Shown here one piece after another: positions 1-34,822 of a DNA stretch of 34,822 bases. The stretch is from the NCBI GenBank assembly GCA_019118645.1, contig DWYN01000136.1, positions 1-34,822 of the forward strand, written 5' to 3'. The position numbers were made by a program, and so were the translations under genes. The first letter of the stretch is position 1, and every line of letters begins with the position of its first letter. Under the pieces are notes generated by a model, which did no database searches, was not told the origin of the DNA, and saw nothing but the letters and a program-made list of their open reading frames with translations. The DNA is from Candidatus Blautia excrementipullorum. GTDB taxonomy: Bacteria; Bacillota; Clostridia; Lachnospirales; Lachnospiraceae.

Positions 1-79
1 TGCAAGGGAAAGACAGGACAAAAAATCAGGATTCTTTTTTATCCTTTATAAAAAAATATGGGAGTTTGTATTTTGGCAA

Positions 80-111
80 AAAGAGTGGTGCTGGAGCTTA
101 GCTCCAGCACC
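80..111 (-). terminator. Candidate intrinsic terminator downstream of the Crp/Fnr gene
   Basis: A perfect 11-bp inverted repeat (GGTGCTGGAGC at 87-97, GCTCCAGCACC at 101-111) with a 3-nt loop. Read on the minus strand it is followed after four bases by a T-run (CTCTTTTTG), as expected for the end of the minus-strand regulator transcript. The gap between stem and T-run makes it a slightly imperfect terminator. Confidence 0.6.
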
Positions 112-130
112 AACTTTGTCTACAGTCTGA

Positions 131-164
131 ACAGGCGTATGTTGCACACGCAACATACGCCTGT
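131..164. promoter_or_regulatory. 15-bp-arm palindrome sharing a core with the regulator's promoter palindrome
   Basis: Perfect inverted repeat with arms ACAGGCGTATGTTGC (131-145) and GCAACATACGCCTGT (150-164) around ACAC. The core TATGTTGC-N4-GCAACATA (138-157) matches the promoter palindrome at 886-905 (TATGCTGC-N4-GCAGCATA) except for one symmetric change. It lies 15 bp beyond the stop codon of the Crp/Fnr gene. I infer a second binding site for that regulator, although in RNA it could also act as a 3' hairpin. No T-run follows on either strand, so it is a poor terminator. Confidence 0.55.
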
Positions 165-179
165 AATTAAAGCCAGAAT

Positions 180-839
180 TTACAAAAGCTCAAAAGTGTT
201 CTCTTTATAACGGATTATCCCTTCCTTTTTCATACATGTCAGTTCTCTTGTCAGAGCACTTCGATCTGCACAGAGATATTCCGCCAACTCCAGACGTCCC
301 AAAGGAATGGTAAAAAGTCTGCTGTTCTGCTCTCTGGACTGCTGCTGCAGATATGCCATAATTTTTTTACGGAGAGTCTTTTTTGAAATCACTTCTATTT
401 TATGCATTAGCTGAACATTCTTATCACTGATCAGCCGTACCATATTCTCAATCAGCCTGTGATGAAAGGTACAGCTCATTTTACAGGAATGAATTACTTT
501 ATAAAACGGCAGAAACAGAACCGTGCAGGGATCCGCGGCAAAAAAGCTTACGCTGGCATCTAAACGGCTTCCGCATGCAAAGGATTCGCCAAAAAGTTCT
601 CCCTCTTTCATGGTGACAAGAAGCGTCTGATAGCCTTCCGCGTCTTCTTTTATCATATGCACGGTTCCTGACAAAATGATGCCGACACTTTGAATTTCAT
701 TGTTCTCTAAAAGGATAAATTCTCTTTTTTTATATTTTTTTTGAAAACTTCCCAGGCATGTCAACATAGCAGGAAGATCCTCTTCGTCTATACCGGCAAA
801 CAGCGGCAATAGGGCAAGCTGGTGAAAATCAGGATGCAT
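180..839 (-). CDS. Crp/Fnr family transcriptional regulator
   Basis: A 219-residue protein with the Crp/Fnr layout: an N-terminal cyclic-nucleotide-binding-like beta barrel (about residues 12-120; ILSGTVHM and GELFGES are typical turns), a long dimerisation helix, and a C-terminal winged helix-turn-helix (about 150-219, core LGRLELAEYLCADRSALTRE). It should bind DNA as a dimer. Residues around 119-125 contain a C-x3-C-x-FHH motif; Fnr-like metal or redox sensing is possible, but the N-terminal Fnr cysteine cluster is not evident, so the ligand is unknown. The start has AAGGAG seven bases upstream. The gene has its own promoter with a perfect palindrome over the -35 box, and a related palindrome lies beyond its stop, suggesting autoregulation. 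It is not obviously linked to the glutamine genes next door. Confidence 0.9.
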   Translation of the reverse strand: MHPDFHQLALLPLFAGIDEEDLPAMLTCLGSFQKKYKKREFILLENNEIQSVGIILSGTVHMIKEDAEGYQTLLVTMKEGELFGESFACGSRLDASVSFFAADPCTVLFLPFYKVIHSCKMSCTFHHRLIENMVRLISDKNVQLMHKIEVISKKTLRKKIMAYLQQQSREQNSRLFTIPLGRLELAEYLCADRSALTRELTCMKKEGIIRYKENTFELL

Positions 840-866
840 CTGAACTCTCCTTTCTCTTGAAACTTC

Positions 867-908
867 AGTATATCATTTCACATTTTATGCTGCAACCGCA
901 GCATAAAA
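867..908 (-). promoter_or_regulatory. Promoter and palindromic operator of the Crp/Fnr gene
   Basis: On the minus strand TTGCAG (890-895) and TATACT (867-872) are separated by 17 bp. The -35 box lies inside a perfect palindrome with 11-bp arms TTTTATGCTGC (883-893) and GCAGCATAAAA (898-908) around a 4-bp centre. A dimeric regulator bound here should block or alter RNA polymerase access. The nearest candidate is the adjacent Crp/Fnr protein. Confidence 0.7.
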
Positions 909-928
909 AAAGCCTCCCGAAAGGAGGC
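904..928 (-). terminator. Intrinsic terminator of glnN
   Basis: On the minus strand, a GCCTCC/GGAGGC stem (923-928 with 912-917) with a 5-nt loop is followed by seven Ts. It is the first good terminator beyond glnN. Its T-run overlaps the upstream palindrome of the Crp/Fnr promoter. Confidence 0.85.
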
Positions 929-937
929 AGATATATG

Positions 938-1036
938 TAAAACAGGGAATATCAGGGTTTATAAATCATGGATAAGGAAATCGATAATGAACTTATGAAT
1001 AGCTTATGTCTTACATACAGATATTCCCTGTGTTTA
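938..1036. repeat. Long-range inverted repeat in the glnN 3' region
   Basis: ACAGGGAATATC (942-953) is exactly complementary to GATATTCCCTGT (1020-1031). Allowing one bulged base the pairing extends to GTAAA/TTTAC, giving about 17 bp around a 66-bp AT-rich centre. It lies between the glnN stop and its terminator and so would be in the glnN 3' UTR. It could be a 3' UTR-derived small RNA fold or the remnant of a short IR-bounded element. No ORF is evident. Confidence 0.55.
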
Positions 1037-1046
1037 CCAGTATTGG

Positions 1047-1078
1047 CTGTCTGTGCCCCGCAGGCACAGACAGGTTTT
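1047..1078 (+). terminator. Strong 11-bp hairpin, terminator-like on the plus strand
   Basis: Perfect stem CTGTCTGTGCC (1047-1057) / GGCACAGACAG (1063-1073) with loop CCGCA. On the plus strand it is followed by GTTTTT, while on the minus strand no T-run follows. No plus-strand gene that would need it was recognised; in the glnN mRNA it could be a 3' stability hairpin. Confidence 0.5.
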
Positions 1079-1112
1079 TGCAAAGAATAAATCCGGTATC
1101 TTAATTTTTCTG

Positions 1113-3212
1113 TCAGATAGAGAACAGCAGAGTTCCATATGTAGGATATGGAAGAATAGATTCCGGAATGAGCACTTCAGCCGCATCTGCAGATTCACGA
1201 AGCTTTTCCATATCTGCCAGAACAACTTTCTGGTAAGCTTTTGCTTTTTCCAGAAGATCGCCGCAGCTTTCGGCCTTTGCCGTATCGTCTTTTAAGGTCT
1301 CCAGGTCTTTTGTCATGGCGTCTTCCAGAGAGGTGAGCTTCTTCAGAAGACCGGCTTCGCTGTCTACTGAGATATCCGGAACAACGGACTTTTTCAGACT
1401 TGCTGTCTGTGCAATCTGCTGCATATATGTGGTGACACTTGGAAGCAGATCCTTCTGAATGATTTCCGCCATAGTACAGGACTCAATATGGAGGGTTTTC
1501 ACATAGTTCTCCAGTTTTACTTCATAACGTGAGTAAAGTTCTGCCTTTGTAAAAATCTTATGCTCTGTAAGAAGTTTTTCGTTCTTTTCAGAGATATAGT
1601 ACGGCAGGGCATCCGGTGTGGAGATCAGATTGTAAAGACCGCGTTTTTCCGCTTCCTCTACCCATTCGTCAGTGTAGCCGTTTCCATTAAAGATAACCCG
1701 CTTGTGAGCGATAATGGTTTCTTTCAGAAGTTTGTGAACGGCTTTTTCCATGTCCTCTGCAGGAACGTTTTCCAGCTGGTCGGAGAACTGACGCAGCGCC
1801 TCGGCAACAGCGGTGTTGAGAATAATATTCGGGTTCGCCACGGATGCGGAGGAGCCGAGCATACGGAATTCAAATTTATTTCCGGTGAAAGCAAAGGGTG
1901 AGGTACGGTTTCTGTCCGTGTTGTCTTTGAGGAAGTGGGGCAGAACCTTGGCTCCGATATCCATCTGTACCGCATCATGGCTGCTGAAGTACTGGTCATT
2001 CTCGATTGCCTTGAGCACTTCGGTTAGCTCATCGCCCAGGAAGATGGATACGATTGCCGGCGGAGCCTCGTTGGCGCCGAGACGATGGTCGTTTCCGGCG
2101 TCAGCTACAGAGATACGAAGAAGATCTGCGTAATCATCCACAGCTTTGATGACAGCTACTAGGAAGACAAGGAACTGTGTATTTTCAGCCGGTGTCTTGC
2201 CGGGATCCAGAAGATTGACGCCGGTGTTGGTGCTCATGGACCAGTTGTTGTGCTTGCCGCTTCCGTTGATTCCCTCAAATGGTTTCTCGTGAAGCAGGCA
2301 GACCATGTTGTGCTTATCCGCCACTTTTTTCATAACTTCCATAGTGAGCTGATTATGGTCTACAGCCACATTGGTGGTATCGAAGACAGGAGCAAGCTCG
2401 TGCTGTGCCGGAGCTACCTCGTTGTGTTTTGTCTTTGCAGGGATGCCCAGTTTCCAGAGCTCTTCATCCAGATCATGCATATAAGCGGAAACACGGGGCT
2501 TTAAGGTACCGAAATAGTGGTCTTCCATTTCCTGGCCCTTGGGCGCCGGCGCGCCGATCAGAGTACGGCCGCAGAAAATCAGGTCTTTTCGTTTGTTATA
2601 GAGATCTTTGTCTACCAGGAAGTATTCCTGTTCCGGACCAACGGTGGTCGTTACATGTCTGACCTCTTTATTTCCAAGAATATGAAGAATTCTTACCGCC
2701 TGCCTGTTCAGAGTATCCATGGAACGGAGAAGAGGGGTCTTTTTGTCCAGAGCCTCTCCGCTGTAGGAACAGAAAGCAGTAGGAATATAAAGTGTCTTAT
2801 CTTTGATAAATGCCGGAGAAGTGGGATCCCAGGCGGTATATCCTCTTGCCTCAAAGGTAGCCCGAAGTCCGCCGGAAGGAAAGCTGGATGCGTCAGGCTC
2901 TCCTTTTACAAGTTCTTTTCCGGAAAAATCCATAATGATCTGTCCGTCGCCGGTGGGAGAAATAAAGCTGTCGTGTTTCTCCGCTGTAAAATTGGTCATT
3001 GGCTGGAACCAGTGAGTATAATGTGTGGCTCCGTTTTCGATGGCCCATTCTTTCATGGCCACCGCTACAGAATTGGCTACGTCCAGCTCAAGATGCGTAC
3101 CGTTTTCGATGGTTTTTCTCAGTGCCTTGTACATGTCTTTTGGCAGTTTGCTGCGCATGATCTTATCGTTGAAAACAAGACTGCCGTAAAGTTCAGGAAT
3201 GTTCTGTGCCAT
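1113..3212 (-). CDS. glnN: Glutamine synthetase type III (GSIII)
   Basis: Catalyses ATP-dependent amidation of glutamate to glutamine. The 699-residue length and motifs such as GPEQEYFLVD, HNEVAPAQHELAPVFD and GINGSGKHNNWS identify the large GSIII family (about 700 aa; GSI is about 440-470). I chose the ATG at 3210-3212 (MAQNIPELYG) because AAGGAGAA precedes it at the right distance; the 29 residues available further upstream run through the leader hairpin and look untranslated. It diverges from purF. The leader carries a consensus-like promoter, an ANTAR-type hexaloop hairpin and an overlapping terminator, so expression should depend on antitermination. With glnA at 12994 the window holds two unrelated-length GS enzymes that share the same leader logic. 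Confidence 0.97.
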   Translation of the reverse strand: MAQNIPELYGSLVFNDKIMRSKLPKDMYKALRKTIENGTHLELDVANSVAVAMKEWAIENGATHYTHWFQPMTNFTAEKHDSFISPTGDGQIIMDFSGKELVKGEPDASSFPSGGLRATFEARGYTAWDPTSPAFIKDKTLYIPTAFCSYSGEALDKKTPLLRSMDTLNRQAVRILHILGNKEVRHVTTTVGPEQEYFLVDKDLYNKRKDLIFCGRTLIGAPAPKGQEMEDHYFGTLKPRVSAYMHDLDEELWKLGIPAKTKHNEVAPAQHELAPVFDTTNVAVDHNQLTMEVMKKVADKHNMVCLLHEKPFEGINGSGKHNNWSMSTNTGVNLLDPGKTPAENTQFLVFLVAVIKAVDDYADLLRISVADAGNDHRLGANEAPPAIVSIFLGDELTEVLKAIENDQYFSSHDAVQMDIGAKVLPHFLKDNTDRNRTSPFAFTGNKFEFRMLGSSASVANPNIILNTAVAEALRQFSDQLENVPAEDMEKAVHKLLKETIIAHKRVIFNGNGYTDEWVEEAEKRGLYNLISTPDALPYYISEKNEKLLTEHKIFTKAELYSRYEVKLENYVKTLHIESCTMAEIIQKDLLPSVTTYMQQIAQTASLKKSVVPDISVDSEAGLLKKLTSLEDAMTKDLETLKDDTAKAESCGDLLEKAKAYQKVVLADMEKLRESADAAEVLIPESILPYPTYGTLLFSI

Positions 3213-3236
3213 AGTAGTTCTCCTTTCGACTCCTCG

Positions 3237-3261
3237 GTCATTTTCACCGATGGAAAATGAC
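3237..3261 (-). promoter_or_regulatory. Second 5' UTR hairpin of glnN, just upstream of the RBS
   Basis: Perfect 9-bp stem GTCATTTTC/GAAAATGAC with a 7-nt loop, lying between the leader terminator and the ribosome binding site. The glnA leader has a hairpin in the same relative place (12879-12901). Its function is unknown; mRNA stabilisation or a spacer are possible. Confidence 0.5.
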
Positions 3262-3271
3262 ATTTCTAAAA

Positions 3272-3313
3272 TAAAAAAGGCGCCTTGGATCATCTCCAAA
3301 GCGCCTTTGCTTT
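3272..3313 (-). promoter_or_regulatory. glnN leader: ANTAR-type hexaloop hairpin overlapping a terminator
   Basis: On the minus strand, AAAGC-[AAAGGC]-GCTTT (3298-3313) forms a 5-bp stem with a hexaloop that has A1 and G4. The loop and 3' arm form the 5' arm of a 12-bp terminator (AAGGCGCTTTGG, 3296-3307, with CCAAGGCGCCTT, 3277-3288, one G-U pair) followed by TTTTTTATTTT. The two folds are mutually exclusive. The hairpin begins only a few bases after the predicted transcription start. Confidence 0.8.
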
Positions 3314-3322
3314 ATGTGAAGT

Positions 3323-3350
3323 AGTATACACAAAAAAATGAAGTTGTCAA
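3323..3350 (-). promoter_or_regulatory. glnN promoter
   Basis: TTGACA (3345-3350) and TATACT (3323-3328) on the minus strand with a 16-bp spacer. The predicted start is near 3316, immediately before the leader hairpin. Confidence 0.8.
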
Positions 3351-3395
3351 TGGCTTTTTTAAAAAAAATTGAAATTTTTCCTGTGTGGACAGGGG

Positions 3396-3423
3396 TTGAC
3401 AAAATTCCTCCTTCTATTATAAT
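3396..3423 (+). promoter_or_regulatory. purF promoter
   Basis: TTGACA (3396-3401) and TATAAT (3418-3423) with a 16-bp spacer, a perfect match to the sigma-A consensus hexamers. The predicted start is near 3430. Confidence 0.85.
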
Positions 3424-3431
3424 GGCAGTGT

Positions 3432-3473
3432 AAGCAACGGCGCTTCGGATATGCTCGAAGTGTCTCTTTTTTT
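3432..3473 (+). promoter_or_regulatory. purF leader: ANTAR-type hexaloop hairpin overlapping a terminator
   Basis: AAGC-[AACGGC]-GCTT (3432-3445) gives a 4-bp stem with hexaloop A1/G4. GGCGCTTCG (3439-3447) also pairs with CGAAGTGTC (3456-3464), a 9-bp stem with one G-U pair, followed by TCTTTTTTT. This is the same exclusive-fold design as the glnN, pyrG and glnA leaders. Confidence 0.78.
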
Positions 3474-3503
3474 GCGGACTTAAGGCGGTAAGGAGGATAA
3501 TGA

Positions 3504-4880
3504 ATGGCGGATTTGAAGGAAGCCTGCGGTGTATTTGGAATTTATGATCTGGATGGAGGAAATGTGGTTCCATCTGTTTATTATGGTCTGACTGCTCTGC
3601 AGCACAGAGGACAGGAATCCTGCGGACTGGCTGTGACAAGGACAGACGGGGAAATCGGCAACATACAGTTCCACAAGGATCTGGGGCTGGTCAGTGAAGT
3701 ATTCCGAAAGGAGACCCTGGAAAAAATGTCAGGGGATATCGGCATCGGCCATGTGCGGTATTCTACTACGGGAGCTTCTGTGGCGGAGAACGCTCAGCCG
3801 CTGGTTCTGTCTTATATTAAAGGAACTCTGGCGCTGGCGCATAACGGAAACCTGGTCAATACCCAGGAGCTGAAATGGGAACTGATTCAAAACGGAGCAA
3901 TTTTTCATACAACCACAGATTCAGAAGTCATTGCGTTTCACATTGCCCGGGAGCGGGTTCATTCGAAATCTGTGGAGGAGGCGATTCTGAAAACAGCCAG
4001 GAAGCTGAGAGGAGCATACGGACTGGTGGTTATGAGTCCCAGAAAGCTGATCGGCGTGCGGGATCCCTTTGGACTGAAGCCTCTGTGCATCGGAAAAAAG
4101 GACAATACCTATGTGCTGGCATCGGAAAGCTGCGCCCTTACTTCTGTCGGAGCAGAATTTGTGCGTGATGTGGAGCCTGGAGAAATGGTGACTATATCAA
4201 AGAACGGAATAGAATCCAACCGGGAACTGAGTACAGGAAAGCATGCGCACTGTGTTTTTGAATATATTTATTTTGCCCGGCTGGACAGTGTTCTGGACGG
4301 GGTGGGAATCTATGACGCCCGGATCAGGGGCGGCAAATCACTGGCAAAATCCTATCCGGTAGAGGCGGATCTTGTCACCGGAGTTCCGGAATCCGGCATA
4401 CCGGCGGCAAAGGGATTTTCCGAGGCGTCCGGCATTCCCTTCGGACTTGCTTTCTATAAGAACAGCTATATCGGGAGAACTTTTATCAAGCCCACCCAGA
4501 AAGAACGGGAATCCAGCGTTCATATGAAACTGAGCGTTCTGGACTCTGTTGTAAAAGGGAAACGGATTGTTCTGGTGGACGATTCCATTGTCCGGGGAAC
4601 GACTATTGCAAATCTGATTCATATGCTGAAAAAAGCCGGGGCCCTGGAGGTTCATGTAAGAATCTGTTCCCCTCCGTTTCTGCATCCCTGCTATTTCGGC
4701 ACAGATGTTCCCTCGAATGATCAGCTGATTGCATCCAGCCATACCACAGAAGAGATACGCCAGATGATCGGAGCGGATTCCCTTGGATATATGGAGATTG
4801 ATTATCTGGAAGGAATGGCGGGAGGACTTCCATTGTGCAAGGCGTGTTTTGACGGAAAATATCCTATGGATATAAAATAA
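3504..4880 (+). CDS. purF: Amidophosphoribosyltransferase
   Basis: First committed step of purine synthesis: PRPP plus glutamine gives phosphoribosylamine. The 458-residue protein starts with a short propeptide before the N-terminal nucleophile Cys8 (MADLKEA-CGVFGIYD), followed by a class II glutaminase domain, with the phosphoribosyltransferase PRPP loop VLVDDSIVRGTT at 356-367. Cys250, Cys396, Cys445 and Cys448 sit where the [4Fe-4S] ligands of the Bacillus subtilis-type enzyme are found, so an oxygen-sensitive cluster is likely. AAGGAGG precedes the ATG. The gene stands apart from other pur genes, and its leader has the same ANTAR-type attenuator as the GS genes, so it seems controlled as a glutamine consumer. 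A second purF in a classical pur operon elsewhere is possible. Confidence 0.95.
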   Translation: MADLKEACGVFGIYDLDGGNVVPSVYYGLTALQHRGQESCGLAVTRTDGEIGNIQFHKDLGLVSEVFRKETLEKMSGDIGIGHVRYSTTGASVAENAQPLVLSYIKGTLALAHNGNLVNTQELKWELIQNGAIFHTTTDSEVIAFHIARERVHSKSVEEAILKTARKLRGAYGLVVMSPRKLIGVRDPFGLKPLCIGKKDNTYVLASESCALTSVGAEFVRDVEPGEMVTISKNGIESNRELSTGKHAHCVFEYIYFARLDSVLDGVGIYDARIRGGKSLAKSYPVEADLVTGVPESGIPAAKGFSEASGIPFGLAFYKNSYIGRTFIKPTQKERESSVHMKLSVLDSVVKGKRIVLVDDSIVRGTTIANLIHMLKKAGALEVHVRICSPPFLHPCYFGTDVPSNDQLIASSHTTEEIRQMIGADSLGYMEIDYLEGMAGGLPLCKACFDGKYPMDIK

Positions 4881-4898
4881 AATTGGAAAAAATTCATA

Positions 4899-4927
4899 TT
4901 TACAAATCAGAAAAAATAGTTTATAGT
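4899..4927 (+). promoter_or_regulatory. pyrG-gltBD promoter
   Basis: TTTACA (4899-4904) and TATAGT (4922-4927) with a 17-bp spacer. The predicted start near 4934 gives a longer leader than the other three ANTAR-type units. Confidence 0.7.
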
Positions 4928-4954
4928 ATTGGACATATGAAAAATGTGTTTGAA

Positions 4955-5013
4955 CTGACAAAGGCGTCAGAGGTCCGGAGGGCTTAGTCTCCCCGGGGTT
5001 CTGACGCCTTTTT
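4955..5013 (+). promoter_or_regulatory. pyrG leader: ANTAR-type hexaloop hairpin overlapping a terminator
   Basis: CTGAC-[AAAGGC]-GTCAG (4955-4970) has a 5-bp stem and hexaloop A1/G4. AAGGCGTCAGA (4961-4971) also pairs perfectly with TCTGACGCCTT (5000-5010), followed by TTTTTG; a GC-rich inner stem (CCGGAG with CTCCCCGG) fills the loop. The CTP-dependent reiterative attenuation known for Bacillus pyrG needs an initial GGGC-type transcript start, which I do not see here. Confidence 0.75.
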
Positions 5014-5034
5014 GTTGCAAGGAGGAAATCGATT

Positions 5035-6663
5035 ATGGCAGTAAAATACGTTTTTGTGACAGGAGGAGTAGTATCCGGCCTGGGAAAGGGGATTACCGCG
5101 GCTTCTCTGGGAAGGCTTCTCAAGGCGAGAGGCTATCAGGTGACCATGCAGAAATTTGATCCCTATATCAATATTGATCCGGGAACAATGAATCCCATAC
5201 AGCACGGAGAAGTTTTCGTGACAGATGACGGTACGGAGACAGACCTGGACCTGGGACATTATGAGCGTTTTATTGATGAAAGCCTGGACAAAAATTCCAA
5301 TGTGACCACCGGAAAAATTTACTGGTCCGTTCTTCAGAAGGAGCGCCACGGAGACTTCGGGGGAGGAACCGTGCAGGTGATTCCGCATATTACAAATGAG
5401 ATCAAGAGCCGTTTTTACCGGGCAAAATCGCCGGATGAAGAAAGAATTGCCATTATAGAAGTCGGAGGAACTGTGGGAGATATTGAAAGCCAGCCCTTCC
5501 TGGAGGCGATCCGTCAGTTCCAGCATGATGTGGGACCGGACAATGCGGCTCTGGTCCATGTGACATTAATTCCTTATCTGAAGGCCTCGGGGGAGATGAA
5601 GACAAAGCCTACCCAGGCCAGCGTAAAGGAACTGCAGGGAATGGGAATTCAGCCCAATGTTCTGGTCTGCAGAAGCGAGTATCCGCTGACGGAGGAGATC
5701 CGGAAAAAAATTGCTCTGTTCTGCAATGTGCCGGTTTCTCATGTACTGCAGAACCTGGATGTGGAATACCTTTACGAGGCGCCTCTCGCCATGGAGAGAG
5801 AGAAGCTGGCGGATGTGGTTCTGGAAACTCTTCGCCTGGAGAACAGAAAACCGGACCTTGCCGACTGGCAGGAGATGGTAAAAAACCTGAGAAATCCGGA
5901 AGCCTCTGTCAATATCGCCATGGTCGGAAAATACACACAGCTTCATGACGCATATCTGAGTGTTGTGGAAGCCCTGAAACACGGAGGCATTTCCTGCAAA
6001 GCCAAGGTGGAGATCACCTGGGTGGATTCCGAGGAACTGAATGAGAAAAACCTGGATCAGATCCTTCACGCAGTGGACGGCATTCTTGTCCCGGGAGGCT
6101 TCGGCAACCGGGGAACGGAAGGGATGATTCTGGCCGCTCAGTATGCCAGAGTCCATAAAATTCCATATCTTGGAATCTGCCTGGGAATGCAGATGGCGAT
6201 TGTGGAATTTGCCCGTCATGTACTGGGATATGAGGACGCCAACAGCATAGAGCTGGATCCGTCCACCAAACATCCGGTGATTGCGCTGATGCCGGATCAG
6301 GAGAGCGTGGAGGATCTGGGAGGCACCCTGAGGCTGGGAAGCTACCCCTGTATCCTGAATGAGGATTCAAAGGCATTTGAACTTTTTGGAATGAAAGAGA
6401 TTCAGGAACGCCACAGACACCGCTATGAAGTCAACAACGCATTTCGGGGCGAGCTGTCTGAAAAAGGCATGATTCTGGCGGGAACTTCTCCGGACGGCCA
6501 TATAGTAGAGATGATTGAGCTGAAAGACCACCCGTTCTTTGAGGGAACGCAGGGACATCCGGAATTCAAGTCCCGGCCCAACCACGCGCACCCGCTGTTC
6601 CGCGGATTCATCGGAGCGGCAGTGGAATACGGAAGGGCCAAAAATGCGGAAATGGAAAATTGA
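5035..6663 (+). CDS. pyrG: CTP synthase
   Basis: Converts UTP to CTP using ATP and the amide of glutamine. The 542-residue protein has the synthase domain first (P-loop-like [13 protein letters not shown] at about 14-26, then [12 protein letters not shown]), followed by a class I glutaminase domain with triad Cys382 (LGICLGMQM), His508 and Glu510 (GHPEFKS). The length is normal. AAGGAGG is well placed before the ATG. It heads an apparent pyrG-gltB-gltD transcription unit (34 bp to gltB) behind an ANTAR-type leader, which would tie pyrimidine amidation to nitrogen status instead of, or besides, CTP level. Confidence 0.97.
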
Positions 6664-6697
6664 AAAATAAGGAATTCACATAGAAAGGATGAAAAGG

Positions 6698-9600
6698 ATG
6701 AGTGAAGTGAGGAGAGAAGCCCAGGGTCTTTATCGTCCCGAATTTGAACATGATAACTGCGGTATCGGAGCAGTTGTGAACATAAAAGGAAAAAAGACGC
6801 ACGAAACAGTGGCCAATGCGCTGAGAATCGTAGAACACCTGGAGCACAGAGCCGGAAAAGACGCGGAAGGAAAAACCGGAGACGGTGTGGGAATTCTTCT
6901 TCAGATCTCCCACAAATTCTTTAAAAAGGCCTGCAAAAAGGAAGGCTTTGACATCGGCCAGGAAAGAGAATACGGCATTGCCCAGTTTTTCTTTCCCCAG
7001 CATGAGATCAGACGGGCCCAGGCGAAAAAAATGTTCGAGATCATTGTCCAGAAGGAAGGCCTGAAGCTTCTGGGATGGAGAAAAGTTCCTGTGATTCCGG
7101 ATGTGCTGGGACATAAGGCGAGAGAGTGCATGCCGTATATTATGCAGGCGTTTATCGAAAAACCCCAGGATGTTGAGAAAGGAATTGACTTTGACCGACG
7201 TCTGTATATTGCCCGCCGTGAATTCGAGCAGAGCAACGATAATACTTACGTGGTATCCATGAGCAGCCGTACCATTGTCTACAAAGGAATGTTCCTTGTG
7301 GGACAGCTCCGTACTTTCTTTGAAGATCTTCAGAATCCGGACTACGAATCAGCCATCGCCATGGTTCATTCCCGGTTCAGCACCAACACCAACCCCAGCT
7401 GGGAAAGAGCCCATCCCAACCGTTTTATCGTACACAACGGCGAGATCAATACTATCCGCGGCAATGCGGACAAAATGCTGGCCCGGGAAGAAAACATGGA
7501 ATCTCCGTATCTGAAGGGACAGCTTCATAAGGTGCTTCCTGTTGTCAACCGCAGCGGCTCTGACTCCGCCATGCTTGACAATACTCTGGAATTTCTTGTG
7601 ATGAGCGGAATGGATCTTCCTCTGGCTGTGATGATCACCATTCCGGAGCCCTGGGCGAACAACGATACAATCTCCCAGGAAAAGAGAGATTTTTATCAGT
7701 ATTACGCAACGATGATGGAACCCTGGGACGGCCCGGCGTCAATCCTGTTTTCCGACGGAGACGTTATGGGAGCGGTTCTGGACAGAAACGGACTTCGTCC
7801 TTCCAGATATTACGTTACATCTGACGGATATGTGATTCTTTCCTCCGAGGTGGGCGTACTGCCGGTTCCGGAAGAAAAAATCGTGCTGAAGGAACGTCTT
7901 CATCCCGGAAAAATGCTTCTGGTGGATACGGTTCAGGGAAGGGTAATCGACGATGATGAACTGAAGGAAAAATACGCGACAATGCAGCCCTATGGCGAAT
8001 GGCTGAACAGCAACCTGGTTTGTCTGAAGGATATCAAGATTCCGAATATCCGCATGGAAGAATACACAGAGGAGCAGAGAGCCCGTCTGCAGAAGGCGTT
8101 CGGCTATACTTATGAGCAGTACCGCACTTCCATCCGCAATATGGCTCTGAACGGAAGCGAGAGCATCGGCGCCATGGGTATCGATACCCCTCTGGCAGTG
8201 CTTTCCCATCAGCACCGTCCTCTGTTCGACTACTTTAAACAGCTTTTTGCCCAGGTAACCAATCCGCCCATCGACTCTATCAGGGAGGAGATCGTCACCT
8301 CCACCAGCGTCTACGCAGGCAAGGACGGAAACCTTCTTGTGCAGCAGCCGGAAAACTGCAAGGTCTTGAAAATCGTTCATCCGATCCTGACCAATACGGA
8401 TATGCTCAAGATCAAAAATATGAAGCAGGACGGCTTCCAGGTGGCGGTAGTCTCCACACTTTATTATAAGAGCACAAAGCTGGAGCGCGCCATTGACCGT
8501 CTCTTTGTGGAGGTAGACAAGGCGTTCCGCGAGGGAGCAAACATTCTGGTGCTTTCAGACAGAGGCGTTGATGAAAACCATATGCCGATTCCATCGCTGC
8601 TGGCGGTCTCTGCAGTGCACCAGCACCTTGTAAAAACAAAGAAGAGCACCTCCCTCGCCATCATTCTGGAGTCCGGAGAGCCAAGAGAGGTTCATCACTT
8701 CGCCACCCTTCTGGGATACGGAGCCAGCGCAATCAACCCATATCTGGCTCTGGAGACCATCCGGGAACTGATCGACAACCATATGCTGGATAAAGATTAC
8801 TATGCGGCTGTGGAGGACTACAACCACGCGGTATTGAGCGGAATTATAAAAATTGCGTCAAAAATGGGAATTTCCACCATTCAGTCCTATCAGGGATCAC
8901 AGATATTTGAGGCTATCGGGATCTCCCAGGAAGTAATCGACAAATACTTCACGGGAACCGTCAGCCGCGTAGGCGGAATCACCCTGGAGGATATTGAGGA
9001 AAATGTGGAGAAGCTTCACTCAGAGGCTTTTGATCCTCTGGGACTGGCCACAGATCTTACTCTGGACAGCGTTGGAGCCCACAAGATGAGAAGCCAGGGC
9101 GAGGAACACAGATACAATCCTCAGACCATTCATCTTCTTCAGGAATCCACAAAACAGGGAAGCTACGAGATGTTTAAGGAGTACACCCGCCTTGTGGACG
9201 AGGAGAGCAGAGGAAGCCTGAGAGGCCTGATGGATTTCCGGTACGCGGAAAAGCCGGTTCCGCTGGATGAGGTGGAAAGCGTAGAGGAAATTGTAAAAAG
9301 ATTTAAGACAGGGGCAATGTCCTATGGATCAATCTCCCAGGAGGCTCACGAGACCCTGGCGGTCGCCATGAATCACCTTCACGGCAAGTCAAACACAGGA
9401 GAGGGCGGCGAGAGCGACGAGAGAATCGACTCCGCAGGAACAGAAAACGACCGCTGTTCCGCCATCAAGCAGGTGGCAAGCGGACGGTTCGGCGTTACCA
9501 GCCGGTACCTTGTTTCTGCAAGAGAGATTCAGATCAAGATGGCTCAGGGAGCGAAGCCAGGAGAGGGAGGACACCTTCCGGCGAAAAAAGTGTATCCCTG

Positions 9601-11242
9601 GATTGCGAAAACACGTCACTCCACCCCGGGAGTCAGCCTGATCTCCCCGCCGCCGCACCATGACATTTATTCTATAGAGGATTTGGCCCAGCTGATCTAT
9701 GACCTGAAAAACGCCAACAAGTACGCGGACATTTCCGTGAAACTGGTCTCTGAGGCAGGTGTGGGAACGGTTGCGGCCGGCGTTGCCAAGGCAGGCGCGC
9801 AGACCGTGCTGATCTCCGGCTATGACGGAGGAACCGGCGCGGCGCCGAGAAGCTCGATCCACAATGCAGGTCTTCCCTGGGAGCTGGGACTTTCCGAGAC
9901 CCACCAGACGCTTCTGATGAACGGTCTGAGAAACCGTGTCCGCATTGAGACGGACGGAAAACTGATGAGCGGACGTGACGTGGCCATCGCCGCTCTTCTG
10001 GGCGCAGAGGAGTTCGGCTTTGCCACCGCTCCGCTGGTAACTATGGGCTGTGTGATGATGCGTGTCTGCAACCTGGATACCTGTCCGGTGGGAGTGGCTA
10101 CGCAGAATCCGGAGCTTCGGAAGCGTTTCCGCGGAAAACCGGAGTATGTGGAGAACTTCATGAAATTCATCGCCCAGGAGCTGAGAGAATATATGGCGAA
10201 GCTTGGCGTGCGCACTGTGGACGAAATGGTGGGACGTACAGATCTTCTGAAAGCTTCTGACCGGGAAGAACCCCATAAAGGAAAGGTGGATCTCAGCGCG
10301 ATTCTGAACAATCCCTATGCAGGAGAGGGCAGAAAGGTGACCTTTGATCCGAAAGCGGAATATCATTTCGGCCTGGAAAAAACTCTGGATGAAAAGGTTC
10401 TGGTAAAGAAATGTGAGAAAGCGCTTTCCCGGGGCGAACATGTGGAACTCAGCGTAGACGTGACGAATACGGACAGGACGTTCGGAACGATTCTGGGAGC
10501 GGAAATCACACGGAGAACGAAAACAGGACTTCCGGAAGATACGATTGTTGTGAACTGCAAGGGAGCGGGAGGACAGAGCTTCGGCGCGTTTATCCCCAAA
10601 GGGCTGACCCTGAATCTTACAGGAGACAGCAACGACTATTTCGGAAAAGGACTTTCCGGAGGAAAACTGATTGTGAAGGTTCCGGAAAAATCACGGTTCA
10701 AAGCAGAAGACAATATTATCATCGGAAATGTGGCGCTTTATGGAGCTACCAGCGGAACCGCCTTTATTAACGGCGTGGCAGGGGAGCGCTTCGCTGTCCG
10801 CAACTCCGGCGCCAATGCGGTTGTGGAGGGCGTAGGCGAACATGGCTGCGAATACATGACAGGAGGACGCGTAGTTGTTCTCGGAAAGACCGGGAAAAAC
10901 TTTGCGGCCGGAATGAGCGGCGGAATCGCTTATGTGCTGGATCTTCACAACAACCTGTACAAAAATCTGAATAAAGCAATGATTTCTATTGAAAAAGTAG
11001 AGAATAAATACGACAGAAAAGAACTGAAGGATCTGATCGAAGCCCATGTGGAGGCTACAGGTTCCAGACTGGGAGCGGAGATACTGGCTGACTTTGAAAA
11101 TTATCTGCCGCATTTTAAGAAACTGATTCCCTACGAGTACAAGAGAATGCTGACATTAAGCGCGAAGCTGGAGGAAAAGGGACTGACTACCCAGCAGGCG
11201 CAGATGGAAGCGTTTTATGAGAGCATTGGAGCGAAACAGTAA
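6698..11242 (+). CDS. gltB: Glutamate synthase large subunit (ferredoxin or NADPH type)
   Basis: GOGAT alpha subunit: transfers the glutamine amide to 2-oxoglutarate, giving two glutamates. About 1514 residues: N-terminal class II glutaminase with nucleophile Cys21 after a short propeptide (DNCGIGAVV), a central domain, an FMN-binding synthase domain (GEGGESDERI, KPGEGGHLPAKK), the [3Fe-4S] cysteines in GCVMMRVCNLDTCPVGVATQ, and a C-terminal beta-helix domain rich in glycine. I prefer the ATG at 6698 because AGAAAGG lies eight bases upstream; the ATG at 6689 abuts that sequence and would add MKR. It lies between pyrG and gltD (14 bp) in one unit, so electron supply is probably the GltD flavoprotein. 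Confidence 0.96.
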   Translation: MSEVRREAQGLYRPEFEHDNCGIGAVVNIKGKKTHETVANALRIVEHLEHRAGKDAEGKTGDGVGILLQISHKFFKKACKKEGFDIGQEREYGIAQFFFPQHEIRRAQAKKMFEIIVQKEGLKLLGWRKVPVIPDVLGHKARECMPYIMQAFIEKPQDVEKGIDFDRRLYIARREFEQSNDNTYVVSMSSRTIVYKGMFLVGQLRTFFEDLQNPDYESAIAMVHSRFSTNTNPSWERAHPNRFIVHNGEINTIRGNADKMLAREENMESPYLKGQLHKVLPVVNRSGSDSAMLDNTLEFLVMSGMDLPLAVMITIPEPWANNDTISQEKRDFYQYYATMMEPWDGPASILFSDGDVMGAVLDRNGLRPSRYYVTSDGYVILSSEVGVLPVPEEKIVLKERLHPGKMLLVDTVQGRVIDDDELKEKYATMQPYGEWLNSNLVCLKDIKIPNIRMEEYTEEQRARLQKAFGYTYEQYRTSIRNMALNGSESIGAMGIDTPLAVLSHQHRPLFDYFKQLFAQVTNPPIDSIREEIVTSTSVYAGKDGNLLVQQPENCKVLKIVHPILTNTDMLKIKNMKQDGFQVAVVSTLYYKSTKLERAIDRLFVEVDKAFREGANILVLSDRGVDENHMPIPSLLAVSAVHQHLVKTKKSTSLAIILESGEPREVHHFATLLGYGASAINPYLALETIRELIDNHMLDKDYYAAVEDYNHAVLSGIIKIASKMGISTIQSYQGSQIFEAIGISQEVIDKYFTGTVSRVGGITLEDIEENVEKLHSEAFDPLGLATDLTLDSVGAHKMRSQGEEHRYNPQTIHLLQESTKQGSYEMFKEYTRLVDEESRGSLRGLMDFRYAEKPVPLDEVESVEEIVKRFKTGAMSYGSISQEAHETLAVAMNHLHGKSNTGEGGESDERIDSAGTENDRCSAIKQVASGRFGVTSRYLVSAREIQIKMAQGAKPGEGGHLPAKKVYPWIAKTRHSTPGVSLISPPPHHDIYSIEDLAQLIYDLKNANKYADISVKLVSEAGVGTVAAGVAKAGAQTVLISGYDGGTGAAPRSSIHNAGLPWELGLSETHQTLLMNGLRNRVRIETDGKLMSGRDVAIAALLGAEEFGFATAPLVTMGCVMMRVCNLDTCPVGVATQNPELRKRFRGKPEYVENFMKFIAQELREYMAKLGVRTVDEMVGRTDLLKASDREEPHKGKVDLSAILNNPYAGEGRKVTFDPKAEYHFGLEKTLDEKVLVKKCEKALSRGEHVELSVDVTNTDRTFGTILGAEITRRTKTGLPEDTIVVNCKGAGGQSFGAFIPKGLTLNLTGDSNDYFGKGLSGGKLIVKVPEKSRFKAEDNIIIGNVALYGATSGTAFINGVAGERFAVRNSGANAVVEGVGEHGCEYMTGGRVVVLGKTGKNFAAGMSGGIAYVLDLHNNLYKNLNKAMISIEKVENKYDRKELKDLIEAHVEATGSRLGAEILADFENYLPHFKKLIPYEYKRMLTLSAKLEEKGLTTQQAQMEAFYESIGAKQ

Positions 11243-11256
11243 GGAGGAAGACAGGA

Positions 11257-12741
11257 ATGGGAAAACCAACAGGATTTTTAGAATATAAAAGGGAAACCGC
11301 GAAAGTGCTTGCTCCCAAAGTCCGGATCGCTGATTTTCATGAATTCCGGACTCCAATGAGCAGGGAAAAACAGAAGCTGCAGGGGGCCCGCTGCATGGCA
11401 TGCGGCGTTCCCTTCTGCCAGTCGGGGATGATGATCGGAGGAATGGCTTCCGGATGCCCCCTTCACAATCTGGTTCCGGAGACGAACGATCTGGTGTATA
11501 CAGGAAACTGGAAACAGGCTTTTCTGCGCCTGAGCAAGACCCACAGCTTTCCGGAGTTTACCAGCCGGGTGTGCCCCGCTCTCTGCGAAGCCGCCTGCAC
11601 CTGTAATCTCAACGGAGAACCGGTGGCTACAAAGGATAATGAGAGGGCCATTATTGAGACCGCCTTTGAGGAGGGATGGGTACAGCCCCAGAAACCGAAG
11701 GTGCGGACAGGGAAAAAGATTGCGGTAATCGGAAGCGGACCTTCCGGTCTGGCGGCGGCGCAGCAGCTGAACCGCCGGGGACACAGTGTCACCGTCTATG
11801 AGAGAAGCGACCGCCCGGGCGGGCTTCTCCGCTACGGAATCCCGAATATGAAGCTGGAAAAATCGGTTATTGACAGAAGAATCCGCCTCATGGAGGAGGA
11901 GGGCGTGAAATTCGTCCTGAACACGAACGTAGGCAAGGATATCACAGCGGAAGAGCTTCTGAAAAACTATGACCGCGTGCTGCTGGCCTGCGGCGCATCC
12001 AACCCCAGAGATATCCAGGTTCCGGGAAGAGAGGCGAAGGGAATTTACTTTGCGGTGGACTTCCTGGGCAAGGTGACAAAGACTCTGCTGGACAGCAGCT
12101 TTGAAAAGGTGCCCTATGAGCTGGCCAAAGACAAAAACGTAGTGGTAATCGGCGGCGGAGACACAGGAAACGACTGTGTGGGAACGGTAATCCGCCTGGG
12201 CGCAAAATCCGTCACTCAGCTGGAGATGATGCCGAAGCCTCCGGCAGAAAGAGCGGAGAACAATCCCTGGCCGGAATGGCCGAGAGTGCTGAAAACAGAC
12301 TACGGCCAGGAGGAGGCCATTGCTGTTTTCGGCCATGATCCCCGTGTATACCAGACGACGGTGAAGGAATTCATAGCAGATAAAAAAGGAAATGTCTGCA
12401 AGGCAAAAATTGTGAAACTGCAGGGACAGAAGGATGAAAAGACCGGACGTGTGGTCATGGTTCCTGTGGAAGGCAGCGAGGAAGTGATCCCGGCGGATCT
12501 GGTGCTGATCGCGGCAGGATTTCTCGGAAGCCAGAAATATGTGACAGACGCCTTCAAGGTGGCGGTGAATGCCAGAACAAACGTGGATACAAAGCCGGAC
12601 GCATATGAGACTTCGGTACCGAGAGTCTTTGCGGCGGGAGACATGAGAAGAGGACAGTCCCTGGTAGTCTGGGCCATCCGCGAGGGCAGGGAAGCCGCCA
12701 GAGCGGTGGATGAATCCCTGATGGGATATACGAACCTTTAA
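11257..12741 (+). CDS. gltD: Glutamate synthase small subunit
   Basis: GOGAT beta subunit: an FAD protein that passes electrons from NAD(P)H through iron-sulfur clusters to GltB. The 494-residue protein has an N-terminal cysteine-rich region (CMACGVPFCQ and CPALCEAACTC) for [4Fe-4S] clusters, an FAD-binding Rossmann motif (IAVIGSGPSGLAAA, about 152-165) and a second nucleotide motif (VVVIGGGDTGNDC). Length and motifs are typical. AAGGAGG precedes the ATG, 14 bp after gltB. It ends the pyrG-gltBD unit; I saw no strong terminator before the glnA promoter. Confidence 0.96.
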   Translation: MGKPTGFLEYKRETAKVLAPKVRIADFHEFRTPMSREKQKLQGARCMACGVPFCQSGMMIGGMASGCPLHNLVPETNDLVYTGNWKQAFLRLSKTHSFPEFTSRVCPALCEAACTCNLNGEPVATKDNERAIIETAFEEGWVQPQKPKVRTGKKIAVIGSGPSGLAAAQQLNRRGHSVTVYERSDRPGGLLRYGIPNMKLEKSVIDRRIRLMEEEGVKFVLNTNVGKDITAEELLKNYDRVLLACGASNPRDIQVPGREAKGIYFAVDFLGKVTKTLLDSSFEKVPYELAKDKNVVVIGGGDTGNDCVGTVIRLGAKSVTQLEMMPKPPAERAENNPWPEWPRVLKTDYGQEEAIAVFGHDPRVYQTTVKEFIADKKGNVCKAKIVKLQGQKDEKTGRVVMVPVEGSEEVIPADLVLIAAGFLGSQKYVTDAFKVAVNARTNVDTKPDAYETSVPRVFAAGDMRRGQSLVVWAIREGREAARAVDESLMGYTNL

Positions 12742-12780
12742 AAAACGGAAAGTTTTATGTTCCGGCAGCGGAAAAGACAG

Positions 12781-12809
12781 TTGACAAAGAGAAACACGGT
12801 TGCTATAAT
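12781..12809 (+). promoter_or_regulatory. glnA operon promoter
   Basis: TTGACA (12781-12786), a 17-bp spacer and TATAAT (12804-12809): an exact sigma-A consensus. The predicted start near 12816 lies only a couple of bases before the leader hairpin at 12818. Confidence 0.88.
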
Positions 12810-12817
12810 ACCTGCAT

Positions 12818-12866
12818 GAACAAGGGCGTTCTTTTGACGGGGTAACTGTCAAAAGTGCGCCTTTTT
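12818..12866 (+). promoter_or_regulatory. glnA leader: ANTAR-type hexaloop hairpin overlapping a terminator
   Basis: GAAC-[AAGGGC]-GTTC (12818-12831) has a 4-bp stem with hexaloop A1/G4. GGCGTTCTTTTGAC (12825-12838) also pairs with GTCAAAAGTGCGCC (12848-12861), one mismatch and one G-U pair, followed by TTTTTC. A consensus promoter followed at once by a strong terminator implies that readthrough is the regulated step. The remaining roughly 125 bp to glnA hold one further hairpin and the RBS. Confidence 0.8.
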
Positions 12867-12878
12867 CTTTTTATTGTT

Positions 12879-12901
12879 TTTTTCACAGATATTGTGAAAA
12901 A
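12879..12901 (+). promoter_or_regulatory. Second glnA 5' UTR hairpin
   Basis: Perfect 9-bp inverted repeat TTTTTCACA/TGTGAAAAA with loop GATAT, downstream of the leader terminator. Its position mirrors the hairpin at 3237-3261 in the glnN leader. It lacks a T-run after it, so it is not a terminator. Confidence 0.5.
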
Positions 12902-12993
12902 TTGTTTTATGGCATAAGGAGCAGTAAATATTTTCCAGGACATAAAAGAGAATAAATAAGGATTTGCCAGACAAATATTAAGGAGAGAATGAC

Positions 12994-14301
12994 ATGGGGA
13001 ATTATACCAGAGAGGAAATTTTTCAGATGGTGGAGGAGGAAGACGTTGAGTTTATCCGCCTCCAGTTTACCGATATGTTCGGCGTGATTAAAAATATTGC
13101 GGTGACATCCAGAGAGCTTTCCAGAGCGCTGGACAACAAATGCACCGTAGACTGGACCCTGATCGCGGGAGAGGCGGGGGAAGATGAGACAGATCTTTAT
13201 CTTCATCCGGATCCGGACACCTTTACCATCCTTCCGTGGAGACCTCAGCAGGGAAAAGTGGCGCGCATGATCTGCGACCTGTTCTGCCCGGACGGCACTC
13301 CCTACCGGAACAGCCCCCGCTATATTCTGGAGCGCACTGCGGAGAAAGCGGAAAAAGAGGGATATACCTGCTATATTGATCCGGAATGTGAATTCTTTTT
13401 GTTCCACACAGACGACAACGGGATCCCGACAACGGTGACCCATGAACAGGCAGGTTATCTGGATATCAGCCCTCTTGACCTGGGAGAAAACGCAAGAAGG
13501 GATATGGTGCTTACTCTGGAGGATATGGGAATGGAAGTGGAATCTTCCCATCACGAAAAAGCTCCGGCTCAGCATGAAATTGATTTTCGGTACGGGGAAA
13601 TCCGCAAAATCGCGGACTGTATCATGACCTTCCGGATGGCGGTGCGCACAGTGGCGAAGCGCCACGGGCTTCACGCTACTTTTATGCCGAAGCCGAGATC
13701 TGAGACGGCAGGATCGGGAATGCACCTGCACTTTTCCATATTCCGGAACGGAAAAAATATTTTCGATAAAACAGATGAGCCGGGCAGACTCAGCGATGAG
13801 GCCTACTATTTCGTAGGCGGTCTTCTGGCCCACAGCCGCGAGATGGCGCTGATTACTAATCCGCTGGTAAATTCCTACAAACGTCTTGTGCCTGGATACG
13901 GGGCTCCCACAGAGCTTACCTGGACGGAAAACAACCAGAATTCTCTTGTTAGAATTCCCATTGGAAGAGGGGAAGAGACAAGGATTGAGCTGAGAAGTCC
14001 GGATGCGGCGGCCAATCCGTACCTTGTTCTGGCGGTCTGCCTTGCAGCAGGAATGGACGGAATTAAAAACAGGCTGTCTCCTGTAAAATCAGCAAATTCA
14101 GAATCACAGGAGCAGCAGGCGGAAAACCTTCCGGAAACGCTGAAGGATGCTATTGAGATCTTTGAGAACAGCAGCTGGATCAAAAAAGTTCTCGGAGAGG
14201 AATTCTGCCGTCAGTATGCAGCGGCGAAGAAAAATGAATGGTTAAGATATACCAGGCAGATAACAGACTGGGAGGTTCAGGAGTACCTCTATCGTCTGTA
14301 A
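12994..14301 (+). CDS. glnA: Glutamine synthetase type I (GSI)
   Basis: ATP-dependent synthesis of glutamine from glutamate and ammonium, probably as a dodecamer. The 435-residue length and motifs (LQFTDMFGVIKN, DPECEFFLF, HHEKAPAQHEIDF, AGSGMHLHFS, RIELRSPDAAANPY) match the short GSI-alpha type of Firmicutes. The adenylylation tyrosine motif of GSI-beta is not seen, so control is probably transcriptional or by feedback. AAGGAGAG lies just before the ATG. It heads a long unit that continues with the ANTAR regulator (45 bp), aspS2, gatCAB and dapL. The pairing of a GS gene with an ANTAR gene suggests the regulator senses nitrogen state, perhaps through GS itself (inference). Confidence 0.97.
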   Translation: MGNYTREEIFQMVEEEDVEFIRLQFTDMFGVIKNIAVTSRELSRALDNKCTVDWTLIAGEAGEDETDLYLHPDPDTFTILPWRPQQGKVARMICDLFCPDGTPYRNSPRYILERTAEKAEKEGYTCYIDPECEFFLFHTDDNGIPTTVTHEQAGYLDISPLDLGENARRDMVLTLEDMGMEVESSHHEKAPAQHEIDFRYGEIRKIADCIMTFRMAVRTVAKRHGLHATFMPKPRSETAGSGMHLHFSIFRNGKNIFDKTDEPGRLSDEAYYFVGGLLAHSREMALITNPLVNSYKRLVPGYGAPTELTWTENNQNSLVRIPIGRGEETRIELRSPDAAANPYLVLAVCLAAGMDGIKNRLSPVKSANSESQEQQAENLPETLKDAIEIFENSSWIKKVLGEEFCRQYAAAKKNEWLRYTRQITDWEVQEYLYRL

Positions 14302-14346
14302 GTTCTGCCGGCAGAGAGGAAACGGGGAAAGAGGAGAGGCACCTTT

Positions 14347-14898
14347 ATGAGCAGCAGCATTGTCATTGCGTTACCGAAAATTGAAGATGCAAAGAAAATC
14401 CGTGCGATTCTGGAAAGACACGGCTTTTCAGTGGCTTCTGTCTGCTCTACTGCCTCCAATGCCCTGGCAAGCGCTTCCGAGCTTGGAAGCGGAGTTTTAA
14501 TCTGCGGTTACCGCCTCCCGGATATGAATTATCTGGATTTATCAGAATGTATGCCGAAAGAATTTGAGATGCTGCTTCTGGCGTCTGAGAGAGTAATCTG
14601 CGAGGTTCCCGACTCGATTCTTTCTCTCCGGATGCCGCTGAAGACAAGCGATCTGATTAATACCGTGCATATGATTCTGTCCCAGCAGGAGCGAAGAAGA
14701 AGGCGTGAAAAAAAGAAGCCGAAGGCCCGGAGCTGGAAGGAGCAGAATTATATTTCAAATGCAAAAATGATTCTTATGCAGAGAAATCATCTGAGCGAGG
14801 AGGAGGCCTACCGTTATATTCAAAAAAGCAGCATGGATTCCGGAACCAACATGGTGGAGACCGCGCAGATGATTCTGATGCTGTTTTTTGAGGAATAA
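14347..14898 (+). CDS. ANTAR-domain antiterminator with degenerate receiver domain
   Basis: A 183-residue response-regulator-like protein. Residues 1-112 form a receiver-like fold, but Gly54 stands where the phospho-acceptor Asp is expected (ICGYRLPDM) and the acidic pair near the N-terminus is absent. A basic linker (QERRRRREKKKPK) leads to a C-terminal ANTAR three-helix RNA-binding domain (about 125-181, SNAKMILMQRNHLSEEEAYRYI then ETAQMIL). ANTAR proteins prevent termination by binding small hairpins with hexaloops carrying A1 and G4. Four such hairpins overlap terminators in this window. glnA-linked ANTAR antiterminators of nitrogen genes are known in Clostridium (from memory), so a nitrogen antiterminator is the best call. 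How the signal reaches it without phosphorylation is open. The gene lies 45 bp after glnA. Confidence 0.9.
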   Translation: MSSSIVIALPKIEDAKKIRAILERHGFSVASVCSTASNALASASELGSGVLICGYRLPDMNYLDLSECMPKEFEMLLLASERVICEVPDSILSLRMPLKTSDLINTVHMILSQQERRRRREKKKPKARSWKEQNYISNAKMILMQRNHLSEEEAYRYIQKSSMDSGTNMVETAQMILMLFFEE

Positions 14899-14939
14899 TG
14901 AATCGTAAAGCCAAATGACAGAATATGGAGGATAAGGAA

Positions 14940-16271
14940 ATGAAATTTTTGGACGGAAAATGGGAGAAAAAAGAAAATACGTGGGAAGAGCTTCTGGGGA
15001 ATTCCTTTCTGAATCAGGAAGCTGTTCTGGAAGGAGCCGTTCACAGTATCCGAAATATGGGTGATGTGGCTTTTCTTATTTTGCGCAGACGGGAGGGGCT
15101 TTTTCAGACTGTTTATGAGAGCGATAAGGCCAATGTTTCTCTTCATGACCTGAAAGAGGGGATGACTCTTCGGGTAAAAGGAGTTTTATGTGAAGAGGGA
15201 CGCGCGCCGCACGGAAGAGAACTTCATATACGGGAGATCACGGTGCTCTCTCAGCCGGCGGAACCGATGCCGCTGGCAATCGATAAGTGGAAACTGGATA
15301 CTTCTCTGGAGGCAAAGCTGAATTTCAGGCCCATAGCGCTCAGAAATATTCAGGAGCGGTCAAAATTTAAGATTCAGGAAGGAATTGTGCGCGCATTCCG
15401 CGATTATCTCTACAGCCAGGGGTTTACGGAGATACATACGCCGAAAATCGGGGCACGAGGGGCGGAAGGCGGAGCAAACCTCTTCAAATTCAGCTATTTC
15501 CACAAACCGGCTGTACTGGCCCAGAGCCCTCAGTTTTACAAACAGATGATGGTGGGCGTTTTTGACAGAGTGTTTGAGACAGGACCTGTTTTCCGGGCGG
15601 AGAAGCATAATACAAAGCGCCATCTGAACGAGTATACCAGCCTTGACTTTGAGATGGGATATATCGACAGTTTTGAGGAAATTATGGCAATGGAGACAGG
15701 ATTCCTCCAGTATGCAGTGCAGCTTCTGAAAGAGGAGTATGCAAAAGAACTGTCCATTTTAAAAGTGGAACTTCCGAAAACCGACCAGATACCGGCGGTG
15801 CGCTTTGACAAAGCCAAGGAGCTGGTGGCGGAGAAATACAACAGAAAGATCCGCAATCCTTACGATCTGGAGCCGGAGGAGGAGGCCCTGATCGGCCGGT
15901 ATTTTAAAGAGGAATATGATGCGGATTTCGTTTTTGTAACGCACTATCCGTCGAAAAAACGGCCTTTTTATGCAATGGATGATCCGGAGGATACAAGATT
16001 TACCCTGAGCTTCGACCTTTTGTTCCACGGCCTGGAGGTAACCACCGGCGGACAGAGAATCCATGATTATTCTATGCTGAAAGAAAAAATTGCGGCCAGA
16101 GGAATGGAAGAAGAGGGAATGGAGCAGTATCTTGACACCTTCAAGCACGGGATGCCTCCCCACGGAGGACTGGGGATCGGTCTGGAACGTCTGACCATGC
16201 AGCTTCTTGGGGAGGACAATGTAAGAGAGGCCTGCCTGTTCCCGAGAGACCTGAACCGGCTGGAGCCCTGA
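14940..16271 (+). CDS. aspS: Aspartyl-tRNA synthetase, archaeal-type, probably non-discriminating AspRS2
   Basis: Class II synthetase of 443 residues: N-terminal OB-fold anticodon domain (about 28-110), then the catalytic core with motif 2 (FRAEKHNTKRHLNEYTSLDFEMG region) and motif 3 (GGLGIGLERL). It lacks the large bacterial insertion of housekeeping AspRS (about 590 aa) and resembles archaeal AspRS. I chose the ATG at 14940 because GGAGG lies eight bases upstream; the ATG at 14925 would add five residues with no good RBS. Directly followed by gatCAB, it most likely charges tRNA-Asn with Asp, which GatCAB then amidates using glutamine. A discriminating AsnRS is a less likely alternative. Confidence 0.88.
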   Translation: MKFLDGKWEKKENTWEELLGNSFLNQEAVLEGAVHSIRNMGDVAFLILRRREGLFQTVYESDKANVSLHDLKEGMTLRVKGVLCEEGRAPHGRELHIREITVLSQPAEPMPLAIDKWKLDTSLEAKLNFRPIALRNIQERSKFKIQEGIVRAFRDYLYSQGFTEIHTPKIGARGAEGGANLFKFSYFHKPAVLAQSPQFYKQMMVGVFDRVFETGPVFRAEKHNTKRHLNEYTSLDFEMGYIDSFEEIMAMETGFLQYAVQLLKEEYAKELSILKVELPKTDQIPAVRFDKAKELVAEKYNRKIRNPYDLEPEEEALIGRYFKEEYDADFVFVTHYPSKKRPFYAMDDPEDTRFTLSFDLLFHGLEVTTGGQRIHDYSMLKEKIAARGMEEEGMEQYLDTFKHGMPPHGGLGIGLERLTMQLLGEDNVREACLFPRDLNRLEP

Positions 16272-16316
16272 ACCACGGCAGCAACAGCAGAGATATAGCA
16301 AACTGGAGGAGCGGAA

Positions 16317-16610
16317 ATGGCGAAGATAATTGATGACGAGACACTGGACAATGTGTGTATTCTGGCGAAGCTCTCCCTGAATGAGGAAACCAGGGAGAAG
16401 GCCAGGGAAGATATGCAGAAAATGCTGGATTATGTGGAGAAGCTTAATGAGCTGGACACAGAGGGCGTGGAGCCGCTGTCCCATATTTTCGGGGACAGGA
16501 ATGTATTCCGGGAGGACGTAGTCACAAACGGAGACGACAGAGACGCCATGCTGGCCAATGCGCCTAAAGTCAAAGACGGACAGTATCTGGTGCCGAAGAC
16601 GATCGGATAG
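16317..16610 (+). CDS. gatC: Asp-tRNA(Asn)/Glu-tRNA(Gln) amidotransferase subunit C
   Basis: Small (97 residues) stabilising subunit of GatCAB that wraps around the GatA-GatB interface. It shows the family pattern: an N-terminal helix pair (DDETLDNVCILAKLSLNEE), a central helix (MQKMLDYVEKLNELDTEGVEPLSH) and the C-terminal segment with REDVV and APKVKDGQYLVPKTIG. GGAGG is well placed before the ATG. It lies between aspS2 and gatA in the same unit. Confidence 0.95.
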   Translation: MAKIIDDETLDNVCILAKLSLNEETREKAREDMQKMLDYVEKLNELDTEGVEPLSHIFGDRNVFREDVVTNGDDRDAMLANAPKVKDGQYLVPKTIG

Positions 16611-16670
16611 AACCGGACAGAACGAAACAAGAATATATGTGTGAAACAGAGATTCAGAAAGAGTAGAGAG

Positions 16671-18128
16671 ATGGATTTGGAAAAAATGACTGCCCTGGAG
16701 CTGGCAGAGAAAATAAAACAGCGTCAGATCAGCGTGCTTGACGGGGTGAAAACAGTATTCTCTGAGATTGAGAAAAAGGAAAGCCGGATACACGCATATC
16801 TTGACTTATATAAAAAAGACGCCTATGCGAGAGCAAAACAGGTGGAAAAAGGCATCGCGGAGGGAATTTACACAGGACCTCTGGCGGGAGTGCCGGTGGC
16901 GGTAAAGGACAATATCTGTGTAAAAGGAAAAAAAACCACCTGTGCGTCCAGAATTCTGGAAAACTTTGTACCTTCCTATAATGCGGAGGTTATTGACCGG
17001 CTGGAAAGAGCGGGAATGATTGTAATTGGAAAAACAAACATGGATGAGTTTGCCATGGGAAGCACTACGGAGACTTCCGCCTATGGAATCACCAGAAACC
17101 CATGGAATACAGAGCATGTGCCGGGAGGATCCTCCGGCGGTTCCTGCGCAGCCGTGGCGGCAGGGGAGACCTATCTGGCCCTGGGTTCGGACACCGGCGG
17201 TTCTATCCGCCAGCCAAGCTCCTTCTGCGGTGTGACAGGAGTGAAGCCCACTTACGGCACGGTATCCCGCTACGGACTGATCGCCTATGCGTCTTCTCTG
17301 GATCAGATCGGACCGGTGGGCAAGAATACGGCGGACTGCGCCGCGCTTCTGGAAGTGATTGCAGGACGGGATCCTAAAGACAGCACTTCCCTTGACCGTA
17401 AGGATCTGGACTTTTCAGGGGCTTTGAATCAGAAAATTGCAGGGATGAAGTTCGGCATACCGAAAGAATATCTGGCAGAGGGACTTGATCCTGAAGTAAA
17501 GGACGCCTTTATGGAGGCTTTGAAGATTCTTACCCAGCAGGGAGCGATTGTGGAATTTTTCTCCGTAAATACAACGGAATATATGATCCCCGCTTACTAT
17601 ATTATTGCCAGCGCGGAGGCAAGCTCCAACCTGGAGCGCTTTGACGGCGTGAAGTACGGATACCGGGCGGCGGAGTACGACGGTCTCCATGACATGTATT
17701 ATCAGACAAGGACAGACGGATTCGGAGAAGAGGTAAAGCGCAGAATCATGCTGGGTTCCTTTGTGCTCAGCTCCGGCTATTACGACGCCTACTATCTGAA
17801 AGCGCTGCGTACCAAGGCCCTGATCAAACAGGAATTTGACCGCGCTTTTGAAAAATACGATGTGATTCTCGCTCCGGCTGCGCCCTATACGGCGCCGAAG
17901 ATCGGAGAGAGCCTGAAAGACCCCCTCTCCATGTATCTGGGAGATATTTATACGGTTGCAGTAAATCTCTGCGGTCTGCCGGGAATTACCGTACCCTGCG
18001 GCGTGGACAGCAAAGGACTGCCTATCGGAATTCAGATGATCGGAAACTGCTTTGAGGAGAAAAAGATTTTCCGGAGCGCTTCCGCCTTTGAGAAGGGAAA
18101 GGAGGCCGTGAACCATGAAACAGTATGA
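16671..18128 (+). CDS. gatA: Asp-tRNA(Asn)/Glu-tRNA(Gln) amidotransferase subunit A
   Basis: Glutaminase/amidase subunit that frees ammonia from glutamine for transamidation of mischarged tRNA. The 485-residue protein has the amidase-signature triad Lys79 (VAVKDN), cis-Ser154 (GGSSGGS) and Ser178 (GSDTGGS). This numbering from the ATG at 16671 coincides with the numbering I recall for the Staphylococcus aureus enzyme, which supports that start over the in-frame GTG at 16641. The RBS (GTAGAGAG) is modest. The end overlaps gatB by 14 bp, suggesting translational coupling. Confidence 0.96.
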   Translation: MDLEKMTALELAEKIKQRQISVLDGVKTVFSEIEKKESRIHAYLDLYKKDAYARAKQVEKGIAEGIYTGPLAGVPVAVKDNICVKGKKTTCASRILENFVPSYNAEVIDRLERAGMIVIGKTNMDEFAMGSTTETSAYGITRNPWNTEHVPGGSSGGSCAAVAAGETYLALGSDTGGSIRQPSSFCGVTGVKPTYGTVSRYGLIAYASSLDQIGPVGKNTADCAALLEVIAGRDPKDSTSLDRKDLDFSGALNQKIAGMKFGIPKEYLAEGLDPEVKDAFMEALKILTQQGAIVEFFSVNTTEYMIPAYYIIASAEASSNLERFDGVKYGYRAAEYDGLHDMYYQTRTDGFGEEVKRRIMLGSFVLSSGYYDAYYLKALRTKALIKQEFDRAFEKYDVILAPAAPYTAPKIGESLKDPLSMYLGDIYTVAVNLCGLPGITVPCGVDSKGLPIGIQMIGNCFEEKKIFRSASAFEKGKEAVNHETV

Positions 18129-19557
18129 AACAATTATCGGTCTGGAAGTTCATGTAGAGCTTGCCACAAAGACAAAAATATTCTGCGGCTGTTCCACGGA
18201 ATTCGGCGGGGCTCCCAATACGCATACCTGTCCGGTATGCACGGGAATGCCGGGGTCTCTTCCGGTGCTGAACCGTCAGGTGGTGGAATATGCCCTGAAA
18301 GCGGGAATTGCAGCCAACTGCAGGATCCACCAGCTTTGCAAATTTGACAGAAAAAATTATTTTTATCCCGATAACCCTCAGAACTATCAGATTTCTCAGC
18401 TTTATCTCCCGATCTGCTACGACGGGTGGGTGGAAATCGATACATCGGCAGGCAGAAAGAAGATCCGCATTCATGAAATGCATATGGAGGAGGACGCCGG
18501 AAAACTGATTCATGACGAGTGGGAGGACTGTTCCCTCGTGGATTATAACCGAAGCGGAGTTCCTCTGATTGAGATTGTATCGGAGCCGGATATGAGAAGC
18601 TCTGAGGAAGTCATTGCCTACCTGGAAAAACTGCGCTGCATGATGCAGTATCTGGGTGTTTCCGACTGTAAGCTTCAGGAGGGCTCCATGCGCGCGGACG
18701 TGAATCTGTCCGTCCGGGAGGCAGGAAGCGAGACTTTTGGAACAAGGACGGAAATGAAGAACCTGAACTCTTTCAAAGCCATCGCCCATGCAATTGAAGG
18801 AGAGAGGGAGCGTCAGATTGAACTTCTGGAAGCGGGAAAAGCCGTGGTTCAGGAAACGCGCCGCTGGGACGATAATAAGGAATCCTCCCATGCCATGCGT
18901 TCAAAAGAGGATGCCAAGGATTACCGCTACTTCCCGGATCCCGATCTTCCGCCGGTTCATATCAGTGATGAATGGATCCGGGAACTGAGAGAAAGCCAGC
19001 CGGAACTCAAAGAGGAAAAGCAGCTTCGCTACCAGAAAGAGTTCGGCCTTTCCGAATACGATTCCAGAATCCTTACAGAGACAAGGCAGCTGGCAGAACT
19101 TTTCGAGGATGTGGCGTCTCTCTGCGGAAATCCCAAGAAAGCCGCCAACTGGTTTATGGGAGAGGTTCTGCGCCTTGCGAAGGAAAAAGGAAGAGAGCCG
19201 GAAAAAGTTTCCTTTGCGCCGGAGCATCTTGCGGATCTCATTGAAATGGTGGAGAAAAAAGAGGTCAGCCCCCAGAATGCCCGGAAAGTTTTTGAAAAAG
19301 TCTTTGACCAGGATATTGATCCTGTAGTATATATAGAAGAGAAGGGATTAAAGATCGTGGAAGATACCGGACTTCTGACCAGCACCCTGGAAAGAATTTT
19401 GGAAGAAAATCCAGGTCCCCTGAGCGAGCTTCTGGGCGGAAAGGAAAAAGTGTTCGGATTCTTTGTGGGAAAAATGATGCGGGAACTGAAAGGCAAGGCA
19501 AGTCCGGACGCCGTAAGAGAAGCTCTGACAAAAGAAATAGAAAGCAGGCGAAAGTGA
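18115..19557 (+). CDS. gatB: Asp-tRNA(Asn)/Glu-tRNA(Gln) amidotransferase subunit B
   Basis: Kinase/transamidase subunit that phosphorylates the misacylated amino acid and adds ammonia delivered from GatA. The 480 residues start with [13 protein letters not shown], typical of GatB, then the zinc-site pattern FCGCST...CPVCTGMPG, and end with the tRNA-binding helical YqeY-like tail (about 335-480). GGAGG precedes the ATG, inside the end of gatA. In this context the substrate is most likely Asp-tRNA(Asn). The complex could also serve Gln-tRNA if no GlnRS or second GatCAB exists in the genome. Confidence 0.96.
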
Positions 19558-19558
19558 T

Positions 19559-20773
19559 ATGGTAACAATTAATAAGAATTATCTGAAACTGCCGGGCAGC
19601 TATCTTTTTTCCACTATTGCGAAGAAAGTGGCGGATTATCAGGCTGCGCATCCGGAGGAAAAAATTGTGCGTCTTGGAATCGGAGACGTGACCCAGCCTC
19701 TGGCTCCGGCTATTATTGACGCGCTTCACAAAGCTGTGGATGAAATGGCCCACGCGGAGACATTTCATGGATATGCGCCGGATCTCGGATATGAATTTTT
19801 AAGATCAGCAATTGCGAAAAATGACTATCAGGACAGAGGATGCCGGATTGAGGCGGATGAAATTTTTGTTTCAGACGGAGCAAAAAGTGATTCCGGAAAT
19901 ATTCAGGAGATATTCGGAACAGATAACAAGGTAGCCGTCTGCGATCCGGTGTATCCGGTATATGTGGATACGAACGTAATGGCAGGGCGTACCGGAGAGT
20001 ACAATAAGGAACGGGAAAATTTCGACGGCGTAATTTATATGCCCTGTCTGGAGGAGAACGGCTTTTTGCCGGAACTGCCGAAAGAGACGCCGGATCTGAT
20101 CTATCTCTGCTTCCCCAATAACCCGAGCGGAGCCGCCATCACAAAGGAGAAGCTTCAGGAGTGGGTAGATTATGCCAACAAAACGGGAGCCGTAATCATC
20201 TACGACGCGGCTTACGAAGCATATATTACAGAAGAGGGAGTTCCTCACAGCATTTATGAATGCGAGGGAGCCCGCACCTGCGCTATCGAACTGCGCAGCT
20301 TTTCCAAGAACGCAGGCTTTACCGGAGTTCGCCTTGGCTTTGCGGTAGTGCCGAAGGAACTGGAGCGGGAGGGCGTTTCCCTTCACAGTCTCTGGGCAAG
20401 ACGCCACGGAACAAAATTCAACGGCGCTCCCTATATTGTTCAGAGAGCAGGAGAGGCGGTGTACTCTCCGGAGGGCAAGGCTCAGTTAAAGGAGCAGGTG
20501 GCCTATTATATGCGCAATGCCCATTATATCTATAATGGACTGAAGGACGCAGGATATTCTGTGTCCGGAGGTGTGAACGCACCCTATATCTGGCTGAAGA
20601 CACCTAAGGGAATGACTTCCTGGGAGTTCTTTGATTATCTTCTTGAGACAGCCCATGTGGTGGGAACTCCAGGTTCCGGCTTCGGCGCTCACGGAGAGGG
20701 ATATTTCCGTCTGACGGCTTTCGGCACCTTCGAAAATACCCAGGAGGCGATCAGAAGAATTCAGGCTCTGTAA
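19559..20773 (+). CDS. dapL: LL-diaminopimelate aminotransferase
   Basis: PLP-dependent enzyme making LL-diaminopimelate from tetrahydrodipicolinate with glutamate as amino donor, a short route to lysine and cell-wall DAP. The 404 residues start with [15 protein letters not shown] and contain [11 protein letters not shown], the Asn-Asn-Pro-Ser-Gly motif ([10 protein letters not shown]) and the PLP lysine Lys250 in [10 protein letters not shown], all diagnostic of DapL. The ATG lies one base after the gatB stop, so it is very probably co-transcribed and perhaps translationally coupled. It is the last gene before the strong terminator at 20804, so it appears to be under the nitrogen-controlled glnA promoter. 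Confidence 0.95.
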
Positions 20774-20803
20774 GACTGTTTTTGGAAGAGAATAAGATTT
20801 TTT

Positions 20804-20830
20804 ACGGCGCAGTGCGGCTGCGCCGTTTTT
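20804..20830 (+). terminator. Intrinsic terminator of the glnA-dapL unit
   Basis: Perfect 9-bp stem ACGGCGCAG/CTGCGCCGT with a 5-nt loop, followed by TTTTT. No other comparably strong terminator was noticed between glnA and dapL. Confidence 0.93.
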
Positions 20831-20874
20831 GTGCCTTTAAAGTAGATAAAAAAGGTGCAGTTTAAAGATTCTAA

Positions 20875-20903
20875 TTGCCTTAAAGAAAAATATAACGTAT
20901 AAT
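20875..20903 (+). promoter_or_regulatory. Promoter of the HAD-flavodiiron-GH13 unit
   Basis: TTGCCT (20875-20880), a 17-bp spacer and TATAAT (20898-20903). The 5' UTR is about 100 bases and contains a 7-bp hairpin (TGCTCTC 20941-20947 with GAGAGCA 20960-20966) of unknown role. Confidence 0.72.
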
Positions 20904-21009
20904 AGACAGGAAGCCGGAACATACGTCTGCAGGGGCTGATTGCTCTCCTTACAGGGAAAGAGAGCAGGAGAACGGTTTTAATGTATAACAGAAAGACAGA
21001 AGAGGAAAA

Positions 21010-21816
21010 ATGGATAAAAAAGCAGTGTTTTTTGACGCGGACGGAACTGTCTGCGATATAAAAAAAGGGGTGCCGGAGAGCGCTATTGAGGCGATTCGCC
21101 GTCTGGTGGACAACGGCCATGAGGCCTGGCTCTGCACCGGACGGAGCCGGGCTTTCGTACCCTGGTATCTGGAGCAGATACCTTTTACCGGAATGATCAG
21201 TGCCTGTGGGGCCACCATTGAGAAGGACGGGCAGCGGCTTTTCAACAAGGAAATGCCGGAAGAGGTGGCGGAACGGTCTGTGGAGATTCTGCGCCGCTAC
21301 GGCCTTGTCCCTGTTATGGAGGGGGCAGACTATATGTATTACGATATGGACGAGTACACCACAGAGGTGAACTGGTACCGGGATCTGATTACGGAGGCCC
21401 TGGGCGACAAATGGCGGCCCATCCGCGGAAATGAGAAGCAGATGCATATCAATAAAATCAGCGCAAAAATGCAGGAAGGCTGCGATGACGTGCAGGCCTG
21501 CAGAGAGCTGGCCGAATATTACGATGTTATCCGCCATGAAAACAATTCCTTTGTGGGGACAACCATAGAATTCGTGCCGAAAGGATACAATAAGGCGGTG
21601 GGGATCGCGGCGGTATGCAGAATTTTCGATATCCCCCATGAGAATACGGTAGTATTCGGGGACAGCAACAATGATCTGTCCATGTTTGAGTACGCGGCAG
21701 AAAAAGTCGCCATGGGGAATGCTTCGAAGTCAATCATAGAGCTGGCGGACTTTGTAACCGCCGATATGTTCCATGACGGAATTAAAAAGGGACTGGAAAA
21801 ACTGCAGCTTATTTAA
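21010..21816 (+). CDS. Cof-type HAD family phosphatase
   Basis: A 268-residue haloacid-dehalogenase hydrolase. Motif I is FFDADGTVCD with nucleophile Asp9 and acid/base Asp11, motif II is the Thr of LCTGRSRAF, and motif IV is VVFGDSNNDLSMFE. The large cap between motifs II and III (about 80-185) marks the Cof/type IIB class, which dephosphorylates sugar phosphates and other small metabolites. The substrate cannot be told from sequence. It is first in a unit with the flavodiiron fusion 17 bp downstream; a link to the later GH13 enzyme (sugar phosphate handling) is possible but only inferred. GAGG precedes the ATG. Confidence 0.9.
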   Translation: MDKKAVFFDADGTVCDIKKGVPESAIEAIRRLVDNGHEAWLCTGRSRAFVPWYLEQIPFTGMISACGATIEKDGQRLFNKEMPEEVAERSVEILRRYGLVPVMEGADYMYYDMDEYTTEVNWYRDLITEALGDKWRPIRGNEKQMHINKISAKMQEGCDDVQACRELAEYYDVIRHENNSFVGTTIEFVPKGYNKAVGIAAVCRIFDIPHENTVVFGDSNNDLSMFEYAAEKVAMGNASKSIIELADFVTADMFHDGIKKGLEKLQLI

Positions 21817-21833
21817 GAAAGAGAGGGATGATT

Positions 21834-24365
21834 ATGAAGACTCTGGAACTGAGAGACGGATTTTACTGGGCGGGTATAGTGGACGACAGCCTTCGTGTGT
21901 TTGACATTATTATGTACACAGAATTCGGCACCACATACAATTCCTATGTGTGGAAGGCCGGGGACAAAATTGTGCTGTTCGAGACCGCGAAGGAAAAATT
22001 CTTTGACGAGTATCTGGACAAGCTGAAAGAAATTATCGATGTGACAAAGATTGATTACCTGATTGTAGACCACACGGAACCGGATCATGCAGGAAGCATT
22101 GAGCGGCTTCTGGAATACAGCCCCCAGATGAAGATCGTGGCCACAGGCTGCGCCATCGGCTTCCTGAAAGAAATTGTCAACGGAGATTTTACCTCTATTG
22201 CCGTAAAGGACAATCAGACTATGGAGATCGGCGGGAAAACCCTGCGTTTTCTGGTTGTTCCGAATCTTCACTGGCCGGACACCATGTACACCTATATTGA
22301 GGACGAACAGATACTGGTGACCTGTGATTCTTTCGGTTCTCACTACGGCTTCCATGACGTGCTGGCAAGCAAAGTGACGGACCATGAAGGATATATGCGG
22401 GCTACCAAATATTATTTTGACTGCATCATCGGACCTTTCAAGCCATATATGCTGAAAGCCCTTGCCCGAGTGCGGGAGCTGGACGTTTCCATGATCTGCC
22501 CGGGCCACGGACCGGTAATCGACGAAAAAATTGACTTCATGTACAACACTTATGAAGACTGGTGTACGGTGGTCAACCCAAATAAGAAAAAAACGGTGAT
22601 TATTCCCTATGTAAGCGCCTACGGATACACAAAGCGGATTGCCCAGGAAATTGAGCGGGGCATTAAGGACAGCGGGGATATTGACGTCAGAAGCTACGAT
22701 ATGGTAGAGGCGGACCAGGCGAAAGTTCTGGAAGAACTTGGATTTGCGGACGGCATTCTGTTCGGTACGCCTACCATCGTGGGAGAGGCGCTGAAACCCA
22801 TCTGGGATCTCACTACCTCGATTTTCGCAGGAACCCACGGCGGCAAGCTTGCCAGCGCTTTCGGAAGCTACGGATGGAGCGGCGAGGGAGTTCCTCATAT
22901 ACTTGAGAGACTGAAACAGCTCCGGATGAAGGTGGTGGACGGACTTAAGATCCGCTTTAAACCTTCCGAAAACAATCTTCTGGACGCTTACGAGTACGGA
23001 TATAATTTCGGCTGCATCCTTCAGGAAAAAGAGAACCCCAAGAAAACAAAGGGAGCGCGCACCCTGGTAAAATGCCTGGTCTGCGGCGAAATCTTTGATT
23101 CTTCTCTGGAAATCTGTCCGGTCTGCGGCGTTGGAAAAGAGAACTTTGTCCCGGTGGACATGCATGAGAGCAGCTTCCGGAACGACACGGAAAACTTCTA
23201 TGTGATCATCGGAAATGGCGCGGCAGGATTAAGCGCGGCGAAGGCGATCCGGGAGAGAGACCTGACCGGCTCCATTATAATGATTTCCAACGAGCCTTAC
23301 GCGACCTACAACCGCCCCATGCTGACAAAATCCATGGTGGCTGAGCTGAATGCGGAACAGATTCAGGTAGAGCCGCTGTCCTGGTATGAAGAAAATAAAG
23401 TGCACCTTCTGCTGGACAAAGAGGTGACGGCTGTCAATACAGCGGAGAAGGAAGTGGAGCTTTCCGACGGAACGAAACTGAAATACACGAAACTGATCTA
23501 TGCCCTTGGCTCCGAGTGCTTTGTTCCGCCTATTCCCGGAACAGATAAGCCGGAGGTAATTGCGATCCGCCGTATGTCGGATATCGAGAAGCTGGAGTCC
23601 ATGATGGACAGAGTGAATAACGTAGTGGTCATCGGCGGAGGCGTTCTTGGCCTGGAGGCCGCATGGGAGCTGAAAAAGGCAAGAAAACAGGTTGTGGTGC
23701 TGGAGGCTGCGCCTCAGATTATGGGACGCCAGCTTGACGCGTCCGCAAGCGAGATGCTGACAGCGATCAGCGAGGGCTGCGGCATTGACATCCACGCAGG
23801 CGTTCAGATCGCATCCATCGAGGGAGAAACATCGGTGTCCTCGGTACGGCTCAGCGACGGAAGAGAGTTCCCGGCAGAGCTGGTGATCGTCTCCGCAGGA
23901 GTGAGGGCGAATACTGCCGTTGCCCAGAACGCAGGACTGGAAATCAACAGAGGCGTGCTTGTAAACGAAGAAATGGCCACCAGCAGCAGCGACATCTACG
24001 CCTGCGGCGACTGTGCGGAGTATGACGGAATCAACTACGCAATCTGGCCTCAGGCGCTGGAGCAGGGCAAGGTGGCAGGCGCCAATGCGGCGGGAGACCA
24101 TCTCACCTACACTACGGTATCGGCAGGACTTTCCTTCCACGGAATGAACACAGGCCTGTACGCCATCGGAGACAACGGAAAGAACCCGAACCTGATCTAC
24201 CGCACAGTGGAATTCAAAGATATGGGGCGGAAACAGTATGAAAAATATTATTTCCTGAACAACCGTCTCTGCGGTGTGATTCTCATCGGAGATACATCGA
24301 AGATGGCAGCCGTCACCGAGGCAGTGGAAAAGAAAAAGACATTCAATGAATTATTTCATGCTTAA
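21834..24365 (+). CDS. Flavodiiron protein fused to short-spaced rubredoxin and NADH:rubredoxin oxidoreductase (class F-like)
   Basis: An 843-residue single-chain oxidoreductase predicted to reduce O2 (or NO) to water with NADH. Module 1 (about 1-250) is a metallo-beta-lactamase-like diiron domain with ligands in HTEPDH (80-85), His146, Asp165 and His225. Module 2 (about 253-400) is a flavodoxin-like FMN domain. Module 3 (about 410-435) is a rubredoxin-like knot, CLVC then CPVC, with only 10 residues between the pairs instead of the usual 29 or so. Module 4 (about 455-843) is an FAD/NAD oxidoreductase (IIGNGAAGLSAA and VVVIGGGVLGLEAA). The start at 21834 has GAGAGGG at a six-base distance; the ATG at 21828 adds two residues. 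It lies between the HAD and GH13 genes and would serve oxygen detoxification in an anaerobe. Confidence 0.93.
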   Translation: MKTLELRDGFYWAGIVDDSLRVFDIIMYTEFGTTYNSYVWKAGDKIVLFETAKEKFFDEYLDKLKEIIDVTKIDYLIVDHTEPDHAGSIERLLEYSPQMKIVATGCAIGFLKEIVNGDFTSIAVKDNQTMEIGGKTLRFLVVPNLHWPDTMYTYIEDEQILVTCDSFGSHYGFHDVLASKVTDHEGYMRATKYYFDCIIGPFKPYMLKALARVRELDVSMICPGHGPVIDEKIDFMYNTYEDWCTVVNPNKKKTVIIPYVSAYGYTKRIAQEIERGIKDSGDIDVRSYDMVEADQAKVLEELGFADGILFGTPTIVGEALKPIWDLTTSIFAGTHGGKLASAFGSYGWSGEGVPHILERLKQLRMKVVDGLKIRFKPSENNLLDAYEYGYNFGCILQEKENPKKTKGARTLVKCLVCGEIFDSSLEICPVCGVGKENFVPVDMHESSFRNDTENFYVIIGNGAAGLSAAKAIRERDLTGSIIMISNEPYATYNRPMLTKSMVAELNAEQIQVEPLSWYEENKVHLLLDKEVTAVNTAEKEVELSDGTKLKYTKLIYALGSECFVPPIPGTDKPEVIAIRRMSDIEKLESMMDRVNNVVVIGGGVLGLEAAWELKKARKQVVVLEAAPQIMGRQLDASASEMLTAISEGCGIDIHAGVQIASIEGETSVSSVRLSDGREFPAELVIVSAGVRANTAVAQNAGLEINRGVLVNEEMATSSSDIYACGDCAEYDGINYAIWPQALEQGKVAGANAAGDHLTYTTVSAGLSFHGMNTGLYAIGDNGKNPNLIYRTVEFKDMGRKQYEKYYFLNNRLCGVILIGDTSKMAAVTEAVEKKKTFNELFHA

Positions 24366-24408
24366 AAGCGTGCAGGAATATAGCAGGAACAGAAGGAGTT
24401 TTTTGAAA

Positions 24409-26082
24409 ATGGAAAGAACATGGTGGAAAGAAGCCGTCGTATACCAGATTTATCCCAGAAGCTTTAACGACAGCAACGGGGACGGAATCGGAGATCTCAA
24501 CGGCATTACGGAAAAAATGGATTACCTGAAAAAGCTGGGAATCGATGTGATCTGGCTTTCTCCGGTCTATGAATCCCCGAATGATGACAACGGATATGAT
24601 ATCAGCAATTACCGGGGAATTATGAAGGATTTCGGTACCATGGAGGATTTCGACAGAATGCTGGCGGCCGCCCATGAAAAAGGAATCCGGATCGTCATGG
24701 ATCTTGTGGTAAATCATACTTCCGATGAGCATCCCTGGTTTGTGGAAAGTCGGAAGTCCAAGGACAATCCATACCGGGACTATTATATCTGGAGAGAAGG
24801 AAAAGACGGCAAAGAGCCCAACAACTGGGGTTCCTGCTTTTCCGGCTCCGCCTGGGAATATGACAAACAGACAGATATGTACTACCTGCACCTGTTTTCC
24901 AGAAAACAGCCGGATCTTAACTGGGATAATCCGAAGGTCCGCGACGAGGTATTCGATATGATGGACTGGTGGTGCCGGAAAGAAATCGACGGCTTCCGGA
25001 TGGATGTGATTTCTCTGATCTCCAAGGTTCCGGAGCTTCCGGACGGAGAAGTGGGAAAGAACGGATACGGAGACTACGGTCCCTACGTCTGCAACGGCCC
25101 TCATGTTCACGAATATCTCCAGGAAATGAACCGCCGCGTTCTGTCCAAATATGATCTCCTGACAGTAGGAGAGTGCTCCGGGGTGACAGTGGAGGAGGCA
25201 AAAAAATACGCTTCCCTTGACGGAAAAGAACTGAATATGGTATTTCAGTTTGAACACATGGATCTGGACGGCGGCGAGTCTTTTAAATGGAATGAGCGGA
25301 AAATCAGGCTTACAGAGCTGAAACAGGTGCTGACCAAATGGCAGCTTTCCCTGATGGGAAAAGCATGGAACAGTCTCTACTGGTGCAATCATGACCAGCC
25401 CAGAATGCTTTCAAGACTGGGAAATGATTCCCCTCAGTCCCGGGAGGTTTCCGCCAAGATGCTGGCCACCTGTCTCCATATGATGCAGGGAACTCCCTAT
25501 GTATATCAGGGGGAAGAGCTGGGGATGACAAATGTGCCTTTCCGGACCCTGGAGGACTTCCGGGATATTGAGAGCATCAACGCTTACCATGAACTGGTGG
25601 GAAAAGGTGTTATAGACGGAGAAACCATGATGCGGTACCTGCGCTACAAGAGCCGTGACAACGCGAGAACTCCTATGCAGTGGAACGACGGCAAAAACGC
25701 AGGGTTCACAGAGGGGACTCCATGGATTATGGTGAATCCCAATTATAAGGAAATCAATGCAGAGGAAGAGCTGACAAGAGAGGATTCCGTGTTCTATTAT
25801 TACCAGAAGCTGATTCGTCTCCGCCATGAGAATTCGATTATTGTGTACGGCGGCTATGAGCTGCTCCTGCCGGAGCACGAGGCTCTGTATGTGTACACAA
25901 GAGAACTGGATGGAGAGAAACTTCTTGTGATCTGTAATTTCAGCAGTGAGGAACAGAACATGGAGCTGCCGGAGGAATTCGCCGGAAAAGAGGGCTCTGT
26001 TCTGATCTCCAACTATGAGGATCCGAAACTGGAGAAAAATCTGACGCTTCGGGCTTACGAGGCGGTTGTATTCAGATTCTGA
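24409..26082 (+). CDS. malL: Oligo-1,6-glucosidase / alpha-glucosidase, GH13
   Basis: A 557-residue intracellular GH13 enzyme (no signal peptide) that cleaves alpha-1,6 (and possibly alpha-1,4) glucosidic bonds in short oligosaccharides. Catalytic residues are nucleophile Asp199 (GFRMDV), acid/base Glu255 (TVGECSG) and Asp329 (NHDQPR), the numbering I recall for the Bacillus oligo-1,6-glucosidase. Val200 after the nucleophile is the residue associated with isomaltase specificity, versus Thr or Ala in maltases. DLVVNHTSDEHPWF and RDNARTPMQW are also family motifs. The start follows AAGGAG with long spacing; the 21 residues possible upstream overlap the preceding gene and are not GH13-like. It has a 43-bp gap from the flavodiiron gene. 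The symbol is by similarity only. Confidence 0.9.
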   Translation: MERTWWKEAVVYQIYPRSFNDSNGDGIGDLNGITEKMDYLKKLGIDVIWLSPVYESPNDDNGYDISNYRGIMKDFGTMEDFDRMLAAAHEKGIRIVMDLVVNHTSDEHPWFVESRKSKDNPYRDYYIWREGKDGKEPNNWGSCFSGSAWEYDKQTDMYYLHLFSRKQPDLNWDNPKVRDEVFDMMDWWCRKEIDGFRMDVISLISKVPELPDGEVGKNGYGDYGPYVCNGPHVHEYLQEMNRRVLSKYDLLTVGECSGVTVEEAKKYASLDGKELNMVFQFEHMDLDGGESFKWNERKIRLTELKQVLTKWQLSLMGKAWNSLYWCNHDQPRMLSRLGNDSPQSREVSAKMLATCLHMMQGTPYVYQGEELGMTNVPFRTLEDFRDIESINAYHELVGKGVIDGETMMRYLRYKSRDNARTPMQWNDGKNAGFTEGTPWIMVNPNYKEINAEEELTREDSVFYYYQKLIRLRHENSIIVYGGYELLLPEHEALYVYTRELDGEKLLVICNFSSEEQNMELPEEFAGKEGSVLISNYEDPKLEKNLTLRAYEAVVFRF

Positions 26083-26126
26083 CCGGCAGGAAAATCCGGA
26101 AACAGAAATCTCAGGGAGGATTGGTT

Positions 26127-27179
26127 GTGAAATACGGGAAAATAAGAATTGAGGACGGAAATCTGGTTTTTGCCAAACATATGATGATGAATTATCTTCC
26201 CTGCCGGGATATTCTCTGGGCATATAAAAGAAGGGAAGGCGTGGAGGGCGGCGTTCAGAAGCAGATCAGCACCAGCTATCTCGTGATCGTTACGAAAAGG
26301 CGGAAGCGCTACAAATTCGATATGACAGAGAAGGAAATCAGCGACTGCATCCAGCTTCTGAAAGCGCTGAATCCCGGGATTGTCACCGGATTTCCAAAGG
26401 GAGGCAGGATTCATCTCCAGAGCCTGCCGAACACAAGGGATCTGGGCGCCCTCTCCACGGAAGACGGAAGGTTGATTCTGCCGAAGCGCCTGATACGCAG
26501 CGGAAATCTTTATCATATGTCCCTGGCGGATCAGGATGTGCTGCAGAACGAGTACAACCTGACAGAAGTGATTGACTTCCGCACAAAAGCAGAAATACTG
26601 GAAAAGCCGGATACCGTCATAGAAGGCGTAAAGTATACGGAGATCCCGATTCTGGACGATGAGACCAGAGGAATTTCCCAGTCGGGAAGTCTGCCGGAGA
26701 TGATCATAAAATTCGACCAGGTGCCCGACGCCTATATACATAAGCAGTACCGGGATTTTATCAGGGATCCGTACTGCATCAAACAGTACGCCCTGTTTAT
26801 TGACAGGCTGCTGCACCATGAAGAGGGAGCCGTCCTGTGGCACTGCAGCGCAGGAAAAGACAGAGTGGGAGTGGGAACAGCGATTCTGCTCTCCGCCCTG
26901 GGAGTTCCCAGAAAGACAATCCGGGAAGACTTTTTGAAAACAAACCTGTATATGGAGGAGGAAATGCAGCACATGGTCCGCTATCTGGAAACTATGACCA
27001 TTGTGGACAATGGGATTATGGATAAAGTGCGTCTTCTCTATAAAGTCAAGGGCGAATATCTGGATACAGTGTTCGATACCATCGAACAGGATTACGGAAC
27101 TGTGGAGCGGTTCCTGAAAAAGGCGCTCTACCTGACACCCAAGGCCATCGAGGCTCTGAGAAACAAATATCTGGTATAG
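26127..27179 (+). CDS. Tyrosine-protein phosphatase family protein with N-terminal extension
   Basis: About 350 residues. The C-terminal part (about 95-350) is a low-molecular tyrosine/serine phosphatase of the Y_phosphatase3 type: an N-terminal LPNTRDLG motif and the P-loop HCSAGKDRVG with nucleophile Cys240 and Arg246. Residues 1-90 form a separate, basic, beta-rich segment (AKHMMMNYLPCRDILWAYKRRE...) resembling a small PH-like or lipid-binding fold; this is inference. Start: GTG at 26127 with GGAGG seven bases upstream; a TTG at 26121 is the alternative. Substrates may be phosphoproteins or phosphoinositide-like lipids. It is last in the HAD-flavodiiron-GH13 run, 44 bp after GH13. Confidence 0.86.
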   Translation: MKYGKIRIEDGNLVFAKHMMMNYLPCRDILWAYKRREGVEGGVQKQISTSYLVIVTKRRKRYKFDMTEKEISDCIQLLKALNPGIVTGFPKGGRIHLQSLPNTRDLGALSTEDGRLILPKRLIRSGNLYHMSLADQDVLQNEYNLTEVIDFRTKAEILEKPDTVIEGVKYTEIPILDDETRGISQSGSLPEMIIKFDQVPDAYIHKQYRDFIRDPYCIKQYALFIDRLLHHEEGAVLWHCSAGKDRVGVGTAILLSALGVPRKTIREDFLKTNLYMEEEMQHMVRYLETMTIVDNGIMDKVRLLYKVKGEYLDTVFDTIEQDYGTVERFLKKALYLTPKAIEALRNKYLV

Positions 27180-27187
27180 TTCAAAGC

Positions 27188-27216
27188 TTCATCCTGTTCT
27201 TTCTGAACAGGATGAA
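27188..27216. terminator. 12-bp perfect inverted repeat between the phosphatase gene and azlC
   Basis: TTCATCCTGTTC (27188-27199) / GAACAGGATGAA (27205-27216) with a 5-nt loop. It begins eight bases after the phosphatase stop and is followed only by ATCTTGT, so it is a weak or factor-assisted terminator at best. Transcription may partly continue into azlC. Confidence 0.55.
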
Positions 27217-27249
27217 ATCTTGTATAAAGAGATGCGAGGATAAAAGAAA

Positions 27250-27966
27250 ATGGCAAAAAGTACGAAGATAAGAAAAGCATTTAAAGCGGCCTTTCCCTAC
27301 ACAATCCCTATTTTTGCGGGATTCTGGTTTCTGGGACTGACTTACGGCATCTATATGAATGTCTCCGGATTCAGCTTTATTTATCCTATGCTGATGAGCA
27401 TTACCATATTTGCCGGCTCCATGGAGTTCGTTACGGCAAATATGCTGCTGGGGAGCTTCAACCCTGTCCAGGCGTTTGTAATGACGCTGATGATCAACGC
27501 CAGACACTTGTTCTATGGAATTTCCATGCTGGATCGGTTCCGGGGAACCGGGCTGAAAAAGCTGTATCTGATTTTCGGCATGTGCGACGAGAGCTTTTCT
27601 ATTAATTATACGGCGGAGATTCCTCCGGATGTGGACAGAGGCTGGTTTATGTTTTTTGTAACGCTGCTGAACCATATTTACTGGTTTTCCGGATCCACTC
27701 TGGGCGGCATCTTCGGTTCTCTGATCGAGTTTGACACAGAAGGCCTGGACTTTGTCATGACAGCCATGTTTGTGGTGATTTTTATGGAGCAGTGGCTGAA
27801 AGACAAAAGGCATACCAGCGAGCTCCTGGGACTTGGAATCTCTGTTCTGTGTCTTCTTATATTCGGAGCGGACAACTTCATTATTCCTTCTATGGCGGCC
27901 ATGCTGCTTGTGCTGACATGGATGAGAAAACCCATGGAACGGAGAAAGGAGACGGCAGAGGCATGA
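27250..27966 (+). CDS. azlC: AzlC family branched-chain amino acid permease
   Basis: Large membrane subunit (238 residues) of the AzlCD exporter of branched-chain amino acids and analogues. Multiple hydrophobic segments (for example [20 protein letters not shown] and [19 protein letters not shown]) and the family motif [13 protein letters not shown]...NARHLFYG are visible. GAGG lies upstream of the ATG. The stop overlaps the azlD start by ATGA. Its place directly before ilvN-ilvC and near leuCD fits control of branched-chain amino acid pools. Confidence 0.92.
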
Positions 27967-28289
27967 CAGTAACACAGCAGATGATTACAGTGGCAGTGGT
28001 AGTTGCGGGAACGATGCTGACAAGATTTCTTCCTTTTCTTTTGTTTCCCGCAGGAAAGACTACGCCGAAGTACATTCAGTATATCGGAAAGGTGCTGCCG
28101 CCGGCAGTATTCGGACTTCTTGTAGTCTACTGCCTGAGAAACGTCAGCATTTTTGAGGGGAGCAGAGGAATCCCGGAATTTATTGCAATTGGGGCAGTAA
28201 TTGTCCTCCATGTCTGGAAGAGACAGATGCTTCTGTCCATTGCGGGAGGAACCATACTTTATATGGTGCTTGTGCAGATAGTATTCTGA
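27963..28289 (+). CDS. azlD: AzlD domain protein (branched-chain amino acid transport)
   Basis: Small membrane partner of AzlC, 108 residues with about four hydrophobic helices ([50 protein letters not shown], and a C-terminal helix). The [10 protein letters not shown] segment is typical of AzlD. The ATG at 27963 overlaps the azlC stop (ATGA), indicating translational coupling; the longer in-frame ORF starting inside azlC is not needed. Confidence 0.92.
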
Positions 28290-28318
28290 TTTCCCTGAAG
28301 AATTCAGAGATTTTGACA

Positions 28319-28346
28319 TTGACAAAACCCTGAATATTGCTATAAT
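28319..28346 (+). promoter_or_regulatory. ilvN-ilvC promoter
   Basis: TTGACA (28319-28324), a 16-bp spacer and TATAAT (28341-28346). The leader to ilvN is only about 50 bases, too short for a T-box or a leader-peptide attenuator. Confidence 0.82.
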
Positions 28347-28404
28347 GATATTCATGTAGATGTTTTACATATTACAAGATTAAAGTGGTGAAAGCAGGTG
28401 GGTT

Positions 28405-28902
28405 ATGCAAAAGAGAATTTTATCTCTGTTAGTAGATAATACCGCAGGTGTACTGAGCCGTATTTCCGGGCTGTTCAGCCGGAGAGGCTATAATATTGAC
28501 AGCCTTACAGTTGGAGTGACCGCAGATGAGCGCTTTTCCAGAATGACGGTTGTATGCAGCGGGGATGCGCTGATACTGGAGCAGATTACAAAGCAGCTTG
28601 CGAAGCTGGTGGATGTAAGAGACATCAAGGTTCTGGAGCCGGAAAACAGCGTCAGCAGAGAGCTGGTACTGGTGAAGGTTGCCGTGAAGCCGGAAGAGCG
28701 GGAGGGCGTGATCTCCATCGCGAATATTTTCCGCGCCAACATCATCGATGTGGGAAAGGATTCCCTGGTGATCGAGATGACAGGAAGCAAGAGCAAGCTA
28801 GGAGCTTTCATTGATCTTCTGGACGATTATGAGATTCTGGAGCTGGCCAGAACCGGCATCACAGGTCTTTCCAGAGGCGCAAACGATGTAAGATTCCTTT
28901 AA
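28405..28902 (+). CDS. ilvN: Acetolactate synthase small (regulatory) subunit
   Basis: Regulatory subunit that confers valine feedback on acetolactate synthase, the first common step of valine, leucine and isoleucine synthesis. 165 residues with the N-terminal ACT domain (ILSLLVDNTAGVLSRISGLFSRRGYNIDSLTVG, about 3-36) and a C-terminal ACT-like half (SRELVLVKVAVKPEER). The length is normal. AGGTGG precedes the ATG. The catalytic partner ilvB is not upstream, where it usually sits; azlCD is there instead, so IlvB must be encoded elsewhere. ilvC follows with a 73-bp gap. Confidence 0.95.
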   Translation: MQKRILSLLVDNTAGVLSRISGLFSRRGYNIDSLTVGVTADERFSRMTVVCSGDALILEQITKQLAKLVDVRDIKVLEPENSVSRELVLVKVAVKPEEREGVISIANIFRANIIDVGKDSLVIEMTGSKSKLGAFIDLLDDYEILELARTGITGLSRGANDVRFL

Positions 28903-28930
28903 AAGGTTTGCTAGGGGAATTTTCCCTTAA

Positions 28931-29995
<1,065 letters not shown>

Positions 29996-30017
29996 GCAAA
30001 GCAAGATTTTGAAGATG

Positions 30018-30051
30018 AAGCTGTCGTACTGATTTGTATGGCAGCTTTTTT
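30018..30051. terminator. Terminator between convergent ilvC and the lysR-type gene
   Basis: AAGCTGTCGTAC (30018-30029) pairs with GTATGGCAGCTT (30036-30047), 12 bp with two G-U pairs and a 6-nt loop, followed by TTTT on the plus strand. It should end the ilvNC transcript. On the minus strand the downstream run is less clearly T-rich. Confidence 0.85.
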
Positions 30052-30064
30052 CTGCAAAGAATAT

Positions 30065-30943
30065 TTATACGGAAGAAAAGAAGTATTCCAGCAGAGGCAG
30101 ACTTTCGCCGCCCTTCCGGCACACGAAACCAATTTCCCGGGCAGGAAAGGCAAAACCTGCCGGAACCTCCACAAGAGAGCCGTCCCGGAGTTCCTTTTCC
30201 ACAAACTGGCGGACGACACCGGCAATGCCTAGTCCGATGACGGCAAACTGTATCAGAAGATCCATGGATGTGACTTCCAGGATGTGATTCAGTTCAATCC
30301 GGTGTTCTTTCAGCTGGGTGTCGATGGTGTGCCTGGTGATGTTTTTTTCGTCCAGCATCATAAAAGTGGCAGTCTGATAGAGAGAATCATGGGAATAAAG
30401 CTCCTGCTGCGTTTTCAGATACTGTTCGGTGGCCACAAAGGTATCGTTAATGTGCAGGAGAGGACGGAAATGGTAGCCGTGAAGTCTGCCCGGCCGTCCG
30501 ATCAGCCCCAGATCCAGCTTTCCCTCATCCAGAAGCTGAAGGGTCTGGTAAGTGGACTGACAGGAAATATTGATACGGACCTGGGGATGGCTGGAAATAT
30601 ACGGCTTCAGATAGGAAAGGAGCACATATCTGCACAGGGTGGAGCTGGTGCCCAGACGGAGATGGGGCACTGTCCTGGAACGGTTGTGAAGGAGCAGTTC
30701 TTCCCCTTCCGATACAAGGGCGAAGGCTTCCCGCAGCTTCTGAAAGAGAATTTCTCCGTCAGGAGTGAGAACCACCCCTCTGGAATTCCTCTTAAAAAGG
30801 CGGGTTTCAAGACTGGCTTCCAGTTTCTGGACCGCACGGCTGACGGCAGGCTGGCTGATAAAGAGCTCTTTGGCCGCTCTGGAGATATTTCCGGTTTTTC
30901 CTACAGTATAAAAAATATAATATAAAGACATGTTTTCCTGCAT
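30065..30943 (-). CDS. LysR family transcriptional regulator
   Basis: A 292-residue LysR-type regulator with an N-terminal winged HTH (about 1-60; NISRAAKELFISQPAVSRAVQKLEASLETRLFKRNSRG region) and a periplasmic-binding-like effector domain (about 90-290). Start at 30943 because AGGAGG sits four to five bases upstream; an in-frame ATG 13 codons earlier would lie inside the operator. It diverges from leuCD, converges on ilvNC, and has a palindrome in the shared intergenic region. It most likely controls leuCD and itself, with a branched-chain pathway intermediate as effector (inference; IlvY and LeuO are functional analogies only). Confidence 0.93.
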   Translation of the reverse strand: MQENMSLYYIFYTVGKTGNISRAAKELFISQPAVSRAVQKLEASLETRLFKRNSRGVVLTPDGEILFQKLREAFALVSEGEELLLHNRSRTVPHLRLGTSSTLCRYVLLSYLKPYISSHPQVRINISCQSTYQTLQLLDEGKLDLGLIGRPGRLHGYHFRPLLHINDTFVATEQYLKTQQELYSHDSLYQTATFMMLDEKNITRHTIDTQLKEHRIELNHILEVTSMDLLIQFAVIGLGIAGVVRQFVEKELRDGSLVEVPAGFAFPAREIGFVCRKGGESLPLLEYFFSSV

Positions 30944-30959
30944 AAAACCTCCTGCTGCA

Positions 30960-30980
30960 GCGTTATCATAACTATAACGC
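30960..30980. promoter_or_regulatory. Operator-like inverted repeat in the lysR-leuC intergenic region
   Basis: GCGTTAT (30960-30966) and ATAACGC (30974-30980) flank 7 bp. The half-site ATAAC is repeated further (ATAAC three times between 30967 and 30987). Such T-N11-A dyads are typical of LysR-type regulators. A weak leuC promoter follows (TTGGTA about 31004, TATACT 31028-31033), which suits activator dependence. Confidence 0.72.
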
Positions 30981-31084
30981 ATAACAAATATGATTAATAT
31001 GTATTGGTATTATATCAAAAACTGTGGTATACTGACAACAGTGAAAAATAATTTCAACATTGAGGAACGAGGAGGAAATCGACC

Positions 31085-32353
31085 ATGGGAATGACAATGA
31101 CACAGAAAATTCTGGCCGCACATGCCGGTCTGGATCATGTGGAAGCCGGACAGCTGATTGAGGCGGACCTGGATCTGGTTCTGGGAAATGACATCACCTC
31201 TCCGGTGGCTATTCATGAATTGGATAAAATGACTGTGAAGTCTGTATTCGATAAGGATAAAATCGCTCTGGTAATGGATCATTTTATCCCAAATAAGGAC
31301 ATCAAATCTGCGGAGCACTGCAAATGCGTGAGAGAATTTGCCTGCCGCCACGATATCACCAATTACTTTGACGTGGGAGAGATGGGAATTGAGCACGCCC
31401 TTCTTCCGGAAAAAGGCCTTACAGTAGCCGGAGACGTGATCATCGGCGCAGACTCTCATACCTGTACTTACGGCGCTCTCGGCGCTTTTTCCACAGGAGT
31501 GGGAAGCACCGACATGGCGGCCGGAATGGCGACCGGCAAAGCCTGGTTCAAAGTGCCGGGAGCCATTAAATTCAATATTGTGGGTAAACCGAAAAAATGG
31601 GTCAGCGGAAAAGACGTGATCCTTCACATCATCGGCATGATCGGCGTGGACGGCGCTCTCTACAAATCCATGGAATTCGTAGGCGAGGGAATTAAGAACC
31701 TTTCCATGGACGACCGTTTTACTATTGCGAACATGGCTATCGAGGCAGGCGGAAAGAACGGAATCTTCCCGGTAGACGAACTGACCGAGGCATACATGAA
31801 GGAGCACTCCAAACGTCCTTATAAGATCTATGAGGCGGACGAGGATGCGGTTTATGACGCAGAATATACCATAGACCTCAGCACCCTGGAGCCTACGGTT
31901 GCCTTCCCACATCTTCCGGAGAATACAAGAACCATCAGCGAGATCAAAGAGGACATTGCGGTAGATCAGTCTGTAATCGGTTCCTGCACCAACGGCCGGA
32001 TTGACGATCTGAGAATCGCGGCGGAGATTATGAAAGGACGCAAAGTGCATAAAGGCGTTCGCTGCATCGTCATTCCCGCTACGCAGGCAATTTATCTTCA
32101 GGCCATGGAAGAAGGCCTTCTGAAGACCTTTATTGAGGCGGGAGCTGTGGTCAGCACCCCCACCTGCGGTCCCTGTCTGGGAGGATATATGGGAATTCTG
32201 GCAGCCGGCGAGAGATGCATCTCCACCACAAACCGCAACTTTGTAGGAAGAATGGGACATGTGGATTCAGAAGTTTATCTTGCAAGCCCGGCAGTGGCGG
32301 CAGCCAGTGCAGTAACCGGAAAAATTTCCGCGCCGGAAGAACTGGGATTATAA
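31085..32353 (+). CDS. leuC: 3-isopropylmalate dehydratase large subunit
   Basis: Aconitase-family [4Fe-4S] subunit isomerising 2- to 3-isopropylmalate in leucine synthesis. The 422 residues match the shorter archaeal/clostridial LeuC2 type (the enterobacterial form is about 466). Motifs: [23 protein letters not shown] and the cluster cysteines in GSCTNGR and [14 protein letters not shown] precedes the ATG. Expressed divergently from the LysR gene and followed 14 bp later by leuD. Confidence 0.96.
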
Positions 32354-32367
32354 GGAGGAGAAGATTT

Positions 32368-32856
32368 ATGCAGGCAAAAGGCAGAGTATTCAAATATGGA
32401 GACAATGTAGATACAGACGTGATCATTCCTGCCCGTTATCTGAATTCCTCAGATCCGGCGGAACTGGCTACACACTGTATGGAAGATATCGACAAAGAGT
32501 TTGTTCACAAAGTAAACAAAGGGGATATCATTGTGGCGGATAAGAACTTCGGCTGCGGATCCTCCAGAGAACATGCCCCCATCGCCATCAAAGCGGCCGG
32601 GGTAAGCTGCGTAATCGCGGAAACCTTTGCGAGAATTTTTTACAGAAATGCCATTAACATCGGACTTCCTATTATAGAGTGTCCTGAGGCAAGCAGGGGA
32701 ATCGAGGACGGCGACGAGGTGGAAGTGGACTTCGACACCGGAATGATTTACAACCGCACTAAGGGCACTGAGTTCAAAGGCCAGGCCTTCCCGGAATTTA
32801 TGCAGAAAATAATCCAGGCAGGCGGTCTGGTGAACTATATCAACAGTAAAAACTGA
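32368..32856 (+). CDS. leuD: 3-isopropylmalate dehydratase small subunit
   Basis: Swivelling substrate-specificity subunit that pairs with LeuC. 162 residues, LeuD2-type length. It opens with [22 protein letters not shown] and contains the hallmark [13 protein letters not shown]. The ATG at 32368 has AAGGAGGAG upstream; a longer ORF reading into leuC is not supported. leuB does not follow: the operon ends here at a terminator, next to the accessory TnpB-like locus. Confidence 0.96.
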
Positions 32857-32911
32857 TAGCGGCAGCAAAAACGAAATACCGGATTTTCCTCTGAAAAAAC
32901 GGAAAATCACA

Positions 32912-32970
32912 AATACCACAGGGAGCTGTTACCGGCCGAAGATTCCGGCGGAAGCAGCCCCCTGTATTTT
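32912..32970 (+). terminator. Terminator of leuCD
   Basis: A compound stem: AATAC with GTATT, ACAGGG with CCCTGT, GCTG with CAGC and an inner CCGG/CCGG pair, ending in a T-run (TATTTTTC). A smaller perfect hairpin (GATTTTCC 32882-32889 with GGAAAATC 32901-32908) precedes it. Confidence 0.75.
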
Positions 32971-33009
32971 TCTGCGGTTTTATATTTATAATAAGGAAAG
33001 AAAAAACTG

Positions 33010-33038
33010 ATTTCGTGAAGTATTCTGATTCACGAAAT
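33010..33038. repeat. Palindrome A upstream of the TnpB-like gene
   Basis: Perfect inverted repeat ATTTCGTGAA (33010-33019) / TTCACGAAAT (33029-33038) around a 9-bp centre. Its reverse complement matches palindrome B (33252-33280) across the arms and the centre (CAGAATAC), with two mismatches over about 27 bp. The 441-bp leuD-to-TnpB gap contains the leuCD terminator, these two palindromes and a promoter; I see no credible ORF in it. Confidence 0.8.
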
Positions 33039-33204
33039 TTATATAAAAAGAAAGACGGCTTAATGAACTTTTTAGAAATAATTGGGGGATATTTAGATGT
33101 GAAATTGAGAAATTTTCTTATTTTACATGCTGGAAAACCGGCAAATTTTGTCGGAAATATCAAATATGCGGTGAAAATTGCATGATTTAAGTCATATATG
33201 TGAC

Positions 33205-33233
33205 TTTACATTAATGAATTGCTATGCTAGAAT
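33205..33233 (+). promoter_or_regulatory. Promoter of the TnpB-like gene
   Basis: TTTACA (33205-33210), a 17-bp spacer and TAGAAT (33228-33233). An inverted repeat AAGTCA (33189-33194) / TGACTT (33201-33206) touches the -35 box and may be an operator. Confidence 0.62.
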
Positions 33234-33251
33234 GTTTTTGTTAAGATGCTG

Positions 33252-33280
33252 ATTTCGTGAAGCAGAATACTTTACGAAAA
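33252..33280. repeat. Palindrome B in the 5' UTR of the TnpB-like gene
   Basis: ATTTCGTGAA (33252-33261) and TTTACGAAAA (33271-33280) around GCAGAATAC. It pairs as RNA with one G-U pair in the 9-bp core. It is an inverted copy of palindrome A and lies just after the predicted start and 17 bp before the ATG. Confidence 0.78.
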
Positions 33281-33297
33281 GATACTGAGGTTTTCTG

Positions 33298-34506
33298 ATG
33301 GATAAGACAGCATATTACGCAGTGACAGTAAGAAAATTCAGTGTTCTTTCCAGACACAGAGGCCGGATGGAAAAAACGCAGGAGCTTTATAACGAGATTC
33401 TGGGATTTTATTACAGATTGTATCTGGATACCCTCCCGGAAACTGGCTCCGGATCGATGGAGACCATGCGGAGTCTGGAAAAAATGACGATTGTGGGAAG
33501 AAACCGGGAACCGGTACCCTATCCCCTTCCCTGGAAAAAGGTTCCGCTCTACTTTCGAAGAGCAGCCATCAACGGGGCGGTGGCAGCGGCCAGAAGCTAT
33601 CTTGCAAGAGATGCCCAGAAGGAAGAAAGCCGGAATTTTACAGAATCGGTAACTTTCTATAAAGGAATGTACCGGGATTTTTCGGAAAACGGGATATCCC
33701 TGAAACTCTGGGACGGAGATTCCTGGAAATGGACCCGTCTGAGACTGAGAGGAAACGAAGTACCGGAGGAGGGGCAGATGATGTCCCCGGCGCTGGTTCT
33801 GCGGGAGAAAAAGACAGAACTCCACATCCCATGGAAAACTCCTGTCAGTGACGGGAGAAATGCGAAAGAGCGCATGAAGGCAGGGGAGAACATCTGCTCT
33901 GCTGTATTCACAAACAGAGATGCATGCGTTGTGTGCTGCATTCTGGATTCCGACGGGAAAACGACGGACAGCCTGTTTTTGAAGGGCGGCACAGAGTATT
34001 CCCACCAATGCGGCCATTATCTGGAAAAACTGAAAAAATCACAGGCATCGAAGGGGGCAGGAAACAATCCCCGGGGAAATGCAAAATACTGGGAAAAACT
34101 GAAAAACATCAGCGACAATTACGCGCATCAGATCAGCCGTCAGGTGATCGACTACTGTAAAAAGAATCATGTCGGTATTCTTGTGCTGCCGTATTTTGAA
34201 CAAAACCACAGAAATATCATTATGCATTCGTCGGGAAGATATTCGCCTATCTATTTAAGTACATCTGTCCGGGAAAAGCTGAAATACAAGGCGTGGCAGG
34301 CGGGAATCGTGGTTCTGGAAGCACAACAGCATAAAATCAGTTCTGTATGCAGCATCTGCGGATCAGAGATCAGGCAGAGCGGCACCGAGTTTTTCTGTGA
34401 AAAGGGACACCGGGGGAACAGATACCTGAATACGGCCAGAAATCTGGGGCTGAAGTGCCTGAATGACTTTCAGAGCAAACAGAAGTCTGAGCATGAAAAT
34501 CGTTGA
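33298..34506 (+). CDS. TnpB-like (IS605 OrfB/Cas12-related) protein, apparently nuclease-dead
   Basis: A 402-residue intact ORF. The N-terminal half has TnpB-type recognition features (TVRKFSVLSRHRGRMEKTQE, FRRAAINGAVAAARSYLA, LKLWDGDSWKWTRLRLRG). The C-terminal RuvC-like part keeps the family skeleton but the catalytic acids look lost: Ala202 where GIDxG has Asp (ICSAVFTNRDA), Pro298 where Glu is expected (LVLPYFEQN), and Asn374/Tyr376 for the DxD of the last motif (NRYLNTARNL). The zinc knuckle keeps Cys351, Cys354 and Cys367, while the fourth ligand is absent or replaced by His371. It has its own promoter, with GAGG seven bases before the ATG. No TnpA or other transposase is nearby. Likely an exapted RNA-guided DNA-binding protein like TldR; a decaying transposon gene is the alternative. 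Alignment was by eye. Confidence 0.8.
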   Translation: MDKTAYYAVTVRKFSVLSRHRGRMEKTQELYNEILGFYYRLYLDTLPETGSGSMETMRSLEKMTIVGRNREPVPYPLPWKKVPLYFRRAAINGAVAAARSYLARDAQKEESRNFTESVTFYKGMYRDFSENGISLKLWDGDSWKWTRLRLRGNEVPEEGQMMSPALVLREKKTELHIPWKTPVSDGRNAKERMKAGENICSAVFTNRDACVVCCILDSDGKTTDSLFLKGGTEYSHQCGHYLEKLKKSQASKGAGNNPRGNAKYWEKLKNISDNYAHQISRQVIDYCKKNHVGILVLPYFEQNHRNIIMHSSGRYSPIYLSTSVREKLKYKAWQAGIVVLEAQQHKISSVCSICGSEIRQSGTEFFCEKGHRGNRYLNTARNLGLKCLNDFQSKQKSEHENR

Positions 34507-34605
34507 TGCTCCGACTGCTGCTTTGCGAGAGATAAAAGGATTTGCTACCACATAAATAGAAATATGCAAAACAGACAGGCCTAGAACAGATGGATTAAAA
34601 AATGA

Positions 34606-34633
34606 GAAAACGAGTGACTGAGTCACTGTTTTC
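34606..34633 (+). ncRNA. Stem-loop in the TnpB-like 3' region
   Basis: GAAAAC (34606-34611) pairs with GTTTTC (34628-34633), and inside, after one bulged G, AGTGA with TCACT around CTGAG. It lies about 100 bases after the stop codon and before the GC-rich RNA candidate, so it may be its 5' domain. Confidence 0.5.
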
Positions 34634-34655
34634 ATAGATTTCAGCGGGAAACTGC

Positions 34656-34763
34656 AAAAAGGGCAGAACCCATCGGGTTTTGCCTTTGGGTCTGAGCACC
34701 GCCCGCCGGAGTCCGCAAAGACCCCGGGAAGACAGCGGCTTTATGCTGCGGGAGTGCTTGAAG
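34656..34763 (+). ncRNA. GC-rich structured RNA candidate, possibly an omega/guide RNA scaffold
   Basis: In an AT-rich 316-bp gap after the TnpB-like gene, this stretch is markedly GC-rich and self-complementary. A 13-bp hairpin (AAAGG-G-CAGAACCC with GGGTTTTGCCTTT, loop ATC, 34658-34687) is followed by GGGTCT (34688-34693) pairing AGACCC (34719-34724). AGCAC (34695-34699), inside that loop, pairs GTGCT (34754-34758) outside it, a pseudoknot. CAGC/GCTG (34733-34748) forms a further hairpin. The structure ends in TTGAAG and the sequence becomes AT-rich again (from 34764), where a guide would lie in a TnpB-type RNA. No ORF. The rest of the gap to 34822 shows nothing clear. Confidence 0.55.
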
Positions 34764-34822
34764 TTATAAAAAGAAAAAGCCTTACGGAATCCGGATCCGG
34801 CAGATCAGGACAAAAGGCAAAG

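What the first reader, a model, noticed from the sequence alone, without database searches (positions are those of the whole stretch)
33298..34506. Intact TnpB-family protein with all three RuvC catalytic acids apparently replaced: candidate exapted RNA-guided repressor
Seen: a full-length 402-codon ORF with promoter and RBS keeps the TnpB/Cas12 scaffold, but Ala202, Pro298 and Asn374/Tyr376 stand at the three acid positions and the fourth zinc ligand is altered. Known: nuclease-dead TnpB homologues (TldR) have been exapted from IS605-type elements as RNA-guided transcription repressors. Inference: loss of every catalytic residue with the frame intact suggests selection for binding without cutting. 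It sits alone after leuCD with no TnpA and with unusual palindromes upstream, so it may be an undescribed lineage of such regulators.
Basis: partly seen in the sequence, partly recalled or inferred. Interest (0 to 1): 0.88.

Follow-up and report, generated by a model that had tools for sequence, protein, structure and literature searches.

The report
Dead TnpB heading switchable sugar operons
A DNA-cutting protein from a jumping gene has lost its cutting site and, together with its own structured RNA, has become the first gene of flip-switch-controlled surface-sugar operons in gut bacteria, where it probably serves as an RNA-dependent regulator.

Summary
The ORF at 33298-34506 is real, intact and its clade is under purifying selection. 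It belongs to a Lachnospiraceae clade of TnpB/Cas12f-like proteins that has lost all three RuvC acids (0 of 36 aligned members, window included, keep any; 8 of 8 distant IS605 TnpBs keep all). It is not an isolated gene: in 34 of 36 loci polysaccharide-biosynthesis genes follow within 6 kb; the window stops at a contig end just before them. The upstream "palindromes" are recombination sites flanking a promoter, and that segment lies in both orientations among relatives: an invertible switch, here facing the gene. Directly 3' of the ORF (34614-34767) lies a structured RNA with strong covariation and no Rfam match. In 64 congeneric genomes all 33 RNA hits sit directly behind a member of this clade. 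Anatomy: inverton, dead tnpB, RNA, polysaccharide genes. A TldR-like regulatory ribonucleoprotein is the best reading; function is inferred. Three variable 14-nt guides gave no credible target. The RNA's 3' tail AAGTTAT recurs in a leader motif of polysaccharide genes, hinting at a fixed guide. Closest published parallel: csrA-linked TldRs with Hin-inverted promoters.

The parts
33011..33038 (+). Left recombination site: TTTCGTGAAG-8 nt-TTCACGAAA, left arm of the inverted repeat
   Evidence: only two such sites in the whole assembly, both here
33039..33251 (.). Invertible promoter segment (213 nt)
   Evidence: homologous segment lies in the opposite orientation in relatives L065 and L068 (minus-strand blastn 80%)
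33205..33233 (+). Sigma-70-like promoter TTTACA-17-TAGAAT, facing the gene (ON orientation in this assembly)
33252..33279 (+). Right recombination site, right arm of the inverted repeat (26 of 28 complementary)
33298..34506 (+). Nuclease-dead TnpB/Cas12f-like protein, 402 aa; V203, P298, Y376 at the three RuvC acid columns; CCCH zinc ribbon
34614..34767 (+). Structured RNA directly 3' of the ORF, ending in the tail AAGTTAT; candidate guide-RNA scaffold
   Evidence: 104.9 bits with model R1; covariation; no Rfam match. The window is one of the 33 sequences the model was built from
34768..34822 (+). Sequence after the RNA (A-rich; where a guide would lie) up to the contig end; the polysaccharide genes that follow in relatives are off the contig
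   Evidence: identical to L067 over the stretch held

Best explanation
A domesticated, nuclease-dead TnpB and its own RNA form a ribonucleoprotein regulator at the head of phase-variable polysaccharide operons. Shown by sequence: (1) an invertible promoter, (2) dead tnpB as first gene, (3) a conserved structured RNA at its 3' end, (4) sugar-polymer genes on the same strand. Inferred: when a recombinase turns the promoter toward the gene, protein and RNA are made from the polysaccharide transcript, assemble as TnpB and its guide RNA do, and bind DNA without cutting it. Bound at polysaccharide loci they modulate transcription there, most likely repressing sibling loci and tuning their own, so that few polysaccharides are made at a time. 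Which sequence the RNA recognises is not established.
For: Acids lost in 36 of 36 core members, kept in 8 of 8 distant IS605 TnpBs; nine further members from other genera also lack the acids wherever the column is present. dN/dS 0.06-0.13 in 12 pairs. RNA: 19 of 22 pairs with changes on both sides, covariation score 0.689 against 0.255 shuffled and at most 0.170 slid. 33 of 33 RNA hits in 64 genomes lie -9 to 356 nt 3' of a core dead-tnpB hit, none elsewhere; 2 of 35 protein hits lack it, one broken in two frames, one at a contig edge. Hits held out of the model: L015, L055 second copy, L038, L039 and 8 of 12 new loci in other genera. Polysaccharide gene clusters within 6 kb downstream in 34 of 36 loci, upstream in 3 of 36; cluster types by Pfam. 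Inverted-repeat pair upstream in 31 of 36 loci. Same segment inverted between L064 and L070 of one genome (97% over 325 nt) and between orthologues L080 and L081 (91% over 1392 nt, recombinase included).
Against: No binding, RNA processing or expression data. Variable 14-nt guides in G016, G060 and G015 gave no exact match except themselves; the 8 one-mismatch matches all lie inside ORFs (G015 had 5 such against 0 in the reversed control). Guide prefixes match sibling upstream regions no better (mean 5.92 nt, 60 pairs) than those of other genomes (5.79 nt, 1095 pairs). Promoter states do not show strict exclusivity: G010 has both of its two scored loci facing in. L083 has no polysaccharide cluster downstream.
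Confidence: 0.6

Rival explanations
1. The protein and RNA act in cis on the transcript: the RNA is a leader element of the polysaccharide operon and the dead TnpB binds it to control elongation, processing or translation, as a stand-in for LoaP, EAR or UpxY-type antitermination.
For: The RNA lies inside the operon, in several loci only 14-100 nt before the next gene. The operon position is that of a polysaccharide antiterminator gene (recalled for Bacteroides UpxY/UpxZ). NusG-like genes also occur in some of these operons.
Against: Terminator-like hairpins between RNA and next gene in 2 of 33 loci, the same as the reversed control, so there is nothing obvious to antiterminate. The RNA never occurs without this gene. 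Its tail is kept when the next gene is 500-1600 nt away.
Confidence: 0.2
2. The complex controls the DNA inversion itself, binding beside the right recombination site to bias or block the recombinase.
For: A GATAAGTTA motif that shares AAGTTA with the RNA tail lies within 700 nt upstream in 12 of 36 loci, in most of them shortly after the right repeat.
Against: The motif is absent upstream in the window and its nearest relatives and occurs at polysaccharide genes without inverted repeats.
Confidence: 0.07
3. A transposon gene decaying after loss of its nuclease, hitch-hiking in polysaccharide loci.
For: A short relic in the same genome (L145 about 2752, reads VFTNRDT then a stop) and a frame-broken copy in G056:C36 show that copies can be lost.
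Against: Low dN/dS, one-to-one pairing with a covarying RNA, one consistent operon position, no TnpA.
Confidence: 0.03

Closest known systems
TldR, TnpB-like nuclease-dead repressors (Wiegand 2024, not held, known here through citations; PMC13418256, passages and section 11 read)
   Same: TnpB fold, RuvC acids lost, RNA encoded directly 3' of the ORF, no transposase, stable link to host genes.
   Different: Partner genes are polysaccharide operons rather than flagellin or oppF; no guide-target pair found; a conserved 3' tail rather than a programmable guide. Described TldRs have demonstrated DNA binding.
csrA-linked TldRs of Oscillibacter/Flavonifractor with hin and promoter inversions (PMC13418256 section 11)
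   Same: Dead TnpB downstream of an invertible promoter in gut Firmicutes, several loci per genome, surface-structure genes.
   Different: There: serine recombinase Hin, about 120-bp inversions, flagellin and CsrA, predicted cross-targeting guides. Here: tyrosine recombinases in some loci, 141-395 nt or about 1.4-kb inversions, polysaccharide genes.
Bacteroides phase-variable capsule loci with UpxY/UpxZ (recalled; not read here)
   Same: Invertible promoter, regulator genes first, several loci per genome.
   Different: Regulators there are a NusG paralogue and its inhibitor; here a dead TnpB with an RNA.
IS200/IS605 TnpB elements of the same genus (L016-L018, L050-L054)
   Same: Distant homologues, 22-23% identity.
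   Different: They keep D-E-D, carry TnpA upstream where looked at (L016, L050, L052, L053), lack the zinc-ribbon cysteines, and do not match RNA model R1.

Membership tests
TldR (nuclease-dead TnpB repressor) | TnpB homologue with the RuvC acids lost | tested here: met
TldR (nuclease-dead TnpB repressor) | Guide RNA encoded at the 3' end of the gene | tested here: inconclusive
   A conserved, covarying RNA is there one-to-one; that it is bound or guides anything was not testable
TldR (nuclease-dead TnpB repressor) | Guide sequence matching a target in the genome next to a TAM | tested here: inconclusive
   3 of 33 variable guides searched genome-wide as 14-mers: no target; no enrichment in sibling upstream regions; shared heptamer AAGTTAT with a leader motif is only suggestive
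TldR (nuclease-dead TnpB repressor) | No transposase, linked to non-transposon genes | tested here: met
TldR (nuclease-dead TnpB repressor) | RNA-guided DNA binding that represses transcription | not testable with these tools
   needs RIP-seq, ChIP-seq, reporter assay
TldR (nuclease-dead TnpB repressor) | Phylogenetic place within a described TldR clade | not tested
   no TldR sequence was at hand; no tree built
Invertible promoter (inverton) | Inverted repeats flanking a promoter | tested here: met
   31 of 36 loci; window. Two of the 31 (L056, L084) score only 13-14, within the upper range of controls
Invertible promoter (inverton) | Both orientations observed | tested here: met
   in relatives; not observed for the window's own locus, of which one assembly is held
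Invertible promoter (inverton) | Cognate recombinase | tested here: inconclusive
   tyrosine recombinase inside the repeats in L074, L075, L077, L078, L080, L081; own genome has two distant homologues elsewhere (40-41%), not linked to the sites
Type V-F CRISPR (Cas12f) | CRISPR array next to the effector | tested here: not met
   no repeat array in 32850-34822; only this stretch was scanned

The most novel reading that the evidence does not exclude
The RNA carries a fixed, not a programmable, guide: its conserved 3' tail AAGTTAT(AAA) directs the dead TnpB, through a TTAGAT-like TAM, to the leader motif TTAGAT-AAGTTATAAATA shared by polysaccharide operons (and glmM) of the same genomes. Whichever operon is switched on would then restrain the whole set and itself: an RNA-guided mutual-exclusion system for surface polysaccharides coupled to DNA inversion.
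Probability: 0.2. Interest if true: 0.93.

Novelty: new variant of a known kind. Interest (0 to 1): 0.84.

Why it matters
Dead TnpBs show how CRISPR-like RNA-guided proteins are tamed into regulators. Here the tamed protein, a dedicated RNA and a DNA inversion switch are built into operons that make the surface polysaccharides of abundant gut bacteria, with up to four or five copies per genome. If confirmed, it links RNA-guided regulation to phase variation of surface sugars, and the fixed-guide form would differ from known TldRs. It makes testable how a cell with several switchable polysaccharide loci keeps their expression in order.

Tried and rejected
Long variable guide: the 14 nt after AAGTTAT of L056, L073 and L058 searched in G016, G060 and G015 with one mismatch. 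Exact matches were the guides themselves only; one-mismatch matches were 3, 0 and 5 (reversed control 1, 2, 0), and all 8 lie inside ORFs. These were 3 of 33 guides, chosen for sequence complexity. Sibling-locus targeting of upstream regions: no enrichment.

Tail and motif: the AAGTTAT tail of the 33 aligned RNAs is partly by construction, since the extraction required AAGT[TA][AT]T. Held-out RNAs with it: L133, L134, L135, L143; the second copy in L055 and the G305, G079 and G237 RNAs carry variants such as AGTTAT or AGGTAT. The shared heptamer was noticed after the fact. Pattern TNNGATAAGTTATA: 44 sites in 28 of 64 genomes against 13 for the reversed pattern. Ten lie upstream of a dead tnpB, one behind an RNA (G038), 33 elsewhere. 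I fetched 18 of those 33, preferring TTAGAT sites, so they are not a random sample. In 10 of 18 a sugar or polysaccharide gene follows, one lies just behind a sugar transferase gene, 4 are inside ORFs, 3 are others (L151 and L152 judged by likeness to L147 and L148). Genomes G012, G025 and G029 have the motif without a detected dead tnpB, so the motif is not kept by this protein alone; this counts against the fixed-guide reading. No R1 match in 12 of these loci.

Attenuation at the RNA: terminator-like hairpins in 2 of 33, control 2 of 33. Mobile carriage: no match in phages, 4 distant matches (22-25% identity) in plasmids. Literature: searches for TnpB with polysaccharide, invertible promoter, exopolysaccharide, capsular polysaccharide, phase variation, and for TldR, gave one relevant paper, PMC13418256. 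LoaP paper PMC12691694: passages only. Wiegand 2024 and Altae-Tran 2023 were not held, so association of dead TnpBs with polysaccharide operons may already be in print there.

First own-genome site search used a spacer one base too long and missed even the known sites; repeated correctly.

Full report
The observation. The ORF at 33298-34506 encodes 402 aa. Family searches place it with TnpB/Cas12f: Cas12f1-like_TNB above its cut-off, guided_TnpB below its cut-off, PDB sequence hits. The AlphaFold2 model (ten sequences, pLDDT 82.8, pTM 0.61) matches AsCas12f, OsCas12f, ISFba1 TnpB and ISDra2 TnpB, with TM-scores of about 0.4-0.6 and high rmsd, so the domains fit but not one rigid superposition.

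Dead in the whole clade. In 64 congeneric genomes 20 have a match at E 1e-3; 15 of these have members of the close clade and 5 only distant matches. I aligned 36 clade members (window included) with 8 distant IS605 TnpBs. Columns 203, 298 and 376 read Q/R/V/T/H/S/Y, P/A and Y/F/S/H/A/R in the clade, and D, E, D in 8 of 8 distant proteins; profile-profile alignment gives the same columns. Outside the genus, 8 of 299 family genomes match at E 1e-20, two of them from the window's own genus. Nine new clade members from other genera again lack the acids where the column exists; the G238 protein is acid-intact and belongs to the distant group. A wider order-level draw of 344 genomes adds strong matches only within the family (acids there not checked). 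dN/dS is 0.057-0.127 in 12 pairs, many with saturated dS.

The palindromes are a promoter switch. Two copies of TTTCGTGAAG-8 nt-TTCACGAAA stand inverted 213 nt apart and are the only such sites in the assembly. Between them lies TTTACA-17-TAGAAT, facing the gene. An inverted-repeat pair was found upstream in 31 of 36 loci: 23 with score 17 or more and 2 with 13-14 within 900 nt, 6 only when the limit was 3000 nt because a tyrosine recombinase gene lies inside. None was found for L033 and L059 (short contigs), L082, the second copy of L055, and L038. In 151 control windows (900-nt limit, slightly laxer scoring) 2 reached 17 or more, one of them another dead tnpB's own repeat. By a simple hexamer score the promoter faces the gene in 8 of 31 loci, away in 18, both in 1, unclear in 4 (my tally). 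Direct proof of inversion: L064 against L070 of one genome (97%, 325 nt), L060 against L061 of one genome (82%, 311 nt) and orthologues L080 against L081 (91%, 1392 nt) align in opposite orientation.

First gene of polysaccharide operons. Genes within 6 kb downstream on the same strand fall in polysaccharide-gene clusters in 34 of 36 loci; the exceptions are the window (contig end) and L083; upstream the figure is 3 of 36. Clusters are single-linkage; ten of the twelve were typed by one Pfam representative each, the other two (17, 18), on which L034 alone depends, by eye. Among 99 downstream proteins the commonest Pfam families are epimerases (19), Polysacc_synt_2 (16), RmlD (16), group 1 glycosyltransferases (13), group 2 (8), UDP-glucose dehydrogenase (7). 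Among 61 upstream proteins the commonest is phage integrase (7), the rest mixed.

A dedicated RNA. Downstream of the ORF is a conserved noncoding stretch. On 33 aligned copies a four-helix structure has 93.5% paired cells against 70.7% shuffled, 19 of 22 pairs with changes on both sides against 13.4, and collapses when slid by one column. The helices were chosen on this alignment, which favours the structure. A covariance model built from it finds 33 places in 14 of 64 genomes; 33 of 33 lie directly 3' of a core hit, and 2 of 35 core hits lack one. 31 of the 33 were in the model; held-out matches are L015, the second copy in L055, L038 and L039, and 8 of 12 new loci in other genera. The 8 acid-intact loci and the acid-intact L144 gave none. 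Rfam gave no match at gathering level in 20 loci and only chance-level ones for the window. One-to-one pairing at the 3' end is the arrangement of TnpB and its guide RNA.

What does it recognise? The sequence after the RNA is A/T-rich and variable. It shows no preference for sibling upstream regions, and 3 of 33 guides tried genome-wide gave no target. The tail AAGTTAT is conserved, partly by construction. GATAAGTTA stands within 700 nt upstream of the gene in 12 of 36 loci, not in the window's subgroup. TNNGATAAGTTATA occurs 44 times in 64 genomes against 13 for the reversed pattern, and beyond dead tnpB loci it often precedes sugar-polymer genes and glmM. Similarity between RNA and motif begins at the end of the closing stem, where a guide would begin, and the GAT before it is replaced in the RNA gene, as self-avoidance would require. 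Against this: the motif extends past the shared heptamer, occurs in genomes without a detected dead tnpB (G012, G025, G029), and was noticed after the fact. I therefore keep it as the bold reading at 0.2.

Mechanism and standing. Best supported is a regulatory ribonucleoprotein made only when its operon is switched on. It works like a TldR; I do not file it as one, because guide-target pairing is unresolved and DNA binding was not testable. The nearest published case, csrA-tldR with hin inversions (PMC13418256, section 11), shares the logic but differs in recombinase, partner genes and RNA. The key TldR and TnpB surveys were not readable here, so prior mention cannot be excluded.

Noticed in passing
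L145:2640-3900 (own genome G000:C124): A second polysaccharide locus beside CbiD with a promoter of the same type, a short relic of a lost dead TnpB (VFTNRDT then a stop), the TTAGATAAGTTATAAATA motif and UDP-glucose dehydrogenase, but no R1 RNA.
   Followed up: partly
L016-L018, L050-L054: Acid-intact IS605 TnpBs whose zinc-ribbon cysteines are replaced in 8 of 8 aligned; G062 alone has 18 matches to the query.
   Followed up: no
L055: Two dead-tnpB modules with RNAs 3.8 kb apart in one polysaccharide region.
   Followed up: no
L147 and L151 about position 3500 (minus strand): The leader motif lies 42 nt before glmM, followed by glmS, in two genomes (L151 judged by likeness).
   Followed up: partly
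L135:8594-8705: A second, contig-cut copy of the RNA about 0.9 kb after the first.
   Followed up: no
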